Shown here in pieces: positions 1 through 64,000 of a DNA stretch of 64,000 bases (the first letter of the stretch is position 1; the number at the start of each line of letters is the position of its first letter). Below the pieces are notes generated by a model, which made no database searches, was not told the DNA's origin, and saw only the letters and a program-made list of their open reading frames with translations. A program made the position numbers and the translations under genes. The DNA comes from Methanohalophilus profundi (GTDB lineage: Archaea; Halobacteriota; Methanosarcinia; Methanosarcinales; Methanosarcinaceae), in the NCBI RefSeq assembly GCF_004137855.1, contig NZ_QBKB01000002.1, forward strand, positions 879,518-943,517, written 5' to 3'.

Positions 1-262
1 TGATCTCAATCATGCCCTCGGATACACGGATGTCCACATCCTTCTTATTGACTCCAGGAAGATCTGTAGTTACTACTACGGAATCATCCTTCTCCTGGAC
101 ATCCACCAGAGGAGCCAGAGTTTCACCACCCTTCCACTGTACCGAGGGTAAGAATTCCCTGAAAAGGTCGTTTAGGTAATCCTGTGTATGTTTTATCTCA
201 TCGAATGGATCCCATCTACTTACTGAAGGTGAATTTCCCCTGCGTATTAATCCTCTTTTCAT
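1..262 (-). CDS. Hsp20/alpha-crystallin family small heat shock protein (C-terminus outside window)
   Basis: Partial: the first 87 codons are present and the gene runs off the left edge. The product is an ATP-independent holdase that keeps unfolding cytoplasmic proteins soluble. The N-terminal tail has the common archaeal pattern of a basic start followed by WDPFDEI (about residues 17-23). The first strands of the alpha-crystallin domain follow, with LVDVQEKDDSVVVTTDLPGV at about residues 52-71 and KKDVDIRV just after. The ATG at 260-262 is preceded by an AGGAGTGG Shine-Dalgarno. A TATA-like TTTTTATAG lies about 65 bases further upstream. Family assignment is secure; oligomer-forming C-terminal residues cannot be seen. 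Confidence 0.9.
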   Translation of the reverse strand, partial: MKRGLIRRGNSPSVSRWDPFDEIKHTQDYLNDLFREFLPSVQWKGGETLAPLVDVQEKDDSVVVTTDLPGVNKKDVDIRVSEGMIEI

Positions 263-343
263 ATTATACCACTCCTGTTATTCCTTTTGTGGGAATAACA
301 AGCAATTATTGTGTTTGTACTTCTATAAAAATATTGTGGTTAT

Positions 344-1528
344 TCAAAGGGAAAGCATGGTATGTATCAGGTCGCAACCTTTGACAGTTGAAAGTACACC
401 ATCTGTTGCTGCATCTTCTGAGTAGGTTTTGACAATATCAGCATCCTGATTGAATGATGGATAGATCACAAAGGGCACCGGATCAGGTGTATGGGTTCTT
501 ACTGCAATTGGCGTAGGATGATCGGGAAGGACAAGTACGTTACACTTTTCTGACATCTTATCTATTCCTTCAAGGATGGTCCCAACAACTTTAGAATCAA
601 AATCCTCGACTGCCTGTATCTTGGCTTCCAGACTACCCATATGTCCCGCTTCATCCGGAGCTTCCACGTGAACAAAAACAATGTCATGGTCCTTCAGGGA
701 TTCAAGGGCATATTCTGCCTTACCCACATAATTTGTATCAAGATATCCTGTAGCACCGGGAACTTCAATTACATCCATTCCTTCACAGATACCCAGACCC
801 TTGATAAGATCCACTGCAGATATTACAGCTGCTTTTAATCCGTACATTTCTTCAAAAGAAGGCATCGAAGGAGAATAGCCCTGACCCCAGAACCATATGG
901 AATTGGCAGGTCTCTTTCCTTCTTCAATGCGTTTTTTATTCACAGGATGCTCGGAAAGAATATCCCAGGATGCCCTGATCAATTCTTCCAGTTTTTCTGC
1001 TGAATCTCCCCTTGGCATGTGATCTGAAGCAGGGTTCTCAACCACATCATGAGGAGGAGTACAGATAGCATCCGCACCAAATTGTGCAACCATAAGATGG
1101 CGATAGCTGATCCCCGGATAAAAATGGATGTCGCCACCTAGTTCATCCTCAATTGCCTGCATGAGTTGACTTGCTTCTTCGGTGGAAATATGACCGGCAC
1201 TGTGATCCAGTATATTGCCATTTTCAATTGTTATCAGGTTACAACGAAAAGCAACATCATTTTTATCCAGCTCAATTCCCATACTTGCTGCTTCTAAGGG
1301 AGCGCGTCCCGAATAATATTTGGCAGGATCATAACCCAGAACGGACATATTCGCCACATCGCTGCCTGCGGGCATCCCATCCGGAACATTGGTAGCCAGA
1401 CCATTTATTCCCTCCAGCGCCATACGGTCCATGTTAGGAGTATCCGCAGCTTCTAATACAGTTTTGGCTCCAAGTTCTTTAATAGGATAATCTGCCATTC
1501 CGTCACCGATTAATACAATATGTTTCAT
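344..1528 (-). CDS. apgM: 2,3-bisphosphoglycerate-independent phosphoglycerate mutase, archaeal type
   Basis: Interconverts 3- and 2-phosphoglycerate in glycolysis/gluconeogenesis in the cytoplasm. The 394-residue length fits the archaeal alkaline-phosphatase-superfamily enzyme. Metal-site motifs are visible: IGDGMAD at residues 7-13, the [13 protein letters not shown] segment with the likely nucleophilic Ser at about 56-68, and late metal ligands in [10 protein letters not shown] (about 286-295) and VLPDHPTP (about 332-339). A longer start at 1543 exists, but the ATG at 1526-1528 has an AGGTG at good distance and begins directly with the core strand, so I chose it. The gene is divergent from the S-layer-type gene at 1614, with A/T-rich TATA-like sequence shared between them at about 1583-1598. 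Confidence 0.93.
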
Positions 1529-1613
1529 ACAAACACCTGCCATCTTTTTAAATACAAAACTGCCAATTATTCATAAGAAAATTAAAAATATAAGCATACG
1601 AGGGTGAGGACTA

Positions 1614-2786
1614 ATGAAATATATACGTTTTGCAATTGGCGTCATTTGTGTATTCACAATCTTCTGTGGTTTTGCCAGTGCTGCAGAAGAAATGGAGGAA
1701 CAAATCCAACATGCTGAAACCATAGTTTCAATCGGAGATGAAATCGAATTGGAACAGGGATACACAGCGGACATTGTCGATGTGAACAGTGACAATGGGG
1801 AACTCTGGCTCAAGCTCTACCTGAATGGAAAAAAGGTTGAGGGGGGTTTTGTCAAAGAGAATAATCCTTTCAGATACCTGAGGACAATAGAGGAAGAAGA
1901 CGATGAAGAAACTGATTACCTGTTATTCAATTTCAGCCTGCAGGGTACCGAAAAAGAAAATGGAGAAACATCCTCTGAAATCCTGATTAAACAATATCGT
2001 GACCCGGAGATTGACCTCGATAAATATTTGGTATTGGATCAAACCACCTCTTTGGATATCGGGTCGGAAGTGGACCTCAAAGAAGATTACACCATTGAAG
2101 CCTCCAATCTTGACGAAAATACTGTTACTATTGCACTCAGGAAAAACGGCAATGTAGTAAAAGCAGAAGAAAATATGGAGGATGGAGATGTTTTTGCTTA
2201 TACCCGTACAAACGGCGACCGGGTAATGACAATTTTTATGGGAAAAGTCGGAAGCATATTTGAAGGTGAAGATCGTGACGTTGTATTTCTGGAAAATGTA
2301 GCCCAGAGGACCGATGTAGACATAGGACCAGGAGCACAAATCGAGATCGATGTTCCAGCAAAGAATCCAGAAAATGAACAAATCATCATACACTACACTT
2401 TAAATGGCGATGCAGACACTGTGGAAGTGTATCTGGAAGGAGATCTCACTGACACAAGAGAGAACCTGGGTGAAGGTACCTATCCTGCAGCCATAGAAGA
2501 ATTATCCAACGGTGAATACAATATAGAAGTAAAGGCAGTTACTTCCGACGGGGCAGTAGTCACTGAATCTGCTATATTAAAAGTGGGGCAAACGCAGGGA
2601 GAAAGAGAGAATGGAGAACAGGGACAAGATATTATTGATAAAGCACAGAATATAACCTCTGCTGCTGAAAATGCTGCCGATAAAATCAATGAAACTGCCA
2701 CTGCTTTGGAAAAGGTTCCCGCACCGGGCACATTTTTTGCTATATTCATACTTCTGGGAGCATGGATGTGGTGCAGGAAGAGGTGA
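1614..2786 (+). CDS. secreted S-layer-duplication-domain protein with C-terminal anchor
   Basis: Extracytoplasmic surface protein of 390 residues. A signal peptide covers residues 1-24, ending ASA/AEE. Two related all-beta repeats follow (about 40-135 and 140-230), each with the pattern D-G/E-x-(E/D)-L-x-x-(G/D)-Y-T and G-x-x-V, as in the S-layer duplication family of Methanosarcina (PF07752-like). A third, CARDB/Ig-like domain spans about 240-325. After an acidic, Ala-rich linker the protein ends with VPAPGTFFAIFILLGAWMW and CRKR. This resembles the PGF-CTERM sorting tail: a short Pro-Gly motif, a hydrophobic helix and a basic end. It is monocistronic, with GGGTGAGG ahead of the ATG. It is probably an accessory cell-wall protein rather than the main S-layer subunit, which usually has longer repeats. 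Confidence 0.8.
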   Translation: MKYIRFAIGVICVFTIFCGFASAAEEMEEQIQHAETIVSIGDEIELEQGYTADIVDVNSDNGELWLKLYLNGKKVEGGFVKENNPFRYLRTIEEEDDEETDYLLFNFSLQGTEKENGETSSEILIKQYRDPEIDLDKYLVLDQTTSLDIGSEVDLKEDYTIEASNLDENTVTIALRKNGNVVKAEENMEDGDVFAYTRTNGDRVMTIFMGKVGSIFEGEDRDVVFLENVAQRTDVDIGPGAQIEIDVPAKNPENEQIIIHYTLNGDADTVEVYLEGDLTDTRENLGEGTYPAAIEELSNGEYNIEVKAVTSDGAVVTESAILKVGQTQGERENGEQGQDIIDKAQNITSAAENAADKINETATALEKVPAPGTFFAIFILLGAWMWCRKR

Positions 2787-2855
2787 CAATATTTATATGC
2801 GCTTCTTCCCTATAACAGCCAGAATTCACAAATCATCCAATAACGTGATACTAAT

Positions 2856-4249
2856 ATGAGATATGTAATGAAATTCGGCGGGACATCCATTGAAAATGGG
2901 GATAAGATTGGCCATGTCGCAGAATTACTGAAAGACTACAGGGAACAGGGCCACGAAATCGTGGCAGTGACCTCGGCTCTTGGTGGAGTCACCGATGGGC
3001 TGATGGAAATAGGTATTGATGCGTCCCATAAAGGCAAGGTTTCCCGGGTAAAGGAATTTATGGCAGACCTTGCAAAAAAACACTACGATGCAATTGAGAT
3101 TGCATCGATGATGCCAGGATTGCCGATGAAACAATCCGCACGATCGATGCTCTTATCGATGAACTCGAAAAGGCACTCATTGGCATCTGCTATCTGGGAG
3201 AACTCTCCCCGCGTTCCACAGATTACATATCCTCCTATGGGGAAAGACTTGCAGCTCCTGTTGTTAGCGGAGCTGTGCAAAGCCAGGGAATTAATTCCAG
3301 TTCATTTACCGGTGGAGAGGCAGGAATTGTAACCAATAGTAAATATGGTTGTGCCAGACCTTTCGAAAAAACCTATGAAAATGTTGGCAACATCCTAAAA
3401 AGGGTCGTTGCAACATGTGTTCCTATAGTTACCGGTTTTATCGCAGAGAATGAAGAGGGAATCATTACAACCCTGGGACGCAGTGGCTCTGATTTCACTG
3501 CTTCGATTATAGGAGCTGCTATCGAAGCAGACGAGATCTGGTTATGGAAAGAGGTTCACGGCATAATGACCAGTGACCCCCGAATTGTGCCCGATGCACG
3601 TCCTATACCCCAGATATCCTATATTGAAGCAATGGAACTGTCCTATTTCGGTGCTAAGGTACTCCATCCCCGTACAATTGAACCTGCGATCAAGCATGGA
3701 ATACCCGTGCGGGTGAAAAATACATTTGATCCTGATTTTGAAGGAACATTAATTGTTTCAGACCAGCGACTGCGCAAGGATGTAGTAAAAGCCGTGACCC
3801 TGATACAGTCAGTAGCCACAATAAACATCTCAGGGGCCGGGATGGTGGGTGCAATCGGTACAGCTGCCAGGGTATTTTCCATACTCGCCAATGCGGGAGT
3901 AAATATTCGAATGATCAGCCAGAGTTCCTCGGAAGCAAACATGTCATTCGTTGTGGATGAGGGGCATCTGGAAGATGCGGTAGCTGCCCTGAAATCAGAA
4001 ATGAACCAGGATGTAATAGGGGACGTGGCTTGTGATCGGGACATCTGTGTGGTGGCTGTTGTCGGCGCCGGAATGGATGGTATCCCCGGTGTGGCAGGCA
4101 GGGTTTTTAATACACTGGGTACAGAGAAGATAAATGTGATAATGATAAGCCAGGGATCTTCCCAGCACAATATTTCATTCGTGGTCAGCTCCGGTGAAGC
4201 CGAAGAAGCAGTACGCCTGTTAAATCATGAGTTTGAACTCGGAGCATAA
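2856..4249 (+). CDS. aspartate kinase with two ACT domains, reading frame broken once
   Basis: Phosphorylates aspartate at the entry to Lys/Thr/Met synthesis. The N-terminal kinase begins MRYVMKFGGTSI with the KFGGTS nucleotide motif. The first frame stays in phase to about 3107. The downstream frame then continues the same protein (DDARIADETIRTIDALI, then SYGERLAAPVVSGA) without an internal start, so about one base is missing between 3098 and 3110. Together the pieces give about 464 residues, the usual length. The C-terminus has two ACT domains, at INISGAGMVG and VVAVVGAGMDG, for allosteric feedback. A TATA-like ATTTATATG sits at 2791-2799. It is followed after 15 bases by purM. The break is probably a sequence error, since this step is needed in a prototroph. 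If real, the gene is dead. Confidence 0.85.
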
Positions 4250-4264
4250 AGACAGAGGGATACA

Positions 4265-5263
4265 ATGGACAAAAAACTTACCTACGCCGATTCAGGAGTT
4301 GATATCTACCAGGAAGAATCCACCATAGGCAACCTTACCGGCGGCATGACATACGCCAGGGAAGGCCTGGGAGCCCCGATGACAAGCATCGGGCATTACG
4401 CCGGCCTGATGGATTTTGGCGATTTTGCCCTTGCAATGGCTACTGATGGCGTGGGGTCCAAGGTACTGATTGCCAATGAGATGAAAAAATGGGACACCGT
4501 TGGAATTGACTGTATTGCCATGAATGTCAATGACCTGATCGCCATTGGTGCCGAACCGGTCAGTTTTGTGGATTACCTGGCAATCGAGAAACATTCTGAT
4601 GAATTCGCACGGCAGATAGGCTTAGGGCTTGCAAAGGGAGCCGAGATCTCCCGGATGTCCATTTTGGGCGGAGAGACCGCAACCCTCCCCGAGATCGTGA
4701 AGGGGTTTGACCTTGCAGGCACATGCCTGGGAAAGGTGGACAAGGATGCCATTATTACAGGAGAGAAGGTCGCAGAAGGCGACGTGCTTGTGGGCGTACC
4801 CAGCAGCGGAGTCCACAGCAACGGCTATACCCTTGTGAGAAAGATCATTGAGAATTCTGAATATTCCTATCATGATCCTCTGCCCTATGACAGCTCCCGC
4901 ACCATCGGCGAGGAACTGCTCACCCCCACACGGATTTACATGGAAGTGCTCGATGCAATCCGTAAGTGCGAGGTACACGGCCTGGCACACATCACCGGCA
5001 GCGGACTGCTGAAGTTGCGCAGGGTAAGCGAACTGGGATTTGATTTGACAGACCCCATCGAGCCACCACAGATTTTCCGTTTCCTCCAGAAGCAAGGCAA
5101 TGTCGAGGAACTGGAGATGTATCGCACTTTCAATATGGGCATGGGCTTTTTGCTTATTGTCCCGCCACATGAGGCTACAAAAGTTGCAGAAATAGTCGAC
5201 GGGAAAATTGTGGGCAGGATTACGGAAAAAGGTATCCGTGTAAAAGACCTAATTATTGAATGA
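4265..5263 (+). CDS. purM: phosphoribosylformylglycinamidine cyclo-ligase (AIR synthetase)
   Basis: Catalyses the ATP-dependent closure of FGAM to 5-aminoimidazole ribotide in purine synthesis. It has 332 residues, the normal size. The family signatures are intact: LTYADSGVDIYQ at the N-terminus, the ATDGVGSK phosphate/metal motif at about 59-66, GIDCIAMNVNDLIAIGAEP (about 79-97), ILGGETATLPE (about 136-146) and GVPSSGVHSNGYTLVR (about 177-192). It starts 15 bases after the aspartate kinase and overlaps the next small gene by four bases (ATGA), so the three are likely one transcript. Nothing is unusual in the protein. Confidence 0.96.
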   Translation: MDKKLTYADSGVDIYQEESTIGNLTGGMTYAREGLGAPMTSIGHYAGLMDFGDFALAMATDGVGSKVLIANEMKKWDTVGIDCIAMNVNDLIAIGAEPVSFVDYLAIEKHSDEFARQIGLGLAKGAEISRMSILGGETATLPEIVKGFDLAGTCLGKVDKDAIITGEKVAEGDVLVGVPSSGVHSNGYTLVRKIIENSEYSYHDPLPYDSSRTIGEELLTPTRIYMEVLDAIRKCEVHGLAHITGSGLLKLRRVSELGFDLTDPIEPPQIFRFLQKQGNVEELEMYRTFNMGMGFLLIVPPHEATKVAEIVDGKIVGRITEKGIRVKDLIIE

Positions 5264-5550
5264 TCAACATGGCATGTATCAGTGACCTTCCCTATGAGAT
5301 CTTGCTAAAGGGCGCATCCGTCAAGAAAAGTGAGGAATTTATTCGCGAAAACTGTGACGAGGTTTACCACGTCCCGGGTGGCTACAGTCTGGCAGGAGTG
5401 ATGCTCAAAGGCGGCAAGACCATACCCATAGGCGTCAAGGGCAGTTCCATTTATTTCCAGTACGTCAAACCCTGCAAGGGATTGTTCGTCCTCAAACTGG
5501 ATGATGCACAGGAAGAAATTGAAAAATTGAGGCAGGGAAACTACCAGTAA
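5260..5550 (+). CDS. conserved-looking small protein of unknown function downstream of purM
   Basis: A 96-residue protein translationally coupled to purM through an ATGA overlap; a second ATG three codons in (5269) is an alternative start. No signal peptide or membrane segment is visible. It is a compact alpha/beta protein with an N-terminal helix rich in charged residues, VYHVPGGYSLAGVMLKGGK in the middle and PCKGLFVLKLD near the end; three cysteines are scattered. I do not recognise the family. Coupling to purM suggests a purine-related or housekeeping role, but that is only context. The stop codon lies inside a hairpin shared with the convergent gene. Confidence 0.65.
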   Translation: MINMACISDLPYEILLKGASVKKSEEFIRENCDEVYHVPGGYSLAGVMLKGGKTIPIGVKGSSIYFQYVKPCKGLFVLKLDDAQEEIEKLRQGNYQ

Positions 5551-5574
5551 TTACAATCTGGTACTCTTTCCCTG
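5533..5574. terminator. bidirectional hairpin enclosing two convergent stop codons
   Basis: CAGGGAAA (5533-5540) pairs with TTTCCCTG (5567-5574), and TACCAG (5542-5547) pairs with CTGGTA (5558-5563). The loop holds the TAA of the upstream gene (5548-5550) and the complement of the TAA of the convergent gene (5551-5553). There is no clear U-tract, so it may act as a 3'-end stabiliser or processing site rather than a classic terminator. Confidence 0.55.
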
Positions 5575-6114
5575 ATCCACAGCACATCCCAGAAAATCCG
5601 CAGACGGGAATTCATGGACAGTTGTGGCAATGATCAGGCCCTCGCCGAACTCTTTTTTCACCATCACAGCCCGGCCCTGCTCATCTTTTAGAATTACTTC
5701 CCCATCGGCCCGTGAAAAGTAACCATCGCATTCCACAGGCTCCTGCGGCTCTGCAATAATACAGGGCATAGAATCATCCACAACCTCCAGCGAGGATTGC
5801 ATATGCTCTTCCACATAGGACAGTTCAAAGGGCAACCAGTCATATTCATATTCCGGCATACAGGCCCCGAATACCACAAGCACACCGCCTTTTTTCACAA
5901 AATCGGCTATCTTGCGTCCCTTATTCTCAATACCTTTCGCCACCTTCGTATAGGCCGGATTGGCAAAACCGGTGGGCACCATCAGACATTTTGACGCAGG
6001 TAAAAACGGAGTGCCCAGTGAGTTGCCGTCCACCCGCAGGCATTCGTAGCCGTGTTCCTTGAACAGCTTTTCAAAAAGAATGGGAGTATCCCAGAGCAGC
6101 ATTACGTCGGTCAT
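5551..6114 (-). CDS. uncharacterised protein with glutamine-amidotransferase-like fold
   Basis: 187 residues, cytoplasmic. The N-terminal half reads like a Rossmann/flavodoxin-type domain: DVMLLWDTPILFEKLF, then CLRVDG, then FVKKGGVLVVFGACMPEYEYDWLPF at about 89-113. The segment GGVLVVFGAC resembles the strand and nucleophile turn of class I amidotransferase/ThuA-like domains, with Cys at the elbow. Catalytic His/Glu partners cannot be assigned confidently. The C-terminal part has GEGLIIATTVHEFPS. It is convergent with the purM operon, with zero spacing between stop codons. Function is unknown. Confidence 0.7.
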   Translation of the reverse strand: MTDVMLLWDTPILFEKLFKEHGYECLRVDGNSLGTPFLPASKCLMVPTGFANPAYTKVAKGIENKGRKIADFVKKGGVLVVFGACMPEYEYDWLPFELSYVEEHMQSSLEVVDDSMPCIIAEPQEPVECDGYFSRADGEVILKDEQGRAVMVKKEFGEGLIIATTVHEFPSADFLGCAVDQGKSTRL

Positions 6115-6180
6115 GACTGGGAATTCTTAATCAGAGATTATAATTGTGACGGGGGATGGAGATAATGAATGAATTTATTG

Positions 6181-7232
6181 TTATTTGGCCTCAACTTCTC
6201 CATATGAAGGATCGCCATCTACATTTTCTTCACCAATCGGTTCATATATCAAAGTATCATCTTCATCAATAATTTCCACCCCATCAACGAATAAGGTATA
6301 ATTTTCCTGATTTAAATTTGCAGTAATCTCTGTACCAGCATCAATTGTTGCCCCATTAATATACATATCTCCATTAGATTTAAGTTCAATCTTTTTATCA
6401 GTGCTGGTTATATTGGCATTCGTAGCGTTAAGTAGACCTGTTTTGCATCTATTTTAATATCTTCCTTAGCATCAATTGTTGCACCAACAATATACAAATC
6501 TTCTTCAGATTTAAGATCAATCTTTTTATCAGTGGTTATATTGGCACCCAGCTTAATACTGTTAGCTTCTATATTTATATCTGTACCTTCTTGATTAATA
6601 TATTCAGTTTCTATTACAAGATCAACACTCGTGTTACTAAAAGATATTAAATCATCTTCTTCGTATGTAGTTTCCCCGTTGTCATATTGTCCATTTCCAT
6701 TGGCATCATCATAAGCCACGTCACCGTCAGGAAGAGGATCGCCTCCACCATCATCTCCACCGTTACCACCATCATCAGCTCCACTATCCCCTATGGACCC
6801 ATAGGCATCATAGATTACCAGACTGGAAGCGGTATGTACCAGTTTGGAAGGAACATTATCTTCGTCGATATCGTAATTTAACTGTGAAGAAGTATTGACC
6901 TCTATTACATCCCCCAGAGCCCATTCATTTGAAGAGTAATTGAACTGCGAAGAGTTCAGGGTCTCATAGGAACCATTCACATAGACCACAAGTTCAAGGT
7001 CATCCACATTAACAGTTTCCCCTCCGCTGTGGCGGAAATAGAGGGTATTGGTATCCTCATCGGCCCAGTGGTCGATGTCCACCCTGACATTATCGGGCCC
7101 GTCAAGAGAAGATAAAACAAAAGCAGCGGCTGCAGCGATTGCAATTACAATGATGCCGGTCAGCAGTATCTCACTGAAAACCTCTATGACCGCATCATCT
7201 TTTCTGGCAAAATCCTGCAGCTTTTTGATCAT
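6181..7232 (-). CDS. type IV pilin-like (DUF1628-type) surface protein with Asp/Gly linker and repeats, frame broken once
   Basis: N-terminal class III-type signal: basic residues, then VIEVFSEILLTGIIVIAIAA at about 15-34, the hydrophobic helix of archaeal pilins cut by a prepilin peptidase. A beta domain follows, then an Asp/Gly-rich linker at about 145-185. The linker contains DANGNGQYDNGE, an EF-hand/dockerin-like calcium loop. The rest has tandem units of the type DKKIxLKSxxDxYIxGATIDA. The long frame stops at 6408, but the same repeat resumes one frame over from about 6440, with DKKIELKSNGDMYINGATID continuing to 6181. One base missing in the T4 run at 6441-6444 explains this. No Shine-Dalgarno is visible; a TATA-like element about 25 bases before the ATG suggests a leaderless transcript. 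Confidence 0.75.
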
Positions 7233-7276
7233 GATATGCTTTATGATATCATGAATATATTAATTTATCTTATATA

Positions 7277-8604
7277 TTATACTGCATTGAGATAGCGTTT
7301 GGTTTCCCAGTCATGCACCTGTAATTTGTAGGCATCCCACTCGGCATAGGCAATCCGCAGCAGGTTCTCATGCACATGCGCACCCAATGCATCCCTGAGG
7401 AACTCGTCCTTTGCCAGATGATTGGCTGCATCCAGCAGGGTCGGGGGCAGGGTTTCGATATTCCTGTCTGCAAGACCCTTGGGAGTGAGATCATAAATAT
7501 TCACATCGGTGCCTTCACCTGGATCGATCTCCTCTTTGATACCTTTCAAACCTGCAGCCAGGATTGCTGCAAAGGTCAGATAGGGATTACAGGAGGGATC
7601 GGGACTTCTCAGTTCCACACGGGTACTCTGGCCTCTGGCGGCAGGAATCCTGACAAGGGAACTGCGGTTCGGGCCGGACCAGGTAATGTACACCGGTGCT
7701 TCATAACCCGGCACCAGACGTTTATATGAATTGATCAATGGATTGGAAATTGCAGTGATACCTTTGATGTGTTCCAGGACCCCGCCGATGAAATGATAGG
7801 CCATTTGGTCCACTTCTTCCTCATCCTGTGGATCATAGAAAGCATTCTTGCCATCCTTGGAAAGAGAAAGGTTGACATGCATTCCTGAACCGTTTTCCGA
7901 AGTAAGGGGTTTGGGCATGAAAGTGGCATGCAGGCCATTGAGTTTTGCTATCGTACGGGTTACGTACCTGAAGGTAACCACATTGTCAGCAGTAGAGAGA
8001 GCGTCGTCATACTTGAAATCGATCTCATGCTGGCCGAAAGCAACTTCGTGATGGGCGGCCTCGATATTGAAGCCCAGATCGATCAAACCGAGAACAATCT
8101 CCCTGCGTATATCCTCTGCAAGGTCTGCAGGTGCAAATTCAAAGTAGCGTCCGAAATCATGGGGCTTGGTGGTTGCCTTGCCGTTTTCGACCTGGAAGAG
8201 GAAAAATTCCAGTTCAGGACCCACATTGAAAGAAAATCCCATTTCATGGGCCTCCTTCAGGACCCTGCGCAGGACATACCTGGGATCCCCTTCAAAGGGA
8301 GAGCCATCAGGCTTGCAGATATCACAAACCATACGGGCCACCACTCCCTTCCCCTGATCCCAGGGGAGCAGGGCAAAAGACCTCACATCGGGCCTAAGCA
8401 CCATATCGGATTCGTCTATTCTCACAAATCCTTCAATTGACGAACCGTCAAAGGAAATGCCTGTTTCGAGGGCTTTTTAACCTGGCTCACAGGAATTTCC
8501 ACATCTTTGACCACACCCTGTATATCGGTGAATTGTAGTCTGATGAATTTGATATTATTGTTCTCTATCGCGTTGTATACGTCTTCCTTGCTCTTAATGT
8601 TCAT
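7277..8604 (-). CDS. glnA: glutamine synthetase type I, frame broken once
   Basis: ATP-dependent glutamate + ammonia to glutamine, the main nitrogen assimilation step. The N-terminal piece (8604 to about 8475) has the FTDIQGVVKDVEIPVSQV signature. The downstream frame supplies GISFDGSSIEGFVRIDESDM, then the catalytic NGSGMHVNLS, the ATP-binding PNRSSLVRIPAARG and the end RYLNAV. About 442 residues in all, normal for GSI. The two parts join if one base is restored in the T5 run at 8474-8478. Otherwise the enzyme would lack its N-terminal domain and part of the active site. No GGTA-N-TACC type NrpR operator was found upstream. It stands alone, downstream of the pilin promoter region. Confidence 0.9.
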
Positions 8605-8874
8605 TAAATCGCCTTAATAGCTTTGTACGAACTATATGAATGTGTTTTTTAGGATTAATATTGTATATCATGTTTTTGGTAGGAAAAGATATAGTACTAA
8701 TATAGCCGGTTTTACTCTTCTTTATCCTCAAAAATAAAGAATCCCATTTCTATCAAAAGTTTACATCTGAAAATAAAGTATGCAACTTTTTTGAAGGATA
8801 AAAATAATTTCAATGTTGAACTGCTTGAACAATATACAATACATTATGTAGCAAAAACATGCCTTAATGAAAGG

Positions 8875-8883
8875 TTATATATA
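8875..8883 (+). promoter_or_regulatory. TATA box for the DUF2178/HTH pair; rest of 8605-8908 is non-coding
   Basis: TTATATATA is centred about 30 bases before the GTG at 8909, so transcription would begin almost at the start codon (leaderless mRNA). The remaining sequence back to 8605 is A/T-rich and holds the divergent glnA upstream region. I see no gene or RNA in it. Confidence 0.55.
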
Positions 8884-8908
8884 CAATAAGTAAAGTATTA
8901 TTTACATA

Positions 8909-9310
8909 GTGATTTACGTGCAGACCAAAGATATAGGCATGTTAGTTATAGGGGCCATAATAGCCTTGATCGGAGTAGCAATTCACATCCTTGAACCAGG
9001 ATGGATCATAAATCCAAGTGGAACTGGTGGCGCATTCGTAGGTGCAGGTGTTGCACTTATTGTAATCAGTATCCGTAGCATCAGACTCCAGAAAAAAGGA
9101 ACCGTAGTTGAAGATGAAAGGATATTTCATATTGCTGAGAAAGCCAGTCACAAAACATTGACGATACTCATAATCCTCGAAGGTGTATTGATGGCATTTT
9201 TTGGAGTTACAGCATTCGATATCCAGGCATACCCCATTGTGTCTCTATTGTTTGCTATAACGATGTTGTCCTATGCTGGATTTTACTACTGCTACAAAAG
9301 ACAAATGTAA
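8909..9310 (+). CDS. DUF2178-family integral membrane protein
   Basis: 133 residues with four predicted membrane helices in two pairs: about 10-27 and 37-54, then, after the polar segment KKGTVVEDERIFHIAEKASHKT, about 78-97 and 104-124. The polar segment with EDERI is typical of DUF2178 proteins, which are commonly paired with a small Xre-type regulator, as here (next gene 18 bases downstream). Function is unknown. The GTG start fits a leaderless transcript; ATG at 8939 is an alternative but would remove part of the first helix. Confidence 0.75.
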   Translation: MIYVQTKDIGMLVIGAIIALIGVAIHILEPGWIINPSGTGGAFVGAGVALIVISIRSIRLQKKGTVVEDERIFHIAEKASHKTLTILIILEGVLMAFFGVTAFDIQAYPIVSLLFAITMLSYAGFYYCYKRQM

Positions 9311-9328
9311 TTCCAGGATGGATATTGA

Positions 9329-9523
9329 ATGAAGAACACACTAAAAGTCTGGAGAGCAAAGAAAGATATTACTCAGGAAGATCTGGCCAATAAGATGGAG
9401 GTGACTAGGCAAACCATCAATGCTATAGAACGTGGCAAATATGATCCAAGTATAAAATTGGCGTTCAAGATGGCACGATTCTTCGAATGCTCAATTGAAG
9501 ATATTTTTCTTTACGAAGAATGA
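9329..9523 (+). CDS. Xre/Cro-type HTH regulator, 64 residues
   Basis: A single helix-turn-helix domain with the typical pattern KVWRAKKDITQEDLANKMEV, then RQTINAIERGKYDPSIKLA and a C-terminal ECSIEDIF. It is the small-repressor class (YozG/PbsX-like) usually encoded next to a DUF2178 or similar membrane protein. Here it follows that gene by 18 bases with GGATGG as ribosome site. It probably autoregulates the pair, with the membrane protein as partner or signal input; this is inference from the repeated genomic pairing. Confidence 0.85.
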   Translation: MKNTLKVWRAKKDITQEDLANKMEVTRQTINAIERGKYDPSIKLAFKMARFFECSIEDIFLYEE

Positions 9524-10012
9524 TGTTAACGCATATGTTAACATCACGCCTACTTTTGCCATACACCCGCATCTAAACAAAAAAAAACAGATACCGATAT
9601 CAAGATTATGCTTGATTATAAATATCCTTAATTTAGAGTCGAAATGCACCTTTATAGTCAGAGGGTGTACTTTATGGTCAAAGTCAACTACCCCTACCTT
9701 ACGGAAGGAGACTACTGCTCGAAAAGTTGAAAACTTTGGAGGCAAACCCAGCATATGAGCAAACTTTAAATATTATAAAGTAGGTAAGCAATTGGCTACT
9801 GATGACAATCACCTAGTGAATAAAATAGGAAAATTTTGCCAATATGAGAAATCCACATTCATCACCTCAATAGAAGTAACTAATGACAAAACAGAAGATA
9901 TTAAGGGAAAGTGAGAAACTTCGACTTATATCGGATACTGGTATGTAATTAGTTATTATATAATGAATGTATACAACCACATAAAAATTTGAAATATATA
10001 GGAGGTCAGGAA
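9524..10012 (+). other. non-coding region with possible gene remnant; gdhA promoter at its end
   Basis: No convincing gene. An open stretch at 9759-9914 without a usable start translates into protein-like sequence (KIGKFCQYEKSTFITSIEV in its middle) and may be the decayed end of a lost gene. The promoter for gdhA is TTATATAA at 9956-9963, followed by GGAGGT at 10001-10006. Confidence 0.35.
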
Positions 10013-11260
10013 ATGTCAACTGAAAATCCCTTTGAAAATTCCCGCAAGCAGTTAGCAAAATGTGCATCAATCCTAAAACTGGATGAGAATGTACACGAAA
10101 TGCTCAGACATCCAATGAGAGAAATGCGTATCTCAATTCCGGTACACATGGATGATGGCTCTACAAAAGTGTTTGAGGGCTTCAGGATACAGTATAATGA
10201 TGCAAGAGGTCCCACAAAAGGAGGAATACGTTTCCATCCGGAAGAGGATATCGACACAGTCAGGGCTCTTTCCGCATGGATGACCTGGAAATGCGCTGTT
10301 GTGGACATCCCCCTGGGAGGAGGAAAAGGTGGAGTTGTCTGTAATCCAAAAGATATGTCAGATGCAGAACTTGAAAGACTCAGCCGTCAATATATTGCAG
10401 GTATTACCCCCATAATTGGCCCCCGCAAGGACATCCCTGCTCCTGATGTCTACACCAACCCCCAGATCATGTCATGGATGATGGATGAATACTCCAAGAT
10501 CTGCGGAATAAACCAACCCGGAATTGTCACTGGCAAACCATTGACAATCGGAGGCTCACTCGGCAGAGGAGATGCAACTGCAAGAGGTGGAATCTACACC
10601 ATACGAGAAGCTGCAGAGAAACTGGGAATGAACCTTGAAGAAGCAACCGTCGCAATCCAGGGATATGGAAATGCCGGATACCATGCAGCAAATCTGGCAA
10701 AGGAGTTGTTCGGATCAAAAATCATAGCTATCAGTGACAGTAAAGGCGGTGTCATGAATAAAAACGGTATCGATCCAACCACTGCGTTTGAACACAAGAC
10801 TAAGACGGGCTCTGTAGTGGACCTGCCCGACACAATGTCTGTTTCAAACGAAGAGCTGCTGGAACTTGACGTGGACATTCTGATACCTGCAGCGCTGGAG
10901 CATGTCATCACGGAAAAGAATGCAGACAAAATCCAGGCAAAAATTATCGCGGAACTTGCCAATGGTCCGACAACACCTGCAGCTGACGAAATCCTGTATG
11001 AAAGGGGAGTTCACATGATCCCTGACTTCCTGTGTAATGCAGGAGGAGTAACAGTCTCCTATTTCGAAATGGTGCAGAATTTCTATATGTACCAGTGGAG
11101 TGAAAAAAGGGTACACACACGTCTGGACAAGAAGATGACAGATGCATACGATGCCGTTTATGAGGCATCCCGGAGATACGAAATAGATATGAGAACAGCC
11201 GCATATGTCGTGGCCATCGAACGCGTGGTTACATCGATGAAAGACCGTGGCTGGATTTAA
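10013..11260 (+). CDS. gdhA: glutamate dehydrogenase
   Basis: Reversible oxidative deamination of glutamate (NAD(P)-linked), 415 residues. Signatures: [19 protein letters not shown] (about 58-76) and the catalytic-lysine loop [13 protein letters not shown] (about 101-113). [11 protein letters not shown] (about 213-223) is the dinucleotide-binding turn, and a hexameric-GDH C-terminus follows. The translation begins at the ATG at 10013, not the in-frame ATG at 9989, because GGAGGT lies 7 bases upstream of it. It is monocistronic, with its own TATA box and a hairpin terminator. Together with glnA 1.4 kb away it gives the cell two ammonia-assimilation routes; in haloadapted methanogens glutamate is also an osmolyte. 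Confidence 0.95.
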
Positions 11261-11290
11261 CCACACTGATTGGATATACCTAAATGAAAT

Positions 11291-11320
11291 GACCCGTTTT
11301 ACAGGGTCTTTTCAATTTTT
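11291..11320 (+). terminator. gdhA terminator hairpin
   Basis: GACCC (11291-11295) and GGGTC (11304-11308) form a stem with an 8-base loop, followed by a T-rich run to about 11320. Confidence 0.65.
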
Positions 11321-11365
11321 TAGTGATTATTACATATTCTGTTTTTACATAACTGGAGAATGTCT

Positions 11366-12094
11366 ATGAGAATTGCAATTCTTGGTGGCACAGGTAATAT
11401 TGGAAAAGGATTTGCTCTGCGATGGGGCCAGATACACGATATCATTATAGGTTCAAGAGATGAAGAAAGAGCAAAAACAAAAGCTTCTGAATATAATGAA
11501 ATAATGGAAAAGCATGGTTTTGATGCATCATCCATAAAAGGAACAGACAATAAAAATGCTGCTGCTGAATCAGAGATTGTGGTTCTTGCAATCAGATACA
11601 GCAACGTAGAATCAATAATTGAACAGATCAAACCTGTGCTGAAAAACCAGATTGTGGTTTCAGTGGTCGTACCCATGGAAAAAGACAGCTGTTATATGAT
11701 TCCGGACAGAGAGACCATTGAAATAGAGACCCAAGCGCGGGAAGATTATAAAACAAACTATTTCTGTTACAACAAACCACCATCCGGCAGTGCTGCAGAA
11801 GAAATTGCCGCAATGTTACCTCCGGGGGTAAGTCTTGTCTCTGCCTTTCACAATGTACCAGCCGCCAAACTTGCAGACCTGGACCTCAGGCTTGATTATG
11901 ATATAGGAGTTTGCGGAAACGATATGAATACAAAGAAGGTGGTCTTCGATCTTGTAAGAGCCATACCGAATATGAACCCGGTAGATGTAGGTCCGTGTGA
12001 GACCTCCTTAATGGTGGAATCCCTCACCCCTTTGCTCATAAATATAGCTGTCAGAAATCAGAGAAGAGACATCGGAATTAAGTTCGTAGACTGA
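11366..12094 (+). CDS. npdG: F420H2:NADP oxidoreductase (NpdG/Fno), copy 1
   Basis: Transfers hydride between reduced coenzyme F420 and NADP, linking methanogenic F420 to biosynthesis. 242 residues. N-terminal Rossmann motif MRIAILGGTGNIGKGFALRW with Fno-specific features: IIIGSRDEERA (NADP phosphate site), VVVPMEKDSCYMIPD, SGSAAEEIA, SAFHNVPA and CGNDMNTK (F420 pocket side). I start at the second ATG (11366), which has GGAG 7-8 bases ahead and matches the compact N-terminus of the family; the ATG at 11360 is too close to that site. A paralog lies tail-to-tail at 12182-12901. Confidence 0.92.
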   Translation: MRIAILGGTGNIGKGFALRWGQIHDIIIGSRDEERAKTKASEYNEIMEKHGFDASSIKGTDNKNAAAESEIVVLAIRYSNVESIIEQIKPVLKNQIVVSVVVPMEKDSCYMIPDRETIEIETQAREDYKTNYFCYNKPPSGSAAEEIAAMLPPGVSLVSAFHNVPAAKLADLDLRLDYDIGVCGNDMNTKKVVFDLVRAIPNMNPVDVGPCETSLMVESLTPLLINIAVRNQRRDIGIKFVD

Positions 12095-12181
12095 GAATTA
12101 ACACCAAAACTGTACCAACGGTGGCTGAAAAAGGAATTGTAAGGAATTGAAAATAACCGAACCTTCCCCTTACTGGAGTCT

Positions 12182-12901
12182 TTATACAAATTTCACTCCC
12201 AGGCTATCCATTTTGTTCCTGGCTGCTATGTTTATCAGCAGGGGAGTGAGGGATTCGATCATGGAAGAGGCCTGTAAGGGACCTGCATCCAATGGTCGCA
12301 AATTTGGTATATCATCTGTGAGTTTGCAGACAACTTCTTTTGAAGCCATATCATTCCCACAAACAGCAATATCATAATCCAGTGCAAGAGAGAGATCTTC
12401 AAGATGTTTGGCAGGAACATTGTGAAAACCCGATACCAGTCGAATGTTTTGGGGAAGAAGTTGTGCAATTTCCTCGGCGGCACTCCCACCAGCAGGTTGT
12501 GTATAACAGAAATATTCCGCATTGTATGCAGAATCCCGTACATCAACTTCCATATGTTTTGCATCTGGAATGATGTAACAGCTGTCCTTTTCCATAGGAA
12601 CAACCACAGAAACCACAATCTGGTCATGAAGCACGGGAGTAATGGTTTCAATAACAGATGAAACATGACGATACTTTATTGCAAGCAATACGACATCGGC
12701 CATTTGCGCAGCTGTTTTATTATCTACACCTTCAAAGGAAGCTTTCTTTCCAAGATCTTCCAGCCTACACCTGTACTCATTTGCCGCTGAAGCCGCCCTT
12801 TCTGCATTTCTTGAGCCAATGATGATATCGTGAAGACTGCCCCACCGCAGAGCAAAGCCTTTACCAATATGTCCCGTGCCGCCCAGTATCGCTATTTTCA
12901 T
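12182..12901 (-). CDS. npdG: F420H2:NADP oxidoreductase (NpdG/Fno), copy 2
   Basis: A second 239-residue Fno homolog, collinear with copy 1: MKIAILGGTGHIGKGFALRW, IIIGSRNAERA, VVVPMEKDSCYIIPD, GGSAAEEIA, SGFHNVPA, CGNDMASK and the same C-terminal SLTPLLINIA. All nucleotide- and F420-contact motifs are kept, so both copies should be active; they differ in the central helices. The first two in-frame ATGs (12919 and 12907) are less likely starts than 12901, which begins at the core strand after a GAGATGA. The convergent arrangement with 87 bases between stops suggests an old inverted duplication, with possible specialisation in cofactor preference or expression. Confidence 0.92.
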   Translation of the reverse strand: MKIAILGGTGHIGKGFALRWGSLHDIIIGSRNAERAASAANEYRCRLEDLGKKASFEGVDNKTAAQMADVVLLAIKYRHVSSVIETITPVLHDQIVVSVVVPMEKDSCYIIPDAKHMEVDVRDSAYNAEYFCYTQPAGGSAAEEIAQLLPQNIRLVSGFHNVPAKHLEDLSLALDYDIAVCGNDMASKEVVCKLTDDIPNLRPLDAGPLQASSMIESLTPLLINIAARNKMDSLGVKFV

Positions 12902-12963
12902 GAACATTTCATCTCTCATAATAACGTTTATAACTATTGGTTGTCAGACGTCAGATATATAAC

Positions 12964-13174
12964 GGAGAATGCTGGTACTCCTATTTGCGTATTGTAAGGT
13001 CCTTGCACAAGAATATGGCACAAGCCATTCGATGAGTGTACAGACAACCTCAGTACGCTACAAAAAGGAGACGGTGTGACATTACGCCTGTCACGAGGGT
13101 AACCGGGATGGACAGCGGATATTCCATAGGATGATATCCTGGAGTTAGTGCGTCGGGATACAGCATCGTTCTCC
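12964..13174 (+). ncRNA. candidate structured RNA, about 210 nt, unassigned family
   Basis: The 279-base gap between the second npdG and the UPF0235 gene is rich in nested pairing. The ends close on each other: GGAGAA (12964-12969) with TTCTCC (13169-13174) and TGCTG (12970-12974) with CAGCA (13161-13165), leaving a 3-base bulge. Inside are ATGGC/GCCAT (13015-13019 with 13024-13028, tetraloop), GTGACA/TGTCAC (13076-13081 with 13089-13094) and GGATAT/ATATCC (13117-13122 with 13134-13139). A TATA-like TTTATAAC at about 12928-12935 is placed to start a + strand transcript near 12960. I could not match it to RNase P RNA, SRP RNA, or a known riboswitch. Strand and limits are inferred from the promoter and closing stem only. 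Confidence 0.45.
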
Positions 13175-13198
13175 ACAAAATATAATTGATGGAATAAT

Positions 13199-13510
13199 AT
13201 GCCAATCCGGGATGCCATACACACAAAGGGGAATGGTTGTATAATTGATTTTGAAATTAATCCCGGCTCCAGCAAACTGGTAGTTCCTTCAGGTTACAAT
13301 ACCTGGCGCAAAAGGGTTGAGGGTAAATTAACTGAACCCGCACAAAAAGGAAAAGCCAACGACCAGCTTATACAAGAGCTCAGTCATATATTCCAGATAA
13401 ACATCTCCTCAATAACCATTGTATCCGGTGCAAAAACTACCAAGAAATCGGTACATCTTGAGAATGTGGGCCCAAAAGCAGCAGAAGATGTTCTGGAGCA
13501 ATACCTGTGA
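13199..13510 (+). CDS. UPF0235/DUF167 (YggU-like) protein
   Basis: 103 residues with the DUF167 core: DFEINPGSSKLVVPSGYNTW, then TEPAQKGKANDQLIQELS (the signature A-x-x-G-K-A-N) and a C-terminal SGAKTTKKSVHL. The family is a small alpha/beta protein of unknown biochemical role found across archaea, bacteria and eukaryotes. It follows the structured-RNA candidate by 24 bases and overlaps the next gene by four bases, so the two are co-translated. Confidence 0.88.
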   Translation: MPIRDAIHTKGNGCIIDFEINPGSSKLVVPSGYNTWRKRVEGKLTEPAQKGKANDQLIQELSHIFQINISSITIVSGAKTTKKSVHLENVGPKAAEDVLEQYL

Positions 13511-13884
13511 GAGATAATATGCACAAAGTTACAAATGTCCTGATCCTGCTCAAAAGCATGATTTACGAAAGTACCGGTCCACTGGAGACCCTTAGGTTTG
13601 CAAAGCACTACAGTGAACAGGGCCTGAATGTAAATATAGTCCTTTTTGGCCCAATGGGAGTAATGCTTGCCAAGAAGGATAAAGCAGGAGCGTTGGAATA
13701 CGACCAGAAAATCGATGAATGTATGAATCTGGGAGTGAACTTTATGTGTTGCAAACTGGGTTCTTCACTTGTAGGGCTCAAATATGAAGAAATGATACCG
13801 GGCATCGAAATGGTCGAACCTGAAGCTATTGCTGATACCATTCTGGAATTTAGCCAGAAACAACAACTTATTATTACGCTTTAA
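13507..13884 (+). CDS. DsrE/DsrF-like small protein
   Basis: 125 residues, a single DsrE-type Rossmann-like domain: NVLILLKSMIYESTGPLETL, then GLNVNIVLFGPMGVMLAKK, CMNLGVNFMCCKLGSSLVGL and EAIADTILEF. In sulfur-relay members a cysteine in the third block accepts persulfide; here the adjacent CC in NFMCCKLG is the candidate. The reading frame starts with GTG overlapping the upstream TGA; ATG at 13519 is an alternative. The context (UPF0235) does not define the substrate. Confidence 0.7.
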   Translation: MRDNMHKVTNVLILLKSMIYESTGPLETLRFAKHYSEQGLNVNIVLFGPMGVMLAKKDKAGALEYDQKIDECMNLGVNFMCCKLGSSLVGLKYEEMIPGIEMVEPEAIADTILEFSQKQQLIITL

Positions 13885-13915
13885 AAAAGATTACAGGGAT
13901 TTGATATAATCCCTG
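13876..13915 (-). terminator. terminator of the aldolase-like gene
   Basis: On the minus strand CAGGGATT (13915-13908) pairs with AATCCCTG (13901-13894) across a 6-base loop; the stop codon and a TCTTTTTT run follow at once. The hairpin is built from the last coding codons. Confidence 0.7.
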
Positions 13916-15036
13916 ACCTGCTGGGCAGTACCTTCAGCCTTGAAAGCCCCAAGGAACATGAGGGTTTCAGCATAGACCTTTGCATCAATGGCACGCCTTG
14001 TGTTCTCATCAACAGCATCTATGCGGTCAAAGAACTGCCTTACTGCATACTTGCTGAATTTGCCGAATATCTCATTATCACTCTTTTCAGCAGCTTTGCT
14101 GCGGAAATTCTCAATGGTCCATTTCCGGATGTCACTGAAAAGCTCAGGTTCATATATCCTGAACACTTCCCATACAATATTCTGGAAAAATGTGGCAACA
14201 TTGCCCTTCAGTATATCCCCGTGTGGGAAATGCTCGTAAATGAGTTCCCTGGGAGTACCGGTAATCCCGTGCTGGGCGATCCTGACACTAAAGCCATTCT
14301 CTTTCAGGGCGTCAGCAACCGCAATAGTCTGTTCTATATCAACTGAAACCTGCTGGATGAGATTTCCATTTGTATCATAGGTGTTCCCATGGGCACTACC
14401 GTTTGCAATTGCGATCACATGTGGATATACACCGTTTTCATTAAGCGCTTTGATGAAGGTTACTGCTTCTTCAGGTTTGGTAAGTACCCTGCCGTTTTCA
14501 TCCTCTCGGCCTATTTCACCAACCTCAACTTCAAGCCCATACTTACGACCACCCATTTTATCCTGGATATGATGGGCGATCTCTGTAGTTGCATCAATGT
14601 TCTGGGAGAGTTCTTCCCGGAGATTGCCACCCTGGAAATTGAAAAGATGGGATGCATCGATTGCAAAAGAGGTATATCCCGCATCAATCTGCCCACTTAC
14701 AAGTTCCTTTGTGGATTCAATATCCTCAGGAGTGCCTTTCTTGATTCCAATATGATCGGCATGCAGAGACCATACATCCAGACCAACTTCATTGGCGGTT
14801 TTTTTGCACCGTTTTGAAAATTCAGCAGGGGTCATACCTGAATAACCACCGTCCAGATCGGATTCAGAACGGGCGAGTTCTACCATCAGGGGAGCATCTG
14901 CATCTTTGGCTGCTTTCATAATCCCACGCATAACAAGAGAGATACGCGGATTTGCAGCGAGGATTATAGTATCTTTATCCAGCAAACTGTTAAATAAATA
15001 GGAACTTGGCAACGGTTCGAATTTGGATTCACTCAT
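13891..15036 (-). CDS. class II fructose-bisphosphate aldolase-like protein
   Basis: 381 residues, (beta/alpha)8 class II (metal-dependent) ketose-bisphosphate aldolase family. Visible: VWSLHADHIGIKKG with the zinc-ligand histidines (about 88-101), FAIDASHLFNF, a VEVGEIGREDENG stretch, VIAIANGSAHG with another ligand His (about 208-218), VRIAQHGITGTP (about 251-262) and an extended C-terminal helical part (about 285-381). The tail is longer than in bacterial FbaA. Many archaea use class I DhnA aldolase or the bifunctional FBPA/P, so the substrate of this enzyme is not certain; tagatose or other sugar bisphosphates are possible. It is a single gene with its own terminator. Confidence 0.8.
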   Translation of the reverse strand: MSESKFEPLPSSYLFNSLLDKDTIILAANPRISLVMRGIMKAAKDADAPLMVELARSESDLDGGYSGMTPAEFSKRCKKTANEVGLDVWSLHADHIGIKKGTPEDIESTKELVSGQIDAGYTSFAIDASHLFNFQGGNLREELSQNIDATTEIAHHIQDKMGGRKYGLEVEVGEIGREDENGRVLTKPEEAVTFIKALNENGVYPHVIAIANGSAHGNTYDTNGNLIQQVSVDIEQTIAVADALKENGFSVRIAQHGITGTPRELIYEHFPHGDILKGNVATFFQNIVWEVFRIYEPELFSDIRKWTIENFRSKAAEKSDNEIFGKFSKYAVRQFFDRIDAVDENTRRAIDAKVYAETLMFLGAFKAEGTAQQVRDYIKSL

Positions 15037-15175
15037 AGATTTTAAACCTCATACTGTTTATATGATACCTACATGTAACTTGCAATTCATAATGATTTCT
15101 GTCCGGAATGCAAACACCATAAGGAATAAATATAAAAACTAGAATTTCTCACAAAAAAACGACAGGAGGAGAAAG

Positions 15176-15298
15176 ATGGAAGAATTGCTTAAACTCAAGG
15201 ACAAACTTGAAAAAATGACGTCTGCCGAACTCTATGAATATGTAAAGGAGAACTATCCTGAAAACCCCGATGCGGGCCTGGGAAAGAAAAACTGGTAA
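15176..15298 (+). CDS. 40-residue charged small protein
   Basis: Too short for most gene calls but well supported. It has a TATA-like AATAAATATAAAAA about 40 bases upstream, an AGGAGGAG ribosome site and an ATG at 15176. The protein has a predicted amphipathic helix, MEELLKLKDKLEKM, followed by SAELYEYVKENYPENP, and ends in GLGKKNW. It has no cysteines and no membrane segment. Function is unknown; it could be a regulator or subunit stabiliser. Confidence 0.6.
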   Translation: MEELLKLKDKLEKMTSAELYEYVKENYPENPDAGLGKKNW

Positions 15299-15353
15299 TC
15301 CGCAGGGTATTGAACCTGGAAAGGGAAAAAATGAACAAGTGAGAGTGTACCTC

Positions 15354-15491
15354 TCAGAAACCACCGAGCATAGGCTTGATCACCAGTTTAAATATTACAA
15401 ATCCCAAAAGGAAGATAACGATCAAAACAAGAATTGCGACCAAAAAGCATTCCCTGTTCAATTTCTCATTTTTATCTTTGCAAAAATGCAT
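15354..15491 (-). CDS. 45-residue single-pass membrane protein
   Basis: A short gene convergent with the 40-residue gene. A GGGGGT ribosome site lies 7 bases before the ATG at 15489-15491, and a TATA-like TGATATATTATT lies further upstream. The N-terminal 15 residues are polar and basic (HFCKDKNEKLNRE), followed by one hydrophobic helix CFLVAILVLIVIFLLGFVIF (about residues 15-34) and a short tail. Family unknown. Confidence 0.6.
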   Translation of the reverse strand: MHFCKDKNEKLNRECFLVAILVLIVIFLLGFVIFKLVIKPMLGGF

Positions 15492-15541
15492 AGATATACC
15501 CCCGACAAAAGGGTAGTATCCAATAATATATCAACCTTCTG

Positions 15542-15573
15542 AAGAAGAAAAAGAGAGACCTTTTCAGGCCTCT
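15542..15573 (-). terminator. terminator of the hydantoinase-like gene
   Basis: Minus-strand AGAGGCC pairs with GGTCTCT (15573-15567 with 15560-15554, one G-U pair), followed by a T-rich run. The stop codon at 15564-15566 lies in the loop. Confidence 0.6.
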
Positions 15574-17495
15574 TCGTCTATCAGGCGGGTACCAACTCCC
15601 ATAATCCTGATTTTGGTTTCCATTGGGAAATCCCAACCTTCCGGCACAATCTCATCCTTCTTGACGTCAATTTCCACATGATCCGGGTCCAAGCCGGCGT
15701 CTTCCATGTATTGCATGACCATGGATTGTCCTGTTTCCCTGGCGTATTTTATAGCATCTTTATATTCATAGAAACTCTGTCGCCCTTTTTCAGAAAATAC
15801 ATAGTATTCCCAATCAGGAGCTGCCATGGAAGCAGGTCTTATAAGGAAATCAACCCTCCTTACACCTTTGGCTGCTAGGGCACCTGTGGCATTACCGACA
15901 TCTGAATATTTTGGAACAATAATCTCGGCATCCAGAATACTTCCAAGTATATCCTTATAAGCAACCACGGGCCCACCGATAAGAACAACCGGGATATCAA
16001 CCTTAAACTTTGTAGGACAATCGATATCGAATATTTTACGAATCTCCTCCCTTGGAATACCTTCCAGGAAAAAGGAAATCAGGTCTGAGGCCATATTCTT
16101 GGCAAAGGTTTCCTTGACATATCTGGCAAATTCCTCCCCGGTTCTCTTACACAGGGAACCCAGATATTCAGCACCTACCTCAGCTGCCTCCACATTGCGG
16201 GCGGTATAATCGCCAAGTACATGCAGAGCATCCGTGGAAGTAAAACCAATACACTGCACAAGCCTTTTCTGAATAAGACTATCCAGAATCCGGGTTGAGG
16301 GATACCGGCCCATACGACTGCGTAACTCCCGCAGAGAAGTAGGACTACTAGAGACGGAATCAAGCAATTCCTGCTCCAGGTCATTAAGGCCCATTGCTTC
16401 ATATTCAGTACGTGTAAAAAAGGTCGTGGGCTGGAAATTCATGCCGATCAAAGTTTTGGTTGGCATGGGATTGATCTTGAGAAGTTCCAGGAAATCAGGA
16501 TAGAGATCCGCTGCCCTGCAAAGGGGAATTACACGTCGCGGTCCAATATTCAATTTACCGTCCTTTACCCATATGTGACTGTCACCACCCATTGCTGAGG
16601 TTTCCATCTTAATAGCCTTGACACGGGTCTTCCATCCACCGACAACCGCTCCCATCTCACTCATTTCAGGAACGCCATCCTTTATAACGGATATATCGGT
16701 ACTTGTACCTCCCACATCAATAACTGCGCATGAATCGTTTCCTGTCAAAAAGGAAGCTCCTACAAGACTTCCCGCAGGTCCCGAGAAAATAGATTCAATA
16801 GGCTTTTCCAGTGCACTTTTGATACCTATAACAGAGCCATCGCATTTGAGCATGAATATCTTCGGACTGATTCCTCTGGAAGTTACATCCTTTTCCACAG
16901 TGGACATGAATCTTTCTGTGATGGGCAATAGCTGAGCATTGAAAAAGGCAGTTGTTGCTCTTTCAAAGGCACCAAGATCCTGAGAAAGCTCGTGTGCGCA
17001 TACCACTGGAAGACCTGTAGCCTCGCGGATTATCTGCTTGGCCCGGATTTCATGATCAGGGTTACGAATACTGAAAAAGGAAGAGATTGCAAAAGCTGCA
17101 ACCTTGTCCTTTATTTTCACCGCAAATTCCCTGACTGCTTCCTCATCCAGGGGTTCTTTCTCTCCGCCATTATAGGTATGACCACCGGCAACTTTTACAT
17201 AATGAGGAGTCGGAAGTTTTTCCTTGAGATCATAATTTCCGATCAAAAACAAACCAACGGGGAAACCCGTTCCTTCAAGGATCGTGTTTGTAGAAAGGGT
17301 TGTTGATACGGAAACTATCTTTACTTTCTTGAGTTTTTCCTGGTCGAGACCATCAATTGAGTTTTTTATCCCATCCAGAGGATCGGGATATGTTGTAAGT
17401 GCTTTATTTGAATCAAGAATACTATCAGTGTCATCATCCAGAAGAACAGAATCAGTATAAGTTCCTCCAGCATCTATTCCCAAACTGTATACCAT
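15564..17495 (-). CDS. hydantoinase/oxoprolinase family protein
   Basis: 643 residues from the start chosen. Members are ATP-dependent hydrolases of cyclic amides (5-oxoproline, hydantoins) or acetone-carboxylase-like subunits. Actin-like ATPase motifs are present: YSLGIDAGGTYTDSVLLD (phosphate 1), VSVSTTLSTNTILEGTG, and AVIDVGGTSTDISVI (phosphate 2). The last 150 residues are less typical. Methanogens often carry one stand-alone homolog with unproven substrate; no HyuB partner is next to it here. The ATG at 17495 has GGAGGTG 7 bases upstream; the extension to 17522 has no such site. Confidence 0.85.
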   Translation of the reverse strand: MVYSLGIDAGGTYTDSVLLDDDTDSILDSNKALTTYPDPLDGIKNSIDGLDQEKLKKVKIVSVSTTLSTNTILEGTGFPVGLFLIGNYDLKEKLPTPHYVKVAGGHTYNGGEKEPLDEEAVREFAVKIKDKVAAFAISSFFSIRNPDHEIRAKQIIREATGLPVVCAHELSQDLGAFERATTAFFNAQLLPITERFMSTVEKDVTSRGISPKIFMLKCDGSVIGIKSALEKPIESIFSGPAGSLVGASFLTGNDSCAVIDVGGTSTDISVIKDGVPEMSEMGAVVGGWKTRVKAIKMETSAMGGDSHIWVKDGKLNIGPRRVIPLCRAADLYPDFLELLKINPMPTKTLIGMNFQPTTFFTRTEYEAMGLNDLEQELLDSVSSSPTSLRELRSRMGRYPSTRILDSLIQKRLVQCIGFTSTDALHVLGDYTARNVEAAEVGAEYLGSLCKRTGEEFARYVKETFAKNMASDLISFFLEGIPREEIRKIFDIDCPTKFKVDIPVVLIGGPVVAYKDILGSILDAEIIVPKYSDVGNATGALAAKGVRRVDFLIRPASMAAPDWEYYVFSEKGRQSFYEYKDAIKYARETGQSMVMQYMEDAGLDPDHVEIDVKKDEIVPEGWDFPMETKIRIMGVGTRLIDEEA

Positions 17496-17767
17496 GCCGG
17501 AACACCTCCAATATATTAGCAATTTATATGTACAAATCGGCTAAATTGAGTTATAAAAGGTTCCATAAATTCACGGCTACATAAAGATACCGCATTATCC
17601 TATCGGTGTGAACATTCTAAATAATGGCTCATGATAACGAAAATAGAGATAAGAGGTATAGAAAAGCAGCCAAATATTTAAAAGAAGAAATAACCTGCCA
17701 AAATGTATAAATCTTTGTCTATATATAGATAAAGCTGCAAACCATTTAACAAAGTGAGGGACGGGGC

Positions 17768-17962
17768 ATGAATAAAAAAGAGGATTTTTAGTGGGAAAAA
17801 TCACCTGTTTCCGAAAAAGAAAAGGAAAAAATCATACCGATCCCCCTTAAATCCAATCACTGGACAGAAGATAAACCAGATATGGATGATGCAGATATTG
17901 TTGTAGATGAATTTAAGGAAAGAATTGCCCGCATTATATCTGATAAGAGGGCAAAAGAGTGA
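17768..17962 (+). CDS. small charged protein with in-frame UAG at codon 8, candidate pyrrolysine protein
   Basis: ATG (17768), seven codons, TAG (17789-17791), then 56 further sense codons to TGA at 17960-17962. The first codons give MNKKEDF; after the UAG the frame reads WEKSPVSEKEKEKIIPIPL, SNHWTEDKPDMDDADIV and VDEFKERIARIISDKRAKE. There is no alternative start after the UAG until a Met deep inside. Signals fit a real gene: TATATATAG at 17720-17728 and GAGGG 7 bases before the ATG. Methanosarcinaceae insert pyrrolysine at UAG, and no other gene here uses TAG as stop. The pylTSBCD genes themselves are not in the window. The 3' end overlaps the convergent ecfT end by 29 bases. A nonsense mutation or paired sequencing errors remain possible. 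Confidence 0.55.
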
Positions 17963-18731
17963 TATTCAAATTCCAGAAGCCAAGCAACAATACAAAAACC
18001 AACATAAGGGCCATCCAGTCATATTTTACCATTTTTAACTCAAAAAGGGATGTCCTGTAGTTGCCCTGATAACATCTGCTTTCCATTCCCATAGCTATAT
18101 CATCCATCATCCTGAAGGCCCCCCTGAGCAAAGGTATCGCCAGTGAGACCAATCCTGAAATCCTTTTTTGCCTTCCCAGACCCCTGCACAGCTGTGCCTG
18201 ATACACTTCTCTCAGAAACCTGTTCAAAACAGGAACCAAATGGATGGATAGGGACATCATGGTGGCAATTTCAAACGAAGTCACTCCTAAGATCTTACCC
18301 GGCAGAGGACGAAGTAGCCTTTCAATTCCCGCCGTCATGTGAGCAGGAGAAGTCGTAGCTGTCAACAGGGAGGCAAATTGTATTAAAAGAACAAAACGCC
18401 CTACAATCCTCAGGCCCTCAAAAAGGCCTGCTGATGTAGCAGAAAAACCATACATATCCATGAAACTATTCCCGGGTATCAGAAATAGCTGGAATATAAA
18501 AATTAATATTAAGAAGGGGGCAATTGGACGAAGGTTTCGCAGCAGTGCAATCCGCACAGACGAAAGATAGTACAAAACCATGAATAATGCAAATAGCAGG
18601 ACCAGACCTGTAAGATGCAACCTGAAGATCAAAATGCTGATCAGCATCGTAGCTATTAGTTTTGTGCGGGGGTCAAGCTTGTGCAAGAAGGAATCTCCGG
18701 GAACAAAACTCAAAAAATAATCAGGCGTCAT
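17934..18731 (-). CDS. ecfT: energy-coupling factor transporter transmembrane protein EcfT (CbiQ/BioN family)
   Basis: The membrane coupling subunit of an ECF vitamin transporter, with five or six helices. LDPRTKLIATMLISILIF near the N-terminus is the classic EcfT start. The C-terminal cytoplasmic part carries the two coupling helices with the Ala-Arg-Gly-type motifs modified to QLCRGLGRQKRI and MESRCYQGNYRTS. It is last in the bioY-ecfA-ecfA-ecfT operon and overlaps the preceding ATPase gene. I chose the ATG at 18731, 6 bases after CGGAG, over the one at 18737. Confidence 0.9.
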   Translation of the reverse strand: MTPDYFLSFVPGDSFLHKLDPRTKLIATMLISILIFRLHLTGLVLLFALFMVLYYLSSVRIALLRNLRPIAPFLILIFIFQLFLIPGNSFMDMYGFSATSAGLFEGLRIVGRFVLLIQFASLLTATTSPAHMTAGIERLLRPLPGKILGVTSFEIATMMSLSIHLVPVLNRFLREVYQAQLCRGLGRQKRISGLVSLAIPLLRGAFRMMDDIAMGMESRCYQGNYRTSLFELKMVKYDWMALMLVFVLLLGFWNLNITLLPSYQI

Positions 18732-19533
18732 CCACATCTCCGATTTCTAATTTTTCCAATTGCTTGATTGCACTTTCCACTGTAAACGTAGCCGGGTTCA
18801 CTGGTAAACCTCTTGCATGCAGCCTCTTCATCAAAGCGGTTATAGGCGGTAGAGGAAGACTATCATCCAAAAGGTACTGCTGTCTTTGGCCATCAAAACA
18901 AATTATTCCATCCCGCAGGTAGATAATTCGCGGAGCTACTTCAAGCAGTTTATCAAGATGATGAGAAATAACGATGATTCCTACTCCCATATTCTGCAAG
19001 GTCTGTATAATATGAGGGAGGCGCGTTTTTCCTTTTGTATCAAGCCCTGCAAGAGGTTCATCGAGCACCATATATCTGGGAGACTGGGCAATTATTCCTG
19101 CCAAAGACACCAGTTTCTGTTCCCCTCCACTAATCCCGAAGGGAGATACTTCAAGGAGGGATTTATCCAAACCCACTATATTTACTGCCTTGTTCACCTG
19201 TCTTTCAATATCCCTTCTATCAAAACCAAAATTTGAAGGACCAAAAGCAATATCATCATAAACCGTTTTTTCAAAGAGTTGCCTGGAAGAATGCTGAAAC
19301 AGGACACCTACCATTTCCTTTACTTTTTTAGCACGAGATGGATAACCATCAATTTGCACAATACCACTGTCCGGTTCTAGCAGACCAACAAGCAGACGCA
19401 ACAAGGTTGATTTACCCGCACCTACAGGCCCCGTCATGCCCACGATTTCACCGGGTTTTATGCACATGGATACATTTTGTAAGACTATATTTTGCCCGTA
19501 TGAAAAATTCAAATTCTTGACTTCAATTGCCAG
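18721..19533 (-). CDS. ecfA2: ECF transporter ATPase EcfA (second), likely CTG start
   Basis: ABC ATPase that powers the biotin ECF transporter with its partner at 19509. Walker A GPVGAGKSTLLR, Q-loop LFQHSSRQLF, signature FGISGGEQKLVSLA, Walker B YMVLDEPLAGLD and H-loop IVISHHLD. From the first standard start (TTG at 19512) the protein would begin inside the first beta-strand. The same frame extends to a CTG at 19531-19533, giving AIEVKNLNFSYG, the complete N-terminal strand, with GGAGG 7 bases upstream of that CTG. I therefore propose a CTG start overlapping the previous gene. Otherwise normal in length. Confidence 0.88.
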   Translation of the reverse strand: MAIEVKNLNFSYGQNIVLQNVSMCIKPGEIVGMTGPVGAGKSTLLRLLVGLLEPDSGIVQIDGYPSRAKKVKEMVGVLFQHSSRQLFEKTVYDDIAFGPSNFGFDRRDIERQVNKAVNIVGLDKSLLEVSPFGISGGEQKLVSLAGIIAQSPRYMVLDEPLAGLDTKGKTRLPHIIQTLQNMGVGIIVISHHLDKLLEVAPRIIYLRDGIICFDGQRQQYLLDDSLPLPPITALMKRLHARGLPVNPATFTVESAIKQLEKLEIGDVDDA

Positions 19534-20333
19534 ATAGATTCCTCCAGTGTATTAACATCAGGGTTTGAAACATCGATCTCCTTCAGACCATTCTCCCGCA
19601 GCCACAGGGCAAGTTCAGTAAGAGGAGGAATTGAAATACCGGGGTTTGACACAGCAGGGGAATCAAAAAACAAAGAGGATTTGCCATCATAAACAATTCT
19701 CCCCTTTTCAAAAGCTATAACCCTTCCTGCCAGATGCACTTCCTCCAGGTTGTGGGTGACCATTATTATCGTCTTGCCCTTTTCATGAAGTCTTGCAATT
19801 GTTGCAAGCACCTGTTGTTTTGAGAAAGGATCCAGCATGGATGTTACTTCGTCAAATATCACACATTCAGGCTCCATGACAAGGACACCTGCAAGGGCTG
19901 CAAGTTGCATCTGTCCTCCACTTAGTTGCAAAGGAGATTTGCCGGCCAGATGGGATATCCCCAGCTCTGCAAGTGAATAATCCGTTTTGTTGCGGATTAA
20001 TGACGAAGGGCAGGCCAGGTTTTCAAGACCAAACGCCACATCTTCCTCTACAGTGGCACCTACGAACTGGGTGAGAGGGTTCTGGAAAACCATACCAATT
20101 TTCCTGCGTATAGCAGTTAGATTGGAGATCGTGCGTGTGTCCATATTCCACACTTTCACCATACCTTCATCCGGCAGCAGTAAACCATTCATATGCCTGA
20201 CAAAGGTAGACTTACCACTACCATTACCACCCACTATAGCAACGAACTCACCGCTGTCAATCGACACACTAATGCTGTCAAGAGCACGTTGATTTTCCTT
20301 GAAACCAAAACTTAAATCCTTAATCTCTATCAT
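19509..20333 (-). CDS. ecfA1: ECF transporter ATPase EcfA (first)
   Basis: 274 residues: N-terminal IEIKDLSFGFKENQRALDSI, Walker A GGNGSGKSTFVRHMNG, Q-loop MVFQNPLTQF, signature LQLSGGQMQLAALAGVL, Walker B CVIFDEVTSMLD, H-loop IMVTHNLEEV. The paired but non-identical EcfA subunits form the ATPase dimer on EcfT. Its start overlaps the bioY stop by four bases. The C-terminal extension after about residue 220 is the usual EcfA dimerisation segment. Confidence 0.92.
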   Translation of the reverse strand: MIEIKDLSFGFKENQRALDSISVSIDSGEFVAIVGGNGSGKSTFVRHMNGLLLPDEGMVKVWNMDTRTISNLTAIRRKIGMVFQNPLTQFVGATVEEDVAFGLENLACPSSLIRNKTDYSLAELGISHLAGKSPLQLSGGQMQLAALAGVLVMEPECVIFDEVTSMLDPFSKQQVLATIARLHEKGKTIIMVTHNLEEVHLAGRVIAFEKGRIVYDGKSSLFFDSPAVSNPGISIPPLTELALWLRENGLKEIDVSNPDVNTLEESIWQLKSRI

Positions 20334-20878
20334 ACCAAAGATTCCGTCTTAAGATAGCGATAAATAATGGTCGCCGCTGCAATCTTGATGGCAACTCCCG
20401 GAATAAAGGGAGCAACACCTAATGCAAATGTTTCCTGCACCCCCAGGGATGCCACATACATCAGCTGGAAGTAGCCGGGAACGTAGATAGCAATCATACC
20501 GACAAGGAATATGGCAACCATACCGGCAATGGACCTGTTCTGGAAATTCTCAAAGAGGTAACCAATTACAAGAGCCGCCAGAATAAACCCTATGATATAG
20601 CCCCCTGTGGGACCAGCCAGCACACCAAGTCCGGAGCTGCCCCCTGAAAATACAGGCAAACCGACAATCCCGAGCAAAACATAGATGAACATACTCAGCA
20701 TGCCCCACCGAGCACCCAACACCGCCCCTGCAAGAATTACAAATAATGTCTGCAGGGTAACAGGCACCATCCCCACCGGGATACTGATGTAAGCACCTAC
20801 CGCAGTCATGGAAGCAAAAAGGGCAGCATAGACCATTTTCCTGACAGGAGAATCTGATAAATGATTGTTGTTAACCAT
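20330..20878 (-). CDS. bioY: biotin transporter S component BioY
   Basis: Integral membrane biotin-binding subunit, 182 residues, six helices. BioY signatures are clear: MVYAALFASMTAVGAYISIPVG near the start (ATAVGA type), MVPVTLQTLFVILAGAVLGARWG with the VPxTLQT biotin motif (about 37-59), LPVFSGGSSGLGVLAGPTGGY (about 73-93) and a C-terminal FIPGVAIKIAAATIIYR. It leads the complete BioY-EcfA-EcfA-EcfT operon, so the transporter is dedicated rather than shared. A perfect inverted repeat overlaps its start codon and should confer biotin repression by BirA. No BirA or biotin synthesis gene is in the window, suggesting reliance on scavenged biotin. Confidence 0.95.
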   Translation of the reverse strand: MVNNNHLSDSPVRKMVYAALFASMTAVGAYISIPVGMVPVTLQTLFVILAGAVLGARWGMLSMFIYVLLGIVGLPVFSGGSSGLGVLAGPTGGYIIGFILAALVIGYLFENFQNRSIAGMVAIFLVGMIAIYVPGYFQLMYVASLGVQETFALGVAPFIPGVAIKIAAATIIYRYLKTESLV

Positions 20879-20898
20879 ATCCCATAAGTGGTTAACAA
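20868..20898. promoter_or_regulatory. BirA-type biotin operator over the bioY start
   Basis: TTGTTAACCA (20868-20877) and TGGTTAACAA (20889-20898) are perfect inverted arms with an 11-base spacer, matching the GTTAACC/GGTTAAC half-sites known for biotin repressor operators. The left arm covers the ATG of bioY. A TTTAAAAA TATA-like box lies at about 20900-20907, so the transcript should start inside the operator and be nearly leaderless. Confidence 0.85.
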
Positions 20899-20932
20899 TG
20901 TTTTTAAATTTTACCCTGAAAATAAATCACAT

Positions 20933-20964
20933 TAAAAAAAATAGAAGGTGGTATAATCCACCTT
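20933..20964 (-). terminator. thermosome gene terminator
   Basis: Minus-strand AAGGTGG (20964-20958) and CCACCTT (20951-20945) form a perfect 7-bp stem with a 6-base loop, followed by CTATTTTTTTT. It lies 4 bases after the thermosome stop. Confidence 0.8.
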
Positions 20965-20967
20965 ATC

Positions 20968-22587
20968 TTACATATCCATGTCCATATCAGGCATTTCAGG
21001 TGCTGCCTGATTGGAGTGAGGGGATGCTGCAACAACGTCATCAATTCTAAGAACCATGACAGCTGCTTCTGTTCCGGCGTTAATTGCCTGTGTCTTGGCA
21101 CGGAGTGGTTCGATTACATCGTTTTCCCACATGTCAACAATTTCACCGGTATATACATTAAGCCCCATTCTCTTGTTGCCTTCTTCGTGCTTGGAACGCA
21201 GTTCAACAAGTTTGTTTATTGGGTCATAGCCAGAGTTTTCAGCAAGGGTCTCAGGAATTACTTCAAATGCTTCTGCGAATTTGGCAACTGCAAGCTGTTC
21301 CCTGCCACTGAGGGAAGATGCATATTCACCAAGACGCATGGAAAGTTCTACTTCACAAGCTCCGCCACCTACGACGACCTTGCCGTCTTCCAGAGCCACA
21401 GCGACTACGTGAAGAGCATCGTCAACTGCATGCTGGAGAGAATCTACAACGTGCTGGGTACCACCATGAAGGATTATTGAAACAGCTTTCTTTTCCCTGC
21501 ATCCTGTGACATAGGTCATCTTGTTGCCTTTTATATCACGTTCATCTACAAGTTCTGCAGAACCCAGGTCATCGGCAGCAATTTCATCGATATCCTGAAT
21601 ATTGGTTGCACCGGTAGCTTCACAGATACGATCCAGATCGCTCTTTTTGAGCCTCTTGGCGGCATAGACGCCAGCCTTTTCAAGGTAGTATTGTGCAAGA
21701 TCATCGATTCCCTTCTGGCAGAATACAACATTTGCACCGGAATTCAGAATCTTGTCGGTCATCTGCTTGACCATCTTTTCTTCCTGGTCCAAAAACATCT
21801 GCATCTGGTCCGGGGAAGATATCTTGATCTCGGCATCCATTTCGGTCTTTTTGAATTCAATCGGGATACTGAGGACAAGGATCTTTGCATCCTCGATCTT
21901 TTCGGGCATGTTGGGATGTGTGCGGGATTTATCAAGGACGAGACCTTTTACCAACTTGGATTCACCGACACTTTCGCCAGCCTGTTTTTCTATCTTAATG
22001 TCACTTACATCTGCAACATAGCCATCATCCGTTTCTTCTCCTATGAGAGATACGGCTTCAACGGTAAGCTCTGAAAGCATTTCCTTGTGAGATTCGGCAC
22101 CTTTGCCGGTTATTGCGGTATTTGCCACTTTTTTGAGAGATTCAGTATCATCACGGGAAATATCTATACTTGAATCTTTTACGATTTCAATCGCCTTTTT
22201 GGATGCCTGCCTGTAACCTGATGCAATAATAGTGGGGTGTACACCTTTTTTGAGAAGTTCCTCTGCCTTGGAAAGGAACTCACCGGCCAGTACGGCTGCT
22301 GTGGTCGTACCGTCTCCGACTTCATCATCCTGGGTCTTGGCCACCTCAACGATCATTTTGGCTGTGGGGTGTTCAATGTCCATTTCCTTGAGAATGGTTG
22401 CGCCATCATTGGTGATTACCACATCACCCATTGAATCCACAAGCATCTTGTCCATGCCCTTGGGACCAAGGGTAGTACGGACTGCGTTAGCAACTGCCTT
22501 GCCTGCCATAATGTTATTGCTCTGGGCATCTCTGCCCCTTGTTACCTGACTTCCATCTGCTAAAATGTATATCGGCTGTCCTGCCAA
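20968..22587 (-). CDS. ths: thermosome subunit (group II chaperonin)
   Basis: ATP-driven protein-folding ring subunit, 539 residues. N-terminal [14 protein letters not shown], nucleotide loop [16 protein letters not shown], catalytic-region [13 protein letters not shown] (about 92-104), equatorial [16 protein letters not shown] and the typical Met-Asp-rich tail MPDMDMDM. The start is TTG at 22585-22587 with GGAGGT 7 bases upstream; the second residue Ala matches other thermosomes. The promoter TTTATATAG is about 100 bases upstream, giving a long leader. Nothing indicates which of the usual 1-3 paralogs this is. Confidence 0.96.
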
Positions 22588-22681
22588 AATTTGACCTCCT
22601 TATATAATTATGATCCAGTAAATTGCATCAAGAAAAGAGCACTATGTACTCTCAACCTGTTCATTCTAGATGATTGAACTT

Positions 22682-22690
22682 CTATATAAA
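22682..22690 (-). promoter_or_regulatory. thermosome TATA box
   Basis: Minus-strand AACGTTTATATAGAAG is a strong archaeal TATA element, about 100 bases upstream of the TTG start, with no other gene on that strand between it and the cytochrome gene end. Confidence 0.6.
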
Positions 22691-22779
22691 CGTTGCTTGA
22701 ACGAAGGAGAAAAAGAGCAGGATATTTACAGTGAACAGGCACAGATAAAGTAGTATCCTATAAAAAGGGAGGGGTCAAA

Positions 22780-24318
22780 TCAGCGGCGACCCCAGAGAAT
22801 GCTTACAACAAGAAGCATGCCTATCCCCAGGAAAATGCCAAACCCTGGCACACCTTCGGATGATTCTTCTCCAGCTTCGGGTGCTTCCTGCTCCACAGAT
22901 TGCCTTACATCTTCAACCTCTTCAGAAAAACGCTCTCCTACAAGCATTGGATCTCCTTCATAACCAAGAGTTTCGAAATCCATCATACTTGTCTCGAGGT
23001 GACAATCACTACAATCAAGAGAGTGCTCAGCTGGTGGAACCTCATGGTTAATGCTCTCATAAAGGGATGTTTCCACGAATTCATATTCACCACTATAAGG
23101 CATATCTACATACTCCATTCCAGAAGCTGCGGCCTTATCCCAATCATATGTGGCCCAATAGGAATTTTCGCCACCAAACAAATCAGGTACTATCAGGTAG
23201 TTATACTCGGCGTCACTGATTTGTTTTGCCCTGTGAATCTTGAAGGGATAAATCTGTGAATCTGCATCATCCCTTGAACCCAGAGGCGCATTCATGACAG
23301 TCACTCCATCAGTGTTGATTGTATCTCCCAACTTATAGAGAGTTGAAGACCCATTGTACCAGGCATAACTTGGTGTCACATTCTTTTCCCAAACAAAGGA
23401 ACCCTTTTTCTTGTGATAGGTAGCTTTACCATATTCATCCGTTGGTACAGGATCAATATCCTGTCCTGCCTGAGACCAATCCCAGTACATCTTGGTAGGT
23501 ACTTCACGTGCATATTGAGGAATATGGCATGTCTGGCAGGCGATTGCATCAACGTGGCCGTCCAGACGTTCCTTATATTCACCAGCATGAGGAGTCTGGC
23601 CGTGACAGTCGGAACATTGCACGCGACATTCACTATCTGGCAGTCCGGCAAATCGTCCGGCTACATTATGGTCGCTTGTTTCATGGCAATTCTGGCATTT
23701 GAAATCCAGAAGGCCCATGTGCACATCTAATTCTGGAGATGGCTCACTGAGTGCAGAAGACATGTCACCATGTTTCACATTATCTCCGCCCCCACCATAG
23801 AAATGGCAGTTACCTCCACATGTATCCCTGGTGGGAGAACCTACACTTTGAGCGACCTCTGCAAGATCAACGGAAGTGTCCACGGCACCTGCGCCTGTTG
23901 GAATCTTCTTATATGTGCCTGTATTATCATGGCACACCAGACAATCGATGTTTGATGCATTGTTAAAATCAAAAGTGTCGTCTTCCCAGCCATAACCGGC
24001 ATGACACGAAGTACATCGTGGTTCATTGGACGCAATGGCCACACAGAAATTATTTATAACCGTTCTTTTACCCATATCTTTATAAGCTTCTATCTCCCCA
24101 CATTCACAATCACCGCAACTGGTCCATAACCAATGGGTTGAATTGAGCATGTCCTTTGCCTGTGGTTCATGGCAACCGATACATTCCTCCGTCACCTCAG
24201 GCCCACTATCGTAGGGTCCTTCAAGAAAACTATGGTTCATTTCAGTTGCACAGGCAATACCAGAGAGACAAAAAAGTGATATAAATAGAATTAAAATTAC
24301 CTTCCCTCTCATATACAT
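22780..24318 (-). CDS. secreted octaheme cytochrome c, tetrathionate-reductase (OTR) family-like, membrane-anchored
   Basis: About 512 residues: an N-terminal signal segment, seven CxxCH sites (CIGCH, CTSCH, CLVCH, CQNCH, CSDCH, CQTCH, CSDCH) and one CxxxCH (CGGNCH), eight hemes in all. Conserved context such as NNFCVAIASNEPRCTSCHAGYGW resembles octaheme tetrathionate-reductase-type cytochromes. A Glu-rich linker and C-terminal helix (GFGIFLGIGMLLVVSILW) anchor it outside the membrane. It could pass electrons outside the cell or reduce S/N oxyanions; the methanogen substrate is unknown. An extra cysteine cluster, SCGDCECG, might hold a further metal. It is a single gene with no maturation genes nearby. 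The ATG at 24318 is 4 bases after GGAGGT; ATGs upstream overlap the ribosome site. Confidence 0.85.
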   Translation of the reverse strand: MYMRGKVILILFISLFCLSGIACATEMNHSFLEGPYDSGPEVTEECIGCHEPQAKDMLNSTHWLWTSCGDCECGEIEAYKDMGKRTVINNFCVAIASNEPRCTSCHAGYGWEDDTFDFNNASNIDCLVCHDNTGTYKKIPTGAGAVDTSVDLAEVAQSVGSPTRDTCGGNCHFYGGGGDNVKHGDMSSALSEPSPELDVHMGLLDFKCQNCHETSDHNVAGRFAGLPDSECRVQCSDCHGQTPHAGEYKERLDGHVDAIACQTCHIPQYAREVPTKMYWDWSQAGQDIDPVPTDEYGKATYHKKKGSFVWEKNVTPSYAWYNGSSTLYKLGDTINTDGVTVMNAPLGSRDDADSQIYPFKIHRAKQISDAEYNYLIVPDLFGGENSYWATYDWDKAAASGMEYVDMPYSGEYEFVETSLYESINHEVPPAEHSLDCSDCHLETSMMDFETLGYEGDPMLVGERFSEEVEDVRQSVEQEAPEAGEESSEGVPGFGIFLGIGMLLVVSILWGRR

Positions 24319-24342
24319 ACAAACCTCCTTCATATATAGCAA

Positions 24343-24703
24343 TATAGATATACTATATAATAAATTCAGACTGCTCCTATATAAAGACTAAGAACTGCGG
24401 ATGAAAAACTGCTATTTAAAAATAAATAAAAATAGTTAAAGGACAACTGCATGGATATCAGACCTTAGTCCTACATTCCCTGCAAGTAAGATGTTTCCAC
24501 AACCTTCAAACGATAAAGTGAGAACTAATAATAAAACCAACGTCAATTTTTGGTTATAAGGACAAGCAAGAAATATAGAATTATAAAATTATTAATTAGA
24601 ATATTAGTAGAAATGACAACAAAAAAAGATACTCATAAGAGGCACCACCGCGGGGTTTTAATTAACTCCACACGGAAAAAGTGCCTCCGAAAAGTACAAT
24701 GTA
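24343..24703. other. intergenic region without identifiable gene
   Basis: A/T-rich. Contains the upstream region of the cytochrome gene (TATA-like stretches at about 24340-24380) and flanks the tRNA. I see no open frame with a ribosome site and no clear RNA fold. Confidence 0.4.
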
Positions 24704-24775
24704 CGTCCCGACTGAGACTTGAACTCAGGTCTAAGGCTCCGCAGGCCCCAAGGATATCCGCTACCCTACCGGGAC
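24704..24775 (-). tRNA. tRNA-Arg, anticodon GCG
   Basis: 72 nt cloverleaf without intron. The acceptor GTCCCGG pairs with TCGGGAC (one G-U), discriminator G, no encoded CCA. D-arm GGGT/ATCC with GG in the loop; anticodon stem GGGGC/GCCTT with loop CTGCGGA (U33, anticodon GCG); 4-base variable region; T-arm CTGAG/CTCAG with loop TTCAAGT. A TATA-like TTTATATT lies about 35 bases upstream. Confidence 0.92.
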
Positions 24776-24882
24776 ACTCATTGACTTGGCTTCCTAATTA
24801 TCTTCTCGAATATAAATGTTTGGTGGTAAAGCGTTAAACCACCAACAAAAGTTAAATCCATCAAGCATGTGATTGATAGAGC

Positions 24883-26067
24883 ATGACAATGACTATAGGC
24901 CTTGCAGGAAAGCCAAATGCAGGCAAATCAACATTCTTCAAAGCCGCAACCATGGCAGAGGTGGATATAGCCAATTACCCCTTCACCACCATTGATGCCA
25001 ATCGCGGGATTACCTACGTTCGCACAACCTGCCCGTGCATCGAGCGGGACAAGAGATGTGGTAACTGTGAAGACGGGATACGCTTTGTACCAATCGAGAT
25101 CATCGATGTGGCCGGTCTTGTGCCAGATGCCCATCAGGGCCGCGGGCTGGGAAATGCCTTTCTGGACGAACTGAGCCAAGCCCAGGCAATAATTCACGTA
25201 ATTGACGCCTCCGGAGCCACAGATATAGAAGGAAATCCGGGCGACATCGCCAGCCATGATCCCCTGGAAGACATCGATTTCCTCAACCGGGAAATAACCA
25301 TGTGGATGAAAGGTATCCTGTGTCGCAACTGGGAACGCCTGGCACGCAAAATAAAAGCAGAGAATCTAAAGGTAGAGGAAGCAATCGCAAACCAGCTCAT
25401 GGGAGCTGGGGTCTGTGAAGCACATGTGAACATAGCAATAGGCCAGCTCGACAAACGTGAATATATCAAATGGGAAGATGAAGATATGTGCCAGCTCTGC
25501 GAGTACATCCGACTGCTCAGCAAACCTGTCATCATCGCCGCGAACAAACTGGATGTAGCCCCACCGGAAAATGTAGACAACCTTGAAAAACTTGAGATGA
25601 TAGTCGTACCCACAAGTGCTGCCGCAGAATTGGCCATCCGAAATGCGGCCAGTACCGGAGCAATTGATTACAAACCAGGTGATGAGGACTTTGCCATAGA
25701 GGAAAGCGACCTGAGTGAAAAACAGATAAAGGGACTGGAAAAGCTTAAAAATTTCGTGGTATCCCGCAAACCCCATGGATGTGGAGTACAGGAATGCATC
25801 AACAGGGCAGTCTTTGACCAGCTCGACCTAATTGTAGTCTACCCTGTAGAAGATGAAGGGCACTGGACCGACAAAAAAGGTCGCATGCTTCCTGATGCCT
25901 ACCTGGTCAAAAAAGGATCCACTGCGCATGAACTTGCATACAAGGTGCATACCGACATTGGGGACCGTTTCCTATATGCTGTAGACGGGCGTAGCCGAAT
26001 GAGACTCGGAGACAAATACGAACTCAAGGACGGAGATGTTATAAAGATAGTCTCAACCGCCAAATGA
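24883..26067 (+). CDS. Obg/YchF-related GTP-binding protein with TGS domain
   Basis: 394 residues of the archaeal YchF-like branch. G1 GLAGKPNAGKSTFF (about 6-19), switch I NYPFTTIDANRG, G3 VDVAGLVP-type motif IDVAGLVPDAHQGRG, G4 AANKLD and G5 TSAAAEL. The C-terminus has a TGS domain (about 320-394) used in RNA/ribosome contact. A cysteine-bearing insertion CPCIERDKRCGNCEDG between switch I and G3 is a likely metal-binding element characteristic of this archaeal subgroup. It is thought to act in ribosome function or stress. It overlaps the next gene by four bases. Confidence 0.9.
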   Translation: MTMTIGLAGKPNAGKSTFFKAATMAEVDIANYPFTTIDANRGITYVRTTCPCIERDKRCGNCEDGIRFVPIEIIDVAGLVPDAHQGRGLGNAFLDELSQAQAIIHVIDASGATDIEGNPGDIASHDPLEDIDFLNREITMWMKGILCRNWERLARKIKAENLKVEEAIANQLMGAGVCEAHVNIAIGQLDKREYIKWEDEDMCQLCEYIRLLSKPVIIAANKLDVAPPENVDNLEKLEMIVVPTSAAAELAIRNAASTGAIDYKPGDEDFAIEESDLSEKQIKGLEKLKNFVVSRKPHGCGVQECINRAVFDQLDLIVVYPVEDEGHWTDKKGRMLPDAYLVKKGSTAHELAYKVHTDIGDRFLYAVDGRSRMRLGDKYELKDGDVIKIVSTAK

Positions 26068-26750
26068 GATCTCAGAAGGAGGGCTTTGGATTGCTACATA
26101 AATTGTACGAAAAACATCTCCTGAAAAAAATACAACAGGAACATCAAAATCCACCTTCCTCCCTTGCAATAGTCCTGCCTGAAACAGATCTACTCCAAAA
26201 GAATAGTAGCCAAAAAACACTCCAATTCATAAACTGGTGCCAGGAGTTTGGCATCAAGAAAATCTATTTTAATGTGGATATTCTGGATGAAAAAGCCGAT
26301 CTCAAAAGCAAGATGATTTACAGATTGGTACAGGTTATTGAAAGAATATGCGCCAAACTACCCCCTGAAACAGGCTATGACGTATATGGAGAAGACGGCA
26401 GTACATTACTCACAAAACCCGGAAAAGACCCCAGCATCATTTTTGTACTGGGATATGGAGGAAAAAAAGAGATTACCTCTTCTGTCAGGACAATTCTCTG
26501 TGATGTAGAAAAAGGAAACATAGAACCGGAAGATATTGATGAAAATATCCTGGAATCCCATCTGACAATAGAAGGAGAACCGGATTTGATAATACGCTCG
26601 GGGGGGAGACATCTTTCAGATTTCCTTATATGGCAATCCGTCTATTCAGAACTGTATTTCACCGATATTAACTGGAACCATTTCAGAAGGATTGATTTTT
26701 TGCGTATCATCAGGGATTTCCAGAAAAGGAAACGCCGCTATGGTAAATGA
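26064..26750 (+). CDS. divergent cis-prenyltransferase (undecaprenyl diphosphate synthase family)
   Basis: 228 residues. The C-terminal half has the signature PDLIIRSGGRHLSDFLIWQ, SELYFTDINWNHFRRIDFL and QKRKRRYG, which binds the isopentenyl diphosphate. The N-terminal half lacks the catalytic DGNRRWA motif: the corresponding strand is SLAIVLPETDL with no Asp-Gly-Asn, and the protein is a little short. It could therefore be inactive on its own, a regulatory subunit such as NgBR/Nus1 in eukaryotes, or an atypical synthase. Its neighbours (GTPase, Zn-ribbon protein) share the transcript. Confidence 0.75.
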   Translation: MRSQKEGFGLLHKLYEKHLLKKIQQEHQNPPSSLAIVLPETDLLQKNSSQKTLQFINWCQEFGIKKIYFNVDILDEKADLKSKMIYRLVQVIERICAKLPPETGYDVYGEDGSTLLTKPGKDPSIIFVLGYGGKKEITSSVRTILCDVEKGNIEPEDIDENILESHLTIEGEPDLIIRSGGRHLSDFLIWQSVYSELYFTDINWNHFRRIDFLRIIRDFQKRKRRYGK

Positions 26751-26762
26751 GGGAGTGTTTAC

Positions 26763-27224
26763 ATGGTAGCCTATGCCGTAATTGTCTGCACCAAATGCCG
26801 CTTGCAATGCCAGGTTGTAGAAGACCGGGGCCAAAAAAACATAAAATGCCAGAGATGTGGTGCAACCTTGCAGTTTCGTAAATTGAGGAAATTCCACAGG
26901 ACAGAGATACTCGATGAAGCAATAGCGTCACGAACAGCTCTTCAGGCACAGATACAGGGATTCGATTCAAAAAAAGTCAGTCAGATATCAGATGCAAGCG
27001 TTGATCAGCTCCAGCCAAGTCCGCCTACTCAAAAAAAATCTGCAAATCCTTCTAAATATATCATGAATGCTCTTGAGAACCAGGAAAAAATTCAGATCAG
27101 ACAGCTATTCCAAATGGCTGAAGATGCAGGTTTTGAGAGGGAAAAAATCGAAAAAACCCTTGATAAACTGAAAAATTCAGGAGATATCTACACTCCCGGC
27201 AAAGGATACCTGAAACTTGCCTGA
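26763..27224 (+). CDS. zinc-ribbon/winged-helix protein (DUF5817-like)
   Basis: 153 residues. The N-terminal zinc ribbon has C-x2-C (VCTKCRLQCQ) and C-x2-C (IKCQRCGATLQF). The linker at about 75-98 is Ser/Pro-rich and the C-terminus (about 98-153) looks like a winged helix, DAGFEREKIEKTLDKLKNSG then IYTPGKGYL, similar to the wH at the end of MCM or of RPA-associated proteins. This suggests nucleic-acid binding; exact role unknown. It sits in the GTPase/prenyltransferase operon, 12 bases downstream, with GAGGGAG before the ATG. Confidence 0.75.
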   Translation: MVAYAVIVCTKCRLQCQVVEDRGQKNIKCQRCGATLQFRKLRKFHRTEILDEAIASRTALQAQIQGFDSKKVSQISDASVDQLQPSPPTQKKSANPSKYIMNALENQEKIQIRQLFQMAEDAGFEREKIEKTLDKLKNSGDIYTPGKGYLKLA

Positions 27225-27342
27225 ACGAAAACATGCAAACAGGGTAGCATAAGTTATATTTAGGGAAAATACATAATAGGGTGGTTCAGACAAACCATTT
27301 TCAACCAGCCCTAAATAAAAATCCTGGATGTAAGGTATCAAA

Positions 27343-28629
27343 ATGTCCGACAATACACTTGATATAATAGAACTTTTGTTGACGGCCCAGATATACAACC
27401 AGAACCAAGAATTGGATGTCAACGACCTTCCAAAACCTATAAGGAAGCACTACTGGAAAAAAGAGGCCAAAGGAGTACCCCGACCCATTCATGTATCCCT
27501 CACTGACGTGAATAAACTGTATGGAGAAAGTGAACCTAAAAAAGCCTTAAAGGGTCTTCCCTTCGTAGAAATCGATGAAGTTGGTTACAAGATCAAATTA
27601 ACCTCTCTTGATATGGCCATTAGCTGGTTCGAAAAACAGGACACTTCCAGTCGCATTGAAGAAAACCCTGCACTGGCCTATTACTATGAGAAAGCTGAAA
27701 AAGAAGGAGTCAGCTACAGTAAAGCACGTGACAGCACCAAACCCAAGGAAGTAGACAGGGAATGGATAGAATCCCTCAAAGCCGAGGTAATGGAGGAAGA
27801 AGGCGGGGAAGATATGCTCAAACTGGCACAGCTCCTGGCCCCGGAGGATATACAGCAGGGCATGTCCGAACTAATCCTCACAAAAAAACAGGAATCCGAA
27901 GTTGACAAAATTGTCAAAGCCATCAAGTTTCGGGATTACCTGAAGGAAATTGGGCTGTACGATGTGGGCAAGGTATTGCTGGTTGGTCCCCCGGGTACAG
28001 GGAAAACATCAGTTGCAAGAGCGCTATCCGAAATGTTATCCATTCCTTTTGTTGAAGTTAAATTATCCATGATTACAGACCAGTATCTTGGTGAAACAGC
28101 AAAGAACATTGACAGGGTATTTGAACTGGCAAAAAAACTCAATCCCTGCATTCTTTTTGTGGATGAATTCGATTTTATTGCAAAAACCCGGACCTCGGAT
28201 GAACATGCGGCCCTGAAAAGAGCTGTCAACACCCTTCTCAAGGCAATAGATGAAATAAGCCTAACAAGGGACGGAGTACTCCTGATCGCTGCTACCAACC
28301 ATCCTCACATGCTGGATTCAGCTGCATGGAGGAGATTTGATGAAATACTTGAATTCCCCCTTCCGGATTACGACATGAGGAAAAATATCCTTGACATTGT
28401 CACAAGGCATATCAAGGGAGACTTTGACACTGCATCGATTGCCGAAATTACAGAAGGTTACAGTGGGTCCGACTTAAGAGTGGTAATCCGGGAGGGTGTT
28501 CTGGATGCACTGCTTGAAGAGCGTCGGGAACTCAATAACAAGGACCTTCTGGATGCGGTGGAATCATTCAACAGTCGTTCACATATAAAATCCGAGAGGT
28601 ACCTCCAGCAGTATGACAGGGTGTCTTAA
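27343..28629 (+). CDS. AAA+ ATPase with N-terminal archaeal domain
   Basis: 428 residues. The N-terminal about 170 residues carry a winged-helix-like segment (LDIIELLLTAQIYNQNQEL) and a charged linker. The AAA core begins near 190: Walker A LLVGPPGTGKTSVARALSEM, Walker B CILFVDEFDFIAK, sensor 1 AATNHPHML, Arg finger RRFDEILEF and sensor 2 GYSGSDLRVVIREGV. It is of the proteasomal/Cdc48-type classic AAA family but lacks a second ATPase ring. Archaeal relatives are annotated only as AAA ATPase. It is followed directly (0 bases) by the metallo-beta-lactamase gene. Confidence 0.85.
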   Translation: MSDNTLDIIELLLTAQIYNQNQELDVNDLPKPIRKHYWKKEAKGVPRPIHVSLTDVNKLYGESEPKKALKGLPFVEIDEVGYKIKLTSLDMAISWFEKQDTSSRIEENPALAYYYEKAEKEGVSYSKARDSTKPKEVDREWIESLKAEVMEEEGGEDMLKLAQLLAPEDIQQGMSELILTKKQESEVDKIVKAIKFRDYLKEIGLYDVGKVLLVGPPGTGKTSVARALSEMLSIPFVEVKLSMITDQYLGETAKNIDRVFELAKKLNPCILFVDEFDFIAKTRTSDEHAALKRAVNTLLKAIDEISLTRDGVLLIAATNHPHMLDSAAWRRFDEILEFPLPDYDMRKNILDIVTRHIKGDFDTASIAEITEGYSGSDLRVVIREGVLDALLEERRELNNKDLLDAVESFNSRSHIKSERYLQQYDRVS

Positions 28630-29376
28630 GTGAAAGTGACATTACTGGGCACAGGAGATGCTCCCGGTACACCGGTCATCGGTTGTAGTTGTCCCACCTG
28701 CCAGGATGGACAAAAGGGCGGGAAAAGCAACCGTCTCAGATGTTCTATCCTTGTAGAATCCAAGGAAGGGAAAATTTTGCTGGACACCGGGCCAGACCTG
28801 CGCCAGCAATTGCTTGAACACAATATAAAGCACGTGGACGGAGTGATATGGACCCACGGCCATTATGATCATTTTACCGGTTTTGGGGAATTCCACAGGG
28901 TGCAAAGAAAAGTAGATGTATACGGCCTTGCTGAAACTCTTGACTACATCCTGGAATATCTGGCTTTTTTGAAACCCAGGAGAAACAACGTTAAAATCAA
29001 TGAGACCTTTGAAATTATCGGGCTTAGGATTACTCTTTTTGAAGTCAAGCACAGGCCGGTGAGCAATCCGGTAGGTGTACTTATAGAGGAAGATGGTAAA
29101 AAAGTGGTCTTCACGGGAGATTGCGAAAAGGAAATCCCACAAAAAAGTCTTGAAATGATTGACAGTCCAGACCTTTTAATCGCCGATGCAATTGTACCGG
29201 ATTCAGATGTGTTGCATATCAAAAAACATATGGATGCAAAGGACGCACTGGAACTTGCCCAAAAAATAAAGGCAAAAAAAGTTGTTTTTACCCATATAAG
29301 CCACTTTTTCAAACCCCATTCTATCGCAGCACAGAAATTCCCAATGGGATACGACGGAATGCAGTTTGTAATATGA
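28630..29376 (+). CDS. MBL-fold metal-dependent hydrolase, PhnP-like
   Basis: 248 residues with GTG start directly after the previous stop. Metal ligands: WTHGHYDHFTGF (HxHxDH at about 76-81), FTGDCE (Asp) and THISH near the end. The N-terminus has LGTGDAPGTPVIGCSCPTCQ, the zinc-finger-like Cys group of the PhnP/RNase Z-type phosphodiesterase branch. Likely substrate is a cyclic phosphate or similar phosphodiester; RNase Z itself is less likely because the flexible arm is missing. It ends 3 bases before the convergent lipoprotein gene if that gene's true stop is used. Confidence 0.85.
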   Translation: MKVTLLGTGDAPGTPVIGCSCPTCQDGQKGGKSNRLRCSILVESKEGKILLDTGPDLRQQLLEHNIKHVDGVIWTHGHYDHFTGFGEFHRVQRKVDVYGLAETLDYILEYLAFLKPRRNNVKINETFEIIGLRITLFEVKHRPVSNPVGVLIEEDGKKVVFTGDCEKEIPQKSLEMIDSPDLLIADAIVPDSDVLHIKKHMDAKDALELAQKIKAKKVVFTHISHFFKPHSIAAQKFPMGYDGMQFVI

Positions 29377-29379
29377 CAT

Positions 29380-30290
29380 TCAACGTTTTTTGTCTTTTCC
29401 CAGCCTTCTTCTGCAATCCGTATTGTTTCATTCAGTTTTCTACGATTTCTCAGGAAATTCCCGATGACCAGAAGCACGCCTGCACAAAGTATTGATGTAC
29501 CGATCAGCAGGTTACGGGGTGCATCTTCTGAATAAAATTTGAGATGAAGAGTCTTAAACTTAATTTCTTCTTCCTCTTCTTCGTCGGAAGGCAAGAAACC
29601 TTTTGCCAGAGAAGACAATGATGAAGAAGTATTCTGACGCAGATTATTCCAGACAAGTACTTCCCTGCCCTGTTCATCGAAGTACCTGTAATCGGGTGCT
29701 GGCTCAACCTTCCCGATAAACTGGTTACCTGTTGTATACCCTTCTGGAAGGACCACCCTTACAGTGGAAAGGTGTGATGGCACATACATGAAATCCTGTC
29801 CCATAGGTACTTCCATTGTATAGGCCACAAACCCTGTAAGACTTTGATTGAAAGAAATTACCTGTTTAGTCTGCCCGGACTCGGATTCTTCAGAAAGGGT
29901 ATAGTCTATTGAATCCGTTGTATCTGAGGTAGACAACTGTCTGACTGTTGCAGCGGGATTACCGTTATTTCCTCCCGGTTTGGCCACAATTACAATGTTT
30001 GAAAGGACATCAGAACCTGGATTTGTAATATCTTCCAGGGGAACTATCTCAAGACGATCTACATTCTCAAGTACATAAACAGCTTTTACAGGCGAATCGG
30101 GGAAAAGGTAGAAAGTAGTCGTATTAATTCCACACTCACATGAATCATTAGCAATGAACGGGTCCAGTGTATACTCCGATGCATTGGTTGTTTCAGCGGT
30201 TTCATCAACAGGTATCATGTCATCGATGCAACCACTAAGATAGATGGCTGAAGTGAGTATCAGAAATAGAACTACCACTTGTTTTTGCAT
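29380..30290 (-). CDS. secreted lipoprotein with C-terminal membrane helix (DUF5803-like), frame broken near 3' end
   Basis: Starts MQKQVVVLFLILTSAIYLSGC, a lipobox ending LSGC at about residue 21. The extracytoplasmic beta-rich part has NNLRQNTSSSLSSLAKGFLP and an acidic run DEEEEEE. A transmembrane helix APRNLLIGTSILCAGVLLVI is followed by a basic end NFLRNRRKLNETIRIAEEG. The raw frame then runs on for about 140 residues into the antisense of the MBL gene, which is not protein-like. One base restored at 29401-29405 gives LGKDKKR and stop at 29380, a natural end. The ATG at 30290 with GGTGG is preferred to the GTG at 30302. Role unknown. Confidence 0.72.
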
Positions 30291-30360
30291 TATACAATCC
30301 ACCGATCGGTTATTTAAAAAAGTTATCGGTGTCCAAGAAAGGAAGGGATTGCCCCTTCAC

Positions 30361-32277
30361 TCATTCTTCGACTACCGTAAGGAAAACACCCATACTTTCA
30401 AGAGCTGCAGCAACCTCGTTATAGGCTACATAGAGTTCCTTCTTCTGAACACCCATTTCCGATGCAGGAGGTTCCGAGGCAAACCAGATCTCTTTATCTG
30501 TGGTACCACGTGTTATGGATACGCAGGAAAGCATGTCCGCCTGCACAAGACGATATACTGAATCTACACCGGTAGGAGTTACCCAGGCAACATAGGAAGA
30601 CCGCAGGGATTCAACAAACCTGTGCCAGTTCACGGAAGCCGAACTTTCCAGCCTGACATGCAGATGTGCTCTCTCACCGGCAAGTTGCTCATCGATTCTC
30701 TTGAGGAACTTCTGGAATTTGGGATCGTCGTCCTCAACTGTAACCGCTGCTTCAGCTGCCAGGTTCTTTGCCTCTTCCTTGAAGAAAGGAGCAAGATTGA
30801 CAGCACTGGATGGTTTCGTAAGCAGGGATCCTCCGAAAAAGGCAACTGCGCTAAGGCCCATACCAGCAATAACACCGTGGTTCATCAGGACCGGGTGAAC
30901 CGTCTGGAGATATGCAGGAGCCATTGGAGCTGTCATGTAAATATCATACACAATCAGGCTTATCTGGACAACTGCACCTACAATAAGGCCTGCCATGGCA
31001 CCTTCCTTGGTAGCACGCTTCCAGTAAAGACCTCCCATCAATGGGAAGAAGTAGGAAGCACTGGCAATATATGTGGCTATATGAATAGCATCAAGGATAC
31101 TGGTGATGAAAAACGAACCCACAGTAGCTGCAAGGACTATGAAAAGTACACTGAGCCTGTTAATCGCAAGCATCTGTTTCATGGTGGCATCCGGTTTAAT
31201 GAAACGTTGATAGATATCACGGGACACACAGGATGCACCGGAAGTTGCAAAGGTATCAGTGCAGGACATAGCAGCAGCAGCCAGACCTATCGCACTCAGG
31301 GCAATAAAGAGCGGGGAAAAGTTTTCAAGCACAAAAACAAGCAATGCCGGTTCTGCCTGAGCCATTCCCATAGGGAAACCTGCAGCCGGTATTTCCGGAT
31401 AAATGGAACTCAGAGCGATAGCAATTACCGCACAACCTGCAAATACAATTGTTATCAGGAGGGAACCCAGAAGCAGCCCATTACGCGCGGATTTGGAATC
31501 ACGCGCAGCCCATACTTTCTGCCAGGGATCCTGCTCGGTGATCCAGCCGGGAACGATTGCAAACAAAAATATCAATACCATCGGAATTCCAACGGACAGC
31601 GGGTTCCACCAGCCAGAAGAGACATTGGAAAATAACTCGCCTGCATTGGCAGGGGCATCAACAGCACCACCTGTAGCTGCTCCTACAGCAACAATTGCGA
31701 TGACTATCGTGAACACAGAGAGGAAAAGGAACTGTACTACATCAGTCCAGACAACCGCACTGAGACCACCTAAAGTCACATAAACAGAGACTGCCAGAGC
31801 AACAATCAGGGCTGCATACAATGGATCAAACCCATAGAATATCTCAAGTACCAGAGCAAAACCTTTGATATCAGCCACTGCAAAAAGGATCATGACGATG
31901 GTAATTATAATACCTATCGGCGCCCTGATTGCCGCACTGTAACGTTGCTCAAGTAATTCTGCCTGGGTTATTGCGGGCAGATTCTTTATCTTCTTCACAA
32001 AGATAGCAATTATCAGAAGAGCAAGAATGTTGGGAGCCACGAATCCCCATATCGAACCCATTCCCTGCAGCATAAAGAATGCAATAACTGCAAGCAGGCC
32101 TCCTGCCGTCAACCAGGACGCTGCTGAGGAGAATCCTACACCAATCGTCCCGATACGTCTGCCGGCAAGCCAGAAATCGGTTACTGTGTTTTGTTTTTTG
32201 GTAAAATACCAGCCTATACCGATCAGTCCAGCTAAGTAGACTGCCAATAAAATCAAGAATAATTGAGAACTTTCCAT
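30361..32277 (-). CDS. sodium:solute symporter (SSS family) with C-terminal cytoplasmic domain
   Basis: 638 residues. About 13 predicted helices follow the SSS pattern: DFWLAGRRIGTIGVGFSSAA (TM2 region, about 34-53), GFALVLEIFYGFDPLYA, TAGGLL, and AAAMSCTDTFATSGASCVSRD (the sodium-site helix region TM8). The last about 125 residues are polar (KEEAKNLAAEAAVTVEDDD onward) and hold a compact alpha/beta domain with no catalytic motif. Such tails appear in some archaeal SSS proteins and may be regulatory. The substrate could be an amino acid, pantothenate, acetate or another acid. It is a single gene; compatible-solute uptake is possible but unsupported. Confidence 0.82.
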   Translation of the reverse strand: MESSQLFLILLAVYLAGLIGIGWYFTKKQNTVTDFWLAGRRIGTIGVGFSSAASWLTAGGLLAVIAFFMLQGMGSIWGFVAPNILALLIIAIFVKKIKNLPAITQAELLEQRYSAAIRAPIGIIITIVMILFAVADIKGFALVLEIFYGFDPLYAALIVALAVSVYVTLGGLSAVVWTDVVQFLFLSVFTIVIAIVAVGAATGGAVDAPANAGELFSNVSSGWWNPLSVGIPMVLIFLFAIVPGWITEQDPWQKVWAARDSKSARNGLLLGSLLITIVFAGCAVIAIALSSIYPEIPAAGFPMGMAQAEPALLVFVLENFSPLFIALSAIGLAAAAMSCTDTFATSGASCVSRDIYQRFIKPDATMKQMLAINRLSVLFIVLAATVGSFFITSILDAIHIATYIASASYFFPLMGGLYWKRATKEGAMAGLIVGAVVQISLIVYDIYMTAPMAPAYLQTVHPVLMNHGVIAGMGLSAVAFFGGSLLTKPSSAVNLAPFFKEEAKNLAAEAAVTVEDDDPKFQKFLKRIDEQLAGERAHLHVRLESSASVNWHRFVESLRSSYVAWVTPTGVDSVYRLVQADMLSCVSITRGTTDKEIWFASEPPASEMGVQKKELYVAYNEVAAALESMGVFLTVVEE

Positions 32278-32414
32278 AATAGTACCTTCAATCTTATGAG
32301 GATTTACTAAATAGCATCGGCTTATTGACGATACATAGATGATTTACTATATAAATCTTTTAAAAAAAGCCCGCTGGCGACATCCATATAAGTTCCCTGT
32401 CAAAACAAAATGTT

Positions 32415-33181
32415 ATGAAAATCATTACTCTTACAACAGATTTCAAGGACCTCTATCCTGCCTCCATGAAAGCGGTTATCCTGAACATGTGCGAGGACCC
32501 GACATTCATCGACCTGACACATGACATAAAACAGGGAGACATATTATCTGCGGCTTTTGCCCTTTACACCACCACACACTTTTCCCTTCACGTACAATCC
32601 ATCTGGCGGTGGTGGACCCAGGAGTGGGTACCAGCAGAAAAGCCATTATTGTACGCGCAGCAAATCATTACTTTGTTGGACCGGATAACGGACTGCTTAT
32701 CCCTGCTGCCCGACGGATTGGCGATATTGAAGTTTTCGAGATTGGAAAAAAAGCCATGCTGGACAAGATATCCAATACTTTCCATGGCAGGGATATATTC
32801 GCCCCTACAGCCGGTTTGCTGGCATCTGGCCATGAAGCAGAGGATATAGGCCAACCCATAGAAACCTTTGAAAAACTTAGTTTCGGAAAAGCCAATGCAG
32901 CTGTGGATAAACTTTATGGAAAAGTCCTATACATCGACAGTTTTGGAAATGTAATAACAAATATTCCGGCAAAGATGCTGGAAGACTTCGGCAAAACTGA
33001 AGAAAAGTTACTCGTGCAGGGAAATGTAGCGTCTTATTCCCCGACATATGGTAAAGTACAGAAGAATGAATTGCTGGTCCTTACAGGCAGCCATGACTTT
33101 CTGGAAATAGCTGTCAATGGTGGAAATGCTGCGCAAAGACTGGATATTACAGGTCATCCGGAAATTTGGGTAGAGAAATGA
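32415..33181 (+). CDS. S-adenosyl-L-methionine hydrolase (DUF62 family), frame broken once
   Basis: Hydrolyses SAM to adenosine and methionine with hydroxide as nucleophile (archaeal duf62 proteins such as PH0463). The first frame has ITLTTDFKDLYPASMKAVIL and DLTHDIKQGDI. The break is in the T4 run at 32580-32583; the second frame continues TIHLAVVDPGVGTSRKAIIV, then HYFVGPDNGLL and the C-terminal barrel YIDSFGNVITNI. Together about 255 residues, normal size. A TATA element TATATAAA at about 32349-32356 serves the gene. It ends exactly adjacent to the convergent radical SAM gene. Confidence 0.85.
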
Positions 33182-34156
33182 TCACATCCATTCATAATGA
33201 CGCAGCGCCTCCAGATTGTAATCATACAGTAAGCTGTTTTCAGCATAACCGAAGAAAAGACATTTATCGCATTCATTCACGGTTTTTGCCATGCTCGCTT
33301 TACTTGCCCCCCAGGCATTTTCCACACCCTGCCTGATATCAGCAAGAGGTTGGCGATGCACCCTGCATGTTTCCACCATGCCGTCACAACCCACATTCAG
33401 GATAATATCAGGAGCGTGGCATCTGAAAGACGGTTTTCTGTCACGTACCATTTTGAGATAGGTAAGGGAATTAATAATCGGATAGCCCTGTGATTTCATC
33501 TCTATCAGTGAATCCAGAGCTCTGCGATATGCCTCACGGTCTTTGACCTCCATGTTCTCCCATACACCATCCTTGATATTTTCAAATTCATACAGAGGTT
33601 CAAAAGATATCCTGGCACCAATCTCTGCTGCAAAGTACACAAGATCGGTTAGTTCATCCACGTTTTTAGAGCTTATAACACAATTCAACAGGACAGGACG
33701 TTCCATTATTTCAACACTTTTCTTGATCCCGGGAAGGATGCGGGATATATCGATGCCCCTTATCTCCCTGTAACTTTCCAGCCCGTCTACGGAAATGGAA
33801 AGGAAATCAAGGTTTGAAAGCTCCGGCAAGCGTTTTTCCAGAAGCAGACCGTTGGTTACCAGAGAAGTCATTATGCCTTTTGAATGAGCATGTTCCAGGA
33901 TAGCAGGAAGGTCTTCTCGAAGCAGAGGTTCCGTTGTCCAGGCATTGTAGACACCTATACCAAAATCTGCAGCCTCATCAAGCATTTGAGCAATCTCTTC
34001 AAATGACATATCCGGTTTTTCTTCTTTCCAGTATTCACAGAAAGGACATTGCATATTGCAACGGGAAGTTATACCGTGTGACAGAACATAGGGGCGCCTA
34101 CGTATTTTCATTTGCCATATCGGACGCAGGGCAGATACAATTGAGAAACGAGACAT
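33182..34156 (-). CDS. radical SAM protein with SPASM-like C-terminal cysteines
   Basis: 324 residues. The [4Fe-4S] motif CNMQCPFC (about 33-40) follows YVLSHGITSR. Other radical SAM elements: TEPLLRED, SLVTNGLLL and DFLSISVDGL. The C-terminal part has CHAPDIILNVGCDGMVETCRVH and CDKCLFFGYAE, seven or so cysteines that can hold one auxiliary cluster. It lacks the PQQ/peptide-modifying RRE domain and any precursor peptide next to it. Similar proteins are widespread in methanogens; the substrate is not known. It is a single gene and abuts the SAM hydrolase gene. Confidence 0.8.
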   Translation of the reverse strand: MSRFSIVSALRPIWQMKIRRRPYVLSHGITSRCNMQCPFCEYWKEEKPDMSFEEIAQMLDEAADFGIGVYNAWTTEPLLREDLPAILEHAHSKGIMTSLVTNGLLLEKRLPELSNLDFLSISVDGLESYREIRGIDISRILPGIKKSVEIMERPVLLNCVISSKNVDELTDLVYFAAEIGARISFEPLYEFENIKDGVWENMEVKDREAYRRALDSLIEMKSQGYPIINSLTYLKMVRDRKPSFRCHAPDIILNVGCDGMVETCRVHRQPLADIRQGVENAWGASKASMAKTVNECDKCLFFGYAENSLLYDYNLEALRHYEWM

Positions 34157-34202
34157 TGACCACTACCTTGTTGGTCAATACAGATAAAATCGACTGTTTT
34201 TT

Positions 34203-34236
34203 TAAAAAAGTAAAAAGGTGTCCGCCGTGGCGGACA
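34203..34236 (-). terminator. ribosomal protein operon terminator
   Basis: Minus-strand TGTCCGCC (34236-34229) pairs with GGCGGACA (34226-34219) in a perfect 8-bp stem with a 2-base centre, followed by a T-rich tract. It lies 11 bases after the rpl12 stop. Confidence 0.8.
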
Positions 34237-34247
34237 AAGTAAGAAAA

Positions 34248-34559
34248 TTATCCAAAGAGTGCACCAAGACCGGCCATGCCGCTCTCTTCTGATTCCTTTT
34301 CTTCCTCTTCTTCCTCAGCTTCCGCTGCCTCTTCTGTAGCTTCAGCAGGTGCTGCTGCCGGTGCTGCTGCCGGGGCTGCTGCAACTGCTGCGGTGCTCAT
34401 AGCTTCTTCGATGTCTACATCTTCAAGAGCTGCAATGAGAGCTTTTGCACGTGCTTCGTCTACATCGGTACCTGCTGCCTCAAGGACAGCTTTTACTGCA
34501 TCTTCAGTAACATCTTTTCCAGCGTTGTGGAGTAAAAGTGCTGCATATATATATTCCAT
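34248..34559 (-). CDS. rpl12: ribosomal protein L12 (P1 type, stalk)
   Basis: 103 residues: [20 protein letters not shown] at the N-terminus, an Ala-rich hinge ([11 protein letters not shown]), a long acidic EEEEEE segment and the conserved C-terminal [10 protein letters not shown] that recruits translation factors. Last gene of the L1-L10-L12 operon. Its C-terminal motif is shared with the L10 protein. Confidence 0.97.
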
Positions 34560-34588
34560 TGTGAATCACCTGTAATTAATCTTAAATC

Positions 34589-35626
34589 TCATCCGAAAAG
34601 TGCTCCAAGACCGGCCATACCGCCCTCTTCTGCATCCTCTTCTTCCTCTTCTACTTCTTCCTCAGCTGCTTTCTCAGCAGGCTGTTCCTCAACTGTTGCA
34701 GCTGCACTTTGTGCTGCTGCACCCAGAACGGATTTGAGATCCTCGTCCACTGCATCTTCATTGTTTGCAGATACAGCAGCTGCGAGTGAAATCATCTGGG
34801 AATGTGCTTTTCCAAGCAGGGAATCCATGATCTCTGGTTCCAGTACTGTTGCATTGATACCAAGGTTCATTGCTTCGGAAGATGCCTTGGAGATCAAAGT
34901 ACTGATTGTAGCGGTTGTTGGGTATGCTACATTGACTGCCAGATTGAACGCCTGTCTGGACGCTGCGGCAATATCGGAGAAGTATTTATCATTATCAACT
35001 GCCAGTACATCGGGAGTAAAGATAGAACCGTCTTCGAAAACTGCATGAAGGTCAAGTCCCACTTCTACAGGGAATATCTCAAGCCTTGCAAGCATTGAAG
35101 CAAGGTTCTGGGATACTACATTACCCTCTTCTGTAACAACCTTGTTTTCGCTGACTACAACTTTACCGCCATCGATTGATGCCGGGATTCCAGCACTCTG
35201 GAGATCTCCGAGAATGGGACCCGGCGGGAAACTGGTTGGACCTTTTTCCACCTTTATATCCTGAGGAGCAATCGCACCTGCCTTTATTGGCGAAGGGGTC
35301 TTGCTCTGCTCAAGCAACTTATAGAGTTTGAAAGGATTCTCATTGGTGAAAATTAGTGCACACTGTTGATTAAGATAATCAATCATTTCAGAACAATCTT
35401 TTGAGGAGCCTTCCAGTGCCCTGCTGACAAGAGAGTTCCTGGATACTTTGAGGACTGCCACATCTTTCAGTTCACGTCTCATAGCCTGGAGTTGTTTGGC
35501 CGGGATACCTCCCACACCTACAATACCAAACAATGGATATTTTTCTATGAGAGCCTTTATATCCTCTATTTCCTGTTTTTTCCATTGAGGGATATGTTCA
35601 CTGTGGTGAAGCTCTTCTTCCATCAT
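34589..35626 (-). CDS. rplP0: ribosomal protein L10 (P0), acidic stalk base
   Basis: 345 residues. RNA-binding N-terminus HSEHIPQWKKQEIEDIKAL and VVGVGGIPAKQLQAM-type segment, then the L12-binding helices (LINKASSEAMNLGINATVL-like) and C-terminal [11 protein letters not shown]. The translation start overlaps the L1 stop (ATGATG, starts at 35626 or 35623). Size and domain order are normal. Confidence 0.96.
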   Translation of the reverse strand: MMEEELHHSEHIPQWKKQEIEDIKALIEKYPLFGIVGVGGIPAKQLQAMRRELKDVAVLKVSRNSLVSRALEGSSKDCSEMIDYLNQQCALIFTNENPFKLYKLLEQSKTPSPIKAGAIAPQDIKVEKGPTSFPPGPILGDLQSAGIPASIDGGKVVVSENKVVTEEGNVVSQNLASMLARLEIFPVEVGLDLHAVFEDGSIFTPDVLAVDNDKYFSDIAAASRQAFNLAVNVAYPTTATISTLISKASSEAMNLGINATVLEPEIMDSLLGKAHSQMISLAAAVSANNEDAVDEDLKSVLGAAAQSAAATVEEQPAEKAAEEEVEEEEEDAEEGGMAGLGALFG

Positions 35627-36264
35627 ACCACCCTCAAAGATTTGCCCATTGTGGTTGTAACATAGATGGACTTGAGATTCTGTTTTCCTTTATCAAGTAC
35701 AGACTCAACCCTGTTCACAATGATTTCAATGTTCTCTGCTATTCTTTCTGCATCCATGTCCCTTCTTCCCACTGCAACATGGAAAGTGAGTTTATCCTTG
35801 GAACGAATGCGAATAGAATTCTTAGAGGAATTTATCATGTCCGCCACTTTTTTATCTGGCGTAAGTGGGACAGGCATCTTACCTCTGGGACCGAGAATTG
35901 CACCAAGGGTTTTACCGATAAGTGGCATGTACTGCACTTCGGCAATGAAGAAATCACATTCATTAGCAATGGAACGTGCGCGACTTTTGTCATCTGCGAG
36001 GTCATTAATATCTTCCTCGGTGAAAACATAGTCACAGCCCGCTTCTTTTGCCAGAAGGCCTACTTCACCCTTTGCAAAAACAGCGATCTTAAGGTCCTTG
36101 CCAAGGCCATTGGGGAGAAGAATTTCTTCATCCACACGATATTTGGGCTGGCTCATGTCAAGGTTTTTTAAATTGATGGCAAGTTCCACACTTTCCGCAA
36201 AATTGCGCTGTGGGGATTCCTCAAATAACCTTTCGACTGTGTTTAATATAGATTCTTCTACCAT
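35623..36264 (-). CDS. rpl1: ribosomal protein L1
   Basis: 213 residues, L1 stalk protein and, in methanogens, known translational autorepressor of the L1-L10-L12 mRNA. Seen: RNFAESVELAINLKNLDM at the N-terminus, LPNGLGKDLKIAVFAKGE, LGPRGKMPVPLTPDKKVADM (domain II/hinge) and the C-terminal YVTTTMGKSLRV. A leader hairpin resembling the L1 binding site precedes it. Confidence 0.97.
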   Translation of the reverse strand: MVEESILNTVERLFEESPQRNFAESVELAINLKNLDMSQPKYRVDEEILLPNGLGKDLKIAVFAKGEVGLLAKEAGCDYVFTEEDINDLADDKSRARSIANECDFFIAEVQYMPLIGKTLGAILGPRGKMPVPLTPDKKVADMINSSKNSIRIRSKDKLTFHVAVGRRDMDAERIAENIEIIVNRVESVLDKGKQNLKSIYVTTTMGKSLRVV

Positions 36265-36274
36265 ACTGTACCTC

Positions 36275-36309
36275 CCGTAGTGATCATCAGCCGCAAAGGC
36301 CTCCTACGG
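36275..36309 (-). promoter_or_regulatory. candidate L1 autoregulatory site in the operon leader
   Basis: On the minus strand CCGTAG (36309-36304) pairs with CTACGG (36280-36275). The asymmetric interior holds GGAGGCC and CTGATGATCA, which resemble the GGxA and TGATGA elements of L1-binding RNA. The right arm runs into the GGGAGG ribosome site of rpl1, so L1 binding would block translation. A TATA-like GTTTAAAAATAA at about 36350-36360 is the promoter. Confidence 0.5.
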
Positions 36310-36380
36310 AATGATTTATTGTCATCTATACGGGCTCACCAATATAGGACAATTATTTTTAAACCTATCGGTCAAATGAA

Positions 36381-36401
36381 AAGCATGGAGTTACCATGCT
36401 T
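36381..36401 (-). terminator. hairpin enclosing the rpl11 stop codon
   Basis: AAGCATGG (36401-36394 on the minus strand) pairs with CCATGCTT (36388-36381), 8 bp, with the TAA in the 5-base loop and a short T-rich stretch after it. Confidence 0.6.
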
Positions 36402-36879
36402 CAGAGGCAAGTGCCTCATCAAATTTACCTTCATCAATTGCTTTCTGGCAATCCCGGGGATCCATTCCTTCACCGGTGACTCCCATTGGCACACATGTAC
36501 CGAGAATTTCCTTGATGCCTGCTTTCATTTCATAGGAAAGGAGGTCGTCCTTTTTCATACGGGCTATCCTGGCAAGCTGAGTGATACTGAGATTTCCTAC
36601 AATTTCACTGCTACCTTCTTCACCTGCACCTTTGCCTATTCCGGCTTCCTGAAGGACAAGGGCGGCTGTTGGAGGAGTACCTACTTCGATCTCCACGCTT
36701 TTGTCATCACCCACAATGACCTTTACAGGAACCTGCATTCCATTGTAATCACTGGTCTTTTCATTTATAGTGTCAACAACTTCCTTAATGTTCACACCCA
36801 ATGGTCCGAGCGCCGGACCCAGTGGTGGACCCGGATTCGCTTTACCGCCGGGAACCAATGCTTCAACAACACTTGACAT
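36391..36879 (-). CDS. rpl11: ribosomal protein L11
   Basis: 162 residues. The N-terminal VEALVPGGKANPGPPLGPAL (proline-rich GTPase-associated motif) and MKAGIKEILGTCVPMGVTGE in the rRNA-binding C-terminal domain. Separated from spt5 by 48 bases and from L1 by a promoter, so it ends an spt5-side transcript. Confidence 0.97.
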   Translation of the reverse strand: MSSVVEALVPGGKANPGPPLGPALGPLGVNIKEVVDTINEKTSDYNGMQVPVKVIVGDDKSVEIEVGTPPTAALVLQEAGIGKGAGEEGSSEIVGNLSITQLARIARMKKDDLLSYEMKAGIKEILGTCVPMGVTGEGMDPRDCQKAIDEGKFDEALASEAW

Positions 36880-36927
36880 TAAATCATCACCTTTTGATTT
36901 TGATTGAATAATTATTTTTAATTAGCT

Positions 36928-37386
36928 TTACTCCTCTTCTTTGCGGAGTATTCTCACGGTATCCCCACGAATAGTGATGGGGATAGGTACCACAGCATCG
37001 AAAAGCTCGACAGTGATTTCTTCATGACCTTCATCGACACGCTTGACACGTGCTTTTTCTCCCTTGAAAGGACCTGAAGTAACCTCTATGATCGCGCCTT
37101 CCGTGATTCCTGTGACCGTCGGTTTGGGAGTCAGAAAATGCATGATCTCTTCCATGCTCGATTGACCCTTCACAACAGCCCTTGCGTGGGGAACTGTCTG
37201 AATAGCCTGTTCGACCTCACCTGAATTGGGAGATTCCACAAGTACATAACCCTTAAGCTCATCCGGTGCAAGAAGAGCCCGTATATCCAGATTGTCCTTT
37301 TTGGCCACTTTGGCCAGCATTCCGGCAACTGAGCGTTCTTGATTTGCAGTCGTCTTTATCACGAATATAGCGCTATCTTCACTCAT
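36928..37386 (-). CDS. spt5: transcription elongation factor Spt5 (NusG)
   Basis: 152 residues: NGN domain with FVIKTTANQERSVAGMLA and GYVLVESP, linker TPKPTVTGITEGA, and a KOW domain with VTSGPFKGEKARVKRVDE. Binds the RNA polymerase clamp and couples transcription and translation. It follows secE with 4 bases between stop and start, the standard archaeal order. Confidence 0.96.
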   Translation of the reverse strand: MSEDSAIFVIKTTANQERSVAGMLAKVAKKDNLDIRALLAPDELKGYVLVESPNSGEVEQAIQTVPHARAVVKGQSSMEEIMHFLTPKPTVTGITEGAIIEVTSGPFKGEKARVKRVDEGHEEITVELFDAVVPIPITIRGDTVRILRKEEE

Positions 37387-37390
37387 AGAG

Positions 37391-37609
37391 TTACACCCAT
37401 GTCGGCAATACGGTCAGCAAAATATAAACCACAAAGCCAACAAAGCCGATTGCTACAATCCCTGCACCTGTAACTTTTGAGATCATGAGGAACTCTTCCC
37501 GGGCAGGCTTTCTGGAAAGTTTCAGCACCCTGTAATAGGACTTCAGGATCTGGCTGACACTGCGATTGTTCATTGCTGATTTTAATATGTTCTCTGCCAA
37601 AATATCCAC
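37391..37609 (-). CDS. secE: preprotein translocase subunit SecE (Sec61 gamma)
   Basis: 72 residues from the GTG at 37609. The conserved cytoplasmic helix SYYRVLKLSRKPAREEFLMI precedes one membrane helix, GAGIVAIGFVGFVVYILLTV. A TTG at 37600 (AEN next, as in relatives) is also plausible as start; no strong ribosome site favours either. Clamps SecY in the translocon. Confidence 0.93.
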   Translation of the reverse strand: MDILAENILKSAMNNRSVSQILKSYYRVLKLSRKPAREEFLMISKVTGAGIVAIGFVGFVVYILLTVLPTWV

Positions 37610-37751
37610 AACCGATAAACGTTGAATAATTGGTATGGAAGTAGTTAAAGTAAAATTATGCTATAAAACTATAGCGCCACTCACATAACCTTATATGTAA
37701 AATACCTTTCGACTGGAGGAATATGATATCCAAAATAGAAAATGCAGGAAA

Positions 37752-38855
37752 TCATCCCACAAAGTCTATTCCATATCTCCTTGTAACGTTCTTTGCTCCG
37801 CCCGGGCCATATATTTGCGGTGATTTGACACCAGTCACAACTATCATTGTGCGCACTGTGTGTTCCAGATCCGGATCGACCTGTGCACCCCATATGAGTC
37901 TTGCGCCGGGGTCTATCCGGCTGTATACTTCCTGAACTACTCCTTCTGCTTCTGAAACAGTCATATCCTGACCACCGACAACATTGACAAGTGCAGATGT
38001 TGCACCGGAGATATCCACATCAAGAAGCGGACTGCGTAATGCTTTCTGTACGGATTCACTGGCCTTACTATCACCATCAGCCTCACCCAGACCGATCATG
38101 GCAACGCCACCGTTCTGCATGACGGTACGTACATCGGCAAAGTCAAGGTTAACAAGACCGGGTTTGGTAATCAGTTCGGTAATTCCCTTTACAGCCCTCA
38201 TTAACACTTCATCGGAAACCTTGAATGCGGCCTGCAAAGGCAAACGTGGCACCACTTCCAGAAGTTTGTCATTGGGTACTACAATTACAGTATCTGCAAC
38301 ATCCCTGAGTCTTTCCAGTCCTGCTTCAGCATTGGTACGGCGCACCTCTCCCTCTACTGCAAAAGGCAGAGTTACAACAGCGATTGTAAGGGCACCTGCA
38401 TCCCTGGCAGCCTCTGCGACAACGGCTGCGGAACCGGTTCCGGTACCTCCACCAAGCCCTGCTGTGATGAATACCATGTCGGTCCCATCGACCACTTCAG
38501 TAAGTTCATCAATACTTTCAAGTGCAGCATCCTCCCCAATTTGAGGTAGACTTCCAGCACCCAGACCACGGGTCTTTTTCTTGCCTATCAGTATCTTATT
38601 ATCACAACTAACATTCAAGAGGTGTTGAGCATCAGTATTGAGGGCTACAAGTTGTGCTCCCTTAATCCCCTCATTTGTCATCCTCTGGACGCTGTTCGAA
38701 CCTCCTCCGCCACATCCAATAACTTTAATATTGGTATGCATACCTTTCAAAACCGCTTCGATCTCCGCATTGACATCCTTCGGTCCCGATTCTTCGGCAC
38801 TTACTTGTCTTTCGTCTGCTGAGCGAGCTAATGCCTCTTCAACAATGGATTTCAT
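37752..38855 (-). CDS. ftsZ: cell division protein FtsZ
   Basis: Tubulin-like GTPase that forms the division ring. 367 residues. [17 protein letters not shown] at the start of the GTPase domain, the T4 motif [12 protein letters not shown] (about 130-141), and the T7 loop [11 protein letters not shown]. The C-terminus ends soon after the core with RYGIDFVG, short like other euryarchaeal FtsZ1 types. ATG at 38855 has GGAGG at 10 bases and is preferred to an upstream start at 38879. Upstream of secE, a common methanogen order. Confidence 0.96.
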
Positions 38856-38893
38856 ACTCAATTTCCTCCACGAGCACAAAGATAATCATGAAT

Positions 38894-40304
38894 TCAACGA
38901 ATCATATTTTTCAGGACAAGATCTTTTGTAATTGTCTCATGAACCATATCCGGATGGATAATATTTCCATCAACCTCAACAGGAATTCCCCTGGCAAGTT
39001 TACCAAACAGAGGTCCTCCGGGGACACCTATACTCTCCGCTTTTATCGGATTGAACTTCCGGTAGGTAAGATACAATATATTGTCCTCTCTAATATACTC
39101 AATTTCATAATGTTCTTTTAGTATTTTAATGCATTCATCTATAATCTGAGTCTGCAAGTCTTCTGCATCTTTCTTTTCAAATAACAGGAAAGAGCCCCTG
39201 TAAGTCCCGTTGTCCCTCTGCAGATATACAAGCGGAAATTTCTGCAGCATATCCAGAAAACCGTCCGGATTACTCTTCCAGGTATAGTGGACCAATCTCT
39301 CATCTATGACCAACTCAACTGGATCCGAGACTACATCAGGTGAAGAATGTTCCAGAACTTTTCGGAGAACATCTGTAAATAACGGTGGTGTAGTGGATTC
39401 TATATCCCTGGAGCGTACCAGAACATTCTTGAACATAGTCCAGGGGATATTTCCAATCTGCTGAATATCACTCTCCCTCAAAACCAGCAGCCCATTTTGC
39501 CGGGCAAGATTATTCAGATGCTCTTTGTCAGAAGAAGAAATGGCTTTTCTGTCCATATAGACAAAATCAGCACCTGATTTATCCACTGCCCGGGTAAAAA
39601 GGGATTCATCAACAAATTCCAGCTGGTAGGAAGGAATATTATGACCAAAGGTCACATTATTGTTAAGAACAATTTCTGATTGCCGGGCTGCATAATGTCC
39701 ACCACCAAACCCCAGAGCTGTTGGCAACTTCCGGGGATTGAAGGTAAGTATGGCCCGGGAGAGTGCTTCTGCGGCCCTTTTGTCATCCCATTGTGCGGGA
39801 CCACTGCCAATCTCTGCATATATAGAAGGAATTTGCAGGTCCGTGGGGCCGTGATGTGTGGATTCCATAGACACATCATAATCCATCCCTGTAGAATAGG
39901 ACTGCAACTGCATCAGTAAAGGTTTAAGGGCAGAAGAATAAGCAATGGAAAGTTTTCCGGGATAGCCACCGAATTTTGCCTCCGAAGGATTGCCTGTAAA
40001 GTGGGCGGTAAGAAGTTTACGGCCATCATCACTTTTTATGTTTGGAAGCAAAAATGAAACATGAAGGAAGAAATCCAAGTTCTCCCAGTTTTTCGTCCAG
40101 GCCGTCCTGAAAGATATGATGGATGGAAACTTCTACAAGCAGGAACTTTCCGGATTCATATATACTGGTTATATCCTCATAAAGAGGCTCAAAGGATCGC
40201 TTTTCCCATTCATCCATTTCCAGAAGATGGGACATTATGTTCATACTCGCAGCATCCACTCTGGAGCATACAATCGTTGGTTTTGGAATTGACATTTGTG
40301 ACAT
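38894..40304 (-). CDS. dtdA: D-aminoacyl-tRNA deacylase (DtdA/GEK1), frame broken once
   Basis: Frees tRNAs mischarged with D-amino acids. The first frame (40304-40029) has PKPTIVCSRVDAASMNI and ends CFIFASKHK. The second continues SDDGRKLLTAHFTGNPSEA, STHHGPTDLQIPSIYAEIGS (zinc site histidines) and ALGFGGGHYAARQSE, as in archaeal DtdA. One extra base in the T5 run at 40033-40037 explains the split. The C-terminal about 150 residues form the extension typical of methanogen proteins (IPVEVDGNIIHPDMVHETI). Total about 450 residues. It follows upstream of ftsZ on the same strand. Confidence 0.88.
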
Positions 40305-40348
40305 GATAACAGACCGATTTTAACTTACTTTGAAGCCATCCTTATACC

Positions 40349-41170
40349 TTACCTTTTTGCAAGCCAGTTCTTTTTCAGGTCAAACACCCATCTGCTGACA
40401 CCACATGCTACATTCCCGCACCTTCGCACACCAATTATTTCGTAACCTGCGTCATGAAAGGTTTGTTTTGATTTTTCTATATCCTCTGCTACCTGAAAAG
40501 TATAGAAATGCATCATACCGCCTTCTTTCAAAAGAGGGGAGAGTAAAGAAAAGAAATGATCCTGCCCATAGGGAGTAGGAACTATGAGTCTGTCAAACTT
40601 CATGTCAAGAATAACCGGAATATCCCCCGCATCCGCATTTATGGGATAGATATGTCCCTTAAAGTTATTCAACCGTATATTCTCGGCCAGCCAGTGGCAT
40701 GCATGCCGGTTCTTTTCGATACAAAAAACACGTACATCCCTTATAGCAGCAGGGATTACAAACGGACCCACCCCACAAAAGGGAACCAGTACATCTTCCC
40801 GGGGAAGAACCAGGGAGGTTACCCTGTGCCTCTCATAACCCAGCCGGGGGTTAAAAAATACTTCCGAGAGGTCCAAACTATAACGGTATTTGAATTCTCC
40901 GTGTGTAGTTACAGTACTGCCACCCAGCAAAATATCAAAATCTGAAACACGATGATCGCCTTTGACCCGGCTTACTTTGTTAAGAACTGTCCGGATATTA
41001 CCTCTCATAGACACAACTTTTGTTGCAATCATTTCAGAATAGTCCCACAGTTCAGGAGGAATACTGACAATTGCAATGTCACCGACCACATCGAATCGAT
41101 TAGGGATATATTCAATCAAGTCTGCAGGGATTTCCTTTTCCACGAGAGTTTTGAGGCTGTTTTGTCTCAT
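40349..41170 (-). CDS. Trm5-like class I SAM-dependent methyltransferase
   Basis: 273 residues. Contains the Trm5/Met-10 family block YRYSLDLSEVFFNPRLGYER (about 98-117) and SAM site VLVPFCGVGPFVIPAA (about 130-145), then INADAGDIP and a modified catalytic NPPY-like VPTPYG. Likely tRNA(guanine37-N1) methyltransferase or a wybutosine-pathway TYW2/Taw-like enzyme. It lacks the N-terminal D1 domain of longer Trm5 and is therefore nearer the Trm5c/TYW2 size range. The start ATG at 41170 has AGGGAA ahead. Confidence 0.78.
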   Translation of the reverse strand: MRQNSLKTLVEKEIPADLIEYIPNRFDVVGDIAIVSIPPELWDYSEMIATKVVSMRGNIRTVLNKVSRVKGDHRVSDFDILLGGSTVTTHGEFKYRYSLDLSEVFFNPRLGYERHRVTSLVLPREDVLVPFCGVGPFVIPAAIRDVRVFCIEKNRHACHWLAENIRLNNFKGHIYPINADAGDIPVILDMKFDRLIVPTPYGQDHFFSLLSPLLKEGGMMHFYTFQVAEDIEKSKQTFHDAGYEIIGVRRCGNVACGVSRWVFDLKKNWLAKR

Positions 41171-41248
41171 CTTTTCCCTTGTTGCATTACACAATGATTA
41201 TTTATTTAAATCAATTAATCCAATATTACCAGGAGGAGTGGATTTAAT

Positions 41249-41539
41249 ATGCCAGTTGCAAAATATAAAGGAGTCGTACTTGCAGATAGTAACGTTACCG
41301 AGAGAGTGGAAGGAAATCATTATTTCCCGCCGGAATCGGTCAATATGGAATATTTCAGAGACAGCGATACAGTAACTGTCTGCCCCTGGAAAGGCAAGGC
41401 CAGTTATTACGATATTATTCTCGAAGACAGCACACTGAAGGATGGTGCGTGGTATTACCCGCAACCAAAACCTGCAGCATCAAACATTAAAGGATACCTG
41501 GCCTTTGATACACGGGGCGGAGTGGAAATCACCGACTGA
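41249..41539 (+). CDS. DUF427 protein
   Basis: 96 residues: AKYKGVVLADSNVTERVEGN, HYFPPESV, TVTVCPWKGKASYYD (the family core CPxKG) and a conserved WYYPQPKPAASNIKGYLAFD end. A single-domain beta-rich fold of unknown function found in bacteria and haloarchaea/methanogens. Strong AGGAGGAG ribosome site. Monocistronic. Confidence 0.9.
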   Translation: MPVAKYKGVVLADSNVTERVEGNHYFPPESVNMEYFRDSDTVTVCPWKGKASYYDIILEDSTLKDGAWYYPQPKPAASNIKGYLAFDTRGGVEITD

Positions 41540-41587
41540 TTCAAGCATTTTACACCCTGGATATGGAAATTCTGACCTGAGATTTGT

Positions 41588-42955
41588 TTAGAAGGATTTC
41601 AGGGATCGGATGTGCATGAATTCGTAGAAGCCAAAATCAGACAGCTCCCTGCCGACCCCGCTTTGCTTCATACCTCCAAAGGGCATGCATGCTTCCGGTT
41701 TGAAGAAACCGTTTATCCCGACAACTCCCGCCTGAATCCTTTTTCCGATTTCCAGCAGGTGAGCTGAATCACCTCCCCAGATACTTGCACCCAGCCCGTA
41801 GGGAGTGGCATTTGCAACCTTTATCGCTTCAGCTTCATCGTTCACGGAGATCAGAGGAGCAACGGGGCCAAACGTTTCCTGACGCATTACATCCATTTTA
41901 TCAGTTATTCCGGAAAGCACAACCGGCGAATAGAAAAATCCTGCACCTTCAACCAGTCCACCGTCAAGTTCAACCTTTGCGCCTTTTTCAATGGAGTCTG
42001 CCACCTGAGAACCCAATCTGTGCATTTCTTCTGCCCTGACAAGAGGACCGATGTCTGTATCCTCTTCCAGCGGATCACCAACTTTCATACTACGTGTGTG
42101 CTCAATGAAGTGTCTTTTAAATTCCTCCATCAATGATTCTTCCACGACAAAACGCTTGGCAGCAATACAGGTTTGGCCTGTATTGATAAACCTTGCAGCC
42201 ACCGCCGCCTTTGCAGCCTTTTGTACGTCAGCTCCTTCAAGGACAACGAAAGGATCGCTACCTCCGAGTTCAAGCACGTATTTTTTCAGGAATGAAGCCG
42301 CCTCCACAGCAACCCGGCGCCCGGCTTCAGTTCCTCCGGTAAAGGACACAGCTGCAATTTTGTCAGAGGAGATCAGGGAGGAAGCTGTCTTGCCATCAAT
42401 CAGGAGAGTTTGGAATACACCTTTTGGTAATCCGGCCTGCTGCATTATTTCTTCGATTTTCAGGGCACATGCAGGTACACTGGATGAATGTTTGAGCAGG
42501 ATAGTATTGCCACCGGCCAGAATATGGGAAGCCGCGCTGAGCACCTGCCAGAAGGGAAAATTCCAGGGTTTTATGCACAGAACCGGACCCATCGGTTCAA
42601 AGAATACACTGGAAGAGGTTGCATCGGTATCTTCCCCACGTGGCTCCATAAGAGAAGGTGTCCTGTCAGCATAGTAATCAAATGTCAGGGCACATTTTTC
42701 AATCTCGCCCAGCGACTGTTTGATGGGTTTTCCCATCTCCCGGGTGATCAGTTCTGCACACTCCTGCTTGCGCTGGCGCAAAACCTTCGCAACCTGCCGC
42801 AGATAATCACACCGCACATCAACATCAAGGGATTTCCACTCCAGAAATGACTGATATGAGTTCTCAAGGATTTCCCTGACATCTTCCGACCTGTGCATCG
42901 AAAAGGATTCCACCAGTTCCCCGGTTGATGGATTGATTGATTCCATGGATGGCAT
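41588..42955 (-). CDS. NAD(P)-dependent aldehyde dehydrogenase (succinate-semialdehyde dehydrogenase-like)
   Basis: 455 residues, ALDH family. Substrate/cofactor motifs: IKPWNFPFWQ, SFTGGTEAGRRVA, catalytic-Glu loop LELGGSDPFVV (about 222-232) and nucleophile region NTGQTCIAAKRFV with Cys at about 256. C-terminal MPFGGMKQSGVGRE. Closest annotation class is GabD/YneI-type SSADH, but the substrate in methanogens is unproven. TATA-like CTTATATTG about 22 bases upstream of the first ATG suggests a leaderless message. A second ATG lies three codons in. Confidence 0.88.
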   Translation of the reverse strand: MPSMESINPSTGELVESFSMHRSEDVREILENSYQSFLEWKSLDVDVRCDYLRQVAKVLRQRKQECAELITREMGKPIKQSLGEIEKCALTFDYYADRTPSLMEPRGEDTDATSSSVFFEPMGPVLCIKPWNFPFWQVLSAASHILAGGNTILLKHSSSVPACALKIEEIMQQAGLPKGVFQTLLIDGKTASSLISSDKIAAVSFTGGTEAGRRVAVEAASFLKKYVLELGGSDPFVVLEGADVQKAAKAAVAARFINTGQTCIAAKRFVVEESLMEEFKRHFIEHTRSMKVGDPLEEDTDIGPLVRAEEMHRLGSQVADSIEKGAKVELDGGLVEGAGFFYSPVVLSGITDKMDVMRQETFGPVAPLISVNDEAEAIKVANATPYGLGASIWGGDSAHLLEIGKRIQAGVVGINGFFKPEACMPFGGMKQSGVGRELSDFGFYEFMHIRSLKSF

Positions 42956-42999
42956 GCAGGAAAGTATGTATTTGCAATATAAGGAATTTTGCCAGCCTT

Positions 43000-43170
43000 T
43001 TAGTTCTTCTTGTTATTTATGTCACAGTACCTTCTGCTGGCTTCCGAGCCCAGACTGCGCCGATAATCCGATCGAACCTGCTTTCTGGAAGTCCTGACCA
43101 TCAATTCTTCCACTTCCTCTTCATAAAGGCATTCTTCAGTATCATTGTTGTGATTCGGTGCATCGGACAT
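43000..43170 (-). CDS. 56-residue acidic/basic small protein
   Basis: Not detected by length-limited gene calling. ATG at 43168-43170, TAA at 43000-43002. A TATA-like CTATAATATTTC about 25-30 bases upstream predicts a leaderless transcript. The first half is acidic (TEECLYEEEVEELMV), the second basic (RTSRKQVRSDYRRSLGSEA). Function unknown; might bind RNA or protein. It sits between the aldehyde dehydrogenase and R15P isomerase genes. Confidence 0.5.
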   Translation of the reverse strand: MSDAPNHNNDTEECLYEEEVEELMVRTSRKQVRSDYRRSLGSEASRRYCDINNKKN

Positions 43171-43286
43171 GATTGATTCGATTTGATCCTGTGAAATATT
43201 ATAGTTGCGGATAACATGAAAAAACTATTAAAACTGTACCTGAATTACAATACCTATAAATCCTTCCACATCCCATCCAAATAGCT

Positions 43287-44213
43287 ATGCAGCAGTTACT
43301 CGACACGGCTGAAAAGATTCGGACAATGGAGATTCGCGGGGCAGGCAGGATTGCCGCTGCAGCTGCTAAGGCACTGCGGGATTATGTGGAAACGCTGGAA
43401 ACCTCGTCCTTTGAAGAATTTGTATCGAAAGTAGAAAAAGCCAAATCCATTCTTATTGAAACCCGGCCCACAGCTGTCTCCCTGCCCAATGCGGTAATGC
43501 TGGCGGGCAGTTATGATGCAGAAACTGTGGAAAAAGCACGCAGCCAGATCCTGGATAACGCCACAGAATTTATCCGAAATGCAGACACCGCCCTTGATAA
43601 CATAGGGGAGATTGGTGCAAAACGCCTCCGTGACGGGGATACCGTCATGACCCACTGTAATTCCCACGCAGCCATTGCAATCATAAAAACCGCCCAAAAC
43701 CAGGGAAAAAGAATAAAAGTTTATGCAACCGAGTCCCGACCCCGCAGACAGGGGTTCATCACAATAAAAGAGCTCAGTGACGCCGGAATTGATACAACCC
43801 TCATCGTAGATTCCGCAGTGCGATATACAATGAAAAATGTGGACACTGTCATTGTGGGTGCAGATTCAATAACCGTAAATGGTGCTCTTGTTAATAAGAT
43901 CGGTACATCCCAGCTGGCCCTGGCAGCCCATGAAGCCCGTGTCAACTTCATATCCGCAGCCGAGACCTACAAATTCAGCCCCTCTACCCTTTTTGGTAAT
44001 CTGGTGGAAATCGAGGAACGTGACCCTGAAGAAGTCATTTCCAAAGACAAACTTGGCGACATGCCAGATGTAAAAATAAGCAATCCTGCCTTTGATGTCA
44101 CACCATCAGAATACATCGACCTGATCGTGACCGAAGCGGGAGCTTTCCCCCCACAGATGGCTTATGTGATAATAAAAGAACACCTGGGCTGGAAACTGGA
44201 AAAAATGGGATAA
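43287..44213 (+). CDS. ribose-1,5-bisphosphate isomerase
   Basis: 308 residues, eIF2B-alpha-like family. Converts ribose-1,5-bisphosphate (made from AMP via AMP phosphorylase) to ribulose-1,5-bisphosphate for archaeal form III RuBisCO. Seen: MEIRGAGRIAAAAAKAL (substrate helix), VMTHCNSHAAIAII (catalytic Cys region), YATESRPRRQGF, and GADSITVNGALVNKIGTSQL with the conserved Asp. The length and the RGAGRIA and SRPRRQG motifs separate it from methylthioribose-1-phosphate isomerase. Partner genes (deoA-like AMP phosphorylase, rbcL) are not in this window. Confidence 0.9.
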   Translation: MQQLLDTAEKIRTMEIRGAGRIAAAAAKALRDYVETLETSSFEEFVSKVEKAKSILIETRPTAVSLPNAVMLAGSYDAETVEKARSQILDNATEFIRNADTALDNIGEIGAKRLRDGDTVMTHCNSHAAIAIIKTAQNQGKRIKVYATESRPRRQGFITIKELSDAGIDTTLIVDSAVRYTMKNVDTVIVGADSITVNGALVNKIGTSQLALAAHEARVNFISAAETYKFSPSTLFGNLVEIEERDPEEVISKDKLGDMPDVKISNPAFDVTPSEYIDLIVTEAGAFPPQMAYVIIKEHLGWKLEKMG

Positions 44214-44214
44214 A

Positions 44215-44346
44215 TCAATCCCGTTTTCCCACAGCAGCCAGGTAAACCACGAAATGTTTGTTTCCGTCAAGGCCAAGCAGGGAATTCAGTTCATCATCCT
44301 TAAAAGCTGCAACTGCACAAACACCGCAATTTACTGCCTGCTCCTG
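44215..44346 (-). pseudogene. remnant of a SagB-type nitroreductase/dehydrogenase
   Basis: Only the last 43 codons of a gene survive: QAVNCGVCAVAAFKDDELNS, LLGLDGNKHFVVYLAAVGK and stop. This matches the C-terminal flavin-cleft end of SagB-family nitroreductases (G-C-A-V-A-A-F, then F-V-V-Y-x-A-x-V-G-K). There is an in-frame stop just upstream and no start or flavin-binding N-terminus nearby. The adjacent sppA gene has taken the upstream place, so the rest was deleted. Confidence 0.7.
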
Positions 44347-44361
44347 TCATCCAATACACCT

Positions 44362-45492
44362 TCAATATGCAAGTTTGCCAAAGGGAGATTTCTCATAGTA
44401 ATTCACAAAATGCTCGACCATGTTATCATTCTGTACTTCCGAGCCAAATAACAGGTTTGTGATAGAGGGTTTGTTCACATAGTAAATAGTGGGTTCTCCT
44501 TCAATTCCCCCCATATCAGCAGCCCTGTCGATAGCATCATACAAATTGCCGTACTCATCGATTAGCCCGATACGTTTGGCAGAGACACCTGTGTAGATAC
44601 GCCCGTCTGCTATATCCTTCACTTCACTGACCGTCATATTGCGCCCCTGGGCCACATCCTGCACGAAAAGATTGTAGCTTTCCATTATTACACGATCTGC
44701 ATACTCTTTCTCTTCGTCGGTTAAACCGCGCCATGTTCCGCCCATATCCTTGAACTCACCTGATTTAGCGACATAATGATCGATGCCTTCCTCCTCATAA
44801 TAAGCAGACATATTACGGAAGGTCCAGATTACTCCTATACTACCCGTCATTGTATTTCGATTTGCAACTATCAGATCGGTACTTGAAGATACATGATAGG
44901 CAGCACTGGCAGCCACACCTCCCATGGAAGTTACAACCGGCACACCTGCCTGCTGGGCTTTTCTTATTTCCGTATTGATCTCTTCTGATGCAGCACCAGA
45001 ACCACCACCACTGTTGACCCGCAACACAATGGCTTTTACGCTATCGTCATCAACTGCCTTCCGGATACTGGAACCGATATCCTCGGATGTAGCATACCCC
45101 AGTCCTGAAGGGACATAACCGGTTAGCATTGTACCCTGGATATAGATTACAGCCACCCTGTCATTATCGGGATAAAAATCCCCTCCGGCTGAATAATAGA
45201 TTATTGCAAAACTCGAACCGATTATCAAAAACAGGACCGCAATAAGGGCGGCATACTTACCAACGTTACTTTTTTTTTCAGGCGGTGTCTGGGGAACATC
45301 CATCCGGCCTTTGCCGGGTTCATCGGTAGGGGAAATAGGAGGCGAACCGGATACAGGCTGTTCCTGCACAGACTCTTCATACGAATCATCTTCTAATTCC
45401 GTATAAAGGGATTTATCGCTGCCTGCAAGAAACCGCTCATTGCCCGATAAACTTTCGCCCTCATCATTATTGGTGGGATCGTTTTCGTTCAT
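44362..45492 (-). CDS. sppA: signal peptide peptidase SppA (S49 family)
   Basis: 376 residues. Long acidic N-terminal tail (about 1-75) ahead of a single membrane helix GKYAALIAVLFLIIGSSFAI, then the S49 protease domain: VIYIQGTMLTG, VNSGGGSGAASEE, catalytic Ser in MGGVAASAAYHVSS and catalytic Lys in VAKSGEFKDMGG. Cleaves residual signal peptides and other membrane segments. The acidic tail is longer than in bacterial SppA and may sit in the cytoplasm as a regulator. Divergent from metG. Confidence 0.92.
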   Translation of the reverse strand: MNENDPTNNDEGESLSGNERFLAGSDKSLYTELEDDSYEESVQEQPVSGSPPISPTDEPGKGRMDVPQTPPEKKSNVGKYAALIAVLFLIIGSSFAIIYYSAGGDFYPDNDRVAVIYIQGTMLTGYVPSGLGYATSEDIGSSIRKAVDDDSVKAIVLRVNSGGGSGAASEEINTEIRKAQQAGVPVVTSMGGVAASAAYHVSSSTDLIVANRNTMTGSIGVIWTFRNMSAYYEEEGIDHYVAKSGEFKDMGGTWRGLTDEEKEYADRVIMESYNLFVQDVAQGRNMTVSEVKDIADGRIYTGVSAKRIGLIDEYGNLYDAIDRAADMGGIEGEPTIYYVNKPSITNLLFGSEVQNDNMVEHFVNYYEKSPFGKLAY

Positions 45493-45652
45493 TGTTTTCC
45501 TCGATATAAAAGCAAATATTCCCCTGAATATTCAAATACCTTCTGACGCGCCTACCCTATTAAGACAGGGAGCGAAATGTATTTTATAATTGTACCCCAT
45601 CCCATTGCAAACACATTATCACCAATAATATTGATACAAACGGAGAAATAAC

Positions 45653-47695
45653 ATGTCACGCTTCTCACCCGATAAACCCATACTTGTGACCTGTGGATTA
45701 CCCTATGCCAACGGAATGGCCCACATCGGTCATCTAAGGACCTATATTCCTGCAGACATATTTGTACGGTCATTAAAAAAAATGGGCCATGAGGTTACAT
45801 TTGTTTGTGGCTCGGATACCCATGGCACCCCCATCGTCTTCAATGCAGAGGAACAAAATACTACCCCCCAGGCCCTGATCAAGAAATACCATACCCATTT
45901 TGATGAGACATTCAAGTCAATGGGTATCGAATTCGATGCCTTCGGTACAACCGATGATCCAACAAACCATAACCGCACTCATGATATAGTGAACCGTTTA
46001 ATAGAAAACGATTACGTATACCCCAAAACTATAGAAATTGCATATTGCGCCGGATGTAATCGATTCCTCCCCGACAGGTATGTGGAAGGAGAATGCCCGC
46101 ACTGCGCAGAAAGTGCCCGGGGTGATGAATGTGATCAGGGATGTGGAAAACACCTCGAACCCGGAGAACTCAAAAATCCCGTCTGTACCATCTGTGGCGG
46201 GGTTGCCGAGTATAAGGAACAGGAACACTTCTTCTTCAAATTATCCCAGTTCAATGATTATTTGCTCGAATATCTTGACAAGCTTGACGGTACATCCAAT
46301 GCCCGCAACTACGCCTTAGGATGGGTAAAACAGGGACTTGATGACTGGTGCATTACCCGCAATCTCGAATGGGGTGTCAAGTTCCCGGGGGGTGATGACC
46401 TGGTCGTCTATGTATGGGTGGATGCACCCATAGGGTATATCGCCTTCACCGAAGAATGGGCAAACGCAACCGGTAACAGCTGGGAAAAATACTGGAAGGA
46501 TGATGGTGAAATAGTACATTTCATCGGTGGAGACATAATCTACCATCACTGTATATTCCTGCCTGCCATGCTCAAAGGTGCTGACTATTCACCCGCCTCA
46601 TCTGTGGTAGCCTCGGGTATGGTAAAGATAGAGAACAAAACGTTCTCAAAAAGCCGTGGTTACGTTGTATGGGTCGGTGATGACTACATGGAACAGGGTT
46701 TTCACCAGGACCTGTTGCGTTATTATCTGGCAAGTTACACATCCCATACAAAAGAACTCAATTTCTCCTGGAAAGTATTCCAGGAAAAAACCAATACCGA
46801 ACTTGTAGGAGTCTTCGGCAATTTCCTCTACCGCACATTGCTCTTTGCCTACAAGAACTTCAAGGCCATTCCGGAAGGAAAACTGGATGATGAAGTCATG
46901 GAAACCATCCAGAATACCATTGATGAAGCAAGTGAGGCAATGGAAAAGTATGAGTTCAAGAAATATGCAGACAGCGTGATGACCCTTGCTTCCTATGGAA
47001 ATATCTATTTCCAGTACAGAGAACCCTGGAACCTGGTAAAAGAAGAAAAAGAAGAATGTGGCCGCGTACTCAAAAACTGCATGCAGATCGGCAAAGCCCT
47101 TACTCTGCTTTATGAACCCCTGATCCCTGAAAAGGCCGGAAATGCCTGGAAACAGCTCGGTATGGAGAGTGATGTACACACAGCACTCTACAGTCAGGGT
47201 ACAGTGCCTGTTGAATCGGGTACACCCCTTAACAAACCCTCCATCCTCTTCAAGAAAATAGAGGATGAAACCATCGAAAAGATGGAAGCCATTGCATCAC
47301 AGCGTGTCAAGGAAGCCAATGAAAAACAAAACCGCAAGAAAGGAGAACAAAAAATGACAGATAGCGAAGAAATCACCTTCGAAGATTTTGGTAAACTCGA
47401 TATGCGTGTAGGAACCATTGTCGAAGCTGAAAAGGTCGAAAAGGCCGACAAATTACTCAGGCTGGAAGTTGATATCGGAGAAGAAACGCCACGCCAGATA
47501 GTTGCCGGAATTGCCCTGACCCATAGCCCCGAAGAAGTAAAGGACAGACAGGTAATCGTACTGGCCAATCTCAAACCCGCCAAGCTATGCGGTGTCAAAT
47601 CTTTCGGTATGGTGCTTGCCGGAGTGGACGAAGACGGCGGTGCAATTCTGCTTGCACCGGAAAAAGAAGCAAAGAATGGAACCCGGATTGGATGA
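45653..47695 (+). CDS. metG: methionyl-tRNA synthetase
   Basis: 680 residues. HIGH site in [15 protein letters not shown] (about 16-30), zinc-binding knuckles [20 protein letters not shown] and a second [12 protein letters not shown] with CTICGG, and KMSKS equivalent [11 protein letters not shown]. The C-terminus (about 570-680) is the EMAP-II/Trbp111-like tRNA-binding domain [20 protein letters not shown]. Charges initiator and elongator tRNA-Met. The stop overlaps a hairpin shared with the convergent gene. Confidence 0.97.
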
Positions 47696-47711
47696 TGGAG
47701 TTTACTCCATC
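47694..47711. terminator. bidirectional hairpin over metG and CYTH gene ends
   Basis: GATGGAG (47694-47700) and CTCCATC (47705-47711) pair around a 4-base loop. The metG TGA (47693-47695) and the convergent gene's stop (47702-47704) both lie in it. No U-tract. Confidence 0.45.
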
Positions 47712-48217
47712 ACCAGTTCCAGATAGGATTTACGGATGGAATCTTCAGGTTTCAGGCCAAAATTTTCCATCATCGCAAAAATGCGTTTTTTACTTTCCTC
47801 CATATCAGCATCAGAGATTATCTCAAATTCGATGAACTGACCCAGGGAATCCACCTCGTCCAGACACAGGGTGATGTCGCCTATTTTGAAAACATCCCTC
47901 ATCTTCTGGACCCTGGCAGTTTCTTTGAAACCAAGTCTTTCCAATATCTGTATCATGGCTTCGGCTTCCACATGAGTCTGGATTTCCTCACGACTTTTGG
48001 TTACTTCATCCAGTTTTTTACCCTTGTAGGTCAGGACCTGCCTGTCATTAACAGAACGTATACGCAAAGCTTCATCCGTTTCTGCAAAATCCCGGTGCGG
48101 AGCATTATAGTAAATATCAAAATGCTCCTCTGTCTCCAGGAATTTTGCATCAAGCCCCTCAAGAACTCCACGGGCATGAGACAGGTCGATACGGGATTTT
48201 ACTTCTACCTCAAGCAT
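47702..48217 (-). CDS. CYTH-domain protein (class IV adenylate cyclase/thiamine triphosphatase-like)
   Basis: 171 residues from the ATG at 48217. The eponymous acidic-strand motif EVEVKSRIDL at the start, then FDIYYNAPHRDFAETDEALRI, RQVLTYKGKK and C-terminal LCLDEVDSLGQFIEFEII, all of which line the triphosphate tunnel. Likely a triphosphatase or cyclase acting on a phosphorylated substrate with Mg/Mn. The start lies 5 bases before the DUF35 gene's stop end and is coupled to it, in the HMG-CoA synthase operon. Confidence 0.87.
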   Translation of the reverse strand: MLEVEVKSRIDLSHARGVLEGLDAKFLETEEHFDIYYNAPHRDFAETDEALRIRSVNDRQVLTYKGKKLDEVTKSREEIQTHVEAEAMIQILERLGFKETARVQKMRDVFKIGDITLCLDEVDSLGQFIEFEIISDADMEESKKRIFAMMENFGLKPEDSIRKSYLELVME

Positions 48218-48221
48218 CTCA

Positions 48222-48611
48222 TCACGCCGGTGTAAATTTGGTACCGTAATGGAGCATACCCTTATCCCCGCTTTCACCGAGCTTGCGGAACACAGGCCTT
48301 ACCTTCATACCGATATTCACATCCTCTGGTTGTGCTATGATCTGGGATGTAAGACGTGGGCCTTCTTCCAGTTTCACAATACCCAGCACATAGGGTGTCT
48401 GGTGTTCAAACCCTTCAGCTGCTGAATGGATTATCGTATATGTTACAAGTTCACCTTTGCCGCTGAACTTGTATTCCTCCATCTCCCCGTTCCTTCTGCA
48501 AAACGGACAGGTAGTCCTCGGAGGATAATAATAGTCATCACAGTTTCTACAATGGTTACCTACGAGATTATATCGCTGTACCTGCTGTCTCCAGAATCTT
48601 GCAACAGACAT
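48222..48611 (-). CDS. DUF35 (OB-fold and zinc ribbon) acyl-CoA-binding protein
   Basis: 129 residues. Zinc ribbon CRNCDDYYYPPRTTCPFCRR (C-x2-C, C-x2-C) and an OB-fold with ELVTYTIIHSAAEGFEHQTP. In methanogens the DUF35 protein bridges the acetoacetyl-CoA thiolase and HMG-CoA synthase complex and aids transfer of acetoacetyl-CoA. The neighbours here are exactly those two enzymes. Confidence 0.93.
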   Translation of the reverse strand: MSVARFWRQQVQRYNLVGNHCRNCDDYYYPPRTTCPFCRRNGEMEEYKFSGKGELVTYTIIHSAAEGFEHQTPYVLGIVKLEEGPRLTSQIIAQPEDVNIGMKVRPVFRKLGESGDKGMLHYGTKFTPA

Positions 48612-48617
48612 CTATAA

Positions 48618-49790
48618 TCACCTCTCCCTGCCTAATATATGTACAAGTGCAGTCGCACCGGACCCTCCTACATTATGAGCCAGTCCGATCTTTGCACCTT
48701 CTACCTGTCTTTTCCCTGCCTCTCCGCGAAGCTGGTTGACAATTTCTGCAGCCTGTTTGATGCCTGTAGCACCCACTGGATGACCACATGCTTTCAAGCC
48801 ACCTGAAGTGTTTACAGGGATCCTGCCGCCAATCGCTGTATTGCCTTCTTCAACAAATCTGCCGCCCTGTCCTTTCTTTACGAATCCAATATCTTCGATG
48901 GCACATATTTCTGCGATGGTGAAACAATCATGCACCTCTGCCACATCGATACCATCCGGCCCGATTCCTGCCATATCATAGGCTCGTTTTGCAGCATAGA
49001 CACTCGCATCAAGAGTGGTAATGTCGCGGCGGTCATGCAGGGCAATAGTATCACTTGCCTGTCCGGACCCTTTTATATATATCGGAGTGTCGGTGTATTT
49101 GTGGGCTTCTTCGGCAGGAGCCAGCACAAGAGCGGCTGCTCCGTCAGTAATCGGAGAGCAATCAAAGATGTGTAAGGGGTCAGCGACCATTATGGAATTA
49201 AGCACTTTATCCACTGTGATATTATTCCTGTACTGGGCGATTGGATTATTGGTACCATTCTTGTGATTTTTCACAGCAACCTGTGCAAGCTGTTCACTGG
49301 TTGTTCCATATTGCTGCATATGCATGCGGGCTATCATGGCATACAGACCGGGGAAGGTGGCACCCATCATGCCCTCCCACTCCCGGTCAGCTGCTGCCGC
49401 AAGGGCTGAAGAAGCGCCAACTGCAGAAACGTCTGTCATTTTTTCAACGCCTGCAGCTACCACAATATCATTGTAACCAGATGCAACGGACTGTATTCCC
49501 TGCCTGAAGGCCAATCCCCCTGAAGCACAGGCGGCCTCCACACGGGTGGAAGGTACATGCAAACCGGCTGCCAGGCCGGAATAATCAGCGATCAGGGCAC
49601 CGATGTGTTCCTGTTCAACAAACTGTCCGCCGCTCATATTACCGACAAACATACTGTCGATACTTTCTCCACCAACTCCGGCATCCCCAAGAGCTCCGAC
49701 TCCGGCCTCAACAACTATGTCACGGAAAGAGCGCTCCCACATCTCACCGAATTTGGTAGTATAACTTCCGATAATTGCAACGTCTCTCAT
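48618..49790 (-). CDS. acetoacetyl-CoA thiolase
   Basis: 390 residues from the ATG at 49790 (GAGGGGAT upstream). [20 protein letters not shown] start, nucleophilic Cys in [13 protein letters not shown] (about 84), [10 protein letters not shown], and C-terminal [18 protein letters not shown] with active-site His and [14 protein letters not shown]. Condenses two acetyl-CoA into acetoacetyl-CoA for mevalonate and archaeal isoprenoid lipids. Overlaps the upstream HMG-CoA synthase gene only by unused start sequence. Confidence 0.94.
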
Positions 49791-49800
49791 TTTTATCCCC

Positions 49801-50850
49801 TCATGCACGTCTTATCTTGCCTTTATGCTTTGCATACATTGCATAATCCATGTAGACAGGATTTGCAAGCAATTCCTCTACCCGGGGAGCTTTATCCCTT
49901 ATCTTATCAATCTTGTCCGTTACCCTGAAACTGAAGGCATCTGCCCCTGCACCTGAACCAAAGGCTGTGGCAAATATCCTGTCTCCAGGCTGTGCCTGAT
50001 CAAGAGTAGCTGCGATACCCATCAGGCATGAACCGGAATAAGTATTACCCAATCTTGTGACCACAAGACCGGGGGCAATTTTTTCCTTACTGAATCCCAG
50101 CATTTTTGCCACTCTGGAAGGGAACTTACCATTGGGTTGATGGAAAACTGCATAATCGTAGTCCTCAGCTGAAGTGCCAAGTTTATTCATCAGACCTTTT
50201 GCGGCACCCAGGACGTGTTTGAAATAACCGGGTTCTCCGGTGAAGCGTCCGCCGTGTTCGGGATAAGGCATACCTTCACGCCTCCAGAAATCAGGTGTAT
50301 CGGTCGTGAAAGAATAGGTATCTTCGATAATTGCCACCATTTCTTCTTCCTTGTTGCCTATAATATAAGCCGCACCGCCAGCAGCAGCGGTATATTCCAG
50401 CGCATCCCCGGGTGCACCCTGTGATACGTCCGAACCTATTGCAAGCCCCAGATCTGCCATATCGGATTGCACCAATCCCATGCATGCCTGCATACCGGCG
50501 CTTCCTGCTTTACAGGCAAATTCAAGGTCCGCTGCAGTCATCTCAGGGGTCGCTTCCACCGCTTCAGCCACTATTGTACTGGTGGGTTTGACCGCATAGG
50601 GATGACTTTCAGATCCTGTATATATTGCCTCGATTCTGGAAGGATCAAGACTGCTGCGACAAATTGCAGCCCTTGCAGCCTCTACTGCAATTGTTACAGT
50701 ATCCTCGTCCAGATCCGGGACGGATTTTTCATTCACCATGAGGCCTGCACTGAGTATATCTGCATTATCACCCCATACCTTTGCTATATCCTCCACTTTT
50801 ATCCTGAATTTGGGGATATATGTACCGTATGAAACAATCCCTACGCTCAT
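49801..50850 (-). CDS. hydroxymethylglutaryl-CoA synthase
   Basis: 349 residues. [17 protein letters not shown] at the start, catalytic Cys in [16 protein letters not shown] (about 111), [13 protein letters not shown] with active-site His, [17 protein letters not shown] and the archaeal-specific C-terminus [11 protein letters not shown]. Makes HMG-CoA from acetoacetyl-CoA and acetyl-CoA in the archaeal mevalonate pathway. It is first of the enzyme genes and comes 32 bases after its putative regulator. Confidence 0.96.
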
Positions 50851-50882
50851 TGCTTAAATCACCTTTTGATCAAAAATAAATA

Positions 50883-51622
50883 TCATTCCATTACCTGATA
50901 TTGACTGTAGTGTTTTAATGCCTCGATCAATTCATCAAGGTCCATAGTCGTTGCCAGCAAAGGGATCCTGTCAACTTCTGCCATTTTTTTGGCCATTGGA
51001 TCCACATCCCTGATACTAAGGCCATGCAGAACCACTGCTGCGGGTTTCAGGTTTGTGACCCTAATTGCTACCATAGGGGATTTCCCTGTAGACACTTTTG
51101 TGAATATCATGGCACGTTCTGTGCTCCATCCATAAAGTTTCTGGAATTCGTGGGAAGACAGTTCCAGAATTGCTTTCTTACTGTCTACCACCGTAAAACC
51201 ATACAGGGGTTTTTCCACACCCCGGTTGGCCACATCCGCCTCGATAAGAGTGGCCAGTTTTGCAAGCTGCATTGGATATGTGTATTCGTAAGTTGCATAG
51301 ACCGCTTTTGATACCTGATCACTGTACAGCATGCCTTCATAGGCGTGTATCTTGTGGCCTCCGCTTTCTGAATCAATATTTATCAGAGCATCCACAATCT
51401 TGCTGACGATAAGGGTTCCCGGAGACTTTCGCCTTCCACTTTCATAGTCACTTATCACAGATGGCGAAACACCCAGATATGACGATATATCAGTCTGGGC
51501 GATCTCGAAATTGAGTCTCCATTTTTCAGAGCCTCACCGGGCTTATCCGAAAGAGTGATCTCACCAGCCATCTTTTCTGCCAGGCGGTGACGTAAGTTTT
51601 CCTTTGATGCATCTTCGGTCAT
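50883..51622 (-). CDS. HTH transcriptional regulator of the HMG-CoA synthase cluster, frame broken once
   Basis: About 247 residues. The ATG at 51620-51622 begins TEDASKENLRHRLAEKMAGE. After the T5 run at 51522-51526 one base must be restored to continue KWRLNFEIAQTDISSYLGVS and PSVISDYESGRRKSPG, a lambda-repressor-like HTH. The rest (SKAVYATYEYTYPMQLAKLA, then VLHGLSIRDVDPMAKKMAEV and a DELIEAL end) is a CBS-like/ligand-binding domain. A family of archaeal HTH regulators with this C-terminal domain precedes HMG-CoA synthase in several methanogens, suggesting feedback control of lipid synthesis (inference). Confidence 0.8.
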
Positions 51623-51740
51623 GTGCTACAATTACCTCAATACCAGCATGCATATATATTTAACGAATGTCGATTCGTCTATTGCCGACATCCGGATATT
51701 CATTTAACTTAAATATTATGCAATTTGTTAACTTCTAAAT

Positions 51741-52538
51741 ATGTGTGCAATGTTCTGTGAAACAAATTCCAATGTTTCGGAAGTAGTCCTCTACACGAAA
51801 TGCCCCCGAAAGGTATACTTTGCCAGCAGGAATGAAACAATAGTAGATGATTTTAAAAAACCTTACATCCGCCATTTGCTACTAAAAGAACTGGCTCTTT
51901 CCTGTGCAGAGATTGCCAGATCAAAACAGGAAATACTCCCCCTGCTGCAAACACGGGTCGAAGAAATAGTACAGGAAATAATGACCATCTATTCTGACGA
52001 ATTGGAGGACATTGATGAAAACCAATTCAAAGATGCTGTGGAAGATGTAAACGAAATGTTGCCTGCAATAGCAGCCAACTTAAAGAACCAATCTGATGAA
52101 GAAATGCTTGATTTAATAACACCCGTTGAAATCGAACCCCTGATGCATTCGGATAAATTAAACTTAAGTGGTGCACCATCGGCAATCGTCTTTCACGATG
52201 ACCAGAAGATGCCTCTGCTAATAAAGAGCGGTAATGCCCCGGAGCAGGGTGTTTGGAAAAATGACCGGATACCTCTGGCAGCCTATGCCATACTTGCAGA
52301 AGAAAGATACGACCAAACGGTAAATTCCGCAGTGCTTTTTTATGCCTCCCAGGGTCAGGTAAGACCTGTGAAAATACGGCCAGCCGAGCGCAGGGAGGTG
52401 CTTAATATCCTCAAACGGATTGAAAAGATAAAAGACGGAAAAATGCCACAGGCAAAGAGGGGAAAACTGTGTGGATACTGTTCATACGAACAGATGTGCC
52501 AATCACAGGGCAATTCCCTGGCTTCAAAGTTCTTCTGA
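51741..52538 (+). CDS. Cas4/Dna2-like exonuclease domain protein (no CRISPR nearby)
   Basis: 265 residues (262 from the ATG at 51750). The iron-sulfur pattern of Cas4 is present: one Cys early (LYTKCPRKVYFA, about 19-30) and three at the end (LCGYCSYEQMC). The RecB-like core shows EIEPLMHSDKLNLSGAPSAI, MPLLIKSGNAPEQGVW and RIPLAAYAIL with the Lys of motif QhxxY. An inserted helical part is variable. Cas1/Cas2 and repeats are absent, so it is a stand-alone Cas4-like nuclease as in many archaea, probably DNA repair. Confidence 0.82.
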   Translation: MCAMFCETNSNVSEVVLYTKCPRKVYFASRNETIVDDFKKPYIRHLLLKELALSCAEIARSKQEILPLLQTRVEEIVQEIMTIYSDELEDIDENQFKDAVEDVNEMLPAIAANLKNQSDEEMLDLITPVEIEPLMHSDKLNLSGAPSAIVFHDDQKMPLLIKSGNAPEQGVWKNDRIPLAAYAILAEERYDQTVNSAVLFYASQGQVRPVKIRPAERREVLNILKRIEKIKDGKMPQAKRGKLCGYCSYEQMCQSQGNSLASKFF

Positions 52539-52583
52539 GAACGACCACAATATTATTTAACCAGTACAGGATTTCCAGCATAG

Positions 52584-54483
52584 ATGTCACAACCTGTATT
52601 CCATGGAGATTTGCTGCTGCAATGGTGCCACAGCTGCAATGTACCGGTTCTTGGTAATAAGTGTGCCTGCGGGGATGAATGTGTTAAAGTAAATGTTACA
52701 CCCCCGGGAGATATAAGACCGGCTTTTTGCACGATATCGAACACATAAACCGGATATCAAAACAACAATTCAACAACCCGCTTCTTGACAGGGACAGGGT
52801 AGTGCTGCTCAACAAGGCACCCTACGAAGACCGCATGGATGAGATTATTGTTGATGGCGAAGTAATTGCAAGCATACGTTATGAGATCGGCAAACTTGAA
52901 TGGGTGCTCCTGCCCCGCCTGGAAGCCGGCCGCCGGATTCTGGCAGGCAAAGAAACCCTTACAGGTTACGTGACCATCGAGGAAGATGTGAAAAAATTCC
53001 TGCACAAAGGTGCAAACCTGCTTGCTCCGGGAGTACTGGATGCGGACCCTGGAATACAGAAAGAGGATGAGGTCATAATAATCACCCCTGCCGGAGAAGT
53101 CGTTGCCACCGGGCGTGCACGAATGGATGGCCGGGAAATGATGGAAGCCAAAAAAGGCACTGCGGTCAAACCCCGGTGGAAAGCGGATACGCCTTCAAAA
53201 GTCCATGACAGAAAACCTTCATGCTGGAGCGATGTTATCCGGGCAAACCAATCGATAATGGATGAGTCAATTGCAGAAGCCCACACCTTTATCCAGAAAA
53301 CTGTTGAAAAAGAGGATCTTCCTATCTCCGTATCTTATTCCGGAGGCAAGGACAGTCTTGCAGTGGTCCAGCTTGTGGATGATTGCGTCAGAGATTATGA
53401 AATTATGTTTGCCGATACCGGGCTTGAATTCCCTGAAACACTGGACAACATCCGGCATGTGGGAGAATTATATTCAAAAGAGGTCAAATCCATAAGTGTG
53501 GGGGATGCCTTCTGGGAATCCATAGATGCATTCGGCCCACCTGCAGTGGAAATGCGGTGGTGCTGCAAAATATGCAAACTAGGCCCCCTAAGCCGGTTGA
53601 TAAAGGAGAATTATGAGAAGGGCTGCCTGACCTTTGTAGGCCAGCGCAAATATGAATCCACCACCCGGGCCCGTAGTAATCGTGTCTGGAAAATCCCTGG
53701 GTGGGCAACCAGACCGCAGCCTCACCGATACAAGACTGGACTGCCCTGCACATCTGGCTCTACATATTCATGAATGAACTGCCCTACAACCCCCTCTATG
53801 AGAAAGGGTTTGACCGGATGGGATGCTGGCTGTGTCCCTCTTCTTCCCTGGGGGATTTGAAACGCCTGAAAAAGACCCATCCCCATTACGAAGAAAAACT
53901 GATGAACCATTTGTATGCCTATGCCGAGAAAAGCGGCATCGACAAGCAGTGGGCTGATTATGGGTTCTGGCGATGGAAATCCCTCCCCCCAACATAAAAA
54001 AAAATAGCCGAAGAACTGGGAATTAATACCGCTCCCACCAAATACGACCCTGAAAAATTGACATTTACCTCCAGTGTGGGCCATCGCCCCTGCACCACCG
54101 GGGAAATGACAGCTGAGGGAAGTTTCTCCACAGCTCTTGACATGGAAAAAATAAGGAAAAGCGGCATGTTGCTTGCTATCGGTGAGGTGAAATATACAGA
54201 CGAGATAGCAATGATCACCCGGAAAAAAGATACAGCGCAGGTCTTTGCCACAGGTTCAGTAAGAGTCAGGGCATCTTCCAAAGCCGATGCCGGGAAACTC
54301 CTCAAGGATACGGAAAACTCCATACGTCGGGCTCTGGGCTGTACGGGTTGCGGGGTGTGTATCGGCAAATGTCCTCACAACGCAATCCGGATTGAAAACA
54401 AAATTGCCTATATAGGGGATAAGTGCACCCACTGCGGCAAATGTATAGAGGTCTGCCCTGTGGTGAAATTTGTACGGGACTGA
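52584..54483 (+). CDS. phosphoadenosine-phosphosulfate-reductase-like protein fused to PUA and 2[4Fe-4S] ferredoxin domains, multiple frame breaks
   Basis: About 630 residues when joined. Order: zinc ribbon WCHSCNVPVLGNKCACGDEC, PUA-like domain LPRLEAGRRILAGKETLTGY (about 110-190), PP-loop domain VSYSGGKDSLAVVQLV, WCCKICKLGPL, NPWVGNQTAASPIQDWTALH and C-terminal ferredoxin GCTGCGVCIGKCPHNAI plus CTHCGKCIEVCP. Methanogen versions likely act in sulfur or RNA chemistry rather than classical sulfate assimilation. Frame breaks: T5 at 52724-52728, A4 at 53690-53693, and the C6/A9 stretch at 53984-54003 (in-frame TAA here unless both runs are corrected). Three lesions in one gene are more than elsewhere, but domains stay intact on both sides of each. 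Confidence 0.8.
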
Positions 54484-54498
54484 AAAAAGCTGACATAG

Positions 54499-55270
54499 TT
54501 AAAGAGGAAGACATACATTTCTCTGTATGGAACTGACATGATCGATGGTTACATCGACACCATATGCAAGAGCCATGTTCTCTTTTGTAATTACTTCTTC
54601 AGCAGTCCCCTGGTCTATGAAATCATTCTCAAGCATTATCGCTACATTCTTAGAGCCTATAAAACCATGGTCCGGAAAGTGCGTGCTCATAATTACAGAA
54701 GTGCCCTGAGATGTTAGTCTTTCAATAAGGTTCAGAACATGTACCTGGTTCCCGAAATCCAAATGGGATGTCGGTTCATCCAGAAGCAAAATTTCCGGCT
54801 CCTGTGCCAGAGCCCTTGCAATCAGAGCAAGCTGTCTTTCGCCACCACTTACTTCTGTAACAGGCCTGTTCCTCAAATGAGATATCCCCACTTTATTGAT
54901 GGCATTCTCAGCTATCTTGTGATCCTTTTTTCCAGGAGAGGAGAAGAAGGAAAGATGAGGTGCTCTTCCAAGCATTACAAAATCCAGTATAGAAAAGGGA
55001 AATACCGATTGATCTGACTGGGGAACGTAACCTATCTTTTGAGCAATCTCTGTTCTGCTCATCGAAGAGATGTCTTTTCCCTCAATAAAGACGCTGCCTT
55101 CACTTAATTTCAATACATTGCCGAGGCATTTTAGCAGTGTTGATTTACCAATCCCATTGGGACCAAGTATGCATAAAGTCTCACCCTTTTTTTAAAAAAA
55201 AGGAAATATCCTCAAATACATTCTCCTTGCCACCATACGAATATGAAGCATTGTCTACCCTTAATATCAT
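54499..55270 (-). CDS. ABC transporter ATPase of FecE/BtuD type, frame broken once
   Basis: About 256 residues when joined. Start ATG at 55268-55270 overlaps the permease stop. N-terminus LRVDNASYSYGGKENVF, then after the homopolymer at 55184-55201 (one base too many) Walker A LGPNGIGKSTLLKCL. The second frame has YVPQSDQSVF (Q-loop), VTEVSGGERQLALIARAL signature, LLLDEPTSHLD Walker B and STHFPDHGF H-loop. Energises import of a siderophore-like metal chelate or corrinoid. Ends 15 bases after the convergent ferredoxin-fusion gene stop. Confidence 0.85.
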
Positions 55271-56328
55271 GACCAACCAACCTTCTTTTTTTGTAAAATA
55301 TAAGCAAAAAATGGCGCTCCTATCAATGCCGTAAGAACTCCCAGAGGAATTTCTATGCTCATTAATGTCCTTGCGAGATCATCTACGACCAAAAGAAAAG
55401 ATGCACCGAGGAAAACTGACATTGGCAACAGTTTTTTGTAACTTGGACCAACCAGCATCCGTGCAATATGGGGTACGACAAGGCCTACCCATCCAATAAT
55501 ACCGCTGATACTAATTGCAGAAGTAGTGACCAGAGTAGCACAAATAACGACCAGTATTGTCATTTTCTTAGTATCTATACCCAGTGACCTGGCTTCTTCC
55601 TCTCCCAAAGAGATGACATTGATGCGCCATCCAATAAGAATAAGAACAAGCATGCCGGCAAGAATTGCAGGTGAAGCATACATCAGATCCTCGACCCTGA
55701 CAGATGAGAGACTTCCCATGAGCCAGAATACCATCTCAGGAAGTTTATCATATGGATCTGCGACATATTTTACCAGTGAGGTCAAAGCAGTGAAAACTGC
55801 ACCTACAATAATACCTGAAAGTACAAGAACCAGCGTGGCCGTTGTTTTGCAGGACTTACTGAGGCTGTAAGCTAGAAAAGCTGCAAGTATTCCAAAAGAA
55901 AATGCCATTAACTGGATAACAAATATATTCTCACTTATCAGGATACCCAGGCAGGCACCAAATCCAGCCCCTGAAGCCACTCCTAAAATATAGGGAGATA
56001 CCAGCGGATTGCGGAAAAGGCCTTGAAAAGAAGCTCCGGATATAGATAATCCAGCCCCTACAAGCATAGCTGCAATTATCCTTGGAAGACGTATCTGAAA
56101 TATGACAGTACCCACATTTGACGGCTCCACATTTCCTAATGATAGAAGCCAGAAAATAATGCTAGTCATTATAGTTTGTGGAGGAATTGAATACCTTCCC
56201 ATAAAAAGGGAAAGTACAAAGAGAAATATCATAAGGAAAAATGCGAGGAATATCTGTGTATTACCCTCAGAGATTCTCTTATGAATCCCCAATTTCAAAC
56301 CTGTGATTCTTCCAATATCATATGACAT
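55267..56328 (-). CDS. FecCD/BtuC-type permease
   Basis: 353 residues, about ten membrane helices. Family marks: FQIRLPRIIAAMLVGAGLSI (about 83-102), GASFQGLFRNPLVSPYILG (about 104-122), GVASGAGFGACLGIL, and ISGIIGWVGLVVPHIARMLV (about 268-287). Forms the translocation path with the ATPase downstream and the binding protein at 58807. The ATG has GGAAATGAG ahead and follows the radical SAM/PBP gene by 39 bases. Confidence 0.92.
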   Translation of the reverse strand: MSYDIGRITGLKLGIHKRISEGNTQIFLAFFLMIFLFVLSLFMGRYSIPPQTIMTSIIFWLLSLGNVEPSNVGTVIFQIRLPRIIAAMLVGAGLSISGASFQGLFRNPLVSPYILGVASGAGFGACLGILISENIFVIQLMAFSFGILAAFLAYSLSKSCKTTATLVLVLSGIIVGAVFTALTSLVKYVADPYDKLPEMVFWLMGSLSSVRVEDLMYASPAILAGMLVLILIGWRINVISLGEEEARSLGIDTKKMTILVVICATLVTTSAISISGIIGWVGLVVPHIARMLVGPSYKKLLPMSVFLGASFLLVVDDLARTLMSIEIPLGVLTALIGAPFFAYILQKKKVGWS

Positions 56329-56367
56329 TTATATCTCATTTCCTAAAATCGGTTCGATAAAGTGGGA

Positions 56368-58113
56368 TCATTGCCTGGATGAAACGCTGTAAAAAGACCT
56401 GTTGTGCCTTGAAGAATCAAAGGACACACCATAGAACCTTTTATAGAACTGATTTGCTTCTTTATCAATATCAAAATTAAAAACATCAGGATGTAACTTA
56501 TTTGCTATGTACATCAGCCCCAATATCCATCTAGGACTTCCGAAATCCCATAATGGACGAAGACCGTATATCCTCCTGTTTTTTAAGGCATCTGCAGATA
56601 GACCATGTTTTTTACAATAGGCATATGAATCGGAAACGGGGTTGAAAGGAAGCCTGATATGAATATGAACTCAGGGTTCATCCCGGCAAATTCATTATGA
56701 GAAATACCAACCCCGGGTTTTCCCTCCCTGTCGATCAGCTTGTTTACACTTTCCCCGCCTGCAGCTTCAACAAGATTATTCTCAATTCGCTCCCCATTGA
56801 GTGCAAAAAGGGGATATCCCATACAATAATAGACCCGTGGCCTTTCAATGTCATTTGTCACAGACCGTATGAAATCCAGTTTCTCCCTCATATAAGCCAC
56901 AAGTTCCATTCCTTCCTTTTTCCTGTCTGCAAGGGCGGCAAAATGTTCAATTACATCAAAATAGGAGTCAAGGTCCTGAGAACTGGTATGAAGCTGCTCC
57001 AAATATCCTGTTTCCATGACATTGGCCCATATTTCTGCAAGTTTATAATCATCTTTTACCCCAAGGCAGACAAGAATAGCATGGATCATCTCCAGCGCCC
57101 GGGTTATCCTGTATCCTCCCATAAATCCCGGTTCATGATGAGAAACTTCACTTACTTCTCCTCTGAAAAAGGCCGGATTCGAACACTCACATCCCCCCTG
57201 CGGCAGGTAGGATAAAGTACGGGAGCCCATGGGACCAAAAAACTCCCTCTGGAAAATGATTTTACTGCATTCTGGACATACCGTGTTCAAATGATCGGTA
57301 CCCGGAGAATTGAAAAGATACACATAATTTAAGTGCTGGCTTAATTTGTCACACAGCACTTCACTTTCCCTTATCGTTGGTTCGATCTGAGGGGCTGCAT
57401 CTCCAAAAGGTACAAACCTCATGACCTGAAACGGTATATCCCTTGAAAGGGAGGAAACAAATTTTGCAGTATTTATGACTTCATCCTCTGAACCCTTGAT
57501 GTAAATGGTAGAAACCTCAACATGAACATCACTTTCTTTGAGTAATTTCAGATTCCTGAAAACTGGTCCCGAACCTCTGGCACCGCACGAAATATACCTT
57601 TCATCTGAATAACCCTTTATACCGATATTTACGAAATCTATCAAAGGGATTAGTTCTTTCAATGCGTTTTCTGTAAAATATCCGTTAGTGGAGCAACCGA
57701 TCAAAAGATTGTTCTGCCTGGCCTTTTTAGCAAGGTCGCGGAATGTAAAATAGGAGACAGCCGGATCATTGAGACAAAAAACAATCCCTATGCAGTCTTC
57801 ATCAAGGGCTTTATTGATAACATTCTCATTGCTAATTCCACTTTTTTTTATTAGTTGAAAGAAGACGGGATGCCAGGATCTCCGAGATGCAGCCTTCACA
57901 TTTGAAATTGCAGCCAATGGTACAAACCTGCAGAAATTTACCCTGCGGATAGAAATGAAGGAGGGGAACGGTCTCAATGGAAACCGGAAACATTGTGAAG
58001 TAGGTGTTTGGAAATCTCTCGGTGATCTGACCATTTTTGTTGGTATACATACGACATTGGCCACTCTTTCCCTCTGCAAGATCGCAGCCGATTTCACATA
58101 TGTTGCACTTCAT
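56368..58113 (-). CDS. radical SAM protein fused to periplasmic-binding-protein (BtuF/FecB-like) domain, two frame breaks
   Basis: About 580 residues when joined. N-terminus MKCNICEIGCDLAEGKSGQC (Cys-rich, like AmmeMemoRadiSam/activase-type enzymes), then radical SAM CNFKCEGC. A homopolymer (T8 at 57842-57849) breaks the frame; the second piece continues DPAVSYFTFRDLAK, LLIGCSTNGYF, CGARGSGPVF and PFQVMRFVPFGDAAP. A CPEC and GGCECS cluster follows, then a PF01497-like domain: RPRVYYCMGYPLFALNGERI, NNLVEAAGGESVN and EFIFISGFLSTP. A second break (G4 at 56638-56641) leads to LRPLWDFGSPRWILGLMYIA and stop at 56368. No signal peptide, so the binding domain is likely cytoplasmic. Substrate unknown; a metal chelate or tetrapyrrole is the obvious guess. 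Confidence 0.7.
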
Positions 58114-58116
58114 AGG

Positions 58117-58770
58117 TTAGTCCACCTTATTGAAACATATCCAGAAACCAGATTCATCATCTATTATCCTGTAATGGTCAATTTCCGCAACATGCAGTGC
58201 TTTTTTAAAAGAATCCAGATTGGTCTTGTTCAATCGTTTTTCGACACACTGTGGCCATGTAGGGTCCCTTTTTTCCATGGCCTGTGTGATCTTTGACTTA
58301 AGTTCCGCTGTGCCGAAACCACCTCCAATATAGGCCATACCACCGGGTTTTAGCACACGATATATTTCCCTGAAAGCCTGGGGCACGTTCTGCCAGAAGA
58401 ATAGAGAACCGCGGCTTACGACCAGATCAGCAAAACAATCGTCAAAAGGCATATCATGAATGTCACCGAAAATAGGGGTAACATTTGCATTCAAATCCCT
58501 TGATTCAATCTTTTTCTTTGCTATAGCGAGCATTTTTTCAGAAAAATCCATTGCATAGACCTTGCCATCGACAAACTTACTGAGGGCTATCGCAAGTGAT
58601 GCAGGTCCGCTGCCCACATCTATGAATGTCCCGCTCATGATCTGGCATCTGTTGATTATCTGCTGTGAAATAACAGGATATATAGGAGCAAAGATATTGG
58701 CAGCAACATCTTCGAAATTTTCGGCATAATCATCATGAAACCCAACTTGACCAGTTATTTCATCTGTCAT
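58117..58770 (-). CDS. class I SAM-dependent methyltransferase
   Basis: 217 residues. SAM-binding motif I FIDVGSGPASLAIALSKF (about 49-66), motif II YAMDFSEKMLAIAKKK and post-I IFGDIHDMPFDD; VLKPGGMAYIGGGFGTAELK toward the end. UbiE/Methyltransf_11 type, small-molecule specificity likely. It lies 3 bases upstream of the radical SAM fusion gene, so the two enzymes are surely co-expressed. GGAGGTG precedes the ATG. Confidence 0.88.
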   Translation of the reverse strand: MTDEITGQVGFHDDYAENFEDVAANIFAPIYPVISQQIINRCQIMSGTFIDVGSGPASLAIALSKFVDGKVYAMDFSEKMLAIAKKKIESRDLNANVTPIFGDIHDMPFDDCFADLVVSRGSLFFWQNVPQAFREIYRVLKPGGMAYIGGGFGTAELKSKITQAMEKRDPTWPQCVEKRLNKTNLDSFKKALHVAEIDHYRIIDDESGFWICFNKVD

Positions 58771-58806
58771 TTAATTGCACCTCCGTCTGAAACTATCGAT
58801 AAAATT

Positions 58807-59889
58807 TTAATTTGCTGCGGCAGCCGGGTTCAATAACTCATCGATCTCATCTTCCGACAGTTCATAATGATAGAACTCTGAATAGAATTCCTTTACATGG
58901 CCCCTGAGATCAAGATCGTTGAACTCTTGAGGGTAGAGCACTTTAGCTGTCCAGGGAATACCAATTATCCTGTTAACACCCGGTGGCCTGTCAAACCAGC
59001 AAAAAGGAGCATCCGGGAAAAGATATACCTCATCGTTTTTTACCGCAGTGATGTCCTGCCAGAGAGGATCTTCATATACATTTTTGTAAAAAATTCGGTC
59101 ACCTGTGATGATAACTTCGGGGTCCCATTGCAATACCTGTTCGATGGACACCACTGATCTTCCATAACCCTGTTCAATGGGACATTCTGCTACATTGACA
59201 CCACCACATATCTCTATCAACTGACTGTGCGGAGAACCTTCCGGGTCCGTAAGCAGACCATTCGTGCCTTCTGCATAATAGACCCGTTTCCTTTCATCTT
59301 CAGGTATTTGTGAGACCTTTACAGTGACATTGTTAAGTGCTCTTTTGTAAAAAGAGATCAATTGACCTGCCCTCTCTTCTTCTCCGAGAACATTGCCCAT
59401 GAATTTGATTGACTTTGCATATGCCATGGCATCAATTGTCGATTCAATACCCACAACCGGAATTGTACCGAATTTTTTCTGTCTTTCATTGATGGTAGAA
59501 TTAACATCCCCTCCACTGTTGTAGCCTTCAAAGATGATATCGGGACCCATGGATATTATGGTTTCATAATTTCCATCCTGCTTACCAAACCAACCGCCAA
59601 TCACAGGCAGGGTCTGATACTCAGGTTTCAGATATGTTTGCGACTCCTGAGGCATAGAATTCCAGCCTGCTAATTTATCAGGAGCCAGCATGTAGATTAG
59701 CATTGTTGCAGGAGGAGAAGTGGCAACTGCCCTGTCAACCTCAGCCGGGATTGCAACTGTCCTTCCCGCCATAACAGTTATCGATCTTGTGCCCTGCGCA
59801 GGAACTTCCTCTTGATCTACGCATGCACTTGTGCATACCGCAAACAAGATCACAAATATCAATAGAATATACCTGAATTTTTTATGCAT
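58807..59889 (-). CDS. ABC transporter substrate-binding lipoprotein (FecB/BtuF-like)
   Basis: 360 residues from the ATG at 59889, which has GAGGAA ahead (the 59964 start lacks one). Signal segment FRYILLIFVILFAVCTSAC with a lipobox Cys. Two-lobe binding domain: ITVMAGRTVAIPAEVDRAVA, LAGWNSMPQES, NYETIISMGPDIIFEGYN, RVYYAEGTNGLLTDPEGSPH and YLFPDAPFCWFDRPPGVNR. Its second-lobe block VYYAEGTNGL..LIEICGGVNVAE is parallel to VYYCMGYPLFA..LVEAAGGESVN in the radical SAM fusion, so the two bind related ligands or descend from one gene. First gene of the island operon. Confidence 0.9.
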   Translation of the reverse strand: MHKKFRYILLIFVILFAVCTSACVDQEEVPAQGTRSITVMAGRTVAIPAEVDRAVATSPPATMLIYMLAPDKLAGWNSMPQESQTYLKPEYQTLPVIGGWFGKQDGNYETIISMGPDIIFEGYNSGGDVNSTINERQKKFGTIPVVGIESTIDAMAYAKSIKFMGNVLGEEERAGQLISFYKRALNNVTVKVSQIPEDERKRVYYAEGTNGLLTDPEGSPHSQLIEICGGVNVAECPIEQGYGRSVVSIEQVLQWDPEVIITGDRIFYKNVYEDPLWQDITAVKNDEVYLFPDAPFCWFDRPPGVNRIIGIPWTAKVLYPQEFNDLDLRGHVKEFYSEFYHYELSEDEIDELLNPAAAAN

Positions 59890-60010
59890 GAGAGTTCCTC
59901 TATGGAGAAAGTGTCTTACTTTCATAACATGTAACGATATGTTCGGATGGACATAACGATACATAAAGTTTTCTTAATTCAGCCAGGTTACTACAGATTC
60001 CATAGAAATT

Positions 60011-60236
60011 TCTGACAGAATCCCGCATAACCAAGCTGGTTAATCTGAAAAAAAGCATGGAAAACTCAATCAGCCGGGCTCTGGGCTGTATGGTTTGCAG
60101 AGTATGTATCGGCAAATGTTCTCACAATGCAATCAGGATCAAAAAAATGCCCATATCGGTGAGGAATGCTAAACTGTGATAAATTTATCCTAGTGTTTCC
60201 TGTTGTGAATTTTGTAGGGGACTGAAAGGCTGATAT
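60011..60236 (+). pseudogene. decayed partial copy of the PAPS-reductase-like ferredoxin tail
   Basis: Aligns with about 54260-54498 base for base, e.g. GGGCTCTGGGCTGTA, TGTATCGGCAAATGT and, at the 3' end, GGGACTGAAA. The copy reads ALGCMVCRVCIGKCSHNAI where the gene has ALGCTGCGVCIGKCPHNAI, so spacing of the cysteines is kept but glycines are lost. It has stops before and after and cannot make the second cluster. Same strand as the parent gene, on the other side of the five-gene island. Confidence 0.75.
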
Positions 60237-60769
60237 TATAACCTATCATCAGTAATTTCAAAAAAATATTCAATTATTTTAGCCATTATGATTACCAAAA
60301 TTACAGTGAAAAATAACCTCAAAAACATAAATTTCCAGCCTAAAAACTGAAACTCCATCAGTTCCTGTGGAATCTTCAGGCATGCCCACGCCGAGAGGAA
60401 GATTATGACATTGGATACACGAGCCCCTTTTTCCAGCAGATGAGATGCTATAGGGAAAGCAACATACAAGGGACCTGTAGGTAAAGAACCCAGGAAAAAT
60501 GATAGAAACATACCCTTTATTCCAGCATATTTGCCAAGATATTTCTCTATCATATTATTAGAAACATATACTGAAAAAAGCCCCATTATCAACATAACTG
60601 CCGGGAGAATTAGAACCATTTCCATCGTATATTGCCAGAAATATTCAATTACACTCCCGGTTTTGGAAGGATATATTTTGAGAAACACAAAGGCAATCAA
60701 CAATACAATTCCAAAAGAAATCCAATCTTTAAGGTTCTGCTGATTGCTGATCTGGGAACTTATTGCCAT
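60236..60769 (-). CDS. half-size permease of PF03773/DUF318 type (second half)
   Basis: 177 residues, about four or five membrane helices. Contains FFLGSLPTGPLYVAFPIASH and VSNVIIFLSAWACLKIPQEL, similar to one half of the ArsP/YraQ permease. Translationally coupled to the preceding half (overlap of 10 bases). The pair likely forms one transporter of still unknown substrate. Confidence 0.78.
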   Translation of the reverse strand: MAISSQISNQQNLKDWISFGIVLLIAFVFLKIYPSKTGSVIEYFWQYTMEMVLILPAVMLIMGLFSVYVSNNMIEKYLGKYAGIKGMFLSFFLGSLPTGPLYVAFPIASHLLEKGARVSNVIIFLSAWACLKIPQELMEFQFLGWKFMFLRLFFTVILVIIMAKIIEYFFEITDDRL

Positions 60770-61260
60770 AAGGTTGCCTCCATTGCCACACCCACAATTA
60801 AAGCAATAACAATGGCAATAACAAAACTTATTCCATTTCGAAGCAGTGCAAATTTTTTGCCCAGTTGCCGGATTTCCAGAGGTAATGTAACCGTACCAAT
60901 CATTGTCAAAGTCGTGATCAAAGCGGCCACTGCGGTATAAGATATACCTTTTTCGAGCAAAGAAGCGGCCAGAGGAAATGAAAGTATTGCGGGAATATGC
61001 ATAATAGCCCCCGCAACCCCGATTAACAAAATACCGCCTAATCCTGACTGTTGCCCAATAAATCCGGATAAGTTTTCAGGGGAAACAAAACCAAGGAACA
61101 AAGCAATCACAATCAGTATGATCAATGTCACAGGCAGGATTTGCATGAAACCCTTAAATGCAATTTTGATTGAGAGAATTGCTTTTTCCCGGTCATCCAT
61201 AAATGCAACTAGAATACCTGCCAGAGCCATAACATTAATGAGAAGGACAGCAGCATTCAT
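60760..61260 (-). CDS. half-size permease of PF03773/DUF318 type (first half)
   Basis: 166 residues with four or five helices. MNAAVLLINVMALAGILVAF, LPVTLIILIVIALFLGFVSP, and the conserved LLIGVAGAIMHIPAILSFPL-type motif seen in the second half too. It overlaps the COG1361 gene upstream by four bases and the second half downstream. Splitting the permease into two genes is unusual against the usual single-chain version. Confidence 0.78.
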   Translation of the reverse strand: MNAAVLLINVMALAGILVAFMDDREKAILSIKIAFKGFMQILPVTLIILIVIALFLGFVSPENLSGFIGQQSGLGGILLIGVAGAIMHIPAILSFPLAASLLEKGISYTAVAALITTLTMIGTVTLPLEIRQLGKKFALLRNGISFVIAIVIALIVGVAMEATLWQ

Positions 61261-62405
61261 GGTAGTGTCTTATTTCCTTTCCTGATTGATTTCCTGTATA
61301 TTAATAATCCTCCTGAAACAACTACCAGAATTCCAAGGATCACTAACATCCATGTATTGCTGAGAACCTTATCCTTCAGGGAAGTTGCAGGCAACGTTTT
61401 AACTGAAATTTTCATGGTGTCTGATAATTGTGTTTCGCCCTCGTCATCCTCATAACGAATCTCACTATTTATGGAATGGTTCTTGGATATTGCCCCTCCA
61501 TCAACATTCAAACTGAAAACCCCCTGTGCAGTACCTCCGGATTCAATATCACCGAGAAATGCTTGATCATCGGTTGTGCTGAAGGGTGTATATACGCTTA
61601 TTTTAGCAGTAGCATCCTTTGCAGGAAGGTTTCCTGTATTTTTGTAGGTGACTTTTATTATACCTTCTTCACCGCTCCTGAGATCAGAAGTAACATTGAT
61701 TACATCAAAATTTGCTTCCTTTTTGATAATTATGGGAATGGTGTGGTTCTGGGTTTTTGCTTCATACCACATCCCAATTTCGACATCTTTGATCTTTCCG
61801 TCAGCCGTAAGTTCATCACCGCTCACCTGTACGTTTTCCTGATAGCCATACACTGTCTTTAATACAAGAGAATAGGTCCCCGCCGGTGCATCATCAGCTA
61901 TATCCACAATAAATTTAGGAAGGGATTGAGTTTGTTCACCTGAACGAAGTGTACCTGATTCCTGTGAACCGGATTTTACATCGATAAACGAGTGTGGTGA
62001 AAGGAGGATCGAAGTAATACCTATCGCTGTAATCTTTTCTGTTTCATAACCTCTCTCTATTGACTGGAGCTTTAGGTCCAGATTGTCGTCTGCTTCGTTT
62101 TTGATTTCAAAGCCGGTAATTGTACCCTTATTTGCAAGATTTATATTCAAATCATAAATATGACCACTTGAAAATTCATTATTTCCCAGTATACTTGCTT
62201 TTAGGTCAGGGCTGCCATAGGTAGTATAAAAATTATCCCCGAAATTGAAATTCTCAGACCTTTGGGGAGAGACGGTCCAGTAAATTGAGTCATCGTTTTC
62301 AATTTCTGAGACATTAAAACCAATGGATGTTCCAATGGCTGTTGAAGAGGAAAGAACAATAAATAAACATACAATTGCCAGTAATACAATGTTTCTACCG
62401 ATCAT
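61257..62405 (-). CDS. COG1361 S-layer-domain surface protein with C-terminal membrane helix
   Basis: 382 residues. N-terminal signal segment LLAIVCLFIVLSSSTAIG, then two or three CARDB/NEW3-type beta domains: SSGHIYDLNINLANKGTITG, GTYSLVLKTVYGYQENVQVS and IIKVTYKNTGNLPAKDATAK. The C-terminal helix MLVILGILVVVSGGLLIYRK anchors it. COG1361 proteins are commonly encoded next to RND exporters in archaea and may act as their extracellular partners. Start ATG at 62405 has AAGGGTG 7 bases ahead; a GTG at 62414 is an alternative. Confidence 0.82.
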   Translation of the reverse strand: MIGRNIVLLAIVCLFIVLSSSTAIGTSIGFNVSEIENDDSIYWTVSPQRSENFNFGDNFYTTYGSPDLKASILGNNEFSSGHIYDLNINLANKGTITGFEIKNEADDNLDLKLQSIERGYETEKITAIGITSILLSPHSFIDVKSGSQESGTLRSGEQTQSLPKFIVDIADDAPAGTYSLVLKTVYGYQENVQVSGDELTADGKIKDVEIGMWYEAKTQNHTIPIIIKKEANFDVINVTSDLRSGEEGIIKVTYKNTGNLPAKDATAKISVYTPFSTTDDQAFLGDIESGGTAQGVFSLNVDGGAISKNHSINSEIRYEDDEGETQLSDTMKISVKTLPATSLKDKVLSNTWMLVILGILVVVSGGLLIYRKSIRKGNKTLP

Positions 62406-62406
62406 T

Positions 62407-63462
62407 TCATACACCCTTATTATTTCTTTTATTTTTGACAGTATCCACTATCAAATAGATAATCAATGAGGTAATTATTATCAATGCAAGAGTAGAAAGG
62501 CTCATCCATTTATCAGAAGGTACTACTTCTATTTTTGAAACCAATATATTTGAATATTGGATTTTTTCATCGTCAAAATATTTCACACTGCTTGAGATAG
62601 AATAATTCTTTGGAATTACACCTCTCCCCGTTGAAAATTTGAAACTGGCGGTTACAGTTTCATTGGGTTTAACGTCACCAAGTGTGGCAATGGAATGTTC
62701 AATCTCCAATGGATCCATAGCAGTAAGTTTTACAGATGCATCCTCTGCCACATTCTCGCCGATGTTCCTATAGGCGATATTAATGACACCCCCGTCATCG
62801 ACTGAAATGTTGCCCCGGGTATTTGTGATTTCAAAGTTTGGAGATTTTTCAATTTCTATGGGAAAAGTTATACTTGTATTGGCATTCTTATAATACGATA
62901 TATAAGGTCTCTCAGTGGTATCCTGCAGAATTTCGTTATTTGTAACCGTCCTAACCTGGCTCTGATATTCATAAGACACCTGTAGATTGAGGGAATAGTT
63001 CCCTGCAGGTGCATTATTATCGATATCAATTGTATATCTTAAGGGATGCTCAAGAATCATACCGGGTTTTAAGGCCTTGATCGTATACACACTCGTTTCA
63101 GGTCTAATGTAGATATAGGGACTCGGGGATACAAGTTCTGCTTTGACGCCATGTGCCACCGTCCTCATTTTCTCTTTTTCCATTTCATTCTGGGCCAATT
63201 CAATATCCAGTGGGTCCTGTGGAACAACATTGATCTTTAAAGCTTGAATTATTCCTTTATTTGCAAGATTGATTTCTATGATTCTGGTTTCACCTTTTTC
63301 AACTTCAGGATTTGAAAGTAAAGAGCCATGTATATTCGGCACCCCGGAAGCTTCATAGTAATCTATTGTGTTGTGTGGGGGAATCGATGTGATTTCAGCA
63401 GAGGCTCCTGTGGAAATAGAAAACATCATTATCAAAAGGATTAAATGAATGGCTTTTTTCAT
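62407..63462 (-). CDS. COG1361 S-layer-domain surface protein, second paralog
   Basis: 351 residues, same architecture as the next gene: signal segment MKKAIHLILLIMMFSISTGA, NKGIIQALKINVVPQDPLDI, NYSLNLQVSYEYQSQVRTVT, INIAYRNIGENVAEDASVKL and C-terminal helix LSTLALIIITSLIIYLIVDT. The pair arose by tandem duplication and may form a heterodimer. It overlaps the RND gene by four bases. Confidence 0.82.
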   Translation of the reverse strand: MKKAIHLILLIMMFSISTGASAEITSIPPHNTIDYYEASGVPNIHGSLLSNPEVEKGETRIIEINLANKGIIQALKINVVPQDPLDIELAQNEMEKEKMRTVAHGVKAELVSPSPYIYIRPETSVYTIKALKPGMILEHPLRYTIDIDNNAPAGNYSLNLQVSYEYQSQVRTVTNNEILQDTTERPYISYYKNANTSITFPIEIEKSPNFEITNTRGNISVDDGGVINIAYRNIGENVAEDASVKLTAMDPLEIEHSIATLGDVKPNETVTASFKFSTGRGVIPKNYSISSSVKYFDDEKIQYSNILVSKIEVVPSDKWMSLSTLALIIITSLIIYLIVDTVKNKRNNKGV

Positions 63463-64000
63463 AAATCAAGACTTCCTTTTCTTTTATCACGAATATTTTC
63501 CAGCAAAATCATAGTAGCCGGAAACACAAAAAAGGAGGATACAAGTGCAAGCAATACGATCAGTACTGTAATCATACCGAAATTTTGATTGATCAAAAAA
63601 GGAGAAACGATCAAAGCAGAGAATCCAAAAACTGTTGTCAGTCCGGATGTAACTATAGCTGATCCTATTTTTGTACTGGCTTCCCTCATAGCTTCAAAAG
63701 ATGTTGCACCTTTCTCTTTTTCTTCATAGTATCTTTCCATTATGTGAATAGCATATTCCGTCCCGATTCCAAGAATCATAGCCCCGAGGGTAGCTGTCAT
63801 GGGACTATAGGAAAGCCCGGAATAATACATAGCTCCCCCTGCCCATCCGATTACCATGAACATGGTTACAACAGGTACAAGAGCTTTCAACCAGTCCTTG
63901 TATACAAAAAGTAATCCGATAAAAATCATAAACACTCCCAGAAGTGTCATTGCGAATCTGCCTGTTGTAAGCGCATCAATAATTGCAGTAAAAACCACAT
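63459..64000 (-). CDS. RND superfamily (MMPL-type) transporter, C-terminal part only
   Basis: The last about 180 residues are visible and the gene continues past the right edge. Five helices: AMTLLGVFMIFIGLLFVYKD, LVPVVTMFMVIGWAGGAMYY, TATLGAMILGIGTEYAIHIM, with the family motif GIGTEYAIHIMERYYEE, then KIGSAIVTSGLTTVFGFSAL and MITVLIVLLALVSSFFVFPA. First visible gene of the RND-COG1361-COG1361-permease-permease operon. Substrate unknown; lipids and hydrophobic compounds are typical for MMPL proteins. Confidence 0.88.
   Translation of the reverse strand, partial: VVFTAIIDALTTGRFAMTLLGVFMIFIGLLFVYKDWLKALVPVVTMFMVIGWAGGAMYYSGLSYSPMTATLGAMILGIGTEYAIHIMERYYEEKEKGATSFEAMREASTKIGSAIVTSGLTTVFGFSALIVSPFLINQNFGMITVLIVLLALVSSFFVFPATMILLENIRDKRKGSLDL

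Follow-up and report, generated by a model that had tools for sequence, protein, structure and literature searches.

What becomes of a small gene whose eighth codon is UAG, in a methanogen genus able to decode this triplet as pyrrolysine: is the gene dead, is the UAG simply read as an amino acid, or does the pyrrolysine serve some purpose of its own? The question is raised by a locus of Methanohalophilus profundi lying in a stretch of 64,000 nucleotides, which was analysed as a whole and is referred to here as the window. Our reading of the locus agrees with the initial annotation: an ATG and six sense codons are followed by TAG, a further 56 sense codons and a TGA, giving 64 residues if UAG is counted as a residue, with a translation that begins M-N-K-K-E-D-F-[TAG]-W-E-K (Table 1). 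The TATA box and ribosome site described there were likewise found, by motif reading, in the form of TATA-like stretches around 17701-17730 and of a ribosome-site-like, purine-rich GTGAGGG at 17754-17760, ahead of the ATG. The bare pattern is not unusual in the window, where an ATG at most 20 codons ahead of an in-frame TAG that is followed by at least 56 sense codons occurs in 22 cases among the 943 TAG triplets of both strands; it is conservation that lifts this frame above chance, and a chance reading frame was rejected on the strength of its homologs. The accompanying statement that no gene of the window ends in TAG held as far as it was followed: two of 62 non-overlapping reading frames of at least 100 aa do so, of which one (28944-30302, reverse strand) runs antisense to a long open frame that is apparently the true gene, and the other (12934-13275, reverse strand) remains.

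Table 1. Features at the locus of the small gene, in window coordinates.
Feature	Position	Strand	Basis or remark
Small-protein gene, 64 aa	17768..17962	+	Sequence read, homolog searches, member table
In-frame TAG, codon 8	17789..17791	+	Ser 35, TAG 4, Met 2, Thr 2, Leu 1, Ile 1 in 45 distinct members
Likely promoter and ribosome-site-like motif	17701..17760	+	Motif reading
CbiQ-family ECF transporter T component	17934..18737	-	Convergent; 29-base overlap with small-gene 3' end
Hydantoinase/oxoprolinase-family protein	15564..17492	-	Divergent upstream neighbour; one of seven rate-yardstick genes

A single-protein search recovered the family in 18 of 111 genomes of the taxonomic family, and two profile searches detected it in 42 of the 185 order genomes (5 of 27 genera) and in 42 of the 237 class genomes (5 of 39 genera). 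In the genomes searched, then, the small protein appears restricted to part of one methanogen family. Loci from each of the 42 matched genomes were inspected and yielded 45 distinct full members; a 46th row (L156) was a chance match and was dropped. Members share the pattern M-x(3-4)-D-[F/Y]-x-W, followed by hydrophobic residues resembling I-x-x-I-P and, towards the C-terminus, by a segment containing F-K; the D-Y-S-W form also occurs among them. The position between D-[F/Y] and W corresponds to codon 8, and there the codons are TCA in 16 members, TCG in 13, TCC in four, TCT in two, ATG and ACG in two each, CTT and ATT in one each, and TAG in four, all of the latter from Methanohalophilus (genomes G000, which holds the window, G032, G035 and G036). 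By this comparison position 8 is mostly Ser and appears tolerant of quite different residues. Among the matches listed, internal stops comprised one TAG in each of these four genomes and one TGA in G034, with none outside Methanohalophilus. UAG is thus not conserved in the homologs, 41 of the 45 distinct members having a sense codon, which argues against a need for pyrrolysine of the methyltransferase type. The notion of pyrrolysine as a feature of the family fails here, by an outcome that the initial annotation itself had listed as refuting: every matched genome with a full copy, outside the four Methanohalophilus, has a sense codon, mostly Ser, so pyrrolysine does not define the family, a result that leaves the insertion of pyrrolysine itself standing.

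We could not assign the protein to any known family, as no match exceeded a cut-off: Pfam returned no family up to an E-value of 1, the sole NCBIfam hit was a PurL model at 0.13 that fell well short of its cut-off (P0001 and one homolog searched in both), PHROGs gave no family for 34 members, and the best match among solved structures had an E-value of 0.44. No methyltransferase domain was found in the protein, and it is named in none of the literature listings searched. The protein has no Cys, and from its sequence it looks to have an acidic middle and a helical-looking C-terminal part. We would guess, tentatively, that it might act as an adaptor or modulator of small size, bearing a short motif at its N-terminus and a helix at its C-terminus. 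At seven loci in three other genera (Methanolobus among them) the small gene faces an SO_0444 Cu/Zn efflux-type permease, and at six of these an ArsR/SmtB-type gene comes next, followed by a cbiQ-ecf-bioY-thermosome block, the names of these neighbours coming from library searches at L059 and L063 and from clustering at the others. A functional link to the permease is nonetheless weak, the loci of G000 and G033 lacking both the permease and the ArsR/SmtB-type neighbour and yet keeping the small gene. Copy number varies: G033 has three family copies (L064, L065 and L071), all DFSW, one of them longer with a repeated segment, and G021, G019 and G025 (L194, L195 and L196) each have two copies side by side, one of the pair in G021 and G019 being longer, with its middle motif doubled.

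The premise that this lineage can decode UAG was borne out. pylS was found over the cut-off in all eight Methanohalophilus genomes and a tRNA-Pyl (cta) gene lies just before it in G000 (locus L080), which together place the decoding machinery in this genome; pylB, pylC and pylD are probably present as well, judging from gene order and the look of their sequences. Pyrrolysine has been detected by LC-MS/MS at the UAG of MttB in Methanohalophilus portucalensis (PMC4928046), and M. mahii has been screened for conserved in-frame UAG (PMC3639795). TAG is rare as a stop: in the first 244 kb sampled of G000 it ends 10 of 241 reading frames of at least 100 aa, at least one of the 10 being a shadow frame, although it makes up 17.8% of the stop triplets there. 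It may still terminate translation in places, since pylB (L080:8261-9442) appears to end in TAG; pylC starts in an overlapping frame, and read-through of the pylB TAG would add 39 residues.

To see whether UAG is read as sense elsewhere, other in-frame TAGs were sampled in about 35% of G000 (644 kb) and, for G035 and G032, in about 410 kb and 236 kb respectively. Eight of the 14 candidates scanned had TAG inside a Pfam domain of an otherwise intact gene, unmatched by TAA or TGA (0 of 15), the two candidate sets having been chosen by different filters. G000 contributed five of nine that were picked from its candidate list and scanned, namely prolyl-tRNA synthetase (ProRS), an ALS-like TPP enzyme, malic enzyme, a UDP-glucose/GDP-mannose dehydrogenase and HemA; its remaining four were a HEAT-repeat protein, which was ambiguous, and three without a domain spanning the TAG. 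Four of the five candidates listed for G035 were scanned and three were spanned (a PAS kinase, a DUF7289 protein and a DinB-like polymerase, in which the TAG lies near the domain's end), and the one scanned of two listed for G032 was not. The controls were 10 of 11 TAA/TGA candidates without a nearby restart in G000 and five picked from 67 listed in G035 and G032; none was spanned. The simplest account of these genomes is that UAG serves Methanohalophilus as an infrequent sense codon in scattered, unrelated genes.

Eight TAGs other than that of the small gene, scattered over unrelated housekeeping genes, were compared across genomes, in ProRS, IlvB, the ALS-like enzyme, HemA and malic enzyme of G000, ProRS and CbiQ of G037 and a TPP enzyme of G036, and each was private to one of the genomes compared. 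At the G000 positions relatives have Trp, Gly, Ser or Lys in ProRS (7 genomes), Gln or Arg in IlvB (7 genomes), Gln or Lys in the ALS-like enzyme (3 genomes), Trp in HemA (7 genomes) and Lys in malic enzyme (5 genomes); at the G036 position the residue is Glu in both G035 and G032. A single full-length ProRS is present in each genome; the in-frame TAG is at codon 177 in G000 (L105:10628-12064; C2:160628-162064) and a different one is at codon 59 in G037. In CbiQ of G037 (L055) a single in-frame TAG occurs in a frame that is otherwise intact. For the G000-private TAGs of ProRS and HemA, the relatives' codon would make CCTGG, a context that is error-prone in some long reads. Elsewhere in the window a gene at about 38894-40304 (reverse strand), presumably the D-aminoacyl-tRNA deacylase-like dtdA, is split over two frames at an A-run (40023-40040) in G000, its frame being uninterrupted in G035 and G032; the frameshift would be either a recent mutation or an assembly error. 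Taken with the CCTGG context it means that single TAGs of G000 may be sequencing errors, which leaves untouched the codon-8 TAG of four genomes and the TAGs of G035, G036 and G037.

The history of the small gene was followed across the eight genomes of the genus. Each of the four assemblies with the TAG form has an intact copy, and two of these assemblies are single contigs. At this locus the G033 ortholog reads DFSW. In G034 there is a remnant of codons 20-64 only, with a TGA at codon 32, in G031 only the last codons persist, where they overlap CbiQ, and in G037 the locus is without the small gene and the whole genome gave no match. With the gene lost or broken in three of eight genomes (G034, G031 and G037), it is to all appearances dispensable. 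A tree of seven neighbour genes groups G034 and G031 with G032, inside the TAG-bearing clade, so their losses probably came after the TAG; pairwise distances vary from gene to gene among these neighbours, a sign of recombination that makes the tree only a guide.

How strongly the frame is held beyond the TAG can be judged against the neutral rate of the same seven genes, whose four-fold sites are variable at 301 of 1089 positions among the four TAG genomes. Nine of 165 columns vary in the body of the small gene (the columns before the CbiQ overlap), compared with 45 expected under neutrality. In 20,000 neutral simulations on the tree at the four-fold rate, variable columns averaged 45 with a minimum of 21, and none gave nine or fewer. 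Upstream of the gene, seven of 60 columns vary directly before the ATG, 21 of 70 in the next segment and 16 of 116 in another set of upstream columns. The body therefore varies far below the neutral rate, from which it follows that the TAG did not kill the gene, and we regard the gene, on this conservation, as alive and intact, its in-frame UAG lying within a reading frame that is conserved and that selection has kept. Some of the constraint may act on RNA or nucleic acid, or reflect chance, because synonymous sites are slow too (pS about 0.07 versus about 0.2 in the neighbour genes) and pN/pS, at 0.26, exceeds the 0.05-0.22 of the neighbours. We accordingly set aside pN/pS as proof of selection in its own right, there being few changes. 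The homologs, the presence of pylS and tRNA-Pyl and the constraint past the UAG nevertheless uphold the central proposal of the initial annotation, that this is a real gene, other than a methyltransferase, with an in-frame UAG.

These data bear on two readings in which no pyrrolysine is inserted. The TAG could be a nonsense mutation that killed a dispensable gene, the remainder now decaying, and the loss or breakage of the gene within the genus and the absence of the family from 143 of the 185 order genomes would fit such a course. Yet all four copies keep start, frame and stop and are less variable than any simulated run, and the truly broken remnant of G034, which has acquired a TGA, differs from the TAG copies at 6-11 of 108 bases, whereas these differ among themselves at 1-6 of 108; we consider decay quite improbable. 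Alternatively, ribosomes could stop at the UAG and restart at the ATG of codon 39, by eye the first in-frame ATG, GTG or TTG after it, to make a 26-residue peptide for which the first start would be a leader. The family is conserved from its N-terminus, however, and codons 9-38, between the TAG and that ATG, are slow (8 of 90 columns variable, binomial P about 1e-5), which argues against a restart and makes it the least credible of the readings considered.

We think it likely, instead, that this is a living small gene in which a change from Ser to pyrrolysine has been tolerated neutrally where UAG serves as sense. In the ancestor of the main Methanohalophilus clade, a Ser codon of the D-F-S-W motif would have become TAG, which from TCG would take one base change. 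With UAG read by Pyl-tRNA in scattered ordinary genes, ribosomes would insert pyrrolysine at position 8 and continue to the TGA. Relatives have Met, Thr, Leu or Ile at this position, which suggests that the replacement was tolerated, its persistence being most likely due to drift, neutral or nearly so. Both the insertion at codon 8 and the neutrality of the change are what we infer from the comparisons above.

A reading that shares the insertion and disputes the neutrality is that pyrrolysine at position 8 was selected, either so that the protein is synthesised only with plentiful Pyl-tRNA, tracking methylamine use, or for the function of its reactive side chain. A UAG so early in a gene would make an efficient gate, the meaning of UAG is growth-dependent in the bacterium Acetohalobium according to PMC8211752, and the codon-8 TAG is common to four species, whereas the eight other TAGs compared are each private. 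Sharing is not proof of selection, as 38% of neutral simulation runs retain the TAG in every one of the four genomes. The Ser, Met, Thr, Leu or Ile of the homologs also speaks against selection, as does the RNA, which has no clear fold after the UAG (z -0.9, with 39 of 200 shuffles as good) and, over 17600-18100, no match near its gathering score in Rfam; a PYLIS element was rejected on the same grounds. The suggestion that the residue acts as a sensor likewise gained nothing in its support, because homologs use ordinary residues, and no finding supported a dependence of synthesis on pyrrolysine supply. We therefore regard selection for the pyrrolysine as unlikely, and hold out equally little prospect that the UAG is a working gate through which an otherwise constitutive protein would be made only with abundant Pyl-tRNA and so be coupled to methylamine metabolism. 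Were this gate real, the sharing of the TAG by four species, unlike the eight other TAGs, would be a trace of selection.

Under neutral tolerance, which we favour, the small gene would be one more example of a known habit of the genetic code and not a system of a new kind. Its case indicates that in Methanohalophilus UAG arises and persists in small genes outside the use of methylamines, and probably also in essential ones such as that for prolyl-tRNA synthetase; genes of this sort will be missed or truncated when annotated with the standard code. As the same protein has Ser in Methanolobus and UAG in Methanohalophilus, the pair would offer a natural test of the tolerance of Ser-to-pyrrolysine replacement.

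An archaeal code in which all TAG codons mean pyrrolysine has reportedly been described (by Kivenson and colleagues, in Science, 2025). Methanohalophilus resembles it in having UAG as sense in many unrelated genes and TAG rarely as a stop; it differs in that pylB here still seems to end in TAG and the signs of sense reading concern a sample of TAGs.

Two other small proteins of the Methanosarcinales invite comparison, namely MtrI and MtrR of Methanosarcina mazei, MtrI being described as a four-Cys zinc ribbon protein whose distribution is patchy, as is that of our family (PMC12774963, PMC13370731). Kinship was rejected on the published description of MtrI, which has a Cys zinc ribbon, whereas the 64-aa protein has no Cys. 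With the methylamine methyltransferases MtmB, MtbB and MttB, in which pyrrolysine is held important for methyl transfer (PMC2933860), the small gene has in common an in-frame UAG and an archaeal host that possesses pylS and tRNA-Pyl; unlike them, its homologs have ordinary residues and its product has no detected methyltransferase domain. The closer parallel is Thg1, the tRNA-His guanylyltransferase of M. acetivorans, which has a dispensable in-frame UAG translated as pyrrolysine; as PMC2933860 describes it, homologs in other methanogens are without the UAG, the gene is kept and the residue is non-essential. Thg1 is an enzyme of known function in which pyrrolysine has been physically seen, whereas in the small protein it is predicted; on the other hand, the UAG of Thg1 belongs to one species, and that of the small gene is shared by four.
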